From Mesorhizobium sp. STM 4661 (GTDB lineage: Bacteria; Pseudomonadota; Alphaproteobacteria; Rhizobiales; Rhizobiaceae): a DNA stretch of 64,000 nucleotides. The stretch is from positions 1 through 64,000 of the forward strand of contig NZ_CAAF010000003.1 in assembly GCF_000359125.1 (NCBI RefSeq), written 5' to 3'. The position numbers and the translations under genes are program-made. Below, piece by piece: positions 1-64,000 of the stretch (the stretch's first letter is position 1; each line of letters begins with the position of its first letter). Under the pieces are notes generated by a model. That model ran no database searches and had not been told where the DNA came from. It saw nothing but the letters and a program-made list of their open reading frames with translations.

Positions 1-1
1 A

Positions 2-97
2 CCTTCTCCCCGTATAGTGACGGGGAGAAGGGGCTGTTCGCAGCGCTGGCGACCCCCTCTCCCCGTTCTTCACGGGGAGAGGGTAAGGGTGAGGGGC
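2..97. repeat. Pair of REP/RPE-like hairpins
   Basis: Two perfect 12-bp stem-loops lie side by side: CCTTCTCCCCGT at 2-13 pairs with 20-31, and CCCTCTCCCCGT at 55-66 pairs with 72-83. The flank AAGGGTGAGG at 88-97 is typical of dispersed rhizobial palindromes. They lie just past the stop of the minus-strand binding-protein gene, so they could also stop transcription or protect the mRNA 3' end. There is no T-tract. Confidence 0.7.
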
Positions 98-128
98 AGC
101 GCCGAGCTCAGCAAAGTAGGGCTATAAG

Positions 129-1286
129 TCACCGCCCGCCGATGACGCCGATATAGTCCGACACCCAGCGATAATAGGGTACGCACTGGTTGTTCCCGGT
201 GGCGCATTTCGACACCGGCGTCTTCCAGAACTTGATCTTGTCGAAATTGTCGTAGCCGTTGGTCTTGCAGCCCTCCTCGCCGAGCAGCTCGTTGCCCTTG
301 CAGGCGGCCGGCACCACCGGCAGCGAACCGAACCAGGCGGAGACATCGCCCTGCACCTTCGGCGACAGCGAGTGCTCCAGCCACATATAGGCGCAGTTCG
401 GGTTGGCCGCGTCGGCCTCCATCATCGTGGTGTCGGCCCAGCCGGTGACGCCTTCCTCGGGCACGGTCGAAGAGACCGGCTTCTTGGCGGCAACCAGCGT
501 GTTGACCTGGTAGGGCCATGAGCCGGAAGCGACGACGCCTTCGTTCTGGAAATCGTCGACCTGGATGGCGGCGTCATGCCAGTAGCGGCCGACCAGCGTG
601 CGCTGCACGCGCAGCAGATCGAGCGCAGCCTTGTACTGGTCCTCGGTCAGCTCGTAAGGATCCTTGATGCCGAGTTCCGGCTTGTGGAACATCAGATAGT
701 TGGCGGCGTCGGCGATGTGGATCGGCCCGTCATAGGCCTGGACGCGGCCCTTGTTCGACTTGCCGTCGGGCAGGTTCATCTCCTCGAAGACGACGTTCCA
801 GCTCTTCGGCGCCTCCTTGAAGACGTCGGTGTTGTACATCAGCACGTTCGGTCCCCACTGGTAGGGCACGCCGTAATGGACGCCGTCGATCGTGAACCAG
901 GGCGCATCCTTCAGCCGGTCGTCGACCGTCTTCCAGCTCGGGATGAGATCGGTGTTGATGGGCTGGACGCGCTTGCCGGCGACAAGGCGCAGCGAGGCGT
1001 CGCCCGAAGCGGTGACGAGGTCGAAGCCGCCCTCGTTCATCAGCGCGACCATCTCGTCCGAGGTGTTGGCGGTCTTGACGTTGACCTTGCAGCCGGTGTC
1101 CTTCTCGAAGGACGTCACCCAGTCGTAGCCCTTGTCGGTTTCGCCGCGTTCGATATAGCCGGGCCAGGCGACGATGTTGACCTCGCCTTCGCCCTTGCCG
1201 AGCTCCTTGACCTGGGCGATGGCCTGGCCGGAGAAGCTCAGCGCGACCGTCAATGCAGTGCATGACTTCAGGAATGAATTCATCAT
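129..1286 (-). CDS. Polyamine-type ABC transporter solute-binding protein
   Basis: A 385-residue periplasmic binding protein of the spermidine/putrescine (PotD/PotF-like) class. The start is the ATG at 1286, preceded on the minus strand by GGGAG about 4 nt upstream. A longer frame to 1358 runs through a palindromic repeat and is unlikely. Residues 1-25 are a Sec signal peptide (FLKSCTALTVALSFSGQAIAQ region). The mature part begins with the family-like EVNIVAWPGYIERG and contains DLVTASGDAS and YGVPYQWGPNVLMYNTD, as expected for this fold. Four cysteines near the C-terminus could form disulfides. Permease and ATPase partners are not in the window and may lie beyond its left edge. The family is clear; polyamine as the ligand is inference. 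Confidence 0.88.
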   Translation of the reverse strand: MMNSFLKSCTALTVALSFSGQAIAQVKELGKGEGEVNIVAWPGYIERGETDKGYDWVTSFEKDTGCKVNVKTANTSDEMVALMNEGGFDLVTASGDASLRLVAGKRVQPINTDLIPSWKTVDDRLKDAPWFTIDGVHYGVPYQWGPNVLMYNTDVFKEAPKSWNVVFEEMNLPDGKSNKGRVQAYDGPIHIADAANYLMFHKPELGIKDPYELTEDQYKAALDLLRVQRTLVGRYWHDAAIQVDDFQNEGVVASGSWPYQVNTLVAAKKPVSSTVPEEGVTGWADTTMMEADAANPNCAYMWLEHSLSPKVQGDVSAWFGSLPVVPAACKGNELLGEEGCKTNGYDNFDKIKFWKTPVSKCATGNNQCVPYYRWVSDYIGVIGGR

Positions 1287-1301
1287 CGATCTCCCATTTT
1301 G

Positions 1302-1384
1302 GCGCATGACCCCGAAAACCGGTTTCGGTTTTCGGAAAGGGATCATGCGCAAACTCAAGATGTCAGAGCGTCCCGGCGCTCTGA
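1302..1384. repeat. RIME-like intergenic palindrome
   Basis: GCGCATGA (1302-1309) pairs with TCATGCGC (1343-1350) around a near-palindromic core, CCGAAAACCGG/TTTCGGTTTTCGG, at 1312-1335. A second stem follows: TCAGAGCG (1363-1370) with CGCTCTGA (1377-1384). This is the look of short rhizobial mosaic palindromes. It sits in the leader of the binding-protein gene, between that gene and lysR. Confidence 0.75.
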
Positions 1385-1491
1385 CGGCCGCACTGTTGAC
1401 GGCGGCTTTGGTTCCCTAAGAGAAAGTGCTGCGAAAATTCCGGTTTCGCAAATTCATTTATCAGAACGCCGATATCGGTTTTACCGATAGA

Positions 1492-2418
1492 TTATCGGCC
1501 GATCTTGTCCGGCCGCTGACGGATCATGCGCTGCGACTGGGCGAGCCCGATGAAGTCGCGCGCCGCCTGCGGCAGGCCGGAGCCGCGGCGCCAGACCATG
1601 CCGACCTGCACGACCGGCAGGGCACCCGAAATATCGCGCGATTCGATGCGGTCGCCTTCCAGCGACCATGGCCGGTAGACGAGGTCGGGCAGCAGCGCCA
1701 CGCCGGCGCCGGTGGCGACGAGGCTGCGCACCGCCTCGACCGAGCGGGTGCGAAAGGCGACATGCGGCTTGGCGCCGATTGCCGCCAGCAATTTTCCAGT
1801 GTTCTCCTCGATCTCGTCGACGGTCAGCATGATCAGCGGCTCCGAGGCGATGTCACTAACGCCGATAATTTCGGCGCCGGCCAGCGGATGGCCGAGCGGC
1901 ACCCATAGCCGATAGGCCGAGACTTCGAGGATTTCCGACTGCAGCGCGGTGCGGTCGCGCAGATTCGAGGTGACCATGACAGCGATGTCGAGCTTGCCGC
2001 CGATCAGCAGATGTTCGAGATAGTCGCCATTGTCCTCGATGGCCGACACCTCGACGCCGGGATAGGCGCGGCGGTAGCGGGCGAGAAGATCCGACAGCAC
2101 ATAGCCGGCGACCAGCGAGGTGACGCCCAGCTGCAGGCGGCCGCCGGCCACGATCTGCTCGCCGAAGAAGGCGCGGCGCGCGTCGGAAACATCGGCCAGG
2201 ATCTTGGTCGCGTGGCGCAGGAACTGGTGGCCCTTATGGGTGATGTTGAGGCCGCGCGGGTGGCGCTCGAACAGTTCGACGCCGAGATCGCTTTCGAGCT
2301 CCTTGATCGCCTCGGTGACCGACGATTGCGAGATCGACAGGTTCTGCGCGGCGCCCGACACCGTGCCTTGCTCGGCGACGGCGATGAAGAACTGCAACTG
2401 GCGGATGGTGAAGGCCAT
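1492..2418 (-). CDS. LysR-family transcriptional regulator
   Basis: A 308-residue LysR regulator. The N-terminal winged helix-turn-helix is plain (TIRQLQFFIAVAEQGTV, then SGAAQNLSISQSSVTEAI). It is followed by the linker helix and a LysR substrate-binding domain from about residue 90 (GRLQLGVTSLVAGYVLSDLL). The start is the ATG at 2418; the longer upstream frame is arginine-rich and not LysR-like. It is transcribed in the same direction as the binding-protein gene downstream and the deoR-type gene upstream. Its target and inducer cannot be read from the sequence; the adjacent transporter gene is a guess. Confidence 0.9.
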   Translation of the reverse strand: MAFTIRQLQFFIAVAEQGTVSGAAQNLSISQSSVTEAIKELESDLGVELFERHPRGLNITHKGHQFLRHATKILADVSDARRAFFGEQIVAGGRLQLGVTSLVAGYVLSDLLARYRRAYPGVEVSAIEDNGDYLEHLLIGGKLDIAVMVTSNLRDRTALQSEILEVSAYRLWVPLGHPLAGAEIIGVSDIASEPLIMLTVDEIEENTGKLLAAIGAKPHVAFRTRSVEAVRSLVATGAGVALLPDLVYRPWSLEGDRIESRDISGALPVVQVGMVWRRGSGLPQAARDFIGLAQSQRMIRQRPDKIGR

Positions 2419-2501
2419 GGCCGGACTAAACACGGCGAAGGCCGCGCTGGGAAGTGGGTGACCAGCGAACACGTGACGACCATAAGATCGTCGGTCTGCG
2501 A

Positions 2502-3278
2502 TCAGACCCCGGCTTCGCCACCGGCAATGCTGAGCCGCGCGCCCGCCTGGCCGAGTGCGGCGGCGATGTCGCGCGGTGGCGGCCGGTCGGTGGCGAGCTC
2601 GGAAAAGCCGTCGAAACCGCAAACCTGGACAAGACCCTGGCGGCCGAATTTGGTGTGGTCGGTGATGACGAGGGAACGCTGGCCGCGCGACAGTACCATG
2701 CGGGCGAATTCCGCCTCCTCCAGGTCATAATCCATGACGCCGGTGACGGCATCGACGGCGCCCGTGGAGATCACCGCGTGGCTGACGGAAAAACGGCTGA
2801 CGAATTCGATGGCCGAAACGCCGAAGGCCGCACCTGAATCGCTGCGCAACTCGCCGCCGGCCATGTAGACCTTGTTGCCGTTGACGGTGGCCAGCGTGCG
2901 GGCGATGTCGGAGGAGTTGGTGACGACCGTCAGCCGCCGGTGGCCAAGCAGTTCTCGGGCCAGGAAAGACGTCGTGGTGCCGGTGTCGAGCATGATCGAT
3001 TCGCCGTCGCGGATGGTCGTCGCGACCATGCGCGCGATCGTTCGCTTGGCATCGGCGTTTTCGCGCATGCGCCGCTCGAACGGCGCCTCGCCGACCATGG
3101 ACGACAGGCCTACCGCGCCGTGCATCTTCAGGATGGAGCCATCACTGGTGAGCGGCTTGACGTCGCGGCGCACGGTTTCCAGCGAGACGCCCAGCCGGTC
3201 GGCCAAGCTGGCGATGGTGACGGTGCCTTCCTCCTGCAGGAGACGCAGGATCTCACCATGCCGCTTCGAATGGACCAT
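2502..3278 (-). CDS. DeoR/GlpR-family transcriptional regulator
   Basis: A 258-residue DeoR-type repressor. The DeoR helix-turn-helix spans residues about 5-60 (TIASLADRLGVSLETVRRDV). The C-terminal sugar-phosphate-sensing domain shows MLDTGTTTSFLARELLGHRR, TNSSDIA and ITDHTKFGR. The chosen start is the ATG at 3278, with GGAAAG 4 nt upstream on the minus strand; an in-frame GTG at 3296 lacks such a site. It is divergent from the phosphotransferase/flavoprotein genes across a 389-bp gap with an inverted 8-bp pair. DeoR proteins usually sense phosphorylated sugars or polyols, so control of the neighbouring kinase cluster is plausible but unproven. Confidence 0.9.
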   Translation of the reverse strand: MVHSKRHGEILRLLQEEGTVTIASLADRLGVSLETVRRDVKPLTSDGSILKMHGAVGLSSMVGEAPFERRMRENADAKRTIARMVATTIRDGESIMLDTGTTTSFLARELLGHRRLTVVTNSSDIARTLATVNGNKVYMAGGELRSDSGAAFGVSAIEFVSRFSVSHAVISTGAVDAVTGVMDYDLEEAEFARMVLSRGQRSLVITDHTKFGRQGLVQVCGFDGFSELATDRPPPRDIAAALGQAGARLSIAGGEAGV

Positions 3279-3340
3279 CAGACTTTCCGCTCGCACAGTT
3301 TGGGTTTCTGACCGGTTTTACGCCAAATACGCCCATACTT

Positions 3341-3432
3341 ACAACAATATCGAACTACTTCAGGCAAAAAGACGTAAAAAGCCACAGATTCTCGTTGACA
3401 AGCCCGGCCAGATGGCGCGAGATTATTGTTGT
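3341..3432. promoter_or_regulatory. Candidate regulator sites: separated inverted 8-mer
   Basis: ACAACAAT at 3341-3348 and its exact reverse complement ATTGTTGT at 3425-3432 flank the AT-rich middle of the gap between the divergent deoR-type gene (start 3278) and the phosphotransferase gene (start 3668). Paired distant operators are common for DeoR proteins. A TTGACA hexamer lies between them near 3395. The assignment rests on position and symmetry only. Confidence 0.3.
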
Positions 3433-3581
3433 GACAGGCTCGTAACTGCTGCCGGAGAACGATGGTCGAGCCGCACAAAAATTCACCTTTCCGGACGCCT
3501 GCAAAGCGCCCGGCATAGGGGAAATGGAGTTTCAGGAATCCGCGGGGGCGGATGCCGGCGTCGAAGAACCCGGCACAGGGG

Positions 3582-3626
3582 CTCGTCGGTGCGGTGCGGG
3601 ATACCATCCCGCACCGACGAGATTTT
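3582..3626 (+). other. Strong hairpin followed by ATTTTC, in the leader of the phosphotransferase gene
   Basis: CTCGTCGG...GGGAT (3582-3602) pairs with ATCCCGCACCGACGAG (3606-3621). The left arm carries an extra TGCGG copy that would bulge out. ATTTTC follows directly. It looks like an intrinsic terminator or attenuator, but it lies about 45 bp before the start codon at 3668. The rest of 3279-3667 shows no coding sequence. Confidence 0.4.
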
Positions 3627-3667
3627 CACATTACCCCCTACCGCCCGCTGCCATCTTCGGGTCATCC

Positions 3668-4594
3668 ATGGCCTTGTTGAACCCCCGCCAAACGAGGGAT
3701 GAATCCTTGACTGTCGAAGACCGCATCCGCGCCCTGCCCTGTTGGACCGGCATGATCGAGATCGCGCCGCTGCCGGGCGGCCTGAGCAACGCCAACTATG
3801 TGGTCAAGGATGCGGCCGGGCGGCATGTCGTGCGCTTCGGCCAGGACTATGCGTTCCACCATGTCTTTCGCAAGCGCGAGGTGATGACGGCGCGTGCGGC
3901 GCATGCCGCCGGCTTCGCGCCGGCCGTCCGCTATGACGAACCCGGCATCCTGGTGACGGAATTTCTCGGCGCCAAGGCCTATGTCGCGGAGGATGTGCGC
4001 GCCAATATCGGCCGCGTCGCCGCCCTGATGCGCGGCTTCCACCGCGAAATGCCCAATCATGTCTCGGGCGCCGGCTTCATGTTCTGGGTGTTTCACGTCA
4101 TCCGCGACTATGCGCGCACGCTGGAGGAGGGCGGCAGCCGCAAGCTGAGCGATCTGCCGCGTTTTCTGACCTTGGCGGACGAACTGGAACGAGCGCAGAA
4201 ACTGCTGCCGATCGTCTTCGGCCACAACGATCTTTTGCCGGCAAATATTCTCGATGACGGCAACAGATTGTGGCTGATCGATTTCGAATATGCCGGTTTC
4301 AACACGGCGATGTTCGACCTTGCGGGTGCTGCCTCCAATGCCGGCCTGAGCGACGAGGAATCCTTCGCCTTCCTCACAGCCTATTTCATGATGGAACCGG
4401 ACAAGGCGATCCGCCGCTCGCACGCGGCCATGCAATGCGCGTCGCTGCTGCGCGAGGCGATGTGGAGCATGGTTTCCGAACTCTACCTCGATGCGCCCGG
4501 CATCGATTACGTTGCCTATACCGACGAAAACCTGACGCGGCTGGATGCCGCGCTGGAGAACTACAGAACAAAATACGGGATGCAGGCATCATGA
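3668..4594 (+). CDS. Choline-kinase/APH-family phosphotransferase
   Basis: A 308-residue kinase-fold phosphotransferase (aminoglycoside phosphotransferase / choline-ethanolamine kinase superfamily). It has an N-lobe with GGLSNANYVV, the Brenner-type catalytic motif GHNDLLPANIL around residue 187, and the metal-binding motif LIDFEYAG about 15 residues later. All key residues are present. The ATG at 3668 has only a weak ribosome site. A TTG 13 codons later (3707) has GAGGGA seven bases upstream and may be the true start. The stop overlaps the flavoprotein start (ATGA, 4591-4594), so the two are translationally coupled. The substrate is likely an amino alcohol or similar small hydroxyl compound; that is inference from the family and the partner gene. 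Confidence 0.85.
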   Translation: MALLNPRQTRDESLTVEDRIRALPCWTGMIEIAPLPGGLSNANYVVKDAAGRHVVRFGQDYAFHHVFRKREVMTARAAHAAGFAPAVRYDEPGILVTEFLGAKAYVAEDVRANIGRVAALMRGFHREMPNHVSGAGFMFWVFHVIRDYARTLEEGGSRKLSDLPRFLTLADELERAQKLLPIVFGHNDLLPANILDDGNRLWLIDFEYAGFNTAMFDLAGAASNAGLSDEESFAFLTAYFMMEPDKAIRRSHAAMQCASLLREAMWSMVSELYLDAPGIDYVAYTDENLTRLDAALENYRTKYGMQAS

Positions 4595-7044
4595 CCTTGC
4601 CCAGCCATGCCGAGATCGTGGTTATCGGCGGCGGCATCATCGGCTGTTCGACGGCCTATCATCTGGCGCGCGACCACAAGGCCGATGTCGTGCTCCTGGA
4701 ACAGAGCAAGCTAACCTCGGGCTCGACCTGGCACGCCGCCGGGCTGGTCGGCCAGTTGCGCTCGTCGGCCTCGATCACGCGCGTGCTCAAATATTCGGTC
4801 GATCTCTACAAGGGACTGGAGGCCGAAACCGGGCTGGCCACCGGCTGGAAGATGACAGGGTGCCTCAGGCTTGCGACCAATGCCGACCGCTGGACCGAAT
4901 ACAAGCGGCTGGCGACGACGGCGAAGAGCTTCGGCATGGACATGCAGTTGCTGTCGCCGGCCGAGGTCAAGAAGATGTGGCCGCTCCTGGAAACCGGTGA
5001 TCTCGTCGGTGCCTCCTGGTTGCCAACCGACGGCCAAGCCAGCCCCTCCGACATCACCCAGTCGCTGGCCAAGGGTGCACGCATGCATGGCGCCAGACTG
5101 TTCGAGGACGTCCGCGTCACCGGCTTCGACATGAAGCACGGCCGCATCGTCGCCGTGAAGACCAGCAAGGGCGACATTGCCTGCGACAAGGTGGTGAACT
5201 GCGCCGGGCAATGGGCGCGGCAGGTGGGGGCGCTGGCCGGCATCAACGTGCCGTTGCAGCCGGTGAAGCATCAGTACATCATCACCGAGAAGATCGAGGG
5301 GCTGGCTACCGACGCGCCGACGATCCGCGACCCGGACCGCCGCACCTATTTCAAGGAGGAGGTCGGCGGGCTGGTGATGGGCGGCTATGAGCCCAACCCG
5401 CAGGCGTGGACGACCGGCCTGCCCGGGGGCGATGTGCCCGATGACTGGGAGTTCCGGCTGTTCGGCGACGATTACGATCATTTCGAGCAGCATATGAACC
5501 AGGCGATCGCGCGGATCCCGGCGCTCGAGAGCGCCGGCGTCAAGCAGATGATCAACGGGGCGGAGGGTTTCACGCCGGACGGCAATTTCATCCTCGGCGT
5601 CGCACCGGAATGCGCCAACATGTTCGTTGGCGCCGGCTTCAATGCCTTCGGCATCGCCTCCGGCGGCGGCGCCGGCTGGGTGCTGGCGCAATGGGTGGTT
5701 GACGGCGAAGCACCGCTGGACCTGTGGGTGGTCGACATCAGGCGTTTTTCGGGCTTGCACCGCGACCGGCAATGGGTCCGCGACCGCACGCTGGAAGCCT
5801 ATGGCAAGCACTACACGATCGGCTTTCCGCATGAGGAATATCTGTCAGGCCGGCCGCGCATCGTCTCACCGCTCTATGAGCGGCTGAAGACGCACCGCGC
5901 GGTGTTCGGCTCGAAGCTCGGCTGGGAACGGCCGAACTGGTTCGCGCCCGAAGGTGTCGAGCCTGAGGACATCTATTCGATGGGCCGGCAGAACTGGTTT
6001 TCAGCCGTCGGCGACGAGCACCGGCATGTGCGCGAAAACGTCGGCATCTTCGACCAGTCGTCCTTCGCCAAATACGAAATGTCTGGCGTGGACGCGCAGA
6101 AGGCGCTGGACTGGATCTGCGCCAACGACGTCGCCAAGCCTGTCGGCCGGCTGACCTACACGCAGCTCCTCAACACGCGCGGCGGCATCGAGGCCGACCT
6201 GACGGTGGCGCGGCTCGGCGAAGAGAAATTCTACATCGTCACCGGCACCGGTTTCCGCACGCATGATTTCTCCTGGATCGGCGATCATGTCGGCAAGGAT
6301 CTCGACGTCACCCTAACCGATGTCACCGAGAATTTCGGCACGCTGTCGCTGATGGGCCCCCGCGCCCGCGATGTGCTGGCTGCGGTAACCGAGGCGGATG
6401 TGTCGAACGCCGGCTTCCCGTTCGGCCATGCGCGCGAGATTGTTGTCGCCGGCCACACGATACGGGCGCTGCGCGTCACCTATGTCGGCGAGCTCGGCTG
6501 GGAGCTGCATGTGCCGATCGCGGCGGCAGGCGAGGTCTTCGATGCGCTGATGAAAGCGGGGGAGGCACACGATATTCGCCCAGTCGGCTACCGCGCGCTG
6601 GAATCGCTGCGGTTGGAGAAGGGTTACCGCGCCTGGGGCGCCGATATCACGCCCAACGACACGCCCGAGGAGGCGGGCCTTGGGTGGGCGGTGAAGCTCA
6701 GGAAGAACACGGATTTCGTCGGCCGGCGGGCGCTTGAAAAGATCAACGGCGCGGCGCTGAAAAAACGCTTTGCCGGCTTCACGGTCGATAACCGGGAAAC
6801 CGTGCTGCTCGGACGCGAGACGATCCTGCGCAATGGCGAGCCTGTCGGTTATCTCACCAGCGGCGGCTACGGCTACACGGTCGGCAAGAACATCGGCTAT
6901 GGCTACGTGCGCAATGCCGATGGCGTCAGCGACGATTTCCTCGCCTCAGGCGACTATGAGCTGGTCGTGGCGATGGAGCGGACACCAGCGCGGATTCAGC
7001 TTCGGTCGCTTTACGATCCAGCCGGAGACAGGATCAAAGCGTAG
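4591..7044 (+). CDS. Dimethylglycine/sarcosine dehydrogenase-like flavoprotein with GcvT domains
   Basis: An 817-residue fusion enzyme. An N-terminal FAD/DAO domain (GGGIIGCSTAYHLA at about 12-25) contains SGSTWHAAGL, whose histidine matches the covalent-FAD site of dimethylglycine dehydrogenase. It is followed by an FAO central domain, a GcvT folate-binding domain from about residue 430, and a GcvT C-terminal barrel ending near RIQLRSLYDP. The length and layout fit the dimethylglycine/sarcosine dehydrogenase family, which demethylates N-methylated glycine and passes formaldehyde equivalents to tetrahydrofolate. The start at 4591 overlaps the stop of the upstream kinase gene. Coupling of this enzyme to a kinase is the odd part; the exact amine substrate is open. 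Confidence 0.9.
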   Translation: MTLPSHAEIVVIGGGIIGCSTAYHLARDHKADVVLLEQSKLTSGSTWHAAGLVGQLRSSASITRVLKYSVDLYKGLEAETGLATGWKMTGCLRLATNADRWTEYKRLATTAKSFGMDMQLLSPAEVKKMWPLLETGDLVGASWLPTDGQASPSDITQSLAKGARMHGARLFEDVRVTGFDMKHGRIVAVKTSKGDIACDKVVNCAGQWARQVGALAGINVPLQPVKHQYIITEKIEGLATDAPTIRDPDRRTYFKEEVGGLVMGGYEPNPQAWTTGLPGGDVPDDWEFRLFGDDYDHFEQHMNQAIARIPALESAGVKQMINGAEGFTPDGNFILGVAPECANMFVGAGFNAFGIASGGGAGWVLAQWVVDGEAPLDLWVVDIRRFSGLHRDRQWVRDRTLEAYGKHYTIGFPHEEYLSGRPRIVSPLYERLKTHRAVFGSKLGWERPNWFAPEGVEPEDIYSMGRQNWFSAVGDEHRHVRENVGIFDQSSFAKYEMSGVDAQKALDWICANDVAKPVGRLTYTQLLNTRGGIEADLTVARLGEEKFYIVTGTGFRTHDFSWIGDHVGKDLDVTLTDVTENFGTLSLMGPRARDVLAAVTEADVSNAGFPFGHAREIVVAGHTIRALRVTYVGELGWELHVPIAAAGEVFDALMKAGEAHDIRPVGYRALESLRLEKGYRAWGADITPNDTPEEAGLGWAVKLRKNTDFVGRRALEKINGAALKKRFAGFTVDNRETVLLGRETILRNGEPVGYLTSGGYGYTVGKNIGYGYVRNADGVSDDFLASGDYELVVAMERTPARIQLRSLYDPAGDRIKA

Positions 7045-7046
7045 AT

Positions 7047-7679
7047 TCAGCTCACGCGCAGAACGAGGCCGCGGCTGGGCACGGTATCCGTCTCACCCGG
7101 CATCGAGACATAGGGCGGCGTTTCCTCGGCGCGCTCTATGACGCTCTTCGCCTCGAGCTCGGCCATCCGCACGGCAAATCCCGCATCCCACAGCGTGTTC
7201 TTGACCGTCAGCACGATCACGCCGCCCGGCCGGCAGATGCGGATCAGTTCGTCCAGCCCCTCGACGCCGACATGGCCCGAGGTAAAGACGCCGGCCGATA
7301 CGATCCCGGCATAGGCACCGTCGGCGAAAGGCAGCGGCCCGCCGAGCGCCAGGCAATGCAGCGCCGAATAGACGCCCTTGCGCTTGGCCTGGGCCAGCAT
7401 GCCGGCGGAAATGTCGAGTGCCTCGACCTTGGGATAGCCGGTAATGGCAAGCCATTCGCCGATGAGGCCGGTGCCGGCTCCGGCATCGAGCAGCGGCGCC
7501 GCGCCGCGCGGCAGATGGCGGGCCAGCAAGGCAAGGCAGATGGTTGGATGACGATAACCAGCCGCCGACATGTCGGCATCGTAGGTGTCGGACCAGCTGT
7601 CATAGAGGGCCGCCACGTCCTCGGGCCGCTTTGCCGCATAGGCAGCGGCGAGCGGGCCTTTGTTTTTCTTGTCCGTCAT
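7047..7679 (-). CDS. SAM-dependent class I methyltransferase
   Basis: A 210-residue methyltransferase with motif I LLDAGAGTGLIGEWL near residue 60, an acidic motif II (VEALDIS) and a post-motif proline/glycine-rich segment (RICRPGGVIVLTV). The N-terminus YDSWSDTYDADM resembles Williams-Beuren-type or UbiE-like small-molecule methyltransferases. The start is taken as the ATG at 7679; an ATG at 7709 with GGATGG upstream would add ten residues. It ends 2 bp from the flavoprotein gene, tail to tail, and is divergent from the second phosphotransferase gene. The substrate is unknown. Confidence 0.85.
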   Translation of the reverse strand: MTDKKNKGPLAAAYAAKRPEDVAALYDSWSDTYDADMSAAGYRHPTICLALLARHLPRGAAPLLDAGAGTGLIGEWLAITGYPKVEALDISAGMLAQAKRKGVYSALHCLALGGPLPFADGAYAGIVSAGVFTSGHVGVEGLDELIRICRPGGVIVLTVKNTLWDAGFAVRMAELEAKSVIERAEETPPYVSMPGETDTVPSRGLVLRVS

Positions 7680-7793
7680 CCAGTCCCGTCCGCCGACTCG
7701 TGGGCTCATACGCCATCCGAATGATAGCCAAATGGCGAAAATTGTGGAACCGTCGCCGCGAGAAAATAACGCTTTGGGAGGAGGGGCGACGCG

Positions 7794-8696
7794 ATGGTGG
7801 TTAACGAGGCGCGCGCGAGGCTTGCGGCCATTCCGGTGCTGGCCGGCTATGACGGGCCGCTGGAACGCCTCGGCGGCCTCACCAACCTCGTCTTCAAGGC
7901 CGGAGATGTCTGCCTGCGCATCCCCGGCAAGGGCACAGAGGAATATATCAACCGCGCCAATGAGGCGGTGGCGGCGCAGGAAGCCGCCAGGGCCGGGGTC
8001 AGCCCCGAGGTGCTGCATGCCGACGGCAAGACGGGCGTGATGGTGACGCGGTTCATCGCCGGCGCCGAGACGATGTCGCCGGAAAAGTTCAAGACCCGGC
8101 CGGGCAGTCCGGGGCGTGCCGGCGAGGCCTTCCGCAAGCTGCATGGATCGGGTGCGGTCTTCCCCTTTCGCTTCGAGCTGTTTGCGATGATCGACGACTA
8201 TCTGAAGGTGCTGTCGACCAAGGACGTCACCCTGCCCGCCGGATACCACGACGTGGTGCGCGAGGCCGAAACCGTGCGGGCTGCGCTGGCCGCGCATCCG
8301 CTGCCGCTTGTCGCCTGCCATTGCGATCCGCTGTGCGAAAACTTCCTCGATACGGGCGAGCGGATGTGGATCGTCGACTGGGAGTATTGCGGCATGAACG
8401 ATCCGCTCTGGGACCTCGGCGACCTCAGCGTCGAAGGACAGTTCGATAGGGCGCAAGACGAAGAGATGATGCGCGCCTATTTCGGCGGCGAGCCTTCGCC
8501 GGCCGAGCGCGGCCGTGTCGTCGTCTACAAGGCGATGTGCGACCTCTTGTGGACGCTGTGGGGGCTGATCCAGCTTGCCAACAACAATCCGGTCGACGAT
8601 TTCCGCGCCTATGCCGACGGCCGCTTCGCACGCTGCAAGGCGCTGATGGAGACGCCAGAGTTTTCAAGGCATCTGGCGGCAGTGCGTGCGGGTTAG
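7794..8696 (+). CDS. Second choline-kinase-like phosphotransferase
   Basis: A 300-residue APH/choline-kinase-family protein with GGLTNLVFKAGDVCLRIPG in the N-lobe, catalytic CHCDPLCENFL and metal-binding WIVDWEYCGMNDPLWDLGDL. It is a different branch from the kinase at 3668-4594; the WDLGDLS segment is typical of LicA/choline-kinase-like proteins. A strong GGGAGGAGGGG lies just upstream of the ATG. It is transcribed away from the methyltransferase gene across a 114-bp gap. Choline or a related amino alcohol is the most reasonable substrate, by family only. Confidence 0.87.
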   Translation: MVVNEARARLAAIPVLAGYDGPLERLGGLTNLVFKAGDVCLRIPGKGTEEYINRANEAVAAQEAARAGVSPEVLHADGKTGVMVTRFIAGAETMSPEKFKTRPGSPGRAGEAFRKLHGSGAVFPFRFELFAMIDDYLKVLSTKDVTLPAGYHDVVREAETVRAALAAHPLPLVACHCDPLCENFLDTGERMWIVDWEYCGMNDPLWDLGDLSVEGQFDRAQDEEMMRAYFGGEPSPAERGRVVVYKAMCDLLWTLWGLIQLANNNPVDDFRAYADGRFARCKALMETPEFSRHLAAVRAG

Positions 8697-8714
8697 GCAC
8701 CGGAAATCCGTGTC

Positions 8715-9638
8715 TCAGTTCACGCCCTTCGGCACGTTCTCCGGCGGCACCACCGTATCGACCACCTTCTGACGGTGGAAGATGAACATACCGGCCAGCA
8801 CGATCACGCCGGAGCCGATCAGGATGCGTGGGCTGGGAATGTCGCCGAAGAACACCAGCCCGAAGACCACCGCCCACAGGAGCAGCGTGTAGTGCAGCGG
8901 CGCTAGCGTCGAGGCCGGCGCCAGCTTCAGCGCCCTGGTGATCATCAGATGCGCGCCGCAGGAGACGATGCCGAGCAGCAGCATGGCGCCGAAATCGAGC
9001 GCGGACGGCGTCTGCCAGTTGCCGATGGTCAGCACCGCGCCGACCAGCAGCGTGCCGATGGTTTGCCAGGTGACGAGCGAGGTGTCGCTGGTGCCACGCA
9101 GCCGGCGGTTGAGGATGATGGCGAAGGCGAAGGAAATGCTCCCGACCAGTGCGAAGGCCGACGACAGCGAAAACGCGGCCGAGGATGGCTTCAGCATGAT
9201 CAGCACGCCGCAGAAGCCGACCAGGATCGCCATCCAGCGCCGCCAGCCGACCTTTTCGCCGAGCAGAAGATGGGAAAGTGCGGCAACATAGATCGGCCCT
9301 GCCATGTAGAAGCTCATCACGTCGGCGAGCGGCAGATAGACAACGGCGGCGTAGAACAGCGCGGTGTCGAGCGTCGTCATGACGACGCGCAAAAGCTGCA
9401 GTTCAAGGCGCTCCATCCGGAACAACTTGGCCGTACCTTGATGCGCGATCATTGGGCCGAGCACGAAAAAGGCGCCCACGGAACGGATCAGCACGACCTG
9501 GCCGACCGAAAAGCTGGCGACCAGCCATTTGCCCATCGCGTCGTTCAACGCAAACAGGAAATCGCCGGCCAGCATCAACAGAATGCCCGCCAGCAGCACA
9601 TTCCTGACCGTCGGATTCTGGGCTATCGGCTGTGCCAT
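8715..9638 (-). CDS. EamA/DMT-superfamily membrane transporter
   Basis: A 307-residue protein with about ten hydrophobic segments in two EamA repeats (first from VLLAGILLMLAGDFLFALND, second from ALVGSISFAFAIILNRRLRG). This is the usual length and layout of drug/metabolite exporters of the inner membrane. It ends 18 bp from the second phosphotransferase gene, tail to tail. The substrate cannot be inferred. Confidence 0.88.
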   Translation of the reverse strand: MAQPIAQNPTVRNVLLAGILLMLAGDFLFALNDAMGKWLVASFSVGQVVLIRSVGAFFVLGPMIAHQGTAKLFRMERLELQLLRVVMTTLDTALFYAAVVYLPLADVMSFYMAGPIYVAALSHLLLGEKVGWRRWMAILVGFCGVLIMLKPSSAAFSLSSAFALVGSISFAFAIILNRRLRGTSDTSLVTWQTIGTLLVGAVLTIGNWQTPSALDFGAMLLLGIVSCGAHLMITRALKLAPASTLAPLHYTLLLWAVVFGLVFFGDIPSPRILIGSGVIVLAGMFIFHRQKVVDTVVPPENVPKGVN

Positions 9639-9801
9639 GCCGTTTTCGGTTCCTGCCGCATGTATCGCCTCGTAGACGCAAGCAACCGGCTTGACGAGCA
9701 GAAATCGGAAAACCGGCCGGACCAGAGCCGGAAATCGGCTGGGCCTATGGCGCAGATCGCGGCTTGAATGGTTGCTTTGCGGGCTGGGACCCGGGTCGCG
9801 C

Positions 9802-10056
9802 CTACTTCGGCTGTGGCCGGATGATGATCGGCCGATAGATCACCGGCCTCTCCCATGGATCGAAAGCCGAGGCGCTTCGCAGTTCCGCGCGCCGATCGAG
9901 ATCGATCCGCTGCAAGCATTCGGCGAAAGCGTCGTTCTTCTTGGTGAATCCGTAGGACCGGCATTTCGCCTCGTCGGCGGCACGACGATCCTGCGCCGTC
10001 ATGCAGCCAGCGCAAAGCACCGCCAACGCGACCGCCATCACAGTCTTTTGCCACAT
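9802..10056 (-). CDS. Small putative lipoprotein
   Basis: An 84-residue secreted protein. The start is the ATG at 10056, with GAGGAGG about nine bases upstream. Residues 3-17 are a short signal sequence (KTVMAVALAVLCAG) ending at Cys18, a likely lipobox (CAG-C, with Cys instead of Leu at -3). The mature part is short and charged and carries two further cysteines (AKCRSYGF and AECLQRIDLDRR), which could form a disulfide. The YGFTK...AFAECLQ pattern is common in small alphaproteobacterial lipoproteins of unknown role. The gene stands alone. The 163 bp between it and the EamA gene hold nothing I can recognise. Confidence 0.72.
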   Translation of the reverse strand: MWQKTVMAVALAVLCAGCMTAQDRRAADEAKCRSYGFTKKNDAFAECLQRIDLDRRAELRSASAFDPWERPVIYRPIIIRPQPK

Positions 10057-10171
10057 CGCGGTAATCCTCCTCGAACTAAAGTGGAGGTTTATTGTAGACT
10101 TAATTGTGGCCAAGCGAAGCGGAGAGCCTTGATGCAGAGCGGCTCGCCTGTTGGGCCTGCTGGCGGCTCGC

Positions 10172-11464
10172 TTATGACCGCGAACCTACCGCCTTGTGCC
10201 GGCGGTTCACCTGCACCGGCCGGCCGGCGATCGACAGCCGTGTTTCCTGCTTCGTCCGCTCCGCAACCACCTTGCCCCTGGCGATGACGCAGAGACGCTC
10301 AGGGCGCAAGCGTATGGCCTCGACCGGATTGCCGGCATCGAGGACGACGAGGCTGGCGCGCTTGCCGACCGCAAGACCGAGATGGTCCAGCCCCATGATG
10401 GCGGCGTTGACATTGGTGACCATGTCGAAGCAGCGCGCCATGTCGGCGGGGCTCGACATCTGGGCGACGTGCAGGCCCATGAAGGCGACGTCGAGCATAT
10501 CGGCGGTGCCGAGCGAATACCAGGGATCGAGCACGCAATCCTGGCCCCAGCCGACACGGATGCCCATGGCTAGCATCTCCTTGACGCGTGTCAGGCCGCG
10601 GCGCTTGGGAAAATTGTCGTGACGGCCCTGCAGCATGATGTTGATCAGCGGATTGGGGATCGCCGACACACCCGCCTCGGCGATCATCGGCAGGAGCTTG
10701 GAGACGTAGTAATTGTCCATCGAATGCATGGAGGTGAGGTGCGAGCCGGCCACCCTGCCCTGCAAACCAAGGCGCTGCGTTTCATAGGCCAGCTGTTCGA
10801 TATGGCGCGACAGCGGGTCATCGGTCTCGTCGCAATGCAGGTCGACCATCAGCCCGCGCCTTGCGGCGATCTCGCACAGTTCCGTCACCGAACGCGTGCC
10901 GTCGGCCATGGTGCGCTCGAAATGCGGAATGCCGCCAACGATGTCGACGCCCAGGTCGAGCGCGCGGATGGTGTTGTCGCGCGCCGTCGGCGAGCGGTAG
11001 AACCCATCCTGCGGGAAGGCGACCAGTTGCAGGTCGATATAGGGCGCAACCGTTTTCTTGACATCAAGCAGGGCTTCGACCGCCAGCAGCCTGTCGTCGC
11101 AGACATCGACATGAGTGCGGATGCCGAGCAGACCCATCGACACAGCCCAATCGCAATAGGCGAGCGCGCGGTCGCGCACCGCCTCATGGGTCAACAGCGG
11201 CTTCAACTCGCCCCACAGCGAAATGCCTTCGAGCAGCGTGCCCGACACGTTGATGCGCGGAATGCCGTAGGAGAGCGTGGCGTCCATGTGGAAATGCGGA
11301 TCGACGAAGGGCGGGGCGATCAAATTACCGTGCGCATCGATCGCCGTGCCGGCAGTGACGTGCAACTCGGGCGCGATCGCCGCGATCGTCTCGCCGATGA
11401 TGCCGATGTCGGCAATCGTGCCGTCGGGCAGCGTGCCGCCCCGGACGATAAGGTCGAAATCCAT
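10172..11464 (-). CDS. Cytosine-deaminase-like amidohydrolase
   Basis: A 430-residue metal-dependent hydrolase close to CodA. Visible signatures are PPFVDPHFHMDAT (metal HxH), VDLHCDETDDPLSRHIE (catalytic E and metal H), AGSHLTSMHSMDN, and GWGQDCVLDPWYSLGTADML, which lines up with the SHDDVFDPW-type metal aspartate segment of cytosine deaminase. It probably deaminates or hydrolyses a cyclic amidine such as cytosine, creatinine or a related ring in the cytoplasm. The start is the ATG at 11464 with GAGGA upstream; a frame to 11509 adds unconserved residues. It is divergent from the ABC exporter gene, with no codB-like permease nearby. Confidence 0.88.
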   Translation of the reverse strand: MDFDLIVRGGTLPDGTIADIGIIGETIAAIAPELHVTAGTAIDAHGNLIAPPFVDPHFHMDATLSYGIPRINVSGTLLEGISLWGELKPLLTHEAVRDRALAYCDWAVSMGLLGIRTHVDVCDDRLLAVEALLDVKKTVAPYIDLQLVAFPQDGFYRSPTARDNTIRALDLGVDIVGGIPHFERTMADGTRSVTELCEIAARRGLMVDLHCDETDDPLSRHIEQLAYETQRLGLQGRVAGSHLTSMHSMDNYYVSKLLPMIAEAGVSAIPNPLINIMLQGRHDNFPKRRGLTRVKEMLAMGIRVGWGQDCVLDPWYSLGTADMLDVAFMGLHVAQMSSPADMARCFDMVTNVNAAIMGLDHLGLAVGKRASLVVLDAGNPVEAIRLRPERLCVIARGKVVAERTKQETRLSIAGRPVQVNRRHKAVGSRS

Positions 11465-11641
11465 CTGTCGCCATCCTCTTCTAGGAATCACCACGCCATC
11501 GTGGCGCAAAAGACAGCTTGCCGCAGCCGTTTGTTTCAGCGCGGGTGGAAGGTTCCATCCGGACGCAACTCGCTCTATAAGCCGCCTTTCGTCCCCGTGG
11601 CGAATCCGAAATTCGTCTCAGCCAGGCATGGGATCAGCCAT

Positions 11642-13396
<1,755 letters not shown>

Positions 13397-13429
13397 GGCG
13401 GTGTGTTGCCGGACGTGGGAGCCATGCCC

Positions 13430-13540
13430 CCTCATCCGGCCCTTCGGGCCACCTTCTCCCCGAGGGGAGAAGAGATCAACGTCAGCGCCAGCCTCTTCTC
13501 CCCAGCGGGGAGAAGGTGGCCGCGTAGCGGCCGGATGAGG
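13430..13540. repeat. Long palindromic RPE-type element
   Basis: CCTCATCCGG at 13430-13439 pairs with CCGGATGAGG at 13531-13540. Inside, two smaller hairpins (TTCTCCCC / GGGGAGAA type) mirror each other, so the whole 111 bp can fold into a cruciform. It lies between the convergent ABC exporter and ilvD genes, a usual location for such elements. Confidence 0.85.
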
Positions 13541-13557
13541 AGGCCTAGGCGCAAACC

Positions 13558-15402
13558 TTACTCCGGCACGTGCCTCACAGCACCCTTGTCGGCGCTGGTG
13601 GCGAAGGCGGCATAGGCGCGCAAGGCGGTCGTCACCTTGCGCTTGCGCTTCTCCTCGGGTTTCCAGGCAGCGGTACCCTTGGCCTCCATCGCCGCACGGC
13701 GGGTAGCCAGTTCGGCGTCGTCGACCGCAAGGCGGATGGTGCGGTTCGGGATATCGATTTCGATCGTATCGCCCTCCTCAACCAGTCCGATCAACCCGCC
13801 TTCCGCCGCCTCCGGAGACGCATGGCCGATGGACAGGCCTGATGTGCCGCCGGAGAAACGACCGTCGGTGACCAGCGCGCAGGCCTTGCCCAGGCCCTTC
13901 GATTTGAGATAGCTGGTCGGGTAGAGCATTTCCTGCATGCCGGGGCCACCGCGCGGCCCTTCGTAGCGGATGACGACGACATCGCCGGCCTTGATCTCGT
14001 TCGACAGGATCGCCTTGACGCTCGAATCCTGGCTTTCGAAAACCCTGGCCGGGCCGATGAATTTCAGGATCGATTCGTCGACGCCGGCGGTCTTCACGAT
14101 GCAGCCGTCGAGCGCCAGATTGCCTTTCAGCACGGCAAGGCCGCCGTCTTTCGAGAAAGGCGTCTGCGCCGAGCGGATGACGCCCTTCTCGCGGTCGAGA
14201 TCGAGCTCATCCCAGCGGCGATCCTGGCTGAAGGCGACCTGCGTCGGCACGCCGCCGGGTGCCGCGAGGAAGAAATCGCGAACGTTCTGGCTGGAGGTAC
14301 GGGAGATATCCCAATGGTCGAGCGCCTCACCCAGCGTTCGCGTATGCACGGTCGGCAGGTCGCGGTTGATCAGTCCAGCATTGTCGAGCTGGCCGAGGAT
14401 CGCCATGATGCCGCCGGCGCGGTGGACGTCTTCCATGTGCACATCCGCCTTGGCGGGGGCAACCTTGCATAGCACCGGCACCTTGCGCGACAGCGCGTCG
14501 ATGTCATCCTGATCGAAGTTGATCTCGCCCTCATGCGCGGCAGCCAGGATGTGCAGCACGGTGTTGGTCGAGCCGCCCATGGCGATGTCGAGCGTCATGG
14601 CGTTCTCGAAGGCGCCCTTGGAGGCAATGCTGCGCGGCAGCGCCGTCTCGTCGTCCTGCTCGTAATAGCGCTGGGCGAGATCGACAACGAGATGGCCGGC
14701 CTCGACGAACAGGCGCTTGCGGTCCGCATGCGTCGCCAGGGTCGAGCCATTGCCGGGCAGCGACAGGCCCAGCGCCTCGGTCAGGCAATTCATCGAATTG
14801 GCGGTGAACATGCCTGAGCAGGAGCCGCAGGTCGGGCAGGCCGAGCGCTCGATGACCTCGACGTCCTCGTCGGAGATATTGTCGTCGGCGGCCGCAACCA
14901 TGGCGTCGACCAGATCGAGCGCCTGGGTCTTGCCGGCGAGCACCACCTTGCCGGCTTCCATCGGCCCGCCGGAGACGAAGACCGTGGGGATGTTGAGGCG
15001 CAGCGACGCCATAAGCATGCCGGGCGTGATCTTGTCGCAATTGGAGATGCAGACCATGGCGTCGGCGCAGTGCGCGTTGACCATGTATTCGACCGAGTCG
15101 GCGATCAATTCTCGCGACGGCAGCGAATAGAGCATGCCGTCATGGCCCATGGCGATGCCGTCGTCGACGGCGATGGTGTTGAATTCCTTGGCGACGCCGC
15201 CGGCCTTTTCGATCTCGCGCGCGACGAGCTGGCCGAGATCCTTCAAGTGAACATGGCCCGGCACGAACTGGGTGAAGGAATTGACCACGGCGATGATCGG
15301 CTTGCCGAAATCAGAATCCTTCATGCCGGTGGCGCGCCACAGGCCGCGGGCGCCGGCCATGTTGCGGCCGTGAGTGGTGGTGCGGGAACGATAGGCAGGC
15401 AT
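13558..15402 (-). CDS. ilvD: Dihydroxy-acid dehydratase
   Basis: A 614-residue IlvD, catalysing the dehydration of 2,3-dihydroxy-isovalerate and -methylvalerate in valine/isoleucine/leucine (and pantothenate) synthesis. It is full length from [20 protein letters not shown]. Iron-sulfur cysteines lie in [12 protein letters not shown] and [11 protein letters not shown]; the C-terminal [20 protein letters not shown] is diagnostic. The first methionine is the usual family start. The 255 bp upstream (15403-15657) contain no gene and presumably hold its promoter; I see no leader peptide or attenuator. Confidence 0.97.
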
Positions 15403-15657
15403 GAACTTTCCTTAGCTGGCTGGCCGCGCCAGGGATGTCGCGGCGGCGCTGAATTCGGACCGCAGGCGTTATAGACGCCGAAGCCTGGTCTGGCCACAAT
15501 TTTGCAGTGCGCCAGATTTTCCCAAGAAAATTTAATGACACTGTCGGATTGCGTGCCCCCCGGGCGTCCTTGGGCAAACGGCAGGGCAAATGACGCCAAA
15601 CGTCAAGCCAGGCCGTTTCCCTGCGAAACCCAACTGAAACAGCCCGAGGAACAAAAT

Positions 15658-16125
15658 ATGCAAAAGATCACCCCCTGCCTGTGGTTCGACGGTCAGGCCG
15701 AGGAGGCCATGAACCACTACATGTCCATCTTCAAGAATTCGAAGGTGCTGAGCGTGATGCGTTGGCCTGAGGGCAGTCCCAGTGAAGGCAAGGTTCTGGT
15801 GACTTCGTTCGAGCTCGACGGCGTCGAGTTCCAGGCGCTCAACGGTGGACCGGAATTCAAATTCACCGAGGCGGTCTCCCTGTCCATCACTTGCAAGACG
15901 CAGGAAGAGGTCGATCATTTCTGGAACAGGCTGCTTGAAGGTGGCGAACCCAGCCAGTGCGGCTGGCTGAAGGACAAGTTCGGCCTATCCTGGCAGGTCG
16001 TGCCGGAGCAGTTGCCCAGGCTGCTGCAGGATCCTGACAAGGCCAAGGCCGGCCGCGTCATGCAAGCGATGATGCAGATGATCAAGATCGACATCGCCAA
16101 GCTCGAAGATGCAGCCAAGGGCTGA
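15658..16125 (+). CDS. VOC-fold PhnB-like protein
   Basis: A 155-residue protein of the PhnB / '3-demethylubiquinone methyltransferase-like' VOC family. It starts MQKITPCLWFDGQAEEAMNHY and contains WPEGSPSEGKVLVTSFELDG, FWNRLLEGG and the typical CGWLKDKFGLSWQVVP. The start at 15658 has GAGGAAC five bases upstream; a longer frame from 15502 is unconserved. Despite the domain name these proteins are not proven methyltransferases, and the function is unknown. It stands alone between ilvD (divergent) and prfC (convergent). Confidence 0.88.
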   Translation: MQKITPCLWFDGQAEEAMNHYMSIFKNSKVLSVMRWPEGSPSEGKVLVTSFELDGVEFQALNGGPEFKFTEAVSLSITCKTQEEVDHFWNRLLEGGEPSQCGWLKDKFGLSWQVVPEQLPRLLQDPDKAKAGRVMQAMMQMIKIDIAKLEDAAKG

Positions 16126-16203
16126 GTGATCTTCCCTTCTTCTCTTGCGGCCAGAGCCCAATAACGCAACTGGCCCACAAGGGGAGAAGGAAAAGGCCGA
16201 TGG

Positions 16204-17796
16204 TCAAGCCGCCTTGTCGCGGACCTGGTAATCCTTGACCGCCGCAAAGCGGATCGCCTTCCAGCGCTCGGCCTCGTAATTGAGCGAGAAGGCGTGCTGG
16301 GCGAGGAACACCGGGTCATTGTCGAGGTCGCGGGCGATGTCGCCGCGATGCGCTTCGATGAAGCGCTGCACCTCGGCCTTGTCGTCGGCGGAGATCCAGC
16401 GGCAGACGGAAAAGCGCGACATCTCGAAATCGACCGGCAGCGTATACTCGAAGTTGAGCCGTTCCTTCAGCACGTCGAGCTGCAGAGCGCCGACGACGCC
16501 GACGATCGCCGGCGAACCATCCTCCGGCGAAAACAGCTGCACGACGCCTTCCTCGGCCATCTGATGCAATGCTTCCTTGAGCTTCTTGGCCTTCATCGCG
16601 TCGCCCAAGCGGACGCGGCGCAGGATTTCCGGAGCGAAATTGGGCACGCCACGGAACAGGATTTCCTCGCCTTCGGTCAGCGTGTCGCCGATGCGCAGCG
16701 TGCCGTGGTTGGGAATGCCGACGACGTCGCCGGCAAAGGCCTCGTCGGCGGTGACGCGGGTACGGGCGAAGAAGAATTGCGGCGCCGACAGGCTCATCGG
16801 CTTGCCCGTGCGCACCAGCTTGGCCTTCATGCCGCGCTCGAGCTTGCCCGAGCAGACGCGCACGAACGCGATGCGGTCGCGATGATTGGGGTCCATGTTG
16901 GCCTGGATCTTGAAGACGAAGGAGGTCATCTTCTCCTCGGTCGCCTCGACCTTGCGGGTGTCGGCCTCCTGCGCACGCGGCGGCGGCCCGAACGCGCCGA
17001 GCGCCTCGATCAGGTCACGCACGCCGTAATTGCGCAGCGCCGAGCCGAAATAGACCGGGGTCAGGTGACCCTCGCGGAACGCGTCAATATCAAGAGGTCG
17101 GCAAGCCTCCCGCGCGAGCTCCAGTTCCTCGATGAAGGCCTCGCGCTCGTTTTCCGGCAAAAGGCCGGCGACGCGGTTGGAATCGGGACCGTTGACCGGC
17201 GTGCGCTCCTTTTCGGCATCGCCCTTGCGCACGGCGTTCAGCGCCAGGTGATAGGTGCCGGAGAAGGTTTTTCCCCGACCGATCGGCCAGGTGATCGGGG
17301 CGGTGTCCAGCGCCAGCTTCTGTTCGATCTCGTCGAGGATCTCGAACGGGTCGCGGCTTTCGCGGTCCATCTTGTTGACGAAAGTGATGATCGGGATGTC
17401 GCGCAGCCGGCAGACCTCGAACAGTTTCAGCGTGCGCGGCTCGATGCCCTTGGCGGCGTCGATGACCATGACGGCCGAGTCGACCGCCGAGAGCGTGCGA
17501 TAGGTATCGTCGGCGAAATCCTCGTGGCCGGGCGTGTCGAGCAGGTTGAAGACATTGTCCCCGTACTCGAAGGTCATCACCGAAGTGACGACCGAAATGC
17601 CGCGCTCGCGCTCGATCTTCATCCAGTCGGACCGGGTCTGGATGCGGTCCTTCTTGGCCTTGACCTCGCCGGCAAGCTGGATGGCGCCGCCGAACAGAAG
17701 CAGCTTTTCGGTCAGCGTCGTCTTGCCGGCGTCAGGGTGCGCGATGATCGCGAAAGTGCGGCGGCGCGATACCGCGTTTTCGATGTCTTCAGCCAA
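16204..17796 (-). CDS. prfC: Peptide chain release factor 3
   Basis: A 530-residue translational GTPase that recycles RF1/RF2 from the ribosome. G1 is AHPDAGKTTL, G2/switch I lies near RERGISVVTSV, G3 is DTPGHEDF and G4 is NKMDRE. The RF3-specific C-terminal part (FEMSRFSVCRWISADDK, DNDPVFLAQHAF) separates it from EF-G. It is full length and single-copy here. The 141-bp gap to the divergent oxidoreductase gene would hold both promoters. Confidence 0.96.
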   Translation of the reverse strand: MAEDIENAVSRRRTFAIIAHPDAGKTTLTEKLLLFGGAIQLAGEVKAKKDRIQTRSDWMKIERERGISVVTSVMTFEYGDNVFNLLDTPGHEDFADDTYRTLSAVDSAVMVIDAAKGIEPRTLKLFEVCRLRDIPIITFVNKMDRESRDPFEILDEIEQKLALDTAPITWPIGRGKTFSGTYHLALNAVRKGDAEKERTPVNGPDSNRVAGLLPENEREAFIEELELAREACRPLDIDAFREGHLTPVYFGSALRNYGVRDLIEALGAFGPPPRAQEADTRKVEATEEKMTSFVFKIQANMDPNHRDRIAFVRVCSGKLERGMKAKLVRTGKPMSLSAPQFFFARTRVTADEAFAGDVVGIPNHGTLRIGDTLTEGEEILFRGVPNFAPEILRRVRLGDAMKAKKLKEALHQMAEEGVVQLFSPEDGSPAIVGVVGALQLDVLKERLNFEYTLPVDFEMSRFSVCRWISADDKAEVQRFIEAHRGDIARDLDNDPVFLAQHAFSLNYEAERWKAIRFAAVKDYQVRDKAA

Positions 17797-17937
17797 TGTC
17801 TGGAATCCTGTCTGTGGCGCGGGCTTCTAGCAGCGCTTTTTGGACCTGTCGAACAGTTTTGGCCGAACAGGCCTTGCCCACACTTGAGATAGGATCGCCG
17901 CAATGGCATCAGAAGACGGGTTCTGCAGAGGTCCAGC

Positions 17938-19008
17938 ATGAGCAAGCAAGTCATCGTCATCGGCGCCGGCATCGTCGGCGCGTCGATCGCCTGGCATCTG
18001 GCGAAGGCCGGTGCGGAGGTGACGGTGATTGCCGACAGCAGCGCCGGCGGGGTCGCCACGCCGAATTCCTTTGCCTGGATCAATGCAAGCTGGGGCAATC
18101 CGGAGCCGTATTTCCGGCTGCGCACCTTCGCCATGGCCGAATGGACGCGGCTGGCCCAGGACTTGCCCGGTATTCCGCTCCAATGGTGCGGTGGTCTGTG
18201 CTGGGACCTGCCGCCGGCCAAGCTCGAGGCCTATGCCGCGGAGCATTCCGCCTGGGGCTATGGCATCGAACGCGTCGGAAACCAACGCGCCGCGCTGATC
18301 GAGCCCAATCTCGCCGAATCCCCGGATTTGGCGCTTTATGTCGCCGAGGAAGGTGTAGCCGAACCCGTGGCGGCCTCTCAGGCATTGCTGGCCGATGCAG
18401 AACGACGCGGCGCTCGTATCATTACCGGCAAAGCCGTGACCGGGCTCGTGCAGTCCGGCGGCAAGGTTACAGGCGTGGAGATGCCCGGCGAACGGCTTGC
18501 CGCCGATGAGGTGGTGATCGCGGCCGGTGCCGGTGCTCCGGCGATCGCGGCGACGGCCGGGATAGACGTGCCGATCGAGACGCCGCCCGGCCTGATCGCG
18601 CATTCACGGCCCTACAGAAAGCTGCTCAACGGCCTGGTGCTGGCCGAGCGGCTGCATATGCGCCAGACGGCGCAGGGCCGCATCATCGCCGGCTCGGATT
18701 TCGGCGGCGCCGATCCGGGCATGGATGCCGAAGCCACCGCGCGCGACCTGTTCGCGGCGACGAAAGCCATGCTGCGCGGCGCCGACGGGCTGGAGCTGGA
18801 TTTCCATACTGTCGGCTACCGGCCGACGCCGATCGACGGCTTTCCGATCATCGGCCGCGCCGAGGGCGTGCCCGGTCTATACGTCGCGGTCATGCATTCC
18901 GGCATCACACTGGCGCCAGTTGTCGGCCTGTTCGCCACCCGGGAGATCCTCGACGGCGAGCGTGACCCGCTGTTGGCGCCCTACGGCTTGGAGCGCTTCG
19001 GTTCATAG
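17938..19008 (+). CDS. DadA-like FAD-dependent amino-acid oxidoreductase
   Basis: A 356-residue DAO-family flavoprotein. The N-terminal dinucleotide-binding motif is VIVIGAGIVGASIAWHLAKAG; near the C-terminus YRPTPIDGFPIIGRAEG is followed by VAVMHSGITLAPVVG, the second FAD-contact region. It is likely a cytoplasmic or membrane-associated oxidase or dehydrogenase of an amino acid or N-methyl amino acid; the substrate is unknown. Its 3' end overlaps the convergent amidase gene by 28 bp (18981-19008). It is unrelated in layout to the larger GcvT-fused enzyme at 4591-7044. Confidence 0.87.
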   Translation: MSKQVIVIGAGIVGASIAWHLAKAGAEVTVIADSSAGGVATPNSFAWINASWGNPEPYFRLRTFAMAEWTRLAQDLPGIPLQWCGGLCWDLPPAKLEAYAAEHSAWGYGIERVGNQRAALIEPNLAESPDLALYVAEEGVAEPVAASQALLADAERRGARIITGKAVTGLVQSGGKVTGVEMPGERLAADEVVIAAGAGAPAIAATAGIDVPIETPPGLIAHSRPYRKLLNGLVLAERLHMRQTAQGRIIAGSDFGGADPGMDAEATARDLFAATKAMLRGADGLELDFHTVGYRPTPIDGFPIIGRAEGVPGLYVAVMHSGITLAPVVGLFATREILDGERDPLLAPYGLERFGS

Positions 19009-20375
19009 CCAGGCGGACGGCGAAAGCCACCGGTCAGTGGTTCCATTGCCTTGGCGATGCCGAGCAGCCGCGACTCCGACCAGCGCTTGCCAACCAGCTG
19101 CAGGCCAATCGGCAGGTCGTCGCTATCCTGCCCGCACGGCATCGCAAGCGCCGGGTGGCCGCTGTAGTTGAACACCGCGCCATAGGCCGGCAGCATCCAA
19201 TAGCTCTGCTCCTTGCCGTCGACCTCGATCGGCGTCCCAGGCGTGCAATGCGGAAATGCCGTGGTCATGGCGACGGGACACAGCAAGGCATCGCAGCTTT
19301 CGAAGAACCGCTCCCAGGCAAGGATCGAGCGGTCGCGGCGGGCAAGTGCCGCGAACCAGCAAGAGACCGGCGTCGGTTCCTGTGGTGGCTTCGGTTGGGC
19401 GGCTTCCAGCATCATGCCGATCAGTGCACCGCCTTCAGCCAGATCGTCGTGCAAGTCGAGTTCCGGCAGTCTTGCTTCCTCGACGCTTGCGCCCGCCTGA
19501 TGAAGCTGGCTTACCAGATTTTCGACGGCGGCACTGATCTCGCCGGCTACCGGAAGTCCGGGAAAGGAGGGGGCAAAGGCGATGCGCAACGTCCTGAGAT
19601 CAAGTCTCGGCATGTCCTCGACCGGCACCGGCGCGAGATCGGTGTCGTGGCCATCCGGCCCGGCGATAATCCCATGGATCAGCGCCAGATCCTCGACGCC
19701 GCGCGCCAGCGGCCCGAGACAGGACATCAGCCGCACGCTGCGCGGCGCACCGCCCGGATCGGGAAAGGCACCGGCGAGCGAGATGCGGTGCTCGGTCGGT
19801 TTCAGGCCATAGACGCCGCAAAAAGCAGCCGGCAAACGGATCGAATCCTGCATGTCGGTGCCGACCTCGAACGGCGTCATCCCGGCGCAGAGTGCGGCGG
19901 CCGCGCCTCCGCTGGAACCGCCTGACGTGCGCGACAAATCCCACGGATTGCTGGTTCGGCCAAACAGCGGATTGTCCGATTGCCAGTCTCCCAGCATGGT
20001 CGCGACATTGGTCTTGCCGAGCAGAATGCCACCGGCGGCCTTCAGCTTCGCGACCACCGGACTGTCCTGTCTGGCGACATAGTCGGCAAAGGGTGGAAAG
20101 CCGACCGTGGTCTTCATGCCCGCGGTCTCGTGCATGTCCTTCAGCGTGAATGGCACGCCGTGCAAAGGTCCGAGAATGTCGCCACGCGCCACTGCCGCGT
20201 CGGCCATTTTCGCGCGTTCGCGGGCCCCTTCCCGGTCGAGCGTGACGACGGCATTCACCACCTCGTTGTGCCTGTCGATCTCAGCCAGATGCGCGTCCAG
20301 CACTTCCACGGCGGAAATCTTGCGGTCGCGGATTGCAGCGGCCAGTTCGGTGGTTGAGGAAAAGACGAGGTCCAT
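18981..20375 (-). CDS. Amidase-signature-family amidase
   Basis: A 464-residue amidase with the Ser-cisSer-Lys triad: lysine in GVPFTLKDMHETAG, cis-serine in SGGSSGGAAAALCAG and nucleophile serine in VGTDMQDSIRLPAAFCG. The usual GTDTGGS is GTDMQDS here, but the serine is kept. It resembles glutamyl-tRNA amidotransferase subunit A and aryl-amidases, but there are no gatB/gatC neighbours, so a catabolic amidase is more likely. The start is the ATG at 20375 with GGAG about nine bases upstream. The 3' end overlaps the oxidoreductase gene. Confidence 0.9.
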   Translation of the reverse strand: MDLVFSSTTELAAAIRDRKISAVEVLDAHLAEIDRHNEVVNAVVTLDREGARERAKMADAAVARGDILGPLHGVPFTLKDMHETAGMKTTVGFPPFADYVARQDSPVVAKLKAAGGILLGKTNVATMLGDWQSDNPLFGRTSNPWDLSRTSGGSSGGAAAALCAGMTPFEVGTDMQDSIRLPAAFCGVYGLKPTEHRISLAGAFPDPGGAPRSVRLMSCLGPLARGVEDLALIHGIIAGPDGHDTDLAPVPVEDMPRLDLRTLRIAFAPSFPGLPVAGEISAAVENLVSQLHQAGASVEEARLPELDLHDDLAEGGALIGMMLEAAQPKPPQEPTPVSCWFAALARRDRSILAWERFFESCDALLCPVAMTTAFPHCTPGTPIEVDGKEQSYWMLPAYGAVFNYSGHPALAMPCGQDSDDLPIGLQLVGKRWSESRLLGIAKAMEPLTGGFRRPPGYEPKRSKP

Positions 20376-20489
20376 GACGAATGCTCCGGCTTGCCGGCAA
20401 CGCGGTTTCAAGCCAGTTCAGCATTCGAGAGCCGGCGGCGCTTGATCGAAATTGCGCCGACTGGATCTGTTGAGGTCGGCGCTCTACGT

Positions 20490-20645
20490 CGCCCCCCTCT
20501 GTCCTGCCGGACATCTCCCCCACGGGTGGGGAGATTGGATGTCGATTCGGCTTTCGCCAATCGCCAACGCTGAAGAGGAGGCACTGTCGGCGAAGCTGCC
20601 GATCTCCCCCTCGTGGGGGAGATGTCCGGCAGGACAGAGGGGGCG
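20490..20645. repeat. RPE-type long palindrome (CCTCTGTCCTGCCGG family)
   Basis: CCCTCTGTCCTGCCGGACAT near 20496-20515 is mirrored at the far end by ATGTCCGGCAGGACAGAGGG (20620-20641 region). Inner GGGGGAGAT/ATCTCCCCC hairpins flank a middle of about 60 bp. The same family recurs at 33577-33735 and 49495-49713. Here it abuts the broken end of a glutamine amidotransferase gene. The rest of 20376-20687 holds nothing else I recognise. Confidence 0.85.
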
Positions 20646-20687
20646 CTGTCCCGCGGACTTGCCGCAATTTGTAACCCGGCGAAGGAA

Positions 20688-20804
20688 CTACACGGCCAGC
20701 GCCAGCTGGGCGCAATGGCTCTGTGCGATCAGCGAGTGGCAGGGCGCCGTGATGATGTCTTCGAGGAAGACCGCTTCACCAAGATAGGCCGCCCAGCGGC
20801 ACAT
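20688..20804 (-). pseudogene. N-terminal remnant of a class II glutamine amidotransferase
   Basis: A 38-codon frame beginning MCRWAAYLGEAVFLEDIITA, then PCHSLIAQSHCA, then QLALAV and a stop. The first 32 residues match, from memory, the N-terminus of rhizobial class II glutamine amidotransferases (EgtC/YafJ-like), whose Cys2 is the nucleophile. In those proteins HSLIAQS is followed by about 220 further residues, including a TNGDGFG motif, absent here. The homology stops abruptly after HCA, 40 bp from the RPE palindrome at 20490-20645, suggesting a deletion at the repeat. It starts 14 bp after the stop of the DUF6356 gene on the same strand, with GAGGGA upstream, so it was probably its operon partner. 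Confidence 0.75.
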
Positions 20805-20818
20805 CGCTTAATCTTCCC

Positions 20819-21070
20819 TCAGGCGCGATCCACGAGAGCCGCCGGCTCCTTGACCGCGTGCGTGCCTCTGTTGTGCGTGCGCTCATAGAGCTCACGTACG
20901 ATGCGGCTGGCCGTAGTCTCAAACAGAAACGGCAAGAAAGCGTGAATGAGCGCGGCGGCGGCAGCCATCAACAGGCGCGAGCAGAACCACGCGGCAAAGG
21001 CCATATGGCTGAAATAGGTCTCGCCCACCTTGGCCGGGTGAGAGGTGAAGAGCTTCGAAAGCTGCGTCAT
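20819..21070 (-). CDS. DUF6356-family small membrane-associated protein
   Basis: An 83-residue protein starting MTQLSKLFTSHPAKVGETYF, followed by SHMAFAAWFCSRLLMAAAAA and LIHAFLPFLFETTASRIV. The HP-x-x-VGE-x-Y...H pattern with one hydrophobic helix (about 28-50) and a LIHA-x-LP segment fits the alphaproteobacterial DUF6356 family, function unknown. The ribosome site AGGAGGG lies six bases before the ATG at 21070. It is divergent from the lrp-type gene and may share the operator at 21166-21185. Confidence 0.8.
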   Translation of the reverse strand: MTQLSKLFTSHPAKVGETYFSHMAFAAWFCSRLLMAAAAALIHAFLPFLFETTASRIVRELYERTHNRGTHAVKEPAALVDRA

Positions 21071-21165
21071 GGTGATCCCTCCTGCCGGGATAAGCCCCGA
21101 TGTTGAGTATCCTGGCACAGGCTCGCGGTTCATCGGTCTCAAATTGTCCTTGTTTCTGGTGCTAT

Positions 21166-21185
21166 TTTGGGACAAATATCCCAAA
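21166..21185. promoter_or_regulatory. Perfect dyad at the start of the lrp-type gene (likely autoregulatory operator)
   Basis: TTTGGGA-CAAATA-TCCCAAA is a perfect 7+6+7 inverted repeat ending on the first base of the lrp-type ATG. A possible -35 TTGTTT lies 17 bp before CAAATA. Lrp/AsnC regulators commonly bind such dyads to repress themselves and a divergent gene. Confidence 0.55.
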
Positions 21186-21655
21186 TGGCGCCCGATATCG
21201 ATGAAATCGATCGAAGATTGCTGGCCGAGCTGCAGCGCGACGGCACGCTGTCGGTCGACCAATTGTCGGAACGGGTGGCGTTGTCGCGCAATGCCTGCTG
21301 GCGCCGCGTCAAGCGGCTGGAGGAAGACGGCGTCATCACCGGGCGGGTGGCGCTGGTCGATGCCGACAAGGTTGGGCTCGGCCTCTCGGTGTTCATCCTG
21401 ATCCGAACCTCCAACCACGATCCGGACTGGCTGCGGAAATTCCGCGCGGCGGTGACCGGGTTCCCCGAGATCACCGGGGTCTACCGCATGTCGGGCGATC
21501 TCGACTATGTGCTCAGGGCCCGCGTCGCCGACATGAAGGCTTATGACCGGCTCTACCAGCGGCTGATCGCCAAGGTGGCGCTGTCGGATGTTTCGGCCTC
21601 CTTCGTCATGGAGGAGATCAAGGAGACGACGGTCGTGCCAATGGAGGTTCGCTGA
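21185..21655 (+). CDS. Lrp/AsnC-family transcriptional regulator
   Basis: A 156-residue feast/famine regulator. The N-terminal helix-turn-helix is DEIDRRLLAELQRDGTLSVD through LSERVALSRNACWRRVKRLE. The C-terminal RAM/ligand-binding domain includes VTGFPEITGVYRMSGDLDYV. I take the ATG at 21185; a TTG at 21167 would add six residues. It is preceded by, and overlaps, a perfect dyad (21166-21185), the likely self-operator. It is divergent from the DUF6356 gene 114 bp away, its most probable target. The effector is unknown, probably an amino acid. Confidence 0.92.
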   Translation: MAPDIDEIDRRLLAELQRDGTLSVDQLSERVALSRNACWRRVKRLEEDGVITGRVALVDADKVGLGLSVFILIRTSNHDPDWLRKFRAAVTGFPEITGVYRMSGDLDYVLRARVADMKAYDRLYQRLIAKVALSDVSASFVMEEIKETTVVPMEVR

Positions 21656-21701
21656 CAGGCAACCACGGTGAAAGAAAGCCGTTGATAGCATTGCCGCCGA
21701 G

Positions 21702-21730
21702 TTGACTGAATCGGCATTTGCGCCGATAGG
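21702..21730 (+). promoter_or_regulatory. Probable sigma70 promoter of dut
   Basis: TTGACT (21702-21707), a 17-bp spacer, then GATAGG (21725-21730). Initiation about 7 bp further on would fall 2-4 bases before the dut ATG at 21740, giving an almost leaderless transcript. No Shine-Dalgarno sequence is visible before that ATG. Confidence 0.45.
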
Positions 21731-21739
21731 ATCGGCCTC

Positions 21740-22225
21740 ATGCGCGCAGCCTTTTATCCTACTCCCGTCATCGGCCCCTCCGTCGGTTTCGTCAGGTTGC
21801 CGCATGGCGAAGGCCTGCCGCTGCCGGCTTATGAAAGTGCAGGCGCCGCCGGCATGGATTTGCGCGCGGCGGTGCCGGACGACCGGCCGCTGCTGATCTT
21901 GCCCGGGAAACGCGCGCTGGTGCCGACCGGGCTGATCCTGGAAATCCCGGAAGGCGTGGAAGGCCAGGTCCGGCCGCGTTCGGGCCTTGCCTTCAAGCAT
22001 GGCCTCACCTGTCTCAACACGCCCGGCACCATCGACAGCGACTATCGCGGCGAGGTGAAGGTGCTGCTGATCAATCTCGGCGACGAGGATTTCGCGGTGA
22101 CGCGCGGCATGCGGATCGCCCAGATCGTCTTTGCATCGGTGATGCAGGCGACGGTCGAGGAGCGCACATTGGCCGGCGGCACGGCGCGTGGCTCGGGCGG
22201 GTTTGGGTCGACCGGCACGGCCTGA
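21740..22225 (+). CDS. dut: dUTP diphosphatase
   Basis: A 161-residue dUTPase, converting dUTP to dUMP and pyrophosphate and keeping uracil out of DNA. All five trimeric-dUTPase motifs are present in order: [29 protein letters not shown] and [10 protein letters not shown]. The stop TGA overlaps the next gene's ATG by one base (22225), so the HAD hydrolase is co-translated. A sigma70-like promoter lies immediately upstream. Confidence 0.96.
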
Positions 22226-22881
22226 TGAAAATACCCAAACTCGTCATCTTCGATTGCGACGGGGTCCTGGTCGACACCGAGAACCTGGCCAATCACCGCC
22301 TCGCCGAATGGCTTAGCACCGCCGGTTTTCCCGCCAGCTTCGAATACTGCCGCAAGAATTTTTCCGGCCGCAGCATGGTCTCGGTTCAGAAAGAGGTCGA
22401 GGCGATCGGCGTCAGCCTCGGCGCCGATTTCGTCGAGCGCTGGAACGCCGGGCTGCCGGATCTGTTCGCGCATGGCGTCGAGGCGATCCCTTACGTCCGG
22501 GACTTCATCGAGGCCGTCCACGCGGCCGGCATTCCAGCTTGCGTCGCATCGTCGGCACGCGTGTCGAAAATGCACATCACGCTCGGCCAGACCGGGCTTT
22601 TGCCGCTGTTCGAGCATGCGCTGTTCAGCTCGACCATGGTCTCGCGCGGCAAGCCTTTCCCCGACCTGTTCCTGCACGCCGCAAGCACGATGGGCTTCGC
22701 GCCCGCCGACTGCATCGTCATCGAGGACAGCGTGGCGGGAACGCAAGCCGGCATTGCCGCCGGCATGCGGGTGTTTTCCTATCACGGCGACCCGCATTCC
22801 GACCGCGACGGCCTCGCCGAAGCCGGCGGCATATTGTTCGACGACATGCGTGTGCTGGCAGGATTGGTGCCGATCCACTGA
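22225..22881 (+). CDS. HAD-family phosphatase (beta-phosphoglucomutase/GPP-like)
   Basis: A 218-residue HAD hydrolase. Motif I is FDCDGVLVDTE, a cap domain follows (residues about 15-80), motif II is VASSAR, motif III is the lysine in RGKPFPDLF, and motif IV is IVIEDSVAGTQAG. It belongs to the beta-phosphoglucomutase / sugar-phosphatase subfamily. It overlaps dut by one base; a role in cleaning up nucleotide or sugar phosphates is possible but not shown. Confidence 0.9.
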   Translation: MKIPKLVIFDCDGVLVDTENLANHRLAEWLSTAGFPASFEYCRKNFSGRSMVSVQKEVEAIGVSLGADFVERWNAGLPDLFAHGVEAIPYVRDFIEAVHAAGIPACVASSARVSKMHITLGQTGLLPLFEHALFSSTMVSRGKPFPDLFLHAASTMGFAPADCIVIEDSVAGTQAGIAAGMRVFSYHGDPHSDRDGLAEAGGILFDDMRVLAGLVPIH

Positions 22882-22959
22882 CGCGGTGCGACACCAGCCG
22901 TGGCGCTGACCCGTTTGTCAGCAGAGAACGCCGAACGCTTCTGAGCCAACCGCATTCGT

Positions 22960-22988
22960 TTGCCCGGCGCAAATCGGCACGCTAGAAT
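22960..22988 (+). promoter_or_regulatory. Probable sigma70 promoter of the PEP-mutase-like/dehydratase operon
   Basis: TTGCCC (22960-22965), an exact 17-bp spacer, then TAGAAT (22983-22988). It lies 35 bp before the ATG at 23024, which has GGGGAG seven to twelve bases upstream. Confidence 0.5.
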
Positions 22989-23023
22989 CCCTTTCACATC
23001 TTCGCATTCGATGGGGAGCATTC

Positions 23024-23827
23024 ATGGACAAGGGCAAGATCTTTCGCGACCTGCATGCCTCGATCTTCGTCATGCCCAATCCGTGGGATGTCGGCACGAC
23101 GAAGCTGCTGGCCTCCTTCGGCTTCAAGGCGCTGGCGACGACCAGCGCCGGCTTTGCCTTTTCGCGCGGCCTGCCCGACGGCGCGGTGACCTTCGACGCC
23201 ATGATCCATCACTGCCGCGAGGTGACCGCGGCGACCGCCCTGCCGGTCTCGGCCGACCTCGAAAAGGGCAAGGGCGACAGCGCCACAAGTGCCGCCGAGA
23301 CCATCTTCGCGGCCGAAGCAGCGGGCCTCGCCGGCTGCTCGATCGAGGACCATACCGGCGAACCCGACAAGCCGATCTACGATTTTTCGCATGCGGTCGA
23401 GCGCGTCGCGGCGGCGGCGGAAGCGGCGCGGGCGCTGAAGCGCGATTTCGTCTTCACCGCGCGGGCCGAAAACTTCCTGTGGGACAGGCCTGACATCGAG
23501 GACACGATCAAGCGGCTGCAAGCCTTCGAAAAGGCGGGCGCCGACGTGCTCTATGCACCGGGCATCGGCGACATCGAGACGGTGCAACTCGTCTGCTCGT
23601 CGCTCAGCAAGCCGGTCAACGTCATGGCGAGGCCCGGCTTCACCATTGCCGATCTCGCTTTGGCAGGGGTCAAGCGTATTTCGCTCGGACCCTGGCTCGC
23701 CAATTTCGCTTTCGGCATGCTGGAGACGGCGGCACGCGAGATCCAGCAGGACGGCACGTTCGGCTTCACCCGCGCCGCCATGCCTTTCAGCAAGCTGCAG
23801 GCGCTGTTTGCCAAATCCTTGGCTTAG
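23024..23827 (+). CDS. Isocitrate lyase/PEP mutase superfamily enzyme
   Basis: A 267-residue TIM-barrel enzyme of the PEP-mutase group (oxaloacetate decarboxylase / carboxy-PEP mutase-like). Visible landmarks are MPNPWDVGTTKLLASFGFKA, SADLEKGKGD (in place of the DxDxGYG of methylisocitrate lyase), GCSIEDHTGEP, FTARAENFL and NVMARPGF. The isocitrate-lyase KKCGH loop is missing, so it is not AceA. It is the first gene of a two-gene operon, 14 bp ahead of the hydroxyproline dehydratase gene. It probably cleaves or decarboxylates a 2-oxo acid; the substrate is unknown. Confidence 0.85.
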   Translation: MDKGKIFRDLHASIFVMPNPWDVGTTKLLASFGFKALATTSAGFAFSRGLPDGAVTFDAMIHHCREVTAATALPVSADLEKGKGDSATSAAETIFAAEAAGLAGCSIEDHTGEPDKPIYDFSHAVERVAAAAEAARALKRDFVFTARAENFLWDRPDIEDTIKRLQAFEKAGADVLYAPGIGDIETVQLVCSSLSKPVNVMARPGFTIADLALAGVKRISLGPWLANFAFGMLETAAREIQQDGTFGFTRAAMPFSKLQALFAKSLA

Positions 23828-23841
23828 ATGGGCCCCGACGC

Positions 23842-24840
23842 ATGACGCTCACCGTCGTCGACATGCATACCGGCGGCGAGCCGCTGAGGATCGTCACCGG
23901 CGGCTATCCCGCGATACCCAAGGGCACCATCCTGGAAAAGCGCGCTCATGTGCGCGATCACCTCGATCATCTCAGGAAGATCCTGATGTTCGAGCCGCGC
24001 GGTCACTACGACATGTATGGCGCGCTGCTGGTCGAGCCCGACCTGCCCGGCGCCGACCTCGCGGTGCTGTTCATGCACAATGAGGGCTATTCGACCATGT
24101 GCGGCCACGCCATCGTCGCGCTCGGCCGCTACGCCGTCGACGAGGGGCTGGTGGCGAGGCAGGAGCCGGTAACGACAGTCAACATCGAAGCGCCGTGCGG
24201 GCTGGTGGTGGCTTCGGTGGAGGTCAGGGATGGCAAGGCGGGGGCAGTGTCGTTCGAAAGCGTACCGGCCTTCCTGTTCGCCCGCGATCAGCAGATCGAA
24301 CTGCCGGGCTACGGGGCGATCGGCTTCGACGTTGCCTATGGCGGCGCGTTCTACGCACTGGCCAATTGCCGCCAACTCGGCCTGGAATTCGGCAGGAGCC
24401 GCGTGCGCGATTTCGTCGATGCCGCGACCGCGCTGACGGAGAAGCTGAAGACAGAGTTCCCGCTGTCGCACCCCGATCACGCGGATCTCGCCTTTCTCTA
24501 CGGCAGCATCCTGACCGACGGAAGGGATGCGTTTTCCGGCGACGAGACAAAAAACATCTGCGTCTTCGCCGAGGCCCAGGTCGACCGCTCGCCGACCGGC
24601 TCGGGCGTCACCGCGCGGCTGGCGGCCATGCATGCCAAGGGCGAGATCGCGATCGGGCAGGCACGGACCTTCGAGAGCATAGCCGGCTCGCGTTTTTCCG
24701 GCAGCGTGACACGGACGGCAAAGGCCGGACCGCATGACGCGATCATCGCCCGCGTCGGTGGCCGCGCCTATTATTCGGGCCGGGCCGAGTTCATCGTCGA
24801 GCCCGACGATGAACTCGGACGCGGCTTTCTACTGTTTTAA
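23842..24840 (+). CDS. trans-3-hydroxy-L-proline dehydratase (proline racemase family)
   Basis: A 332-residue proline-racemase-fold enzyme. The first catalytic cysteine is Cys87 in STMCGHAIVALGRY. The second position is Thr252 in VDRSPTGSGVTARLA. A Cys/Cys pair marks racemases and 4-hydroxyproline epimerases; Cys/Thr marks trans-3-hydroxy-L-proline dehydratase (as in human L3HYPDH and bacterial T3LHyp dehydratases), which yields pyrroline-2-carboxylate. It probably helps catabolise 3-hydroxyproline. No pyrroline-2-carboxylate reductase or transporter lies next to it. Its TAA stop is shared through TTTAAA with the convergent EI24 gene. Confidence 0.88.
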   Translation: MTLTVVDMHTGGEPLRIVTGGYPAIPKGTILEKRAHVRDHLDHLRKILMFEPRGHYDMYGALLVEPDLPGADLAVLFMHNEGYSTMCGHAIVALGRYAVDEGLVARQEPVTTVNIEAPCGLVVASVEVRDGKAGAVSFESVPAFLFARDQQIELPGYGAIGFDVAYGGAFYALANCRQLGLEFGRSRVRDFVDAATALTEKLKTEFPLSHPDHADLAFLYGSILTDGRDAFSGDETKNICVFAEAQVDRSPTGSGVTARLAAMHAKGEIAIGQARTFESIAGSRFSGSVTRTAKAGPHDAIIARVGGRAYYSGRAEFIVEPDDELGRGFLLF

Positions 24841-25541
24841 ATCGGCGCGTGGCTCTCGCGCGCAGAAATCGCCTTGTGCAGATGCACCATCATGGCGGCG
24901 GCGAAAAGCGGCGTCACGAGATTGAGCAACGGCACGGCGAGGAAGGCGGCGATGAGCAGCCCGGCCAGGAACACCGTGCCGGCATATTTCCTGCGGAGCG
25001 TCCTGGCCTCGGTCTCCGGGCGAAAGCGCATGGCGGCGAATTCGAAGAACTCACGCCCGAGCAGATAGCCGTTGACGATGAAGAAGGCGGCGATGTTGAT
25101 GCCCGGCACCAGCAGGAGCAGCAAGGCGACGATGTTGCCGAGGACGACGACGCCGAAGAATTTTATCGCCAGCACCAGCGAGCGCAGCCCCGGCATGGCG
25201 CGTCCGGGCGGATCGCCCGGATAGTCGGTGCGCTCGACCACCTCGGCGACATCGTCGAGGAACAGGCCGGCAATGATCGCCGTCACCGGCGCGATGAGCA
25301 GCGCCAGACCCAGCGCAAGGCCTATGCCGGCGACGACGACGCCCAGCCATCCGGCCCAGGACGGCAGGCCGGGCAACCACGCATCGATCCACGGCCAGGC
25401 CAGCCATTCGAACAGGCCCCGGATCGTGAACCACAGCGCGGCCAGCGCCAGCAGCGTCAGCCCCAGCGTCTTAACGAATACCGAGCGGAATTCGGGCGAG
25501 AACAGCCGGCTGGCGGCGGCGCGGGCGGCATCGAGGATCAC
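24837..25541 (-). CDS. EI24/CysZ-like membrane protein
   Basis: A 234-residue inner-membrane protein with about four to five hydrophobic segments (TLGLTLLALAALWFTIRGL, WLGVVVAGIGLALGLALLIA, VVVLGNIVALLLLLVPGI, VFLAGLLIAAFLAVPLL). The order and the VPGINIAAFFIVNGYLLGREFF segment fit the EI24/CysZ family. CysZ imports sulfate in enterics; here there are no cysteine-synthesis neighbours, so that role is not claimed. It overlaps the dehydratase gene by 4 bp at the 3' end. Confidence 0.85.
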   Translation of the reverse strand: MILDAARAAASRLFSPEFRSVFVKTLGLTLLALAALWFTIRGLFEWLAWPWIDAWLPGLPSWAGWLGVVVAGIGLALGLALLIAPVTAIIAGLFLDDVAEVVERTDYPGDPPGRAMPGLRSLVLAIKFFGVVVLGNIVALLLLLVPGINIAAFFIVNGYLLGREFFEFAAMRFRPETEARTLRRKYAGTVFLAGLLIAAFLAVPLLNLVTPLFAAAMMVHLHKAISARESHAPI

Positions 25542-25773
25542 GGCGTTTCCAATCCCATGTCAAACGGGCCCATGTCAAACGGGGCCCATGGCGAGCGGGA
25601 CATCTGCGAGATAGGCGGAGACAGATCAAGTCACAAGCGCAACCTCGCAATGCGGCCCATCTGCCATTCGCCAAGATTTATCGAGTCACGACCTAGGCAA
25701 AGCCGCATCAAATCGCTAGACCCGCCTGCGGCCGGCGTGGCAGAAAGCCGGTGGGTTTTTGGCGGAGATATTG

Positions 25774-26766
25774 ATGCCGGACTATGACGTGCTTTGCATC
25801 GGAAATGCCATTGTCGACATCATCGCCCAGTGCGACGAGGCATTCCTGGAAACGAACGGCATCATCAAGGGCGCGATGAACCTGATCGACACAAGCCGCG
25901 CCGAACTGCTCTACAGCCGCATGGGCCCGGCGATCGAAGCCTCCGGCGGCAGCGCCGGCAACACGGCGGCCGGCGTCGCCTCCTTCGGCGGCCGCGCCGC
26001 CTTCTTCGGCAAGGTCTCGAACGATCCGCTCGGCGAGATCTACGCCCACGACATCCACGCGCAGGGCGTCGCCTTCGACACCAGGCCGCTTCAGGGCGAA
26101 CCGCCGACGGCACGCTCGATGATCTTCGTGACGCCGGACGGCGAGCGCTCGATGAACACCTATCTCGGCGCCTGCGTCGAGCTCGGCCCGGAGGATGTCG
26201 AAGCCGACAAGGCTTCCGGTGCGGCGGTCACCTATTTCGAAGGCTATCTGTGGGACCCGCCGCGCGCCAAGGAAGCGATCCGGCAGACGGCGAAGCTCGC
26301 GCATGCCGCCGGGCGCGAAGTGTCGATGACGCTGTCGGATTCGTTCTGCGTCGACCGCTACCGCGACGAGTTCCTCGACCTGATGCGCTCGGGCACCGTC
26401 GACATCGTCTTTGCCAACAGCCACGAGATCAAGTCGCTCTACCAGACCGCCTCCTTCGACGAGGCGCTGGCGCAGATCCGCAAGGACTGCAAGATCGCCG
26501 CCGTCACCCGCTCGGAAAAGGGCTCGGTGATCGTGCGTGGTGAGGAGACGGTCACCATCCAGGCGACGAAGATCAGGGAACTGGTCGACACGACCGGCGC
26601 CGGCGACCTCTATGCGGCCGGCTTCCTCTATGGCTATACGCAGGGCCGCGGCCTGAAGGCGTGCGGCGATCTCGGCTCGCTGGCAGCCGGGCTGGTGATC
26701 CAGCAGCTCGGGCCAAGGCCGCGGCAGAACCTGCGCAGAGAGGCCGAGCAGGCGGGGCTGATTTAG
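25774..26766 (+). CDS. PfkB-family carbohydrate/adenosine kinase
   Basis: A 330-residue ribokinase-fold kinase. It starts MPDYDVLCIGNAIVDIIAQC; the substrate-site motif is GGSAGNTAAGVASFGG. The PfkB signature LVDTTGAGDLYAAGFLYGYT carries the catalytic aspartate. Rhizobial proteins of this type are often called adenosine kinase, which fits the N-terminus, but other nucleosides or sugars are possible. The ATG at 25774 has GGAG upstream and is preferred over a TTG at 25759. No operon partner is nearby. Confidence 0.88.
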   Translation: MPDYDVLCIGNAIVDIIAQCDEAFLETNGIIKGAMNLIDTSRAELLYSRMGPAIEASGGSAGNTAAGVASFGGRAAFFGKVSNDPLGEIYAHDIHAQGVAFDTRPLQGEPPTARSMIFVTPDGERSMNTYLGACVELGPEDVEADKASGAAVTYFEGYLWDPPRAKEAIRQTAKLAHAAGREVSMTLSDSFCVDRYRDEFLDLMRSGTVDIVFANSHEIKSLYQTASFDEALAQIRKDCKIAAVTRSEKGSVIVRGEETVTIQATKIRELVDTTGAGDLYAAGFLYGYTQGRGLKACGDLGSLAAGLVIQQLGPRPRQNLRREAEQAGLI

Positions 26767-26779
26767 GGCACCCCTTTTT

Positions 26780-26806
26780 CCTTCTCCCCTTGTTGTGGGA
26801 GAAGGG
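26780..26806. other. Hairpin after the PfkB kinase gene; 26767-27056 otherwise empty
   Basis: CCTTCTCCC (26780-26788) pairs with GGGAGAAGG (26798-26806). There is no T-tract on the plus strand, so it is either a degenerate RPE hairpin or a weak terminator between the convergent kinase and malic enzyme genes. The remaining 250 bp show no coding or RNA gene I can support. Confidence 0.45.
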
Positions 26807-27056
26807 GAAGCACCGCTATCTCACCCCGCGCCTGAGGCAATCCATGGCAGATCAGATAGGTTCTGGCAGCGCGCGACCCCGGCCTTGATGCGCGACTGCG
26901 TAGACGCCGACATCGTCGCCATTGGGCGCACTGCGCGAACCGCAACAATTCAGTCGAGTTTCGGCAGCCGTCCGAAACAGCCCGGGGCGAAAAGCCGCGC
27001 CATGGCGCGAACCCAAAACAGCCGGTTGCAGCAAATATGGTCGCTGATTTTTGCCT

Positions 27057-29336
27057 TCAAGCCCCTGCGGTATACGCCGCAATGGCCGCCATATTCACGA
27101 TGTCCGAGTCCTTGGCGTTCAGCGAGACGATCTGTACCGGCTTGTTCAAGCCGACCAACAGCGGGCCGATGACGGTCGAGCCGCCGAGCTCCTGCAGCAT
27201 CTTGGTCGAGATCGAGGCCGAGTGGAAGGCCGGCATGATCAGCACATTGGCCGGGCCGGTGAGCCGGATGAACGGATATTGCGCCATGGCGCGGGCGTTG
27301 AGCGCCACGTCGGCGGCCATCTCGCCGTCATATTCGAAATCGACGCGCCTTTTGTCGAGGATGCGCACTGCTTCCTGGACGCGCTCGGAGCGCTCGCCCT
27401 GCGGATGGCCGAAGGTGGAATAGGCGAGCATCGCCAGGCGTGGCTCGTAGCCCATGCGGCGGGCAAAGCCGGCGGTCTCCTCGGCGATGTCGGCGATCTC
27501 GATGGCGTTCGGCATATCGTGCACGGCGGTGTCGGCGACCAGCACGGTGCGCCCTCGCGCCAGCACGATCGAAACGCCGATGACGCAGTGGCCGGGCTTG
27601 GCGTCGATAACGCGGCGGATGTCGTCGAGCGCGGTCGAATAGTTGCGGGTGACGCCAGTGACGATGCCGTCGGCGTCGCCCAGCGCCACCATGCAGGCGG
27701 CGAAATGGTTGCGGTCGTTGTTGATCAGGCGCTGGCAGTCGCGGAACAGGAAGCCCTTGCGCTGCATGCGCTCGTACAGATAGTCGGTGTAGACGCTGTT
27801 GCGGCGCGACAGCCTGGCGTTGATGATCTCGATGCCCTGCTTGTTGAGCTCGATGCCGGCATGCTTGGCGTTCTCCTTGATAACGTCGTCGCGGCCGAGC
27901 AGGATGGCGGTGCCGAGCCGCTGGTTCACATAGGAGACGGCGGCGCGCATGACCTGTTCCTCCTCGCCCTCGGCGAAGACGATGCGCTTGGGCTGGCGGC
28001 GCACGCGGTCGTAGATGCGCTGCAGCGTCGAGGCGATCGGATCGCGGCGGGCGGACAGCTCCTGCGCGTAGCGGTCGAGATTGAGGATCGGCTTGCGGGC
28101 GACGCCGCTATCCATCGCGGCCTTGGCCACCGCAAGCGGAATGGCGGAGATCAGGCGCGGGTCGAACGGCACCGGGATGATGTAGCTGGGGCCGAATTTT
28201 GGCCGGTTGCCCTGATAGGCGGCGGCGACGTCGTCGGGCACGTCCTGGCGCGCCAGCTCGGCGAGCGCACGTGCAGCGGCGATCTTCATGTCGTCATTGA
28301 TGGTGGTGGCGCGCACATCCAGCGCGCCGCGGAAGATATAGGGGAAGCCAAGCACGTTGTTGACCTGGTTCGGATAGTCCGAACGGCCGGTGGCCATGAT
28401 GGCGTCGGTGCGGATCTTGGCCACTTCCTCCGGGGTGATCTCCGGGTCGGGATTGGCCATGGCGAAGATGATCGGGTTCTTGGCCATCGACTGCACCATC
28501 TTGGTGGTCAGCGCGCCCTTGGCGGAGAGGCCGAGGAAGACATCGGCGCCGTCGAGCGCCTCGGCCAGCGAGCGCGCCTCGGTCTTGACCGCATGCGCCG
28601 ACTTCCACTGGTTCATGCCTTCGGTGCGACCCTGGAAGACCACGCCCTTGGTGTCGCACAGGATGATATTCTCCGGCGCAAAGCCCATCGCCTTCATCAG
28701 CTCGATGCAGGCGATGCCGGCCGCACCCGCGCCATTGCAGACCATTTTGGTGGTCTTCATGTCGCGGCCGGTGATCTCCAGCGCATTGATCAGGCCGGCG
28801 GCCGAGATGATGGCCGTGCCGTGCTGGTCGTCATGGAAGACCGGAATATCCATCAATTCGCGCAGCCGCTGCTCGATGATGAAGCATTCCGGCGCCTTGA
28901 TGTCCTCAAGGTTGATGCCGCCGAAGGAAGGGCCGAGATAGCGCACGCAGTTGATGAATTCGTCGGCATCCTCGGTGTCGACCTCGAGATCGATGGAATC
29001 GACATCGGCGAAGCGCTTGAACAGCACCGCCTTGCCCTCCATGACCGGCTTGGAAGCCAGCGCGCCGAGATTGCCGAGACCGAGGATGGCGGTGCCGTTG
29101 GAAATGACGGCGACCATGTTGCCGCGCGTCGTGTAGTCGAAAGCGCGGCTTGGGTCCTCGGCGATGGCAAGGACGGGAACCGCGACGCCCGGCGAATAGG
29201 CGAGGCTCAAATCGCGCTGCGTCGCCATCGGTTTGGTGGCGACGATCTCCAGCTTGCCGGGGCGGCCCATGGCGTGGAACTCCAGCGCCTCCTGGGCGCT
29301 GACGGAGGGGCCGTTGTTTTCGGTTTTCCTGGCCAT
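27057..29336 (-). CDS. tme: NADP-dependent malic enzyme fused to a phosphotransacetylase-like domain
   Basis: A 759-residue protein with the layout of rhizobial TME/MaeB. The malic domain covers residues about 15-160 ([27 protein letters not shown]). The NAD(P)-binding domain covers about 160-430 ([16 protein letters not shown]). A C-terminal phosphotransacetylase-like domain follows ([16 protein letters not shown] to the end). It converts malate to pyruvate, supplying acetyl-CoA precursors on C4-dicarboxylates; the PTA-like part is thought to be regulatory. The start is the ATG at 29336. Upstream in-frame codons to 29504 are unconserved. The choice between the NADP (tme) and NAD (dme) paralogue cannot be settled from sequence alone. 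Confidence 0.92.
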
Positions 29337-29463
29337 GATGCTTTTGATTTCCTCGCCGGTACGGCACCGCTTGAGACGGGTGCTTTTTGTGGAGTTCCGA
29401 ATTAAGGCCACATGCCGCCGCTGTAAACCGCCAAGCGGTGCGGAATCGCGGTCGTGCGCACTC

Positions 29464-30684
29464 TCAATCGGCTGGGGAGGCGAGCGCGGCAAGCTCCCGC
29501 GCATGGTCGCGCACCGGCGCCCACCGCATTAGCGCAGAGGTCGGGGGAAATGGCCATTGCGAGAGCGACGGCGCGTCGCTGCCCATGCGCCGCAGCAGCG
29601 CCGACAGATAGGCCATCAGCTCCAGCCGCTGCGCGCGCACCTTTTCCAGCGTGCGGGCGCGGATCTCCTGGCGCGGAATGGCGCGGTCGCGCAGCGTCTC
29701 GACAGCCTTCCTGATCGCGGTGGGTTCCGGCTCGGCGATCAGGCAATAGTCCCGATCGAAATAGACGTCGCGCCCGCCAAGGCTCGGTGTCGAGACGATC
29801 GGCAGCCCGGCCATCAGATATTCCATGCTGGAGTACATCGCCCCTTCCGCCGCCGACAGGCAGAGCCCGACCGCGGCCTGGTTGTAGACGCGGTTGACTT
29901 CTTCCTGAGACAGGCTCGCGGTCATGCCGTCGACGATCGGATTGGCGATGCGATGGAGCGGCGATTGCGCCTGCAGGCGGCGGAGGAAGGCGCGGGCGCC
30001 GGAAGGCGGCAGTTCGCCGATCGACGTGGCGATGTGAACGAGCCTTTCGATATCGAAGGCGAGGTAATGCCGCTTGGTGTGGGATATGCGGCCGGTATAG
30101 ACAGCGTCGAACTCGACCGGTACGTCCGGCAGCGGCCGGAACACATCCTCCGATATCATCAGATTGTGATTGGAAAAGATCGCGGTGCCGCCAACCGCTG
30201 CGATCAGGCGGCGCTCCTCCCCGGTGTTGCAGAGGAAGATGACCTCATGATCAGGGCAAAGCCTGGCATACCAGGCGAGATCCCGGCCGATCTGGTCGAC
30301 GACGGCCGGCCGCTCCAGGGTCCAGCTTGGCATCAGCAGGAATGTGGCACCCCGCGACGCCAGGCGCCGGCCGATGGCGGCGACGGAATAGAACGGGCGC
30401 GGTCCGCCCACCGGCGTATACAACACCAGCGGATCGCGGCTGACCACATGCACGGAAACCTGGATGCCGCCGTCGAGGTCGGACAGGGGACCGCGGGACG
30501 GGAGAATGAAAGGAAACCGCTTTTGCGCCGAGAGCCTGAGCTTGTCGGCGGTCCGGTTGGCGCGGCGCGCCGCCTTGAGCAGCATGTGCTGCAACGGCGA
30601 TCCGACAGGACCGATCATCTCCTCGAACGTCTCGTGCCTGTCCTTGTCCACCGCGCCCGCCAAGCTCCGATCCCGGACGATCAA
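29464..30684 (-). CDS. Glycosyltransferase (GT4-like), possibly cell-surface
   Basis: A roughly 406-residue protein with a GT-B-like C-terminal half: QAAVGLCLSAAEGAMYSSME, then YLMAGLPIVSTPSLGGRDVYFD, which looks like a GT4 donor-site E-x7-E and Gly-rich loop. In the middle NHNLMISEDVFRPLP resembles the linker before the donor domain. The N-terminal acceptor domain is not recognisable. Start uncertain: the frame opens with TTG at 30684, and GTG 30648 and ATG 30618 are alternatives. It is followed by malic enzyme and divergent from mutS, with no polysaccharide genes alongside. Confidence 0.72.
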   Translation of the reverse strand: MIVRDRSLAGAVDKDRHETFEEMIGPVGSPLQHMLLKAARRANRTADKLRLSAQKRFPFILPSRGPLSDLDGGIQVSVHVVSRDPLVLYTPVGGPRPFYSVAAIGRRLASRGATFLLMPSWTLERPAVVDQIGRDLAWYARLCPDHEVIFLCNTGEERRLIAAVGGTAIFSNHNLMISEDVFRPLPDVPVEFDAVYTGRISHTKRHYLAFDIERLVHIATSIGELPPSGARAFLRRLQAQSPLHRIANPIVDGMTASLSQEEVNRVYNQAAVGLCLSAAEGAMYSSMEYLMAGLPIVSTPSLGGRDVYFDRDYCLIAEPEPTAIRKAVETLRDRAIPRQEIRARTLEKVRAQRLELMAYLSALLRRMGSDAPSLSQWPFPPTSALMRWAPVRDHARELAALASPAD

Positions 30685-30809
30685 TATTGAGCATTCCGGC
30701 GCGAGGCAATGCCGGCGCGCTGCCCGTTACCGCGTTCGAGATCGCGGTTTCCCCTGTTTTTCAATCCGCCGGCATTAAATCGCGCCGTCACATCTGCTAG
30801 CGTGCCGGC

Positions 30810-33542
30810 ATGAACATGCACATGCCGACCGAGCCCGACGCACCGGAGGCGACGACGCCCGCGCCCGTCGCGGGCGGCGGCGCCACGCCGATGATCGAGC
30901 AGTTTATCGAGATCAAGGCGGCGAACCCGGATTCGCTGCTGTTCTACCGCATGGGCGACTTCTACGAGCTGTTCTTCGACGACGCCGAAAAGGCGAGCCG
31001 GGCGCTGGGCATCGTGCTGACCAAGCGCGGCAAGCACCAGGGCCACGACATTCCGATGTGCGGCGTGCCGGTGCATGCGGCCGACGACTATCTGCAGAAG
31101 CTGATCGGACAAGGGTTCCGCGTCGCCGTCTGCGAGCAGATCGAGGATCCGGCGGAGGCCAAGAAACGCGGCGGCAAATCGGTGGTGCGCCGCGACGTGG
31201 TGCGGCTGGTGACGCCCGGCACCATCACCGAGGACAAATTGCTGGCGCCGTCGGAATCCAGTTTCCTGATGGCGCTGGGGCGGGTCAAGGGCGGTAGCAG
31301 TGACCACTCCTTCGCGCTGGCCTGGATCGAAATCTCGACCGGCAGCTTCCGCGTGGCCGAGACCACCGCCGACCGGCTGCTCGCCGATGTGTTCCGCGTC
31401 GACCCGCGCGAATTGATCGTCGCCGAGCCGGTGTTTTACGACCCGGAGCTGAAACCGGTGTTCGACGTGCTTGGCCGCGTCGCCAGTCCGCAGCCGCCGT
31501 CGCTGTTCGATTCGGCGTCTGCCGCGGGGCGCATCGCCCGCTTCTTCGAGGTGGCGACGCCTGACAGTTTCGGCACGTTTTCGCGCGCCGAGCTGTCGGC
31601 GATCTCCGGCGCCATCGCCTATGTCGAGAAGACGCAGAAGGCAGAGCGGCCGCCGCTGTCGCGGCCCGAACGCGAGGAGCAGGGCTCGACGCTGTTCATC
31701 GACCCGGCGACGCGCGCCAATCTGGAGCTGCTGCGCACCTTGTCCGGCAGCCGCGACGGCTCGCTGTTCAAGGCGATCGACCGCACGGTGACCGGTGGCG
31801 GCGCAAGGCTGCTCGCCGACCGGCTGATGGCGCCGCTGACCGACCCGGCGGCGATCGGCGCCAGGCTGGACTCGGTGTCGCTCTTCCGTGCCGAGACGCG
31901 ACTCTGCCAGGCAGTGCGATCGAGCCTGAAAAGCGTCGCCGACATGCCGCGCGCGCTGTCCAGGCTGGCGCTCAATCGCGGCGGCCCGCGCGATCTCGGT
32001 GCGCTGCGCGCCGGCTTCGAGGCGGCGGGCACGATTGCCGAATTGTTTGGAGAAACCGCACTGCCCGTGGAGCTGGAGGCGGCGCTTGATGCCATCAAGG
32101 CATTGCCGCACGCGCTGGCCAACCATCTGGCGCAGGCGCTCGGCGAGGAATTGCCGCTGCTGAAGCGCGACGGCGGCTTCATCCGCGGCGACTACAATGC
32201 CGAACTCGATGAGATGCGGGCGCTGCGCGATGAGTCGCGAAAAGTGATTGCCGGGCTGGAGCGCTCGCTGATCGAGGAGACCGGCATCCGCTCGCTGAAA
32301 ATCCGGCACAACAATGTGCTGGGGTACTATATCGAGGTGACCGCCAACCACCATTCGATCATGACCGGCAGCGACGGGGCGAAGGCGCGGTTCATCCATC
32401 GCCAGACGATGGCCAACGCCATGCGCTTCACCACGACGGAGCTGGCCGAGCTGGAATCGAAGATCGCCAATGCCGCCGACCGGGCGCTGAGCATCGAGCT
32501 TGCCGCCTTCGACCGGCTGACGGCAGAAGCGGTCGGTGAGGCGGATAAAATCCGCGCCGGCGCCGAGGCGCTTGCCGTGCTCGACGTCTCGGCAGCCCTT
32601 GCCCTGCTTTCGGAAAGCGAAGCGTGGTGCCGGCCGGTGGTGGATGCAGGCCTTGCCTTCGAGATTTCGGGCGGGCGGCACCCGGTGGTCGAGCAGGCGC
32701 TGCGGCGTTCGGGCGAAGGCCCGTTCGTCGCCAATGATTGCGATCTGTCGCCGGAAGATGGGGCGAAGAACGGCGCGATCTGGCTTTTGACCGGCCCCAA
32801 CATGGGCGGCAAGTCGACTTTCCTCAGGCAGAACGCGCTGATCGCCATCCTTGCGCAGACCGGCTCGTTCGTGCCGGCGGCATCAGCCCATATCGGCGTG
32901 GTCGACCGGCTGTTCTCGCGGGTCGGCGCCTCCGACGACCTGGCGCGCGGCCGCTCGACCTTCATGGTCGAGATGGTGGAAACGGCGGCGATCCTCAACC
33001 AGGCCGGCGAGCGCGCGCTGGTCATCCTCGACGAGATCGGTCGCGGCACCGCGACCTTCGACGGCCTGTCGATCGCCTGGGCGGCGGTCGAATATCTGCA
33101 CGAGAAGAACCGCTGCCGGGCGATCTTCGCTACCCATTTCCACGAGATGACGGCGCTGGCGGGGAAACTGCCGCGGCTGCACAACGTCACCATGCGGGTC
33201 AAGGAATGGGAGGGCGACGTCGTCTTCCTGCACGAGGTCGGCAAGGGTGCGGCCGACCGCTCCTATGGCGTGCAGGTGGCGCGGCTGGCCGGCCTGCCGG
33301 AAGCCGTGGTTGGCCGCGCCAAGGAAGTTCTGCACCAGCTGGAAGAAGGCGAGGTTTCGGGCAAGGCCAACCGGCTGGTCGACGACCTGCCGCTGTTTGC
33401 GGTGGCGGTGAAGCGGGAAGTACCTAGGCCGGTGAAGGACGATGCGCTGGGTGCCGCACTCGGCGCGATCAACCCTGACGAGATGACGCCGAGGGAGGCG
33501 CTGGAGGCGCTGTACAGGCTGAAGGGGCTGGCGGGGAGGTAG
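30810..33542 (+). CDS. mutS: DNA mismatch repair protein MutS
   Basis: A 910-residue MutS that recognises mismatches. The N-terminal mismatch-binding domain contains [20 protein letters not shown], with the Phe-x-Glu finger. Connector, core and clamp domains follow. The ABC ATPase carries Walker [20 protein letters not shown]-type signature [19 protein letters not shown] and ATHFHEM. A C-terminal tail with the dimerisation region ends at 33542. The start at 30810 gives the usual short acidic N-extension. It is full length and intact. Confidence 0.97.
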
Positions 33543-33576
33543 ATGGCGAGTTGCTTCGTCCGACGGCGTTCCTTCG

Positions 33577-33735
33577 CACCCCCTCTGTCCTGCCGGACAT
33601 CTCCCCCGCAAGGGGGAGATCGGCAGCTTTGCCGACTGCGCTCTTCCTGCAACGTCGGCGATTGGCGAAAGCGATGACGACATCCAATCTCCCCCCTTGC
33701 GGGGGAGATGTCCGGCAGGACAGAGGGGGGTGGGC
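33577..33735. repeat. RPE-type long palindrome (second copy)
   Basis: CCCCCTCTGTCCTGCCGG at the left end mirrors CCGGCAGGACAGAGGG at the right, with inner hairpins around CTCCCCC/GGGGGAG and a middle containing TCGGCGATTGGCGAAAGC. It belongs to the same family as 20490-20645 and 49495-49713, and lies between the convergent mutS and aldo/keto reductase genes. Confidence 0.85.
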
Positions 33736-33760
33736 GGGAACGCGGCCTGAGCCACTACCC

Positions 33761-34606
33761 TCAAATCATCTCCAAACCACGCTTGCGGGTCGGCGGCGGG
33801 AAGGCGCGGTCGAGATCGGCGAGATCTTCCGGGGTGAGCTCGATGTCGAGCGCGGCGACGTTCTGGCGGACATGCTCCTGTCGGCTGGCCTTGGGAATGG
33901 CGATGACGCCGTCCTGGCGCATCACCCAGGCAAGCGCGATTTGCGCCGGCGTGGCGTCGTGGCGGGCGGCGATGGCTTCGAGCCTGGCGTTGCGCGCCAG
34001 CGCGCCCTGATCGACCGGCGAATAGGCCATCAGCGGAATGCCGCGCTGCCGGCTCCAGGGCGAAAGGTCGAATTCGGGGCCGCGCTGGGACAGATTGTAG
34101 AGGATCTGGTTGGTCTGGACATAGCCGCCGTCCGGCAGGTCGACCAGTTGCTCCATCTCGTGGGTGTCGAAATTGCTGACGCCCCAGTGGCGAATCTTGC
34201 CGGCCTTCTTCAAGGCTTCGAAGGCCTCGACGGTTTCCTCCAGCGGCACGCTGCCGGGCCAATGCAGCAGATAGAGATCGATGCGATCGGTGGCGAGGCG
34301 CTTCAGGCTGTTCTCGCAGGCGCGCGCCACGCCGGCGCGCGAGGCGTTGGACGGCAGCACCTTGGAGACCAGGACGGTCTCGTCGCGGCGCCTGGCAATG
34401 GCCTCCGCCACCACTTCCTCGGCGCCGCCGCTGGCATACATTTCGGCTGTGTCGATCAGCGTCATGCCGAGGTCCAGCCCGAGCTTCAGGGCGTTCACCT
34501 CATCGGCACGGCGACGAGCATCCTCGCCCATCTTCCACGTGCCCTGGCCAAGCACCGGAACGGCTTCGCCGGAGGGCAGCGTGGTCGTTCTTATTACTGA
34601 TGGCAT
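33761..34606 (-). CDS. Aldo/keto reductase
   Basis: A 281-residue NADPH-dependent reductase. The catalytic tetrad can be placed as Asp and Tyr in [15 protein letters not shown], Lys in [10 protein letters not shown] and His in [10 protein letters not shown]. The cofactor loop [15 protein letters not shown] lies near the C-terminus. The start is the ATG at 34606 with GGGAG about six bases upstream; a longer frame to 34810 is not conserved. Physiological substrate unknown. Confidence 0.92.
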
Positions 34607-34697
34607 GGCGTGCTCCCGGCATGATCGGCGCGCATCGCACCACAACCGCCGGGAGAAATCCAGATGACGGTCCGGACTCCGATCACGGCGGGCGCGA

Positions 34698-35084
34698 TCA
34701 CTTCGCCGGATAGGCGGCGAGCCAGGCCTGCAACTGCTTGATCTCGGCTTCCTGCGCGGCGATGACCGCTTCGGCCAGCTTGCGGATTTCCGGATCCTTG
34801 CCGTTGGCAAGCTCGACCTTGGCCATGTCGATCGCCGCCTGGTGATGCGGGATCATGCGGCGGGCGAAGTCGACATCGGCGTTGCCGGAAGATTCGATCG
34901 CCATCATGTCGGCGTGCATCTTGTCCATCGCCGCCTTGTAGCCATCGGTGGAAGGGCTTTGCGCGCTCATCGCGCCCATGTCGTGTTTCATTTCTTGGGA
35001 CTGCGCCGGCATACTTTCGAGAAAAACGGCAAGCAGCATTCCCGCCGCCATCAGCAACAGCACGATCTTTTTAGCCAAGGTCAT
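34698..35084 (-). CDS. DUF305-family periplasmic protein, copper-associated
   Basis: A 128-residue exported protein. Residues 1-28 form a signal peptide ([20 protein letters not shown]). The mature part has the DUF305 four-helix pattern: Met/His-rich [11 protein letters not shown], then MDKMHADMM, then [20 protein letters not shown]. The start is the ATG at 35084, with AGGAG seven bases upstream, rather than a TTG two codons earlier. Proteins of this family often accompany copper-resistance genes, and the Met/His content fits metal binding. It lies 43 bp downstream of the broken copA-type gene, in the same orientation, and probably shares its transcript. Confidence 0.85.
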
Positions 35085-35127
35085 CCACAATCTCCTGTTG
35101 AATGGATTTCGTATTTGGGGGCTTCAC

Positions 35128-37630
35128 TCAGAGTTTCAACGTCCTGAGCCGCAAAGCGCTGGCGATGACCGACACCGAGGACAGGCTCATCGCCGCTGCC
35201 GCCACCATCGGCGACAACAGCGTCCCGGTGAGCGGATAGAGCACGCCGGCCGCGACCGGCACGCCAAGCACATTGTAGAGGAAGGCGAAAAACAGGTTCT
35301 GGCGGATGTTGCGGATGGTTGCCTGGGCGAGCGTTCGGGCCCGGACGATGCCGTTGAGATCGCCCTTGACCAGCGTGATCCCGGCGCTTTCGACCGCGAC
35401 ATCGGCGCCGGTGCCCATGGCGATACCGACATCGGCGGCGGCCAGCGCCGGTGCGTCGTTGACGCCGTCGCCGGCCATCGCCACCCCGGCGCCCCTGGCG
35501 CGCAGTTCCTCGACAAGTGCTGCTTTCTGTTCCGGCAGCAGCCCGGCACGCACTTCGTCGATGCCAAGCTTCTTCGCGATGGCCCTGGCGGTGCGCTCAT
35601 TGTCGCCGGTCGCCATGATGATCTTCAGCCCGCGGCCGTGCAGCGCCCTGATCGCCTCGGCCGTCGTCGCCTTGATCGGGTCGGCGACAGCGACAAGGCC
35701 GGCCAGCTTCTTGCCGAAAGCAACGAACATCACGGTCTTGCCGTCGACCTGCAGCGCCTCAGCAGCGGCCGAGAGCGATGCGGTGTCGATGCCGAGATCG
35801 GCCATCATCGCGGCATTGCCGAGCACGACCTTCTTTCCCGACACCATACCGGAAACGCCCTTGCCGGTGACCGCCTCGAAATCGCGGGCCTCTGAGACCT
35901 TCAAGCCCCGTTCGCCGGCGCCCTCGACGATGGCCTCGGCCAGCGGATGCTCCGAGCCTTTTTCCAGCGCGGCGGCGAGTGCCAGCAGTTCGTCTTCCAA
36001 CAGGCCTTCGACTGCGACGACATCGGTCAATTTCGGCCGGCCTTCGGTCAGCGTTCCGGTCTTGTCGACGATCAGCGTGTCGACCGAAGCAAAACGTTCG
36101 AGTGCGGCCGCCTCCTTGATCAGCACGCCGGCATGCGCACCGCGTCCGGTGGCGGTCATGATCGACATCGGCGTGGCAAGACCGAGCGCGCATGGACAGG
36201 CGATGATCAATACCGAGACCGCCGAGACGATGGCAAAGACCAGGCTGGGCTGCGGGCCGAAGACCGCCCATGCGACGAAGGCAAGGATCGCGACCAGCAC
36301 CACGGCCGGTACGAAGTAGAAGGAGACGCGGTCGGCCAAGCCCTGAATCGGCGCGCGCGAGCGCTGCGCCTTGGCGACAAGCTCGACGATCCGGGCCAGC
36401 GTGGTCTCAGCGCCGATCCGCTCGGCGCGCATGATCAGCGAGCCGTTCTTGTTGAGCGTGCCGCCGGTCAAAGCATCGCCTCGGTTTTTCGACCGGCAGC
36501 GGCTCGCCTGTGATCATCGATTCGTCGATGGAAGAGCGGCCCTCGAGCACGATGCCGTCGACCGGCACGGCATCGCCGGGGCGGATGCGCAGGCGGTCGC
36601 CGGCTTTGACCGCGTCGAGCGGCACGTCGTTTTCGGAGCCGTCCTCGCCAATCCGCCGCGCCGTCTTCGGCGCAAGGTCGAGCAGCGCGCGGATCGCCGA
36701 GCCGGTTTTTTCCCGGGCGCGCAGTTCCAGCACCTGGCCCAGGAACACCAGCGCCACGATGACGGCGGCCGCCTCGAAATAGACCGGCACGGTGCCGTCA
36801 TGACCGCGGAACTGGTGCGGGAAGATGTCCGGAAACAGCGTGGCGACGACGCTGTAGACATAAGCGGCGCCAACGCCGAGCGAAATCAGCGTCCACATGT
36901 TGGGGCTGCGGTTGAGAACCGAATCCCAGCCGCGATGGAAGAAGGGAAAGGCGGCCCACAGCACCACCGGGCTCGCCAGCACCAGTTCCAGCCAGACCTT
37001 CGTCCGATCGTCGATGAAGGCTTGAAAGGTCAGACCGAGCATCGGCGCCATGGCAATGATCAGCAACGGCACGGACAGCGCCGCGCTTACCCAGAAGCGC
37101 CTGGTGAAGTCGATCAGCTCCGGGTTCGGGCCTTCATCGCCGCTCGGCACGCCCATCGGTTCCAGCGCCATGCCGCAGATCGGGCAGGAGCCCGGCTTGT
37201 CGCGGACGATTTGCGGATGCATCGGGCAGGTGTATTGCGTGCCTTTCGGCATCGCCCGCGATTCCGGCCTGTCGCCAAGATATTTTGCCGGCTCCGCCTC
37301 GAATTTCGCCTGGCAAGCGGCCGAACAGAAATAGAAGCCCTGGCCCTCGTGCCGGAAAAAGTGCTTCGCGGTGGCGCGGTCCACGCTCATGCCGCAGACG
37401 GGATCGATGGCCGTCAGGTATTTCTCCGGCTCGGCGACGAATTTCTGGCGGCAGCGCTCGCTGCAAAAATGATGGAGCTGACCGCCATGCTCGGCCGTCG
37501 GCTTGCCGGCGGCAGGATCGACGGTCATGCCGCAGACCGGATCGCGGACGACGGCATCCGCGGCGGACGGAGCTTCCTTCGCCGAGCAGCAGCCGCCATG
37601 CGCGCGATGATCGTGGCCGGAATGGGTCAT
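35128..37630 (-). pseudogene. copA: CopA-type heavy-metal P1B ATPase, interrupted by a frameshift
   Basis: Two overlapping frames together make one complete Cu-type ATPase. The first (start ATG 37630) has His/Cys-rich [15 protein letters not shown], two YHS-like motifs (DPVCGMTVD and DPVCGMSVD), the YTCPMHPQ...GSCPICGM metal-binding segment, membrane helices and the actuator loop to [11 protein letters not shown]. The reading then breaks at about 36481-36489 (AAAAA then CCGAGGCGAT on the minus strand). The second frame resumes with [20 protein letters not shown], the CPC motif [33 protein letters not shown] and [20 protein letters not shown], and ends at 35128. One extra base, or two missing, explains the break. 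Apart from that the gene looks well kept and has a CueR-type promoter. It may be a recent mutation or a sequencing error. Confidence 0.85.
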
Positions 37631-37662
37631 GCGAAAAGCCTCTGTGTCTCGATCTCTAGGCG

Positions 37663-37693
37663 GAAGTAGTGCTTCCAGTAACTGGAAGGTCAA
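37663..37693 (-). promoter_or_regulatory. MerR/CueR-type promoter with 19-bp spacer
   Basis: On the minus strand: TTGACC (37693-37688), 19 bp, then TACTTC (37668-37663). Between them CTTCCAGT-T-ACTGGAAG (37688-37672) is a perfect 8+1+8 dyad. The overlong spacer carrying the ACCTTCC...GGAAG dyad is the hallmark of CueR/HmrR-regulated copA promoters. The copA-type start lies 33 bp downstream. Confidence 0.8.
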
Positions 37694-37818
37694 GGGGCCG
37701 GCTTCGATTTTTCGCAACTGCCCCACTTCGATCCGCATGAGCGGAAAAAACCGCACGCTTATGCGCCGGTGTGCTATGGACGCCACCACTTTTGGACAAC
37801 CGCGTCGATCCCGTTCAA

Positions 37819-38670
37819 ATGAAATGTCTGGTCATCAACCTCGATCGGTCCCGCGACAGGCTCGCCCACATGACGGCCGAGTTTGCCCGGATCGGCGTTG
37901 CGTTGGAACGGGTTGCGGCGATCGACGCGCAGGATCGGCCCGACCTCGCCCTTATGCCGCTGCGCGTCAAGCGCAAATCGCCGCTGCGCATGACGGACGC
38001 CGAGATCGCCTGCTTCCTCAGCCATAGAGCTTGCTGGGCGATCATCGCGGCCGGCGACGATGCCTACGGCGCCATCTTCGAGGACGATATCGTCTTTTCG
38101 GCGAAGGCCGGCGCATTGCTTGCCGATGCCGGCTGGATTCCGGCCGATGCCGATATCGTCAAGCTGGAGACGTTCTTCAAGAAAACGACTATCGCGCGAA
38201 AGCGCGTTTCGGCAGGTCACGGCTTTTTCATGTCCAGGCTCCACCGAACCCATATCGGCACAGCCGGCTACATCCTTTCAAGGCAAGCCGCGCGCGACCT
38301 TGTCGATGCCACGGGGGACATCGGCATTCCGGTCGATCACGTCGTCTTCAACCCGAGCCTGGCAACGTCGTCCAGCAAGACCATCTACCAGCTCGTTCCG
38401 GCGCTTTGCGCGCAGGACCAGTTCCTGGGCGACAGGGCTGTCGGAATGCCGAGCCTGCTCAAGCAGGATCGCGGCGAGCAGCGTGACGTAATCGAGATGA
38501 TCAAAAGACGCAGGAAGACGGGATTGAACAAAATCAGGACCGAGATCAAGCGGATAGCGGAACAGATTTCCGACCTCTGCCGGCTGCGGCAAGAGACAAT
38601 CATCCCATTCGACTATCGCGGAGAACGTATCCGCCCGCCCCATACCCAGCGCCGCGAAAACGCGCTATAG
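37819..38670 (+). CDS. Glycosyltransferase family 25 protein
   Basis: A 283-residue GT25 (LPS-type galactosyl/glucosyltransferase) family protein. It starts [18 protein letters not shown] and contains [15 protein letters not shown], then [10 protein letters not shown] (the DxD-like EDD), then [17 protein letters not shown]. The layout fits LPS or capsule sugar transferases acting at the cytoplasmic face. The ATG at 37819 is the conserved start, although its ribosome site is weak. It is divergent from the copA-type gene and 33 bp upstream of glnD. It is not next to other surface-polysaccharide genes. Confidence 0.85.
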
Positions 38671-38703
38671 ACGCCGCCGAAACGGCGAGGCCGACCAGCA
38701 CTT

Positions 38704-41505
38704 ATGGCAAAAATAACCCTGAAGCTCGACGAATTGATCGACGGCGAAGCCTTGCGCCGCGACATGACCGCGCTGACCACGGCCACGGCAGGCAACGGCG
38801 CCGGGCAGGCTGCGCGTAGCGGCGTTCTCCAGCTTCTCAAAAGCCGGCTCAACGAGGGCCGCACGATCGCCGAACGCATGCTGATGGAGGATGGCGGCGG
38901 CACCGCCTGCGCCGCCCGGCTGTCGCATCTCATGGACGAAATCATCCGCGCGCTTTACGATTTCGCGGCGACCCATGTCTATCGCGTGAAAAACCCGTCA
39001 TCGGCCGAACGCATGGCCGTCGTCGCGGTCGGCGGCTATGGTCGCGGCACGCTGGCGCCGGGGTCCGACATCGATCTCTTGTTCCTGCTGCCCTACAAGC
39101 AGACGCCATGGGGCGAGCAGATCGTCGAATACATGCTCTATATGCTGTGGGATCTCGGGCTGAAGGTCGGCCACGCCACCCGCAACATCGACGAATGCCT
39201 CAGGCTGTCGCGCACCGACATCACCATCCGCACCTCGATCCTGGAAGCGCGCTTCCTGTGGGGCGAGCAGAAGCTCTATGACGAGCTCCTGCTGCGCTTC
39301 GACCGCGAGGTGGTGCGCACGACCGGCCCTGAATATGTGCAGGCCAAGCTCGCCGAGCGCGACGAGCGCCATGCCAAGGCCGGCGAAAGCCGCTATCTCG
39401 TCGAACCCAATGTCAAGGACGGCAAGGGCGGCCTGCGCGACCTGCAGACGCTGTTCTGGATCGGCAAGTATTTCTACCGGGTGCGCACCGGCGAGGAGCT
39501 GGTCGACAAGGGCGTCTTCACCGATGCCGAGTACCGGGAATTCCAGAAGGCCGAGGATTTCCTGTGGGCCGTGCGCTGCCACATGCATTTCCTCACCGGC
39601 AAGGCCGAGGAGCGGCTGCACTTCGACATCCAGCGCGAAATCGCCGAGCGGCTGGGCTACACCACCCATCCGGGCCTGTCGGCGGTCGAGCGCTTCATGA
39701 AGCACTACTTCCTCGTCGCCAAGGATGTTGGAGACCTGACCCGCATCTTCTGCGCGGCGCTCGAGGAGGAGCAGGCCAAGCATGTGCCGGGTTTCAACCG
39801 CATCTTCCTCACCTTCTCGCGCCGCAAGCGCAAGCTTGCCGGCACGTCCGATTTCATTGTCGACAACCACCGTATCAACATCGCCGACGACCAGGTGTTC
39901 GAGCGCGATCCGGTCAATCTCTTGAGGCTGTTCTGGTTCGCCGACAAGCACGGGCTGGAGTTCCATCCCGATGCGCTGAAGCTTCTGACCCGGTCGCTCG
40001 GCCTTGTCGGCAAGGCGCTGCGCCGCGACGAGGAGGCCAACCGGCTGTTCCTCGACATATTGACCTCGGACCGCAATGCCGAGCTCAATCTCAGGCGCAT
40101 GAACGAGGCGGGCTTGCTCGCAAAGCTGATCCCGGATTTCGGCAAGATCGTCGCCATGATGCAGTTTTCGATGTACCACCACTATACGGTCGACGAGCAC
40201 CTGATCCGCTGCATCGGCGTGCTGGCCGAAATCGAGCGCGGCGACGGCGAAAAGCTCCATCCGCTCTCGCACACACTGATGCCGGGGCTGAGGAAGAGCC
40301 GCGAGGCGCTCTATGTCGCGGTGCTCCTGCACGACATCGCCAAGGGACGACCGGAGGACCATTCCGAGGTGGGCGCCCGGATCGCGCGGCGCATCTGCCC
40401 GCATATGGGGCTCTCGCCAGCCGATACCGAAACGGTCGCCTGGCTGGTCGAGAACCATCTCGTGATGTCGATGACGGCGCAGACCCGCGACCTCAACGAC
40501 CGCAAGACGATCGAGGATTTCGCGGCGATCGTGCAATCGGTCGAGCGGCTCAAGATGCTGCTGATCCTCACCGTCTGCGATATCAGGGGCGTCGGCCCGG
40601 GCGTGTGGAACGGCTGGAAAGGGCAATTGCTGCGCACGCTCTACTACGAGACCGAGCTATTGCTGACCGGCGGATTCTCGGAAGTGTCGCGCGCCAAGCG
40701 GACGGCCGCGGCGCGCGAACGGCTGGCCGAGGCGCTTGCCGAATGGCCCGAAAAGGCCCGCAAGCGCTATGTCGGCCTGCATTACGAGAACTATCTGCTG
40801 ACGGTCGATCTCGCCGACCAGCTCCGCCATGCCGAATTCATCCGCGAGGCGGATGCGTCGGGCAAGAAGCTGGCCACCATGGTCAAGACCCATCAGTTCG
40901 AGGCGGTGACCGAGATCACCGTTCTGGCGCAGGATCATCCGCGCCTGCTTTCGGTCATCGCCGGGGCCTGCGTGGCGGCCGGCGGCAACATCGTCGACGC
41001 GCAGATCTTCACCACCTCCGATGGGCGGGCGCTGGACACCATCCTGATCTCGAGGGAATTCGACCTTGACGAAGACGAGCGCCGCCGCGCCGAGCGCGTC
41101 GGCCGGCTGATCGAGGACGTGCTGTCAGGCAAGAGCTGGCTGCCAGAGATGATCGAGAAACGCACCAAGCCGCGGCGCGGCGCCAAGGTGTTCCGCATTC
41201 CGCCGCGCGCCGAAATCCGCAACACGCTGTCGAACCGGTTTTCCGTGATCGAGGTCGAGGGGCTGGACCGGCCGGGCCTGCTTTCGGAGATCACCGGGGT
41301 GCTGTCGGACCTGTCGCTCGACATCGCGTCGGCCCATATCACCACCTTCGGCGAGAAGGTCATCGACACTTTCTACGTCACCGACCTTACCGGCCAGAAG
41401 ATCGACAGCCCGGCGCGCACCACCGCCATCCATAACAGGCTGATCGCAGCACTCGAAGGCACAGTGCCCGAGCGTGGCGGCAAGGCCAAGGCGGCCGCCG
41501 AGTGA
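38704..41505 (+). CDS. glnD: Bifunctional uridylyltransferase/uridylyl-removing enzyme
   Basis: A 933-residue GlnD, the glutamine sensor that uridylylates and de-uridylylates PII (GlnB/GlnK). The nucleotidyltransferase domain has [20 protein letters not shown]. The central HD hydrolase has [17 protein letters not shown]. Two C-terminal ACT domains contain [20 protein letters not shown] and [20 protein letters not shown]. All active-site motifs are intact. It lies 46 bp before murJ, an order seen in many Rhizobiales. Confidence 0.97.
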
Positions 41506-41551
41506 CGACGACCATCTATTTGTCCCAATCCCACAGGCAGTCTCCAAGCGC

Positions 41552-43150
41552 ATGAGCCTTGTCAAAAAATTCGCTACCGTCGCTTCCGGCACGTTGATGA
41601 GCCGCGCCCTCGGCTTCGGCCGCGAGATGCTGATGGCCGCCGCACTCGGCACCGGGCCGATCGCCGACGCCTTCAACGCGGCCTTCCAGTTCCCCAACAC
41701 CTTTCGCCGGCTGTTCGCTGAAGGCGCCTTCAACGCCGCCTTCGTGCCGCTTTTCGCCAAGGAGATCGAGACCCACGGCACCGACGGCGCCAAGCGCTTT
41801 TCCGAAGAGGTGTTCGGCGTGCTGTTCACGGCGCTTTTGGCGCTGACCATTGCCATGGAACTGGCGATGCCGCTGATCGTGCGCTACCTGGTGGCACCGG
41901 GCTTTGCCGACACGCCTGGAAAATTCGATATGACGGTGGCGCTGGCGACCGTCATGTTTCCCTATCTGATCTGCATGTCGCTGGGCGCGATGATGGCGGG
42001 CATGCTGAATTCGCTGCGCCGCTATTTCGCCGCCGCGGTGGCGCCGGTGTTCCTCAACATCATCCTGATCGGCGTGCTCGCCTATGCCTGGTACAAGGGA
42101 TCGGATGCCCGCACCGTCGGCTTCGGGCTGGCCTGGGGCGTGCTGGCGGCAGGGGTGGTGCAACTGGCGATCGTCTGGGTGGCGGTGCGCCATGCCGGCA
42201 TCTCGATCGGTTTCCGGCGGCCGAAAATGACGCCCAACGTCGAGCGGCTGCTGATCCTGGCGCTGCCGGCGGCGATCACCGGCGGCATCACCCAGATCAA
42301 CCAGCTGATCGGCACGGCGATCGCCTCGGCGCAGGACAGTGCCGTGTCGTCGCTCGCCTATGCCGATCGCATCTACCAATTGCCGCTCGGCGTCGTCGGC
42401 GTGGCGGTCGCCATCGTGCTTCTGCCGGAACTGTCGCGGGCGCTGAAGTCGGGCAATCTGATCGAAGCGGCCAATCTGCAGAACCGCTCGGTCGAGTTCA
42501 CGCTGTTCCTGACCTTGCCGGCGGCGGCCGCTCTTCTGGTCATGTCCGAGCCGATCGTGCGGCTGGTCTATGAGCGCGGGGCGTTTGCCGCCAGCGGCTC
42601 GACGCCGATCGTGGCGGCGATCCTGGCGATCTTCGGCCTCGGCCTGCCGGCCTTCGTGCTGATCAAGGCATTCACGCCAGGCTATTTCGCCCGCGAGGAC
42701 ACGCGCACGCCGATGATCTTCGCCGCCATCTCGGTGGCGGTGAACGTCACCACCGCGCTGAGCCTTTTCCCGTCAATGGGCGCGCCGGGTATTGCGGTCG
42801 CTTCCGCCGTCGCCGGCTGGGTCAATGCGCTGATGCTGCTCGGCGTGCTGATCCGCCGCGGCCATTGGGGCCGCGATGTACCGCTCCTGAAACGCATTCC
42901 GCGGCTGGTGCTGTCGGCGGCGGTGATGGGGGCTGCGCTCTATTTTGCCGAGCACTGGTTCGCCGCCAGATTGGCGTCGGGTTCGCCGCTGGTCACCAAG
43001 GCGGTAACGCTTCTTTCTTTGATTGCCGGCGGGGCGCTGCTCTATTTCGTCACCGCCTTCGCCACCGGCGGCGCCGATTTCGGCATGATCAGGCGGAATA
43101 TGGCACGGAAGGGATCGTCGCCTGTCAGGGAACAGTCTCCAGATCCGTAA
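41552..43150 (+). CDS. murJ: Lipid II flippase MurJ
   Basis: A 532-residue polytopic protein with 14 or so hydrophobic helices, of the MVF/MviN family, which flips lipid II for peptidoglycan synthesis. The N-terminal signature is GTLMSRALGFGREMLMAAAL, then DAFNAAFQFPNTFRRLFAEG, then AFNAAFVPLF. The start is the ATG at 41552 (MSLVKKFATVASG). An in-frame extension to 41474 overlaps the glnD end and is unlikely. The 3' end overlaps the convergent vapC-like gene by 26 bp. Confidence 0.96.
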   Translation: MSLVKKFATVASGTLMSRALGFGREMLMAAALGTGPIADAFNAAFQFPNTFRRLFAEGAFNAAFVPLFAKEIETHGTDGAKRFSEEVFGVLFTALLALTIAMELAMPLIVRYLVAPGFADTPGKFDMTVALATVMFPYLICMSLGAMMAGMLNSLRRYFAAAVAPVFLNIILIGVLAYAWYKGSDARTVGFGLAWGVLAAGVVQLAIVWVAVRHAGISIGFRRPKMTPNVERLLILALPAAITGGITQINQLIGTAIASAQDSAVSSLAYADRIYQLPLGVVGVAVAIVLLPELSRALKSGNLIEAANLQNRSVEFTLFLTLPAAAALLVMSEPIVRLVYERGAFAASGSTPIVAAILAIFGLGLPAFVLIKAFTPGYFAREDTRTPMIFAAISVAVNVTTALSLFPSMGAPGIAVASAVAGWVNALMLLGVLIRRGHWGRDVPLLKRIPRLVLSAAVMGAALYFAEHWFAARLASGSPLVTKAVTLLSLIAGGALLYFVTAFATGGADFGMIRRNMARKGSSPVREQSPDP

Positions 43151-43529
43151 GCCGGAATTCGTCCGCCGTCGAAAGCATCGGAACGGCGTAGTAGCGCGCG
43201 CAAGCATAGTGGAAACAGTCCGCCATGTTCAGGCGGATGGCGTTGTTGCGAAACCGCGACGCGGCCTCAACGGACAGAGACGTTGCGTCAGAGGCAGGCG
43301 GAAGCTCCCGCAAGGCGATTGCCCGCTCTTCGAGAAAACGGCTGACGATCTTCAGGCTTACAGCGACCGGTATGGCCAGCTTTTCCGATCGCGAAAGCGC
43401 CATCGCGGCTTCCCAAACGGCAATTGCCGACGTGAATGGAGCCGACGCTTCCATGACCGCCTGCGCGCAGCGCTCGGCTTCAGCCTCGTGGCTCAACATC
43501 GCAACGATGGCGGCGGCGTCGATAAACAT
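43125..43529 (-). CDS. vapC: VapC-type PIN-domain toxin
   Basis: A 134-residue PIN-domain ribonuclease toxin. The acidic residues expected for the active site are present: Asp4 in MFIDAAAIVAM, Glu in IAVWEAAMALSR, and Asp in LNMADCFHYACARYYAVPML, followed by TADEF. Its ATG overlaps the antitoxin stop (ATGA at 43527-43530), as in most vapBC pairs. It overlaps the last 26 bp of murJ on the opposite strand. It probably cleaves tRNA or rRNA when freed from VapB. Confidence 0.88.
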   Translation of the reverse strand: MFIDAAAIVAMLSHEAEAERCAQAVMEASAPFTSAIAVWEAAMALSRSEKLAIPVAVSLKIVSRFLEERAIALRELPPASDATSLSVEAASRFRNNAIRLNMADCFHYACARYYAVPMLSTADEFRLTDLETVP

Positions 43530-43774
43530 CAGTCTTCGCCGGACAATTCGTCGTAGACCGAGCGCGGCAGCGGGTCGCGCGCCTGGTTGCTCAGCTCAAT
43601 CCCGAACTCGGCCCGGAGCCGCGCCGCCGTCTCCAGCGGCGTCTCGCGGTTGCGGCGGCGCTCCAGGGCCTCACGCATGGCGATCACGATAGCCTCGGTG
43701 ATCCCGACGCCCTCGATCCTGGCGAAGGCGCGCGTCAGGCTGTCCGCCTCCTTGTTGTTGATATTGATGGTCAT
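43529..43774 (-). CDS. vapB: VapB-type antitoxin (PSK-operon transcription-factor family)
   Basis: An 81-residue antitoxin. The N-terminus MTININNKEADSLTRAFARI is followed by GITEAIVIAMREALERR, a ribbon-helix-helix-like DNA-binding part. RNRETPLETAARLRAEFGI is the typical PF07704 core. The C-terminal tail LPRSVYDELSGED would wrap the toxin. It is the first gene of the pair. A 7-bp inverted repeat and a 7-bp direct repeat lie 17-50 bp upstream and are likely autoregulatory sites. Confidence 0.85.
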   Translation of the reverse strand: MTININNKEADSLTRAFARIEGVGITEAIVIAMREALERRRNRETPLETAARLRAEFGIELSNQARDPLPRSVYDELSGED

Positions 43775-43790
43775 CGCTTCCGCCTAGTGA

Positions 43791-43826
43791 ATGATGTAGC
43801 AGAAAGTATGTAGCAATCCACATCAT
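43791..43826. promoter_or_regulatory. Candidate VapB operator
   Basis: ATGATGT (43791-43797) and ACATCAT (43820-43826) form a perfect dyad with a 22-bp spacer, and TGTAGCA is directly repeated at 43795-43801 and 43809-43815. The sites are 17-52 bp upstream of the vapB start, in an AT-rich segment that contrasts with its surroundings. Confidence 0.45.
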
Positions 43827-43958
43827 TATGTCAACAAGCTTGCTAGCTATTGACCTTCCAGGAGCCTCTTGATCCTCCCTTCGCTCTCGTCCATAAGCGC
43901 GCCGTCGCAAGACTTTCGCCGCGCGCGAAACGGCCCTCCACAAGCCATGAGGAAACCC

Positions 43959-45026
43959 ATGACCGCCTTCAAACCGCTCGTCTTTTCCGGCGTTCAGCCG
44001 ACCGGCAATCTGCATCTCGGCAATTATCTCGGCGCCATCAAGAAATTCGTCGCCCTGCAGGACACGTCCGACTGCATCTATTGCGTCGTCGACCTGCATT
44101 CGCTGACCGCGCAGCTCGTCCATGAAGACCTTGCCGACCAGACGCGCTCGATCACCGCTGCCTTCCTGGCCTCCGGCATCGATCCGAGGAAGCACATCGT
44201 CTTCAACCAGTCGCGGGTCATGCAGCACGCCGAGCTTGCCTGGATCTTCAACTGCGTGGCGCGCATCGGTTGGATGAACCGCATGACGCAGTTCAAGGAC
44301 AAGGCCGGCAAGGACCGCGAGAATGCCTCGCTCGGGCTGCTTGCCTATCCGAGCCTGATGGCTGCCGACATCCTCGTCTACCGCGCCACCCACGTCCCGG
44401 TGGGTGAGGACCAAAAGCAGCATCTGGAGCTGACGCGCGACATCGCGCAGAAATTCAACAATGATTTTTCGGACCGCATCGCGCGCCTTGGCGTCGGCGT
44501 CGAGATGCAGGTCGGAGAGGAGACGGTGAACGGCTATTTCCCGCTGACCGAGCCGGTCATCGGCGGGCCGGCGGCGCGCATCATGAGCCTGCGCGACGGT
44601 TCGAAGAAGATGTCGAAATCGGACCCGTCGGACCTGTCGCGCATCAATCTGACCGACGATGCCGACGCCATCTCGAAGAAGATCCGCAAGGCCAAGACCG
44701 ATCCCGAGGCATTGCCGGGCGAGCTGGACGGCCTGACTGGCCGGCCGGAAGCGGAAAACCTCGTCGGCATCTATGCGGGTCTCGCCGAAATCTCGAAGGA
44801 AGCGGTGCTCAAGGAGTTCGGCGGCCAGCAGTTTTCCGTGTTCAAGCCGGCGCTGGCCGACCTTGCCGTGGAAAGACTGGCGCCGATCGCCGGCGAGATG
44901 CGCCGTATTTCCGGTGACCGCGCCTATGTCGACGCCGTCTTGAAGGATGGCGGCGAACGCGCCAGCGTCCTGGCCGAGGCGACGATGAAGACAGTGCGCG
45001 ACATCATCGGTCTGCTGCAGGACTGA
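43959..45026 (+). CDS. trpS: Tryptophan-tRNA ligase
   Basis: A 355-residue class I tryptophanyl-tRNA synthetase. HIGH is represented by [13 protein letters not shown] and KMSKS by [43 protein letters not shown] and the C-terminal helical anticodon-binding part are present. The ATG at 43959 has GAGGAAA upstream and matches the conserved [16 protein letters not shown] start; earlier in-frame ATGs lack conserved sequence. The order murJ-trpS-usp-nfu is typical of rhizobia apart from the vapBC insertion. Confidence 0.96.
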
Positions 45027-45065
45027 TCTCTGTCCTGACACGGCCGCCCCTAATACCGCAGCAAT

Positions 45066-45087
45066 GACCGGCCGCTTGCGGCCGGTC
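45066..45087. other. GC-rich hairpin after trpS
   Basis: GACCGGCCGC (45066-45075) pairs perfectly with GCGGCCGGTC (45078-45087). The loop is only two bases and there is no T-tract, so it may be a weak terminator or simply a palindrome. Confidence 0.45.
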
Positions 45088-45118
45088 TGCGGCGGTGGCA
45101 GATTGCGGCCATAAGACC

Positions 45119-45193
45119 CTCGTATCCCTGATTTTGAAATTCGCCCGAGTTGGATATCAAGGGCAGTGCGAATTTCAAAATCAGGGATACGAG
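45119..45193. repeat. Perfect 26-bp inverted repeat, element 1 of a related pair
   Basis: The left arm 45119-45144 starts CTCGTATCCCTGATTTTG and is exactly mirrored at 45168-45193, around a 23-bp centre containing GATATC. The core resembles the next element (45208-45284): GATTT(T/C)GAA(A/G)TTCGC, a GATATC-centred middle, and the mirrored arm. This suggests duplication of one palindromic unit. Confidence 0.85.
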
Positions 45194-45207
45194 CAACTCA
45201 TTGATTT

Positions 45208-45284
45208 CTAGTGTCGTTTTTGATTTCGAAGTTCGCTCCGAGCGCGATATCGAAATCAGGCGAACTTCGAAATCACGACACTAG
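45208..45284. repeat. Related inverted repeat, element 2, ending 10 bp before usp
   Basis: CTAGTGTCG-TTTTT-GATTTCGAAG (45208-45230 region, arm to 45236) mirrors GCGAACTTCGAAATC...CACTAG (45260-45284). The arms differ only by four extra T in the left arm. The centre again has GATATC. The right end stops ten bases before the usp ATG, so a folded RNA would sit on its translation start region. Confidence 0.8.
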
Positions 45285-45294
45285 GTAGACAGAC

Positions 45295-45786
45295 ATGGTC
45301 TCCAAACGCCTCAGCCGCGAAGCCGGTCATCGCCGCAAGTTCCTGGCGATCATCGACGACACGCCCGAATGCGAGCGCGCCGTCGCCTACGCCTCGAAGC
45401 GCGCGCAGAGCACGAACGGCGTGCTGGTGCTGCTCTATGTGATCGAGCCGGACGATTTCCAGCATTGGCTCGGCGTCGAGAAGATCATGCGTGAGGAGGC
45501 CACCGCCACGGCTCGCGCGGCCCTCGACAGCCACGCCAACAAGGTGCGCCAGAAGCTTGGCATCGAGCCGGAACTGGTGGTGCGCGAAGGCAAGCCGACC
45601 GAAGAGATCCACAAATTGATCGAGGAAGACCAGGACATCGCCATACTGGTGCTGGCGGCCGGCGCCGGCAAGGAGGGGCCGGGGCCGCTGGTCGGTGCGG
45701 TGGCCGGCAAGGGCGCCGCCTTTCCTATCCCGGTGACCGTGGTGCCGCAGAATCTGTCCGACGAGGAGATCGACAGCCTCGCCTGA
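45295..45786 (+). CDS. Universal stress protein family (UspA-like)
   Basis: A 163-residue UspA-fold protein: N-terminal FLAIIDDTPECERAVAYA, a central helix-rich part, then ILVLAAGAGKEGPGPLVGAV, which partly resembles the ATP-binding G-x2-G-x9-G(S/T) loop, and a final beta strand FPIPVTVVPQNL. The ATG at 45295 follows a weak AGG, and a large palindrome ends ten bases upstream. It is cytoplasmic, probably stress-induced; the partner or ligand is unknown. Confidence 0.88.
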   Translation: MVSKRLSREAGHRRKFLAIIDDTPECERAVAYASKRAQSTNGVLVLLYVIEPDDFQHWLGVEKIMREEATATARAALDSHANKVRQKLGIEPELVVREGKPTEEIHKLIEEDQDIAILVLAAGAGKEGPGPLVGAVAGKGAAFPIPVTVVPQNLSDEEIDSLA

Positions 45787-45882
45787 GCCAATCTTTGGTA
45801 TTCGGGTTTAGGGGCAAAAACATTCCGCCAGCCAGCCATTCCCGCGATGCGTTTCGCTTGAATGTCCAGCCGATAAAGCCTA

Positions 45883-45899
45883 TTTAGAATTATTCCAAA
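45883..45899. promoter_or_regulatory. Probable Irr box (iron control element)
   Basis: TTTAGAA-TTA-TTCCAAA is a 17-bp imperfect dyad very close to the ICE/Irr motif as I recall it (about TTTAGAA-N3-TTCTAAA). It overlaps a likely -10 (TATTTA, 45881-45886), which lies 17 bp after TTGAAT (45858-45863), and it is 32 bp before the start of the Nfu-type gene. Binding there would block transcription. Confidence 0.65.
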
Positions 45900-45930
45900 C
45901 TATCTGCCCGAAACGGGCATGGAGACGGCC

Positions 45931-46497
45931 ATGTTCATCCAGACCGAATCGACGCCAAATCCGGCGACGCTGAAATTCCTGCCCGGCAAGGAAGTGCTTG
46001 TCGAAGGCACCGCCGATTTCCGCGACGCCGCTGCTGCCGCTGCCTCGCCGCTGGCCGGCCGGCTGTTCGAGATCCCGGGCGTCACCGGCGTCTTCTTCGG
46101 CTATGACTTCGTCACCGTGACCAAGGACGGCCCCGACTGGCAGCATTTGAAGCCGGCTATCCTCGGCGCCATCATGGAGCATTTCATGTCCGGCGCGCCT
46201 GTGATGGCCAAGGCCGGCCCAGCCGCCGAAACCAGCCAGACCGGCGAATTCTACGATAAGGCCGACGAGGAACTGGTCATCACCATCAAGGAACTGCTGG
46301 ATACCAGGGTGCGCCCGGCCGTCGCCCAGGACGGCGGCGACATCACCTTCCGCGGCTTCGAGAATGGCACGGTGTTCCTGCACATGAAGGGCGCCTGCGC
46401 CGGCTGCCCGTCATCGACGGCGACGCTGAAGCACGGCATCCAGAACCTGCTCCGGCATTTTGTGCCCGAGGTGCAGCAGGTCGAACAGGTTTCTTGA
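45931..46497 (+). CDS. NifU-like (Nfu) Fe-S cluster scaffold protein
   Basis: A 188-residue Nfu protein. The N-terminal Nfu_N domain starts MFIQTESTPNPATLKFLPGK. The C-terminal NifU domain has VRPAVAQDGGDITFRGFENG and the cluster-binding CAGC in HMKGACAGCPSSTATLKHGI. It would carry or deliver [4Fe-4S] clusters. The ATG at 45931 has GGAG seven bases upstream; an ATG four codons earlier is less likely. A small hairpin (45905-45919) lies between the probable Irr box and the ribosome site. A strong intrinsic terminator follows (46541-46574), so it is probably monocistronic and iron-regulated. Confidence 0.93.
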   Translation: MFIQTESTPNPATLKFLPGKEVLVEGTADFRDAAAAAASPLAGRLFEIPGVTGVFFGYDFVTVTKDGPDWQHLKPAILGAIMEHFMSGAPVMAKAGPAAETSQTGEFYDKADEELVITIKELLDTRVRPAVAQDGGDITFRGFENGTVFLHMKGACAGCPSSTATLKHGIQNLLRHFVPEVQQVEQVS

Positions 46498-46540
46498 GAG
46501 ACTCACGTCCAGGAACAATTCGCCCTCGGGCAAAAAACAA

Positions 46541-46574
46541 AAAACCGGGCCGAATTGCCCGGTTTTCTGTTTTA
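46541..46574 (+). terminator. Intrinsic terminator after the Nfu-type gene
   Basis: AAAACCGGGC (46541-46550), loop CGAATT, GCCCGGTTTT (46557-46566), then CTGTTTTA. The upstream A-tract makes it work for the opposing L,D-transpeptidase gene as well, so it is probably bidirectional. Confidence 0.88.
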
Positions 46575-46615
46575 GGACGTCAGTTGTTGCCTAGACGGTC
46601 CGCGTAGAATTGGTT

Positions 46616-47233
46616 TTACAAAACGATGACCTTGGCGCCGACCGAGGTACGGTCATAGAGGTCGATAATGTCCTGGTTCATCAGCCGGATGCAGCCCGAC
46701 GACATCGCCTTGCCGATCGAGTTCCATTCCGGGCTGCCATGCAGGCGGTAGCCTGAATCGCCACCCCTGTTGAACAGATACATGGCACGCGCGCCGAGCG
46801 GGTTCTTCAGCCCCGGCTCCATGCCGCCGGCGAACTTGGCAAGCTCGGGCTGGCGCTTGATCATCGCTCCGGGCGGCGTCCAGGTCGGCCATTCGCGCTT
46901 CAGCGCGATGCGGGCGGTGCCGTTCCATTCAAAGCCTTCGCGGCCGACGCCGATGCCGTAGCGCATCGCCTCGCCGTCGCCCATGACGAAATAGAGGAAT
47001 TTGTTCTGCGTATCGACGATGATGGTGCCCGGCTTTTCCCTGGTGTCGTAATCCACCACTTGCCGGCGGTACTTGAACGGCACTTTTTCGATCGGAATAC
47101 GCGGCAATTGATAGCCGGCATCGGTCACCGCGCCGTAGTGGTTGGTGAAGACCTGCGAGCCGATGGTGCTGCAACCGGCGATAGCGGCCGACAGCGCAAG
47201 TGCGGCGACAATTGCAAATGACTTCATGCGCAT
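46616..47233 (-). CDS. L,D-transpeptidase (YkuD domain) lipoprotein
   Basis: A 205-residue secreted protein. The N-terminal signal ends in a lipobox (AAIAGC, with Cys at about residue 17-18). The YkuD catalytic stretch YRLHGSPEWNSIGKAMSSGC followed by IRLMNQDIIDLYD carries the conserved His and Cys. It probably forms 3-3 peptidoglycan crosslinks or attaches proteins to the wall in the periplasm. The start is the ATG at 47233; an ATG two codons later is possible. A frame to 47323 adds non-signal residues. It is divergent from the hmrR-type gene across 224 bp. Confidence 0.9.
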   Translation of the reverse strand: MRMKSFAIVAALALSAAIAGCSTIGSQVFTNHYGAVTDAGYQLPRIPIEKVPFKYRRQVVDYDTREKPGTIIVDTQNKFLYFVMGDGEAMRYGIGVGREGFEWNGTARIALKREWPTWTPPGAMIKRQPELAKFAGGMEPGLKNPLGARAMYLFNRGGDSGYRLHGSPEWNSIGKAMSSGCIRLMNQDIIDLYDRTSVGAKVIVL

Positions 47234-47457
47234 GAAAAGGTCCGATGCCCCGCCCGAAATAGTGCGGCTCGTTGCGGCCGCTTTGTCGCCATCATTCATG
47301 CTGGCATTTGCTTTGCTTGCCAAGCCCGCGATGCCTATATGCGAGAGCTTACGTGCCGGTAACCACGTTACTATGGCATTTCGGCAACAGCCGCCACAGG
47401 ATTGTGAAGCAAATTCAATGGGGCGGCCAGCCAGACCGCCAGAAATCGAGGAACGTC

Positions 47458-47880
47458 ATGAATGTCGGGGATGCCGCCCACCGTTCCGGCCTGCCGGCCA
47501 AGACCATCCGCTACTATGAGGAGATCGGGCTGATCCATCCCCGGCGCGCCGGCAACGGCTACCGCGACTATACGGGCGAGGACATCCACCGGCTGGCTTT
47601 CCTGCGCCGCGCGCGCAACCTCGGCTTTTCCATCGACGATTGCCGCCAGTTGATGGCGCTCTATCAGGATCGCGACCGCGCCAGCCACGATGTGCGCGAG
47701 ATCGCGGCCGCCCATGTTACCGCCATCGAGCAGAAGGTGCGCGAGCTGCAGTCGATGCGCTCGACCCTGCAGAAGCTGATCCACGCCTGCCATGGCGACG
47801 AGCGGCCGCACTGCCCGATTTTGGATGATATTGCGGGTGGTACGGAGGATGGCGACAAGGGCGCTTCGGCGGCGGTATAG
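47458..47880 (+). CDS. hmrR: MerR-family copper-responsive regulator (CueR/HmrR)
   Basis: A 140-residue MerR regulator. The DNA-binding part is MNVGDAAHRSGLPAKTIRYY. The metal-binding loop near the C-terminus is Cys111-HGDERPH-Cys119 (C-x7-C), followed by CPILDD, the hallmark of the Cu(I) sensors CueR/HmrR. The ATG at 47458 has GAGGAAC upstream. It is about 10 kb from the copA-type gene, whose promoter (37663-37693) has the dyad this type of regulator binds. So it is probably the regulator of that promoter, although not adjacent. Confidence 0.9.
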   Translation: MNVGDAAHRSGLPAKTIRYYEEIGLIHPRRAGNGYRDYTGEDIHRLAFLRRARNLGFSIDDCRQLMALYQDRDRASHDVREIAAAHVTAIEQKVRELQSMRSTLQKLIHACHGDERPHCPILDDIAGGTEDGDKGASAAV

Positions 47881-47905
47881 GCGCTCACGCGCTCACGCGC
47901 TGACG
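47881..47905. repeat. Short tandem octamers after hmrR
   Basis: GCGCTCAC, GCGCTCAC and GCGCTGAC follow directly after the hmrR stop. This is a minor repeat with no obvious function. Confidence 0.6.
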
Positions 47906-48003
47906 CCCGAACGCCGGAGGAGGACGCCCCGAGCGCTAAGCCGTCGCGCCCGTTTTGCCAGCGCCATCTGGGGGCGATGATGGATTGGGCATAGAGGCAC
48001 CAA

Positions 48004-48077
48004 GGTCTGAGGGCGGGACGGTGACGCATCGGTCTGCAAAACCGACGTAGTGGGTTCAATTCCCACTCAGACCTCCA
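48004..48077 (+). tRNA. tRNA-Cys (GCA)
   Basis: A 74-nt cloverleaf. Acceptor GGTCTGA (48004-48010) pairs with TCAGACC, discriminator U73 follows, and CCA is encoded (48075-48077). The D-arm is short (GCG/CGC), the anticodon arm is TCGGT-CTGCAAA-ACCGA with anticodon GCA, the variable loop has four bases, and the T-arm is GTGGG-TTCAATT-CCCAC. U73 and GCA are cysteine identity elements. Confidence 0.95.
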
Positions 48078-48147
48078 GCCAGCCCACATGATCGACTATG
48101 AACGCATTCAAAAAACCGGCGCCGGCTCGCAGAGGACAGGCCGGCAA

Positions 48148-48405
48148 CTACCGCGTTCGAAGCAGCGAGCGGATAAAGACAATAAGGGCGCCTAAAGCAA
48201 ACCCCTGGCTTTGGGGACCGTACCACCTTCGCCCTCCGTTCCTTGCCAAGAACTCCGCCTCAAGTGGGTGTGTAGGACCAAGCGGGCCGCCGGCGATATG
48301 CTCACCCTCAGGGGGAGGTCGCCTTGCAGCCTTAAGCTCTGCAACGCGTGCGCCCAACAGTTTTAAGCGCGCTTGCCTCTCGTTATCTGTGGAATCCGTA
48401 TTCAT
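48148..48405 (-). CDS. Hypothetical 85-residue protein with C-terminal hydrophobic segment
   Basis: The frame from the ATG at 48405 reads MNTDSTDNERQARLKLLGAR, then VAELKAARRPPPEGEHIAG, then a tail with GFALGALIVFIRSLLRTR. The N-terminal half looks like an amphipathic helix and the last 20 residues could be one membrane segment. I recognise no family. The ribosome site is weak. It lies in the lower-GC patch downstream of tRNA-Cys, opposite in direction to the tRNA. It could be a real small membrane protein or a remnant. Confidence 0.45.
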   Translation of the reverse strand: MNTDSTDNERQARLKLLGARVAELKAARRPPPEGEHIAGGPLGPTHPLEAEFLARNGGRRWYGPQSQGFALGALIVFIRSLLRTR

Positions 48406-48492
48406 GCTTTTACCATCGCACTAACTTGGGATAGGGGCAACGTGGCGCCACCCAGCCATAGGGGAATGGCCGCTACAGGTGCTGACAGAAAA

Positions 48493-48618
48493 CTAGCTTT
48501 TCCCAGATTCGCGCTCGCGGCGCACAAACTCCTTTATCTGTTCTGGTGTGAGTTTCCTCTCTTCAGCTTCGCCAGGAAGGCTTCGTCGATTGGGTTTGTC
48601 AAATATACAATCGCCCAC
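48493..48618 (-). CDS. Possible truncated small protein (LTPEQIKEFVRRERES tail)
   Basis: A minus-strand frame with coding-like composition. From a GTG at 48618 it reads VGDCIFDKPNRRSLPGEAEE, then RKLTPEQIKEFVRRERESGK, then S and a stop. Its N-terminal GDCIFDKP is encoded inside the 25-bp inverted repeat (48591-48648), so the original 5' part may have been lost there. GDDYIFDRP in the frame at 48876-48977 is similar. There is no convincing ribosome site; probably a remnant. Confidence 0.3.
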   Translation of the reverse strand: MGDCIFDKPNRRSLPGEAEERKLTPEQIKEFVRRERESGKS

Positions 48619-48648
48619 CTTAAGGCGATTGTATATTTGACAAACCCA
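48591..48648. repeat. Perfect 25-bp inverted repeat with 8-bp loop
   Basis: The arm 48591-48615 begins TGGGTTTGTCAAATATAC and is exactly mirrored at 48624-48648; the loop is CACCTTAA. A third, diverged copy of the arm (GGGTCTGTCAAATATATAATC) starts near 48915. Such long perfect arms in an AT-rich patch suggest a recent inverted duplication or a MITE-like remnant. The rest of 48406-48705 has only the fragment described above. Confidence 0.85.
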
Positions 48649-48705
48649 TTTGCTTAAGACCCTAGCTCTGCTAGCCTCACGTTGGGTTTTTCTGGGGGTC
48701 GAGAC

Positions 48706-48879
48706 ATGAATGCCGCTGAGTTTATCGACAAGATTCTAACGCCGCTTGGTGGTGGGCTTGGCGTCCTGCTGGCATGCCGATTTTCACCGCAACTTCGTGC
48801 ACAGGTTAAGCCGGGGCGGGAATATGTGATGGCAGCTATCGTTGTGCTAATTCTAGGAGCCATCAAATGGCTCGCCTAG
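48706..48879 (+). CDS. Hypothetical 57-residue membrane protein
   Basis: From the ATG at 48706 (GGGGG about eight bases upstream) it reads MNAAEFIDKILTPLGGGLGV, then LLACRFSPQLRAQVKPGREY, then VMAAIVVLILGAIKWLA. Two hydrophobic stretches (about 14-24 and 40-57) could form a small membrane hairpin. No family recognised. Its codon use is less GC-biased than that of neighbouring genes. Its last bases overlap the minus-strand frame ending at 48876. Confidence 0.55.
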   Translation: MNAAEFIDKILTPLGGGLGVLLACRFSPQLRAQVKPGREYVMAAIVVLILGAIKWLA

Positions 48880-48977
48880 TAATGGTCGTCGCATAGCGGG
48901 CCAGCGCTACCCCAGGGTCTGTCAAATATATAATCATCCCCATAAGATGGGTTCAAACCGTGAACAAAATCTGGCAT
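48876..48977 (-). CDS. Possible 33-residue small protein
   Basis: From the ATG at 48977 it reads MPDFVHGLNPSYGDDYIFDR, then PWGSAGPLCDDHY and a stop. It is rich in acidic and aromatic residues and shares IFD(R/K)P with the fragment at 48493-48618. The DNA of that motif is the repeated 21-mer GATT(A/G)TATATTTGACA(G/A)ACCC. It starts head-on against mmcB. No strong ribosome site. Candidate only. Confidence 0.3.
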   Translation of the reverse strand: MPDFVHGLNPSYGDDYIFDRPWGSAGPLCDDHY

Positions 48978-48987
48978 GGTGCCCGCC

Positions 48988-49488
48988 ATGCCTATCATCT
49001 CTCCTATCCCCCTCAATCCCCTGATCGATGGCCGCCAGTCGGAGCGCGCCATGCTGGTGCGGCGCGGCGTGCAGCGGCTGCTGATGGAGATGGGCGCGCA
49101 TGTGCTGCCCGAAATCTCGCTGGCCACCGGCCGCCGTGCCGACCTCGTCGCGCTGACCCGCCAGGGCGACATCTGGATCATCGAGATCAAATCCTCGATC
49201 GAGGATTTCAGGGTCGACCGCAAATGGCCGGACTATCGGCTGCATTCCGACCGCTTCTTCTTCGCCACCCATCCCGGCGTACCCTCGGAGATCTTTCCCG
49301 AAGAGTGCGGCTTCATCCTCTCCGACGGCTACGGCGCCGAGATCCTGCGCGATGCGCCGGAGCACCGCATGGCGGCGGCAACGCGCAAAGCGCTGATGCT
49401 GAGGATTGCGCGTGCCGGCGCCTCGCGGCTCTTGGCGGCGGAGTTGGCGGGCGTGTCGGTGCCGGCGCTGGACGGGGAGAGCGAGTAG
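48988..49488 (+). CDS. mmcB: MmcB-family DNA repair protein (putative endonuclease)
   Basis: A 166-residue protein of the MmcB family, a PD-(D/E)xK-type nuclease fold described in Caulobacter in DNA-damage response. The motif region ATGRRADLVALTRQGDIWII, then EIKSSIEDFRVDRKWPDYRL, contains the Asp and E-x-K expected of the nuclease core. HSDRFFFATHPGVPSEIFPE follows. The start is placed at the ATG 48988 (MPIISPIPLNPL); an ATG four codons earlier (48976) is possible. SOS regulation is known for the family, but I see no LexA box here. Confidence 0.88.
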   Translation: MPIISPIPLNPLIDGRQSERAMLVRRGVQRLLMEMGAHVLPEISLATGRRADLVALTRQGDIWIIEIKSSIEDFRVDRKWPDYRLHSDRFFFATHPGVPSEIFPEECGFILSDGYGAEILRDAPEHRMAAATRKALMLRIARAGASRLLAAELAGVSVPALDGESE

Positions 49489-49494
49489 CTGGCG

Positions 49495-49713
49495 GTTGGC
49501 GAATGCCGACGCGGCATCCGATCTCCCCCCTTGCGGGGAGATGTCCGGCAGGACAGGGGGAAGGATCGCCGACTTTCGACTTAAACTCCTTCCGAACCGG
49601 GAACTGGCTGAGGACGTGGCTCCGACCGGCTGGCAGGTCGGAGGGACAGCACCCCCCTCTGCCCTGCCGGGCATCTCCCCCGCAAGGGGGGAGATCGGCA
49701 GCTTCGCCGATGG
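49495..49713. repeat. RPE-type palindrome cluster (third copy)
   Basis: Two hairpin units, at about 49521-49560 (CTCCCCCCTTGCGGGGAG, then ATGTCCGGCAGGACAG) and about 49651-49713 (CCCCCTCTGCCCTGCCGG, then CCGCAAGGGGGGAG). They are flanked by TTGGCGAATGCCGA and CGGCAGCTTCGCCGA. They belong to the same family as 20490-20645 and 33577-33735 and fill the gap between the convergent mmcB and nhaA genes. Confidence 0.82.
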
Positions 49714-49715
49714 CT

Positions 49716-50906
49716 CTACTCCTCGCCCTCGTCCGCCACCGCCGGCGCCATCAGCAAGACCGCCGCGCCGAGGATGGCGGCGAGGAAGGAGCCGGCGAGG
49801 ATGCCGACCTTGACCGCGTCCTGCAGCGCCACATCGTTGGCAAAGGCGAGCAGGCCGATGAACAGGCTCATGGTGAAGCCGATGCCGCACAAGAGCGAGA
49901 TGCCGATCATGTGCAGCCAGCCGGCATTGACCGGCAGATCGGCAAAGCCGAGCCTTATGGCGAGCGCGGAAAAGCCGAACACGCCGACCAGCTTGCCGGC
50001 GACGAGGCCGGCGGCGACGCCCAGCGTCAGCGGCTCGACCAGAGCGGCGGGGCTGAGACCGGCGAGCGAGACGCCGGCATTGGCAAAGCCGAAGATCGGA
50101 ATGACGAAGAACGGTACGATCTTGTGCAGGCCGTGTTCGAGCCGGTGCAGCGGCGAACGGTCGAGATCACGGCTGATGCCGGCGGAGCGTTCGAGCGGGA
50201 TGGTCAGCGCCAATGCGACGCCGGCCAGCGTCGCATGCACGCCCGATTTCAGCACCAGCACCCACAGGACGACGCCGAGCACGAGATAGGGCAGCAGGTT
50301 CATCACCCGCATGCGGTTGAGCACGATGAGCACGGCAATGACCGCGAAGGCGGCACCCAGATAGGCCAGCGACAGGCCGCTGGTGTAGAAGATCGCGATG
50401 ATGATGACGGCGCCGAGATCGTCGATGATGGCGAGCGCGGTGAGGAAGATCTTCAGCGAGGCCGGCACGCGGTTGCCGAGCAGCGACAGGACGCCAAGCG
50501 CAAAGGCGATGTCGGTGGCGGTCGGGATCGCCCAGCCGGACAGAGCGGCCGAATTGCCTCTGTTGACGGCGACATAGACCAGTGCGGGAACCATCATGCC
50601 GCCGGCGGCGGCGACGCCGGGCAGGACGCGCCTGGGCCAGGTCGAGAGCTGGCCGTCCAGCATCTCGCGCTTGATCTCCAGGCCGACCAGCAGGAAAAAC
50701 ACCGCCATCAGGCCGTCATTGATCCAGTGCGAGACGCTGAGCGGGCCAAGATAGGCTTGAAGGGCGGAGAAATAGGTTTCAGCCAGCGGCGAATTGGCGA
50801 CGATCAGGGCAAGGGCCGCGGCCGCCATCAGGATGATGCCGCCGGCCGCCTCGCTATCGAGGAATTCGCGGAAAACGGAGACCGGCCGCTGTTTGTCGTC
50901 CTGCAT
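49716..50906 (-). CDS. nhaA: Na+/H+ antiporter NhaA
   Basis: A 396-residue NhaA with about 12 membrane helices. The ion-binding aspartates are in [20 protein letters not shown] (the adjacent DD pair). Also present are [20 protein letters not shown] and [13 protein letters not shown]. The start is the ATG at 50906 with GGAGG six to seven bases upstream. It exports sodium in exchange for protons at alkaline pH or high salt. Single gene; the C-terminal acidic tail ends at 49716. Confidence 0.95.
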
Positions 50907-51002
50907 GTCGCCTCCGTCATGCCCCCAGTCGAACGGAATCACTCCGCAGGATGATGCGCAAACCCCGGCAATGAGGCAAGCGGCCTCTTAAGTCAGCCCT
51001 AG

Positions 51003-51566
51003 TCAGCGCGGGGCGCGCTTGGCCAGTATACGCTGCAGCGTGCGGCGATGCATGTTGAGCCGGCGCGCGGTCTCGGAAACGTTGCGGTCGCACATCTCGT
51101 AGACGCGCTGGATGTGTTCCCAGCGCACGCGGTCGGCCGACATCGGATTTTCCGGCGGGGCGGCGCGTTCGCCTGCCGTGCGGGTGAGCGCCGCAAAAAC
51201 ATCGTCGGCATCGGCCGGCTTCGACAGATAGTCGATGGCCCCGAGCTTCACCGCCGTCACCGCGGTGGCGATATTGCCGTAGCCGGTGAGGATGATGGCG
51301 CGGGCGTCGTCGCGCTTTTCGCGGATGGCGGCGACGACGTCGAGGCCGTTGCCGTCGGCAAGCCGCATGTCGACCACCGCATAGGCAGGCGGATTGGCGC
51401 GCGCCTTGGCCACCGCCTCTTCGACGCTCTCGGCCGTCTCGACCAGGAAACCCCTGGTTTCCATGGCTCGGGCAAGGCGCGTCAGGAACGGCTTGTCGTC
51501 GTCGACGATCAACAGCGAGGTGTCCTCGCCTTCAACCATTGCACCAATCGTTTCGTCGCCACTCAT
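51003..51566 (-). CDS. actR: ActR/RegA-type response regulator
   Basis: A 187-residue response regulator. The receiver has the acidic DDD at 22-24, phospho-acceptor Asp66 in VVDMRLADG, Thr in ILTGYGN and Lys in YLSKPAD. The C-terminal Fis-type helix-turn-helix is NVSETARRLNMHRRTLQRIL, as in RegA/ActR/PrrA. It is the global redox/acid-response regulator of rhizobia, controlling nitrogen and carbon functions. The start is the ATG at 51566. It is 76 bp downstream of its cognate kinase gene on the same strand. Confidence 0.93.
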   Translation of the reverse strand: MSGDETIGAMVEGEDTSLLIVDDDKPFLTRLARAMETRGFLVETAESVEEAVAKARANPPAYAVVDMRLADGNGLDVVAAIREKRDDARAIILTGYGNIATAVTAVKLGAIDYLSKPADADDVFAALTRTAGERAAPPENPMSADRVRWEHIQRVYEMCDRNVSETARRLNMHRRTLQRILAKRAPR

Positions 51567-51642
51567 CGTCTCTGGAATTCCTGCTGCCTGATTTTTACGC
51601 AGATATAGTTTTGGCGCGCCAATGTCCAATTTTTAGCGCCTG

Positions 51643-52968
51643 TCAGGCCGTGTCGAACATGGTGGTCGAAGCCTGCTCGGGATTGAGGAAGACGCTGCGC
51701 GGCCAGGCTATCTGCACGATGGCGCCCTCGCCCAGCCCGCTCGAATTGCGGAAATCGAGCGTGGCGCCCGAACGCTCCAGCAAGGTCTTGGCGATGAACA
51801 GGCCCAGGCCCAGGCCGCCGCCGGCTTCGGTACCCTGGCGCGTCGACATGTAAGGTTCGCCGATGCGGTCGATGATCTCCGCCGGAAAACCCGGTCCGTC
51901 GTCGATGATCGAGAAGGTGACGGCGGCCTCGTCCCAACTCCAGCGTATGGTGACGCTCTTGCGGGCGAAGTCGACGGCATTCTCGACCAGATTGCCGAGG
52001 CCGTAGATGACGCCGGGATTGCGCCGCCCGACCGGTTCCGGGCCGATGCGCTCGCCGGGCCGGAGCCTGATCTGGATGCCGAAATCGCGGTGCGGGGCCG
52101 TCACCTCCTCGACCAGCGAGGTCAGCGGCAGGCGGGAGAGATGCGCCTCGCCCTCGGAGGACAGGCTGGTAAGCCGCTTCAGGATTTCGCGGCAGCGCTC
52201 GCTCTGCGAACGCAGCAGCGTGACGTCCTCGCGGTATTTCGGGTCTGCGCCGAGCGCCTTCTCCATCTCCTTGGCGACCAGCGCGATGGTGGCGAGCGGC
52301 GTGCCCAGTTCATGCGCGGCGGCGGCTGCGAGACCGTCGAGCGCCGACAGATGCTGCTCGCGCTGCAGCACCAGTTCGGTGGCGGCAAGCGCGTTGGCGA
52401 GCAGGCGCGCTTCCTCGGCCACCCGGAAGGCATAGATCGCGGTAAAGGCGATCGAGGAAAACACCGCCATCCACATGCCGGCGACATAGATGAACGGCAC
52501 CTCCAGCGGTGCGCCCTCGTGCCAGGGCAGCGGCAAATGAAAGAAGACCAGAAGGCTTGCCGCCATCATCACCAACGCGCCGAGGACGGCTGTCAGGCGC
52601 AGCGGCAGCGATGCCGCCGAGATGACCACGGGCACTGTCACCAGCACGGAAAAGGGATTGGTCAGGCCGCCGGTCATATAGAGCAGACCGGCAAGCTGAA
52701 GGCTGTCGAAGGTCAGGATGGCAAAGGCCGAAAGCGGGGTCAGGCGGTGCGCCGCCGGATAGCGGAAGGTCAGCAGCAGGTTCATCCAGGCCGAACAGGC
52801 GATCAGCGCGAAGCAGAGGCTGACCGGCAGCGGGAACTTCAGCCCATAGGCAACCACGAGCACCGTCAGGCTCTGGCCGACGATTGCCAGCCAGCGCAGC
52901 CTGATCAGCGTGTTGAGGCGCAGCCGCTGGCTTTGCTGGAAGTCGGGCGCGTGCAGGATGTTGATCAT
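51643..52968 (-). CDS. actS: ActS/RegB-type redox sensor histidine kinase
   Basis: A 441-residue membrane kinase. Six membrane helices lie in the first 185 residues, including the quinone-binding heptad GGLTNPF (about 100-106). The H-box is AAAAHELGTPLA with His219. The redox-active cysteine is Cys259 in SERCREILKRL. N and G boxes are GNLVENAVDFA, DDGPGFP and GGGLGLGLF. All RegB hallmarks are present, so it should respond to the ubiquinone pool. It is paired with actR downstream and preceded by hrpB in the same orientation, 62 bp away. Confidence 0.94.
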   Translation of the reverse strand: MINILHAPDFQQSQRLRLNTLIRLRWLAIVGQSLTVLVVAYGLKFPLPVSLCFALIACSAWMNLLLTFRYPAAHRLTPLSAFAILTFDSLQLAGLLYMTGGLTNPFSVLVTVPVVISAASLPLRLTAVLGALVMMAASLLVFFHLPLPWHEGAPLEVPFIYVAGMWMAVFSSIAFTAIYAFRVAEEARLLANALAATELVLQREQHLSALDGLAAAAAHELGTPLATIALVAKEMEKALGADPKYREDVTLLRSQSERCREILKRLTSLSSEGEAHLSRLPLTSLVEEVTAPHRDFGIQIRLRPGERIGPEPVGRRNPGVIYGLGNLVENAVDFARKSVTIRWSWDEAAVTFSIIDDGPGFPAEIIDRIGEPYMSTRQGTEAGGGLGLGLFIAKTLLERSGATLDFRNSSGLGEGAIVQIAWPRSVFLNPEQASTTMFDTA

Positions 52969-53030
52969 GGCCGGGGATTATAGCCGGGAAAGGGAATGGT
53001 GCGATGGTCCATGATGCTTCGACCCCCGGA

Positions 53031-55493
53031 TCACGTTCCGCGCGGCTTGGCGCGGCTGGTGGCGGTGGCGAGAAGCGGGTTCTCCGGCCAGACATGCCGG
53101 GGATAGCGGCCGCGCATGTCGGTGCGCACATCGGCCCAGGAACCGCGCCAGAAGCCGGGCAGGTCGCGCGTCGTCTGGATCGGCCGGTGCGCCGGCGACA
53201 GAAGTTCGAGCGTCAGCGGCACAGTGCCGCCGGCGATCGCCGGATGCCGGTCGAGACCGAAAAGCTCCTGCACGCGGATCGCCAGCACCGGCCATTCGCC
53301 ATCATAGCGGATCGGCACATGGCTGCCCGACGGCGCGTCGAAATGGGTCGGCGCCAGCGCCTCGACCTTGCGTTGGAGCTCATGCGGAACCAGGGCCATG
53401 AGGCCGGCCGAAAGCACGCCCGGATCGATCGCGGCGAAGGACGCCGAGCCGGAGAGAAAAGGCAGCAGCCAGTCGTCGAGGCCTTCGAGAAGTGCGGCAT
53501 CGGACATGTCGGGCCAGGGCGCGCCAAGACCGCGATGCAGCCAGCCGAGCCGCTGGCGCAGCGTTTGCGCCTCCTTGCTCCACGGCAAAAGCGAGAGGCC
53601 ATGTTCGCGCAAGGCGTCAAGGATGGCGCGGTCCGCATCGGCGCCCGATGGCGCCGGCAGCATGCGTTCGGACAGGGTGATGGCGCCGAGGCGAGCGATC
53701 TCGCGCATGCGCACCGCACGCCTGTCACGGTCGAAGCTGGTTACTCGGCGGACCTCCATCCTGTCGCCCAGCGCAGCGCAGATGTCGACGTCATCGACCG
53801 CGGCCGCCGCGGTGATGCGGGCGTTCTGCGCCTTGCCCTGCAGGTCGGCGACGACGAGCCAGGCCTCGCCGGCCAGCGGATCGGCGGCATCGAGCATGGC
53901 GCCGGAGCCATTGGCCAGCACGAAACGGCCGCGCTCGCCGCGCGCCTTGGCGATACGGTCCGGCCAAGCATGGATGAGGAGGGCGCCGGCGAAAGCCGGC
54001 TCATTGTTTCTCTCGCCACCAGCCTGCCTCGCGAGCCGCTCTGCAAGTTGCCGCGCCGATGTGGCACGCGGCGATCTTTCGGTCCGAAACCGCATCAGCC
54101 GCCGTTCGAGGTCGGCGCCATCGCCACCCAGGCCGCGCTCGGTGAGCAGCACGGCAAGCATTGCCGCTTCCGAGGCCTGGCCGGTCTTGGCCGCTTCAGC
54201 GACCATGTGAGCCAACCGCACCGGCAGCGCCAGCTTGCGCATCGCAGCACCTGATTCCGTCAGGCGCCCTGCCGCGTCGATGGCGTCCAGCGCGCGAAGC
54301 AGCGCCCTTGCCTCGTTGAGCGCCGGGGCCGGCGGCGGATCGAGGAAGGAAAGGCTCGCCGGATCGGCGACGCCGAAGGCGGCGCAATCGAGCAGCAGGC
54401 CGGAAAGGTCGGCCTCGAGGATTTCCGGCGGGGTGAAGGCGGGAAGTGCGGCCGTCTGCTCGGCCCGCCACAGCCGGATGGCGATGCCAGCTTGCGTGCG
54501 CCCGGCACGGCCGGCGCGCTGGTCGGCGGAGGCTCTGCTAACACGCACCGTCTCCAGCCGCGTCAGGCCGCTGGCCGGCTCGTAACGCGGCAGCCGCGAC
54601 AGGCCGGAATCGATGACGACGCGCACGCCGTCGATGGTGATGGAGGTCTCGGCGATCGACGTCGCCAGCACCACCTTGCGGCGGCCGGGCGCAGCCGGCC
54701 TGATCGCCGCATCCTGCGCCTTGCCGTCGAGCTGGCCATAGAGCGGCACGATATCGGTGTCGGCGCCGATGCGGTCCCGCAGTCGCTCGGCGGTGCGCTC
54801 GATCTCGCGCTGGCCGGGCAGGAAGGCAAGCACGCTGCCGCTTTCCTTGGCAAGCGCGGCGCGAATCGCCTTGGCCATGGCGTCCTCTATTGCCGTGCCG
54901 GCCGGCCGCTCGTCGTAGCTTATGTCGACGGGGAAAGCGCGGCCCTCGCTCTCGATCACCGGCGCGTTTGCCAGCAACCGGGATACACGCACGCCGTCAA
55001 GCGTCGCCGACATGACCAGCAAGCGCAAATCGGGCCGCAGCGCGCCCTGCACGTCGAGCGCCAGCGCAAGGCCGAAATCACCGTCGAGCGAGCGCTCGTG
55101 GAATTCGTCGAACAAGACCGCCGAGACATCAGGCAATTCAGGATCGTCGAGGATCATGCGCGACAAGACGCCTTCGGTGACGACGAGGATTTTTGTCCGG
55201 GCCGAAATGCGGCTTTCCATGCGCATGGCGTAGCCGACCGTGCCGCCGGGCTCCTCGCCGATGAGCTCGGCCATGCGGCGGGCGGCGGCGCGGGCGGCGA
55301 GCCGGCGCGGCTCGAGCAGGACGATCCTTCCCGTGCCGAGCCATGGCGCGTCGAGCAGCGCCAGCGGCACCAGCGTCGTCTTGCCGGCGCCAGGCGGCGC
55401 CACCAGCACGGCGCTGTTGGCATGGTCCAGCGCCTCGCTTAGCGCCGGCAGCACGGCGGATACCGGAAGCTCCGGCAAGATTCTTTTGCTCAT
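53031..55493 (-). CDS. hrpB: ATP-dependent helicase HrpB
   Basis: An 820-residue DEAH-type helicase. Walker A is APPGAGKTTLVP, motif II DEFHERS, motif III SATLDG, and motif VI near SADQRAGRAGRTQAG. The long C-terminal HrpB-specific part ends with PIQTTRDLPGFWRGSWADVR. It is full length from MSKRILPELPVSAVLPAL. The role in bacteria is poorly known, with RNA metabolism presumed. Confidence 0.94.
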   Translation of the reverse strand: MSKRILPELPVSAVLPALSEALDHANSAVLVAPPGAGKTTLVPLALLDAPWLGTGRIVLLEPRRLAARAAARRMAELIGEEPGGTVGYAMRMESRISARTKILVVTEGVLSRMILDDPELPDVSAVLFDEFHERSLDGDFGLALALDVQGALRPDLRLLVMSATLDGVRVSRLLANAPVIESEGRAFPVDISYDERPAGTAIEDAMAKAIRAALAKESGSVLAFLPGQREIERTAERLRDRIGADTDIVPLYGQLDGKAQDAAIRPAAPGRRKVVLATSIAETSITIDGVRVVIDSGLSRLPRYEPASGLTRLETVRVSRASADQRAGRAGRTQAGIAIRLWRAEQTAALPAFTPPEILEADLSGLLLDCAAFGVADPASLSFLDPPPAPALNEARALLRALDAIDAAGRLTESGAAMRKLALPVRLAHMVAEAAKTGQASEAAMLAVLLTERGLGGDGADLERRLMRFRTERSPRATSARQLAERLARQAGGERNNEPAFAGALLIHAWPDRIAKARGERGRFVLANGSGAMLDAADPLAGEAWLVVADLQGKAQNARITAAAAVDDVDICAALGDRMEVRRVTSFDRDRRAVRMREIARLGAITLSERMLPAPSGADADRAILDALREHGLSLLPWSKEAQTLRQRLGWLHRGLGAPWPDMSDAALLEGLDDWLLPFLSGSASFAAIDPGVLSAGLMALVPHELQRKVEALAPTHFDAPSGSHVPIRYDGEWPVLAIRVQELFGLDRHPAIAGGTVPLTLELLSPAHRPIQTTRDLPGFWRGSWADVRTDMRGRYPRHVWPENPLLATATSRAKPRGT

Positions 55494-55575
55494 TGTCCTA
55501 GGGGTATACAGCCAGTCGCCAGCGCCCGCATATCAGCGCGCGGGGCTGCCGCGCAACCTGACGATTTGGGTCGGC

Positions 55576-56466
55576 TCAAAGCCGGGTCCGCGAAAACGGG
55601 TTCCAGCGCACGGTGCCGAGCCTTGCCTCCTCGCGCACCATCGTCAAAAGGCCGGAGCCGCCGACGACCGCAAGGCCGACCAGCGACAGCGCGTCCGGAT
55701 ACTCCTGGAAGAACAGCGCGCCGAGGATCACCGCCCAGACGATCTGCGAATAATGCGTCGGCGCGATGCGGTTGGCGGGCGCGTATTTGACGGCAAGTAA
55801 CTGAAGCAACTGCCCGCAGGAGGTGAACGCACCGGAGATCACCAGCCAAGCGAGCTGCCTCGCGTCCGGCAAGGTGAATGAGGTGGCCGCCGCGCCAATG
55901 CCGTTGAAGAACAGGCCGTAGCCGATCAGTACGCCGAGCATGGTCGTGCGCTTTTCCTGCTGGGCAAGCGAGCGCATCAGGATGACGCTGGCGGCGGCAA
56001 GGAAGGCAACGCCGAAGGCGGCGAGGTGGCCGAGATGCAGTTCGCGAAAGCCCGGCCGCACCACCAGCATGACGCCGGCAAAGCCGGCGACCACCGCCAG
56101 CCATCGCCAAGGGCCGACCTTCTCCTTGAGAATGACGGTCGAAAGGATGGTGACGCAGAGCGGCGCCAGGAAGATCAGCGCATAGGCTTCGGCCAGCGGA
56201 ATGGTGGTGAAGGCATAGACGCTGAGCACGCCGGACAATATGCCGGCCCAGGCGCGGGCCTGCACCGCCCAAGGCCGCTTCGTGCGCCAGAAATCCCGCC
56301 AGCGCTCCCCGTTCGGCCTGGTGAAGAGCAGGAAAAAGCCGGCAAACAGCGTCGAGAAGAAGCCGATCTCGAACACGGTGAACTGCCCGCCCAGGCTTTT
56401 GACAACGGCGTCGTTGCACGAATAGCTTGCATAGGCGATCAGGGCGAGCAGGATTCCGTTCGTCAC
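55576..56466 (-). CDS. EamA/DMT-superfamily transporter
   Basis: A 296-residue membrane protein with ten helices in two EamA halves: ILLALIAYASYSCNDAVVKS at the start, AYALIFLAPLCVTILSTVIL in the first half, and TSCGQLLQLLAVKYAPANRI in the second. It resembles the S-adenosylmethionine/drug-metabolite transporter group; the substrate is unknown. Its start at 56466 is only 26 bp from the divergent PIG-L gene start. Confidence 0.88.
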   Translation of the reverse strand: MTNGILLALIAYASYSCNDAVVKSLGGQFTVFEIGFFSTLFAGFFLLFTRPNGERWRDFWRTKRPWAVQARAWAGILSGVLSVYAFTTIPLAEAYALIFLAPLCVTILSTVILKEKVGPWRWLAVVAGFAGVMLVVRPGFRELHLGHLAAFGVAFLAAASVILMRSLAQQEKRTTMLGVLIGYGLFFNGIGAAATSFTLPDARQLAWLVISGAFTSCGQLLQLLAVKYAPANRIAPTHYSQIVWAVILGALFFQEYPDALSLVGLAVVGGSGLLTMVREEARLGTVRWNPFSRTRL

Positions 56467-56492
56467 GTTCTTCCATTTCCGGGGAGAGAGCA

Positions 56493-57182
56493 GTGAAAAT
56501 ATTGGCGCTCGGTGCGCATCCCGACGACATCGAGATCTTCATGCTCGGTACGATGGCCGCCTATGCCACGCAAGGCGCAGAATTGATTTTTGCAATAGCC
56601 ACGGATGGGGCCAGGGGCGGCAAGAGCGATCCGGCAACGCTCGCCCGCGTCCGCCGCGAGGACGCGACGGCCGCGGCGGGCCTGCTTGGCGCCACGCCGC
56701 ACTTTCTCGACTTCCCGGATGGTGCGCTGATTTTCGATGCTGCCCTGATCGCAGCCCTGAAGGCGCTGATCGGCGAGGTGAAACCGGATCTCGCGATTAC
56801 CCATGCGCCAAACGACTACCATGGCGACCACCGCGCGCTGTCGGACGGCGTGCGCATCGCGGCGTCTTTCGCAGTCCCGGTGCTGCATGCCGATACGCTC
56901 GGCGGCACCGGTTTCTCGCCGACGCACTATGTCGACATATCAGTGCATTTCGACCTCAAGGCCAAGGCGATCCGGGCGCATCAATCGCAAGATCCCGAGC
57001 GCTTTGTCGACGCGGCGCGCACGCAGAACGCCTTTCGCGCCGGTCAGTGCAATGGCGCGACCGGTTCCTTCGCCGAGGCGTTTCGCTTCGAGCCGGTCTT
57101 CCCCTTCGCCGACATTCGCGCCTTGCTGCCGCCGGCCCCAGTGATCCGGCCAGTGACGGTCAGCACCAGGACGATGACCTGA
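56493..57182 (+). CDS. PIG-L/LmbE-family deacetylase
   Basis: A 229-residue zinc deacetylase. ILALGAHPDDIEIFMLGTMA carries the His-x-Asp-Asp zinc site, and HAPNDYHGDHRALSDG the second metal histidine. ARGGKSDPATLARVRREDAT is typical. The start is GTG 56493 with GGGGAG about seven bases upstream; an ATG-initiated frame from 56427 overlaps the EamA gene start and is unlikely. It would remove an N-acetyl group from a sugar or glycoconjugate. It lies ahead of the ABC/DHA-kinase operon but 240 bp away, and may not be part of it. Confidence 0.9.
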   Translation: MKILALGAHPDDIEIFMLGTMAAYATQGAELIFAIATDGARGGKSDPATLARVRREDATAAAGLLGATPHFLDFPDGALIFDAALIAALKALIGEVKPDLAITHAPNDYHGDHRALSDGVRIAASFAVPVLHADTLGGTGFSPTHYVDISVHFDLKAKAIRAHQSQDPERFVDAARTQNAFRAGQCNGATGSFAEAFRFEPVFPFADIRALLPPAPVIRPVTVSTRTMT

Positions 57183-57282
57183 GCCAGGCACCGGCGTGCC
57201 GGACGGCGCGAGCGCCGAAACTCCTTAGCCAGCGCCTGACCCGCGCGCGCCATGCTGCGGCGCAGCAACGAATTCGCTTGCC

Positions 57283-57353
57283 TTGTTTAGTAAAAATTGC
57301 ATCACTAAACAAATTACTAAACATCGGCCACGCGATCGCGTTGTCATGTTTAG
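57283..57353. promoter_or_regulatory. Four TTTAG half-sites upstream of the ABC/DhaLM operon
   Basis: TTGTTTAGT (57283-57291) and ACTAAACAA (57304-57312) form a perfect 9-bp dyad with centres 21 bp apart (two helical turns). ACTAAACAT (57316-57324) and ATGTTTAG (57346-57353) form a second dyad. They lie in the only AT-rich stretch of the gap, 70-140 bp before the binding-protein gene. This is a probable operator for a repressor encoded elsewhere. Confidence 0.6.
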
Positions 57354-57422
57354 ACCCCTGAGGAGGGGGGTTGAGGTTCTTGAAACCGTCATCCGGACGC
57401 GTTTCGCAAATGGGAGGAAGGC

Positions 57423-58754
57423 ATGAAATCGACCTTGAAACTGACGTTGGGACTGGCCTCGGCGATGTTGGCGTCGACAGCCGCTTCGAACGTTGCGCAG
57501 GCTGAAGATCTGACGCTTTGCTGGGCAGCCTGGGACCCGGCAAACGCGCTTGTGGAATTGTCCAAGGACTTTACCAAGGAATCCGGCATCGGCATGAAAT
57601 TCGAATTCGTTCCGTGGACGAACTATGCCGATCGCTTTCTCAACGAACTGAATTCCAAGGGCAAGCTGTGCGACCTGATCATCGGCGACAGCCAGTGGAT
57701 CGGCGGCGCGGCCGAGAACGGCCACTACGTCAAGCTGAACGACTTCTTCGACAAGGAGAAGATCAGCATGGACGACTTCGTGCCGGCGACGGTCGTCGGC
57801 TATTCGGAATGGCCGAAGAACACGCCGAATTACTGGGCGCTGCCGGCCATGGGCGACGTCGTCGGCTGGACCTATCGCAAGGACTGGTTCTCCAGGCCGG
57901 AATTGCAGAAGGAATTCAAGGAGAAGTACGGCTGGGACCTCGCCGCGCCGACGACCTTCGACCAGCTCAAGCAGATCGCCGAGTTCTTCCAGAAGCGCGA
58001 GATCGACGGCAAGACCGTCTATGGCGCGTCGATCTATACCGAGCGTGGCTCCGAAGGCATCACCATGGGCGCCATGGACGTGCTCTACAGCTTCGGCTTC
58101 CAGTACGAGAACCCCAAGAAGCCCTACGAGATGGAAGGCTTCGTCAATTCCGAGAAATCGGTGAAGGGCCTGGAATTCTACAAGGCGCTCTATGACTGCT
58201 GCACCCCGCCCGGTGCCTCGAACAGCTATATGGGCGAAGGCGTCGACGCCTTCAAATCAGGCCAGGTGGCGATGCACATGAACTTCGCCTTCACTTGGCC
58301 AGGCTTGCAGAAGGACGAGAATGTCGGCGGTGACAAGATCGGCTATTTCGTCAATCCCAAAGGTCCCGATGGCGACCAGTTCGCCCAGCTTGGCGGCCAG
58401 GGCATCTCGGTGGTGTCCTACTCCGACAAGCAGGAATCGGCGCTCAAATACATCAAATGGTTCGCCAACAAGGACGTGCAGGCCAAATGGTGGTCGCTCG
58501 GCGGCTTTTCCTGCCTCAACGCGGTGGTCAAAGACCCGAACTTCCCGTCCAGCCAGCCCTATGCGCAGACCTTCCTCGACTCCATGGCCATCGTGAAGGA
58601 TTTTTGGGCAGAGCCGAGCTACGCGCCCCTGCTGCAGGCGTCGCAAAAGCGCTTCCACGACTATGTCGTCGCCGGCCAGGGTTCGGCCAAGGATGCGCTT
58701 GACGGCCTGGTCAAGGACTGGACCAGCGTCTTCCAGGATGACGGCAAGATGTAA
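57423..58754 (+). CDS. Sugar/polyol-type ABC solute-binding protein
   Basis: A 443-residue family 1 binding protein. Residues 1-27 are a signal peptide (KLTLGLASAMLASTAASNVAQA). The mature part starts with EDLTLCWAAWDPANALVELS and contains LCDLIIGDSQWIGGAAENGH and YFVNPKGPDGDQF, as expected for CUT1-type binding proteins. It is the first gene of a compact operon with two permeases and two ATPases. The ATG at 57423 follows GGGAGGAAGG. The ligand is unknown; a polyol or triose is suggested by the dhaL/dhaM genes downstream. Confidence 0.9.
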   Translation: MKSTLKLTLGLASAMLASTAASNVAQAEDLTLCWAAWDPANALVELSKDFTKESGIGMKFEFVPWTNYADRFLNELNSKGKLCDLIIGDSQWIGGAAENGHYVKLNDFFDKEKISMDDFVPATVVGYSEWPKNTPNYWALPAMGDVVGWTYRKDWFSRPELQKEFKEKYGWDLAAPTTFDQLKQIAEFFQKREIDGKTVYGASIYTERGSEGITMGAMDVLYSFGFQYENPKKPYEMEGFVNSEKSVKGLEFYKALYDCCTPPGASNSYMGEGVDAFKSGQVAMHMNFAFTWPGLQKDENVGGDKIGYFVNPKGPDGDQFAQLGGQGISVVSYSDKQESALKYIKWFANKDVQAKWWSLGGFSCLNAVVKDPNFPSSQPYAQTFLDSMAIVKDFWAEPSYAPLLQASQKRFHDYVVAGQGSAKDALDGLVKDWTSVFQDDGKM

Positions 58755-58862
58755 GGCTCCTCCCGAGCCGACGCGCGTGTCCCGTGCCGCCCTTGGCACG
58801 GGACACAGTTCAGATAAATTCCAGTGTCGAGACGACTTAAAGTGACCGAAGCGGGACTGACC

Positions 58863-59810
58863 ATGCTCAATCGGACTGCGGACAGCGTTGCCCGGGCCAC
58901 GCCTGAGCCGTTGGCCCGCAAGGTCCGGGGTATCAGCGACAAGGGCCTTGCCTGGCTGTTCATCTCGCCGACGATCCTGTTGCTGCTTGCCATCAATATC
59001 TTCCCGCTGTTCTGGGCGATCTATCTGTCCTTCACCAATTACCGCGCCAACCGTCCCAACGAGGTGGTGAAGAATGTCGGCCTTGCCAATTACAAGCGCA
59101 TCCTCGGCGACCAGGATGTCTGGATCGCCATGCAGACGACGGCGCATTTCGTCTTCTGGACCATTCTCCTGCAGACGCTGATCGGTTTTACCCTCGCCTG
59201 GCTGATTGACCGCAAGTTTCGCGGCCACGCCTTCTGGACGACCATCATCCTGGTGCCGATGATGCTGTCGCCGGCCGTGGTCGGCAATTTCTGGCGCTTC
59301 CTCTACGAGCCGCAGATCGGTCTGTTCGCCTACGCCATCTCCTTTGTGTCCGGCATTCCACCGACCGATGTCCAGATGCTGTCCAATGTCTCGCTGGCGC
59401 CGTGGTCGATCATCATCGTCGACACATGGATGTGGACGCCCTACGTGATGCTGATCTGCCTCGCGGGCTTACGCTCCATCCCCGAATACCTCTATGAGGC
59501 GGCCGAGGTCGACCGCGCTTCCAACTGGCGGCAGTTCTGGTCGATCACGCTGCCGATGGCGCTGCCCTTCATCATGCTGGCGGTGCTGTTTCGCGGCATC
59601 GAGAACTTCAAGATGTTCGACATGGTCACTCTGTTGACCGGCGGCGGGCCGGGCTCGACCACCGAAGTCGCGTCGATCACGCTGAAGCGGCAGGCTTTCG
59701 AAAGCTGGCGCACCGGCTACTCGTCGGCCTTCGCCATCATCCTGTTCGTCGCGGTGTTCGGCCTCGCCAACATCTACGTCAAGGCGCTGAACAAGGTGAA
59801 GCAGAGATGA
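58863..59810 (+). CDS. ABC transporter permease (MalF-like)
   Basis: A 315-residue inner-membrane permease with six helices, starting MLNRTADSVARATPEPLARK and then GLAWLFISPTILLLLAINIF. The EAA loop is EYLYEAAEVDRASNWRQFWS followed by ITLPMALP, which docks an ATPase. In-frame GTG codons at 58824 and 58842 could extend the N-terminus; the ATG at 58863 has a GGGAC upstream. It overlaps the next permease gene by 4 bp (ATGA). Confidence 0.9.
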   Translation: MLNRTADSVARATPEPLARKVRGISDKGLAWLFISPTILLLLAINIFPLFWAIYLSFTNYRANRPNEVVKNVGLANYKRILGDQDVWIAMQTTAHFVFWTILLQTLIGFTLAWLIDRKFRGHAFWTTIILVPMMLSPAVVGNFWRFLYEPQIGLFAYAISFVSGIPPTDVQMLSNVSLAPWSIIIVDTWMWTPYVMLICLAGLRSIPEYLYEAAEVDRASNWRQFWSITLPMALPFIMLAVLFRGIENFKMFDMVTLLTGGGPGSTTEVASITLKRQAFESWRTGYSSAFAIILFVAVFGLANIYVKALNKVKQR

Positions 59811-60757
59811 GCCTGACCACAGCCCATTCGGTCGTCGCACCTTCGGCAAACGCGAAGCTTATCGCCGGCACGATTATCGTTGCCTATGCGCTGATCTCGA
59901 TCGTGCCGCTGCTATGGATCTTTGCCACCAGCTTCAAGACGCCACCGGACTCGATCGCCTATCCGCCGAAGATCGTCTTCCAGCCGAGCCTCGAAGGCTA
60001 CTGCAATCTGTTCACGACACGGACAAGGCAGACGCCGGAATACATCAACTCGCTCGGACCGGCGACCGGCTTCTGCGACGAGACCGTGCGCAAGCGCAAC
60101 ATGGTGATCGCCGGACCATCCAACTTCATGCCGCGCTTCGTCAATTCGCTGATCATCGCCTTCGGCTCGACCTTCTGCGCGGTGTTCCTCGGCACGCTGT
60201 CGGCCTATGGCTTCTCGCGCTTCAAGGTGCCGCTGGCCGACGACCTTTTGTTCTTCATCCTGTCGACACGCATGATGCCGCCGATCGCGGTCGCGATTCC
60301 CATCTACCTGATGTATCGCGAGCTTGGCCTCTCCGACACCGCGCTCGGCATGATCCTGCTCTATACGGCGGTCAACGTGTCGCTCGCTGTCTGGCTCTTG
60401 AAAGGCTTCATCGACGAGATTCCGCGCGAATATGAGGAAGCGGCGATGATCGACGGCTATACGCGGCTGCAGGCCTTCTGGCGCACGGTTCTGCCGCAGG
60501 CGACCACCGGCATTGCCGCGACCGCCATCTTCTGCCTGATCTTCGCCTGGAACGAATACGCCTTCGCAGCGCTTCTGACGTCGGGCACGGCGCAGACCGC
60601 GCCGCCCTTCATCCCGACCATCATCGGCGAAGGCGGGCAGGACTGGCCGGCGGTGGCGGCCGGCACGACGATCTTCCTGGTGCCGATCCTGGTCTTCACC
60701 ATTCTGCTCCGCAAGCAGCTCTTGCGCGGCATCACCTTCGGCGCGGTGCGCAAATGA
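59807..60757 (+). CDS. ABC transporter permease (MalG-like)
   Basis: A 316-residue permease. The EAA loop is EIPREYEEAAMIDGYTRLQA, followed by FWRTVLPQ. A periplasmic insertion of about 50 residues (residues about 45-95, with YCNLFTTRTRQTPEYI and two cysteines) lies after the first helix and is longer than usual. It starts within the stop of the preceding permease and its stop overlaps the start of the small membrane protein. Confidence 0.9.
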   Translation: MSLTTAHSVVAPSANAKLIAGTIIVAYALISIVPLLWIFATSFKTPPDSIAYPPKIVFQPSLEGYCNLFTTRTRQTPEYINSLGPATGFCDETVRKRNMVIAGPSNFMPRFVNSLIIAFGSTFCAVFLGTLSAYGFSRFKVPLADDLLFFILSTRMMPPIAVAIPIYLMYRELGLSDTALGMILLYTAVNVSLAVWLLKGFIDEIPREYEEAAMIDGYTRLQAFWRTVLPQATTGIAATAIFCLIFAWNEYAFAALLTSGTAQTAPPFIPTIIGEGGQDWPAVAAGTTIFLVPILVFTILLRKQLLRGITFGAVRK

Positions 60758-60960
60758 GCACGATCCAGCCCGCAAAACGCAAATCGCGCTGGCCAGTCTG
60801 GGCAAGGCGCGGGCTGATGGAAAACATCGCCACCGCGATCATCGCCATCGGCTTCCTGATGCTGTTCCAGCCCTTCGCGCTGTCGCTCTACACCTATTCC
60901 TTCATCACCATGCTGGCCGGCACGCTGATGTTCATCATCGTCTCGAAATTTCCGGAGTAG
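60754..60960 (+). CDS. 68-residue membrane protein embedded in the ABC operon
   Basis: MSTIQPAKRKSRWPVWARRG is followed by MENIATAIIAIGFLMLFQPF and then by ALSLYTYSFITMLAGTLMFI. It has a basic N-terminus and two hydrophobic segments. It overlaps the permease gene by 4 bp and is followed 3 bp later by the first ATPase gene, so it is clearly translated with them. R. leguminosarum glycerol transport (glpSTPQV) has a small DUF2160 membrane protein in a comparable position; this one is not recognisably the same family. It is probably a transporter accessory subunit. Confidence 0.75.
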   Translation: MSTIQPAKRKSRWPVWARRGLMENIATAIIAIGFLMLFQPFALSLYTYSFITMLAGTLMFIIVSKFPE

Positions 60961-60963
60961 ACG

Positions 60964-62070
60964 ATGGCTGAGATCCGCGTTGAGCATCTGAGGAAGGCGT
61001 TTGGCGATTTCGTCGCCGTGCAGGATTCCAGCTTCGTCGTTGAGGATGGTGAATTCTTCGTCATGCTGGGACCGTCGGGCTGCGGCAAGACGACGACGCT
61101 GAGGATGATTGCCGGGCTCGAACTGCCGACCGGCGGCAAGATCGTGCTTGGCGGCGAGGACGTCACCATGCGTCGTGCCCGCGAGCGCGACATCGCCTTC
61201 GTCTTCCAGCTGTTCGCGCTCTACCCGCACATGAACGTCAGGAAGAACATCGGCTTCCCGCTGCTGGCGCAAGGCATGCCATCAGCAGAAATCCGCCAGC
61301 GGGTGGAAGAGACGGCCAAGCTGTTGCGCATCGATCATCTGCTCAACAAATCCGTCTCGGGCCTTGCCGGCGGCGACCGCCAGCGCGTCGCACTCGGCCG
61401 CGCCATCGTCAGGCGACCGAAATGCTTCCTGATGGACGAGCCGCTCGGCACGCTCGACACCGAATTCCGCGACCTCATGGTCCATGAACTGCGCGAACTG
61501 CACAATCGCATCCACGCCACAACTGTCTACGTCACCCACGACCAGATGGAAGCGATGTCGATGGCCGACAAGATCGCGGTGATGAACCACGGCGTCATCG
61601 AGCAGTTCGGGACGCCGCGTGAGATCTACGACCGTCCGGCGACCATGTTCGTCGCCGACTTCATCGGCTCGCCGCCGATGAATTTTCTCGGCTTCGGCGG
61701 CGGGCTGGCGAAAGGATCGAAAGAGATCGTCGTGCAAGGCGCCAAGGTGGCAGTGCCGGAGGTGCGCGAGGACATCGCGCCGGCCGAGATGGCGCTTGGC
61801 ATCCGTCCGGAATACATCCGCTTCGACGACGCCTCGAAATTGCGCGGCGCCATCTACGGCACCGAATATCTCGGCACCACGCAGATCGTCGCGGTGGAGA
61901 CGGCGGACGGCATCATCAAGGCGCGGGTGCCGGCCGAAATCCGGCTCAACACGGGTGACCATGTCGGCCTGGCGCTGAGCAGCGCGCGGCTGTCGCTGTT
62001 CGACAAGGGATCCGGGCGCGCGGTCAGGACCGCAATCCATGACGCAGCCGTGGAGGCGCGCCATGGCTGA
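60964..62070 (+). CDS. ABC transporter ATPase 1 (variant signature LAGGD)
   Basis: A 368-residue MalK-type ATPase. Walker A is GPSGCGKTTTLR, the Q-loop VFQLFALYP, Walker B CFLMDEPLGTLD, and the H-loop VYVTHDQMEAMS. The signature reads SGLAGGDRQRVALGR where LSGGQ is normal. The catalytic Glu is present (DEP). A regulatory TOBE-like C-terminal domain follows residue 240. The partner ATPase has a normal LSGGE, so the pair may form a heterodimer with one weaker site. Confidence 0.92.
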   Translation: MAEIRVEHLRKAFGDFVAVQDSSFVVEDGEFFVMLGPSGCGKTTTLRMIAGLELPTGGKIVLGGEDVTMRRARERDIAFVFQLFALYPHMNVRKNIGFPLLAQGMPSAEIRQRVEETAKLLRIDHLLNKSVSGLAGGDRQRVALGRAIVRRPKCFLMDEPLGTLDTEFRDLMVHELRELHNRIHATTVYVTHDQMEAMSMADKIAVMNHGVIEQFGTPREIYDRPATMFVADFIGSPPMNFLGFGGGLAKGSKEIVVQGAKVAVPEVREDIAPAEMALGIRPEYIRFDDASKLRGAIYGTEYLGTTQIVAVETADGIIKARVPAEIRLNTGDHVGLALSSARLSLFDKGSGRAVRTAIHDAAVEARHG

Positions 62071-63082
62071 TGTGCACATCAAGGGCGTGACCAAGAGTTT
62101 TGGCGAACACACCGCCGTCGACAGGCTGGACCTGCAGATCAAGGACGGCGAGTTCGTCGTGCTGCTTGGGCCAACGGGCGCCGGCAAGACGACGACGCTG
62201 CGGCTGATCGCCGGGCTGGAACGGCCCGACACGGGCACGATCCATATCGCCGGCCGCGATGCGACGATGCTGTCGCCGGCCGAGCGCGACACCGCCTTTG
62301 TCTTCCAGCAATATTCGCTCTATCCGCATCTGTCGGTCTTTGACAATCTCGCCTTTCCGCTACGCTCGCCGGCGCGGCGGCTGGCCGAGGACGCGGTGCG
62401 CCGCCGCGTCGAGGAAGTGGCCAGGATGGTGCGCATCCATCACAAACTGAACAACCGTTCGACGAAGCTTTCCGGCGGCGAGATGCAGCGCGTCGCCATC
62501 GGCCGCGCGCTGGTGCGCAAGCCCGCGATCTATTTGATGGACGAGCCGCTGTCGTCGCTCGACGCCAAGCTGCGTGCCGATCTCAGGCTGGAACTGAAGC
62601 GCATCCAGGCCGAACTCGGCGCCACCATGCTCTATGTCACGCACGACCAGATCGAGGCGATGACAATGGCCGACCGCATCGGCATCCTGGCCGAGGGCGT
62701 GCTGGTGCAGATCGGCACGCCGCGCACGATCTACTCGGAGCCGGCAAACCTGCATGTCGCCGCAAGGCTCGGCCAGCCGGCGATCAATCTGTTGCCGACC
62801 GGGCTCCTGCCCGATGGCGACATGCCGGCGGGGACGAAAACCATCGGCGCGCGCACCGAACATCTGTCGATCGGCAAGGCGTCTAACGGCCACGCTGACG
62901 GGGTTGTCGACTGGGTCGAGCATCTGGGCGACCAGAACCATCTGCATGTGACGGTGGGGACCAGGAAGCTGGTGACGCTGACCGACCCCGACACGCAACT
63001 GGAAAAGGGCGACAAAGTGACGATCCGTTACCGGGCGCCGCTGTTCTTCGACCAGGCCGGCAACAGGATCGCCAACCGATGA
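62063..63082 (+). CDS. ABC transporter ATPase 2
   Basis: A 339-residue MalK-type ATPase. Walker A is GPTGAGKTTTLR, Q-loop VFQQYSLYP, signature LSGGEMQRVAIGR, Walker B IYLMDEPLSSLD, and H-loop VTHDQIEAMT. A C-terminal TOBE domain is present. The start is the ATG at 62063 with GGAGG upstream; it overlaps ATPase 1 by 8 bp. An in-frame ATG at 62039 is less likely. It overlaps dhaL by 4 bp. Confidence 0.92.
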   Translation: MADVHIKGVTKSFGEHTAVDRLDLQIKDGEFVVLLGPTGAGKTTTLRLIAGLERPDTGTIHIAGRDATMLSPAERDTAFVFQQYSLYPHLSVFDNLAFPLRSPARRLAEDAVRRRVEEVARMVRIHHKLNNRSTKLSGGEMQRVAIGRALVRKPAIYLMDEPLSSLDAKLRADLRLELKRIQAELGATMLYVTHDQIEAMTMADRIGILAEGVLVQIGTPRTIYSEPANLHVAARLGQPAINLLPTGLLPDGDMPAGTKTIGARTEHLSIGKASNGHADGVVDWVEHLGDQNHLHVTVGTRKLVTLTDPDTQLEKGDKVTIRYRAPLFFDQAGNRIANR

Positions 63083-63696
63083 GCGCGGAGACGATGAACA
63101 AGGTAGAGCTGAAGGCGCTGATATCAGCCACCGCCGATACGATTGCCGCTCACGCGGATGAGCTGACCACGCTCGACCAGGCGATTGGCGACGGCGACCA
63201 CGGGCTGAACATGAAGCGCGGTTTCGAGGCTGTCAGGGCCGATGCCGACAGTTTCGCTGCAAAGCCGCTGCCCGACGCGCTGAAGGCGATCGGAACCAAG
63301 CTGGTGATGACCGTGGGCGGTGCTTCGGGGCCGCTTTTCGGGACCCTGTTCATGGCGCTCGGCAAGGAGATTTCGACGGAGCCCGATCGCGCCGATCTGG
63401 CGACGGCGTTCGGCAAGGCAATCGAAGCGGTGGCAGCACGCGGCAAGTCGCAGGTCGGGCAGAAGACCATGCTCGACGTGCTGCAGCCAGTGCATGAGGC
63501 GCTGTTGCAAGACAGAACCGGTCCGGAAATCACCGACGCCGCCGACAGAGCGGCTGAGGCCACCGTGCCGATGAAGGCTTTGCGCGGGCGCGCCTCGTTC
63601 CTTGGCGATCGGTCGATCGGCCATATGGACGCCGGGGCGCGTTCGACAGCGCTGCTGGTACGGGCCGTTGCCGAAACAATCGAGGGCTACGCATGA
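63079..63696 (+). CDS. dhaL: Dihydroxyacetone kinase ADP-binding subunit DhaL
   Basis: A 205-residue DhaL. DQAIGDGDHGLNMKRGF carries the Asp cluster that binds Mg-ADP. GGASGPLFGTLFMALG, GQKTMLDVL and GRASFLGDRSIGHMDAGARS complete the nucleotide site. In PTS-dependent systems it keeps ADP bound and is re-phosphorylated by DhaM while transferring phosphate to the substrate on DhaK. It overlaps the ATPase 2 and dhaM genes by 4 bp each. No dhaK is in the window; it may follow dhaM. Confidence 0.93.
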   Translation: MSAETMNKVELKALISATADTIAAHADELTTLDQAIGDGDHGLNMKRGFEAVRADADSFAAKPLPDALKAIGTKLVMTVGGASGPLFGTLFMALGKEISTEPDRADLATAFGKAIEAVAARGKSQVGQKTMLDVLQPVHEALLQDRTGPEITDAADRAAEATVPMKALRGRASFLGDRSIGHMDAGARSTALLVRAVAETIEGYA

Positions 63697-64000
63697 GCAA
63701 TGTCGGCATCGTCATCGTATCGCACTCGCCGCTGGTGGCCGAGGGCACGGCGGACATGGTGCGCCAGATGGTCGGCGACGAAGTGCCGCTTGCATGGTGC
63801 GGCGGAAACGGCCATGGCGGACTGGGCACAAACGTCGAAGCAATCATGGGCGCCATCGACAAGGCCTGGTCGGAGGCGGGTGTCGCCATCCTCGTCGATC
63901 TCGGCGGCGCCGAGACCAACAGCGAGATGGCGGTCGAGATGATCGGCGAGCCGCGCGCGCAGAAGATCATCGTCTGCAACGCGCCGATCGTCGAGGGCGC
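63693..64000 (+). CDS. dhaM: DhaM, PTS-dependent phosphoryl donor (partial, runs off the window)
   Basis: The first 102 residues of DhaM: MSNVGIVIVSHSPLVAEGTA, with His11 the EIIA-Man-type phospho-acceptor, then AWCGGNGHGGLGTN and ILVDLGGAETNSEMAVEMIG. The frame is open at 64000. In many rhizobia DhaM is fused to HPr- and EI-like domains; the rest cannot be seen here. Together with dhaL it indicates that PEP, through the PTS, is the phosphate source. Confidence 0.9.
   Translation, partial: MSNVGIVIVSHSPLVAEGTADMVRQMVGDEVPLAWCGGNGHGGLGTNVEAIMGAIDKAWSEAGVAILVDLGGAETNSEMAVEMIGEPRAQKIIVCNAPIVEG

Follow-up and report, generated by a model that had tools for sequence, protein, structure and literature searches.

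A small-molecule kinase gene (K1) was found coupled to a gene for a DMGDH-type demethylase (DHa) in a 64,000-nucleotide stretch of Mesorhizobium sp. STM 4661 (the window; contig C87 of genome G000), and comparison with related loci indicated that the pair is a real, conserved kinase-coupled demethylation unit, the likely role of which is catabolism of methylated ethanolamines. As the best full explanation, K1 and DHa would form a coupled two-step unit for catabolism of N-methylethanolamine and/or N,N-dimethylethanolamine, a reading to which we attach about an even chance. It draws on gene families, catalytic residues, operon conservation, neighbours and pocket substitutions, all taken from sequence, and what we infer beyond these concerns the substrate, the order of the steps, the role of the phosphate and the effector of the DeoR regulator. 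The genes of the window considered here are:

2502..3278 (end approximate), minus strand: DeoR/GlpR-family regulator (Pfam DeoRC and HTH_DeoR), divergent from K1
3668..4594, plus strand: K1, choline/ethanolamine-kinase-like small-molecule kinase (Pfam APH/Choline_kinase)
4591..7044, plus strand: DHa, DMGDH-type FAD/tetrahydrofolate demethylase (Pfam DAO, FAO_M, GCV_T and GCV_T_C)
7047..7709 (end approximate), minus strand: class I SAM methyltransferase (Methyltransf_11/25), facultative
7794..8696, plus strand: K2, second kinase with a LicA-type choline pocket (Pfam Choline_kinase/APH)
8715..9638, minus strand: EamA-family transporter (Pfam EamA)

The start of K1, for which M. metallidurans provided the closest named relative (97% identity), is uncertain, and homologues point to 3707. 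The ATGA overlap between the first kinase and the flavoprotein, described earlier in a sequence-only reading, was exact, with the TGA of K1 at 4592–4594 and the ATG of DHa at 4591–4593. The second, distinct kinase of that reading was also confirmed, as K2 was only 28% identical to K1 and each kinase formed one clade (SH-aLRT 100 each; tree of 114 rows). The methyltransferase counted to the same group is indeed present between DHa and K2, but it lies on the minus strand, divergent from K2, and thus outside the K1-DHa transcript. This orientation, the facultative tie of the methyltransferase to K2, the DeoR regulator and an importer described below had been missed. The EamA transporter (cluster F8) adjoins the unit in Mesorhizobium and kin of the same family, and was found near K1 in 8 of the 47 loci of an earlier, first panel and also in L189. 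At the contig edge, the window contains a YdcS-like ABC substrate-binding protein (129–1358, minus strand; 655 bits, below the NCBIfam cut-off of 725), the cluster of which was found near K1 in Mesorhizobium-type loci (7/47 of the first panel).

Conservation was assessed in a panel of 89 K1 loci from Alphaproteobacteria, consisting of 79 loci (L113–L152 and L159–L198 without L197), six annotated plasmid records (L153–L158), three named loci (L033, L086 and L097) and the window. The panel was picked by hand with about one to two K1 matches per genus, and it is therefore non-random and contains K1 in every locus by construction. Since genes were labelled by phmmer against single references, presence counts are lower bounds; the DeoR gene of L156 was missed although annotated. 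A DMGDH-type gene was found downstream of K1, on the same strand and within 400 bp, in 70 of the 89 loci, and ATGA and GTGA overlaps were found in 28 and 4 of 71 K1-dehydrogenase pairs, respectively, which together show a pairing beyond chance. The remaining 19 loci included two with an end too close to judge (L143 and L186), two with the dehydrogenase-K1 order reversed (L183 and L187), one with the dehydrogenase gene approximately 700 bp beyond K1 (L130) and three with the dehydrogenase more distant or on the opposite strand (L171, L173 and L126), while 11 of the 89 were without a dehydrogenase labelled by phmmer, which counts against coupling. The sequence-only reading had proposed a search for kinase-flavoprotein coupling across Rhizobiales and named lack of conservation as the result that would speak against it; the coupling was found to be kept across Alphaproteobacteria, beyond Rhizobiales. 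DeoR was labelled upstream of K1 in 49/89 loci, divergently in 48, and a substrate-binding protein (SBP) with a fused permease in 41/89. From these comparisons the common operon consists of a divergent DeoR gene, a TmoX-like amine importer, K1 and DHa, with a second dehydrogenase (DHb) and K2 as optional members; the regulator facing K1 belongs to the conserved unit.

K1 matches at E ≤ 1e-15 were present in 100 of 297 genomes of the order, five of which (G002, G004, G100, G104 and G224) showed only weak matches in the range of K2, leaving K1 proper in 95/297. K1 was detected in 42 of 385 genomes drawn from the class (E ≤ 1e-35) and in 22 of 398 drawn from the phylum (E ≤ 1e-30), the latter all related to the window at class level or more closely. 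On a plasmid filed under Roseateles (NZ_CP084753.1, 188636–189496), a K1 was found with 61.3% identity to the query, about the value for Shinella, reflecting either transfer or a mislabelled record. K1-DHa together with ETF was also found in two genomes of 1.4 Mb (G553, locus L179; G326, locus L180), the latter locus carrying a TmoX-like SBP, ETF-QO and a GMC oxidoreductase as well. Beside K1, a molybdenum hydroxylase gene set was observed in L144 (4044–7893), L198 (5055–8922) and L131 (10174–14085), assigned by Pfam for L144 only and by clustering and gene sizes for the other two, which were without a labelled DHa.

The SBP of the common operon showed TmoX as its best solved relative (4XZ6, E 2.3e-79). 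The TMAO pocket of TmoX is made up of W55, W102, F106, E131, W177, F220 and W222, and both TmoX proteins bind choline too (PMC8918994). All 43 SBPs compared kept W55, W102, E131 and W177, whereas F106 was replaced by Gly in 39 and Ala in 4, and F220 and W222 by W and Y, respectively, in 43/43; three of the seven positions of the TMAO box were thus changed in every SBP. The window itself is without a TmoX-like importer. Elsewhere in its genome, contig C58 encodes an SBP (61% identical) with the same three positions changed (Ala at 106) and an adjoining ATPase and fused permease, and C5 a second SBP (41% identical) with a different box. The presence of one box, larger than for TMAO, in all 43 SBPs suggests one slightly larger methylated amine as ligand, although a TmoX-type box would equally suit a quaternary amine. 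The genes preceding K1 in five loci without SBP were considered as importers and rejected, as Pfam assigned them to a thioredoxin-like protein, a chemotaxis receptor and an AMP-binding protein, with two unmatched.

DHa showed the full DMGDH architecture, with DAO, FAO_M, GCV_T and GCV_T_C all above gathering score, and aligned near full length with human DMGDH (5L46), its best solved relative, and with Arthrobacter DMGO, the His225/Tyr259 pair of which is named in PMC5082570. H47 (covalent FAD), H226 and Y252 (numbering without start Met) were kept in 72/72 DHa rows, dehydrogenase rows below 700 aa being excluded from this residue count only, and 12 DHb rows kept the His/Tyr pair. ETF genes were found in 3 of the 89 loci, and ETF-QO adjoins in L180. 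An Arg near the flavin-binding His of DHa was considered as a phosphate binder and dropped, since by sequence it is indistinguishable from a carboxylate binder. The natural substrate of DHa is probably not dimethylglycine.

The two kinases differed in their putative pockets. The choline pocket of LicA consists of Thr29, Asp176, Val178, Tyr197, Glu213, Trp251, Trp254 and Tyr268 (PMC4364537). K1, in which H186, D188, N193 and D205 were invariant among 36 aligned sequences, retained D176 (89/89), W254 (89/89), Y268 (87/89) and Y197 (85/89), but carried Glu at W251 and Asn at E213 in 87 of 89 rows and thus did not show the LicA choline pocket. The two rows without this Glu were L185 and L186, both without a dehydrogenase label and the latter near a contig end, while most other K1 lacking a dehydrogenase retained it. 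A Glu inside the aromatic ammonium cage, as predicted for K1, fits an amine able to carry a proton. Such protonatable amines can be oxidised by a flavin amine dehydrogenase, whereas quaternary amines cannot by that route. K2 kept the choline pocket in every row with a letter at the position concerned (24 to 26 of 26 rows), except for Leu at V178 in 26/26, and its best solved relatives were 3dxq (E 2.3e-187) and LicA 4r77 (E 3.9e-29).

Some of these results would agree with ordinary choline/betaine catabolism, in which DHa and DHb would simply be dimethylglycine/sarcosine dehydrogenases and the kinases would serve elsewhere as choline kinases: DMGDH and choline kinases were the best solved relatives, K2 retains the choline pocket, and choline binding is documented for the TmoX proteins (PMC8918994). 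We consider this improbable, because K1 has lost two choline-pocket positions family-wide, the fixed coupling of kinase and flavoprotein would be pointless, and none of the annotated K1 loci examined showed an annotation for betaine demethylase or betaine-homocysteine methyltransferase. The best NCBIfam model for both kinases was the guanitoxin kinase GntI (NF041256), which K1 and K2 matched with 115 and 154 bits, far under the cut-off of 357. Together with the binding of an N-oxide by TmoX (PMC8918994), this match could point to K1 phosphorylating an N-oxide oxygen as leaving group, followed by a Polonovski-like methyl loss in which DHa catches the carbon. Such a mechanism is very hard to credit, as the GntI scores mirror superfamily kinship only and the amine-oxidising His/Tyr pair of DHa is intact.

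Neighbouring genes provided clues to the substrate. Salipiger abyssi carries in a single run genes for an IMPase, DeoR, the importer, K1, DHa, ETF, FolD and PurU (the last two being one-carbon partners of DHa), followed by an amidohydrolase, a GS-like protein, ALDH, Fe-ADH, SHMT, L-serine ammonia-lyase and a HAD hydrolase, which reads as a putative full route from ethanolamine through glycine and serine to pyruvate by way of the gamma-glutamyl ethanolamine route. The same amidohydrolase, GS, ALDH and Fe-ADH genes, with RpiR and a TRAP importer, make up the ethanolamine cluster of Phaeobacter, which is raised on phosphatidylethanolamine (PMC10132767), and the K1-bearing genome G256 has this TRAP layout elsewhere. 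Contig C8 of the window genome (L208) carries clustered RpiR, amidohydrolase, amino-acid-type permease, GS-like, ALDH and Fe-ADH genes, a predicted ethanolamine-route set. In Nitratireductor OM-1 and in G454, the gene immediately after K1-DHa encodes EutH, and G454 was the only class genome among 385 to match EutH at E ≤ 1e-40; none was found among 297 order genomes at E ≤ 1e-60, a search set without positive control. The Nitratireductor and G454 loci group as sisters in the K1 tree and thus probably reflect one event, and EutH, occurring in few genomes, was rejected as a general partner of K1. The EutH genes of one Paracoccus and one Sphingobium plasmid adjoin neither eut genes nor K1. The Salipiger-type GS was present in 21 of 48 K1-positive and 8 of 48 K1-negative genomes (Fisher p 0.007, without correction for kinship or genome size), a weak enrichment given that the K1-negative genomes were chosen by hand and include several small ones.

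Taken together, the neighbours favour, at the level of prediction, an ethanolamine-type N-methylated amino alcohol rather than an acid, and a sequence in which phosphorylation comes first, demethylation second and removal of the phosphate last. The proposal of a pathway joining a kinase to oxidative demethylation, which the sequence-only reading had left open as to alcohol or acid and as to before or after, thereby gained comparative support from the conserved operon and its neighbour genes. It is rather unlikely that another hydroxylated methylamine, such as a methylated aminopropanol, demethylated carnitine, an N-methyl amino sugar or a plant alkaloid, is phosphorylated and then demethylated. 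Such a scaffold would suit the other transport genes of some loci, namely L113, where a MocA-family protein accompanies a sugar-type ABC set, and f27 loci, where an ABC set (type judged by eye) follows DHa. In the f27 loci L132 and L145, K1-DHa follows on from an amidohydrolase-like gene, GS, ALDH and Fe-ADH, but this GS matched the Salipiger GS with only 240 and 247 bits (458–680 in other genomes), no match to the Salipiger GS was found at E ≤ 1e-90 in three f27 genomes, and relatives of the f27 GS on two plasmids adjoin spermidine/putrescine-type ABC genes. With a GS of another subfamily, the relatives of which adjoin polyamine-type importers, these loci count little for ethanolamine and were discarded as strong evidence. 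DeoR regulators, moreover, often sense sugar phosphates. Against another scaffold, the Salipiger run and the EutH loci point to ethanolamine, and an importer box in which six of the seven residues never vary and the seventh is G/A, in 43/43 SBPs, argues for one small ligand.

A phosphatase gene was found at the unit in 14 of the 89 loci (11 IMPase, 3 HAD), the IMPase-type genes lying on several branches; three scanned IMPases were HisN-like but below the HisN cut-off. That a single catabolic unit encodes both a kinase and a phosphatase suggests that the phosphate is temporary, whereas the 75 loci, including the window, without a phosphatase labelled by phmmer (presence counts being lower bounds) count against dephosphorylation. 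In such loci general phosphatases could serve, or phosphoethanolamine could be used as such; the best IMPase in the window genome was 39% identical. A pair of genes for a HAD hydrolase and a class I glutamine amidotransferase was observed in L192 (12513–14141), L134 (4167–5792) and L174 (12143–13774), conserved within or ending K2-bearing operons. Choline/ethanolamine kinases normally supply lipid synthesis, and the sequence fixes no step order, so DHa might instead demethylate the free amino alcohol and K1 phosphorylate ethanolamine for phospholipid head groups. We give this reversed order little probability, since the adjoining phosphatases and the gamma-glutamyl route would undo it; that K1 precedes DHa in 70/89 loci is weak evidence in the same direction, the order being reversed in L183 and L187.

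According to the preferred reading, methylated ethanolamine would be imported by the TmoX-like ABC importer, which adjoins K1 in many relatives and is encoded on C58 in the window genome, or by EutH in one lineage. K1 would phosphorylate the hydroxyl of the N-methylated ethanolamine, giving the amino alcohol an anionic end in place of the carboxylate that DMGDH-type enzymes normally meet. DHa would then oxidise an N-methyl group, with the carbon passing to tetrahydrofolate and the electrons to ETF, and the resulting phosphoethanolamine would be dephosphorylated by the IMPase- or HAD-type phosphatase where encoded, with ethanolamine entering the gamma-glutamyl route to glycine. The DeoR protein would sense a phosphorylated intermediate. 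That the phosphate acts as a temporary handle, with a K1 of re-tuned pocket making carboxylate mimics which DHa demethylates onto tetrahydrofolate before the phosphate is removed, and that this logic extends to Alphaproteobacteria with streamlined 1.4-Mb genomes, is a tentative proposal that we hold at slightly less than an even chance.

For K2, DHb and METHYLTRANSFERASE, K2 was found in 26 loci, one of them (L188) with a fragment; of these loci, 14 carried DHb and 9 the divergent methyltransferase, never the two together, and 3 had neither. DHb and K2 may serve a different methylation state, and where they are present the pathway would take in a second methyl group or an additional substrate. 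The methyltransferase (best solved relative METTL27, 7qcb) always occurred with K2, and was rejected as a core part because of its presence in 9/89 loci only, its opposite strand and its METTL27 relationship. A methylating enzyme thus stands where K2 loci otherwise have the demethylating DHb.

If the proposal is true, the unit would follow a metabolic logic of its own, with phosphorylation, oxidative demethylation and dephosphorylation in turn, and represent an undescribed aerobic sink for methylated ethanolamines, the long form providing two kinase-demethylase pairs, one per methyl group. N-methylated ethanolamines are membrane-lipid head groups and breakdown products. An aerobic tetrahydrofolate-linked route for these compounds would tie the one-carbon and nitrogen metabolism of soil rhizobia to the turnover of lipids, and, judging from the loci of Ruegeria and Salipiger, it would do so in marine bacteria as well. 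It would further suggest a role for the orphan structural-genomics structure 3DXQ, a K2 relative, and for many genes labelled only 'phosphotransferase' or 'FAD-dependent oxidoreductase'. The earlier suggestion that such a pathway may be undescribed agrees with our search, in which the best-ranked papers (the top 1 to 25 of up to 901, mainly open-access) showed no sign of an account of coupling between a kinase and a DMGDH-type enzyme, or of demethylation of phosphorylated methylethanolamines.

Compared to known systems, DHa shares its domain order, the covalent-FAD His and the His225/Tyr259 pair with DMGDH and DMGO (5L46 and 1PJ5), and differs from them by its conserved kinase partner. K1 and K2 share family and catalytic motif with the LicA-type choline kinase (4R77; PMC4364537), K2 also the pocket, whereas K1 differs by the Glu at cage Trp251 and the Asn at Glu213. 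The operon SBP and the C58 copy have W55, W102, E131 and W177 in common with the TmoXWV importer (4XZ6; PMC8918994), from which the operon SBP is distinguished by its substitutions at F106, F220 and W222 and by its tie to K1-DHa. Finally, the Phaeobacter EtoVWX gamma-glutamyl cluster (PMC10132767) shares the amidohydrolase, GS-like, ALDH and Fe-ADH genes with the Salipiger K1-DHa run; there, 'kinase' is a word used just two times and in unrelated senses, which sets the cluster as described there apart from the K1-DHa unit.
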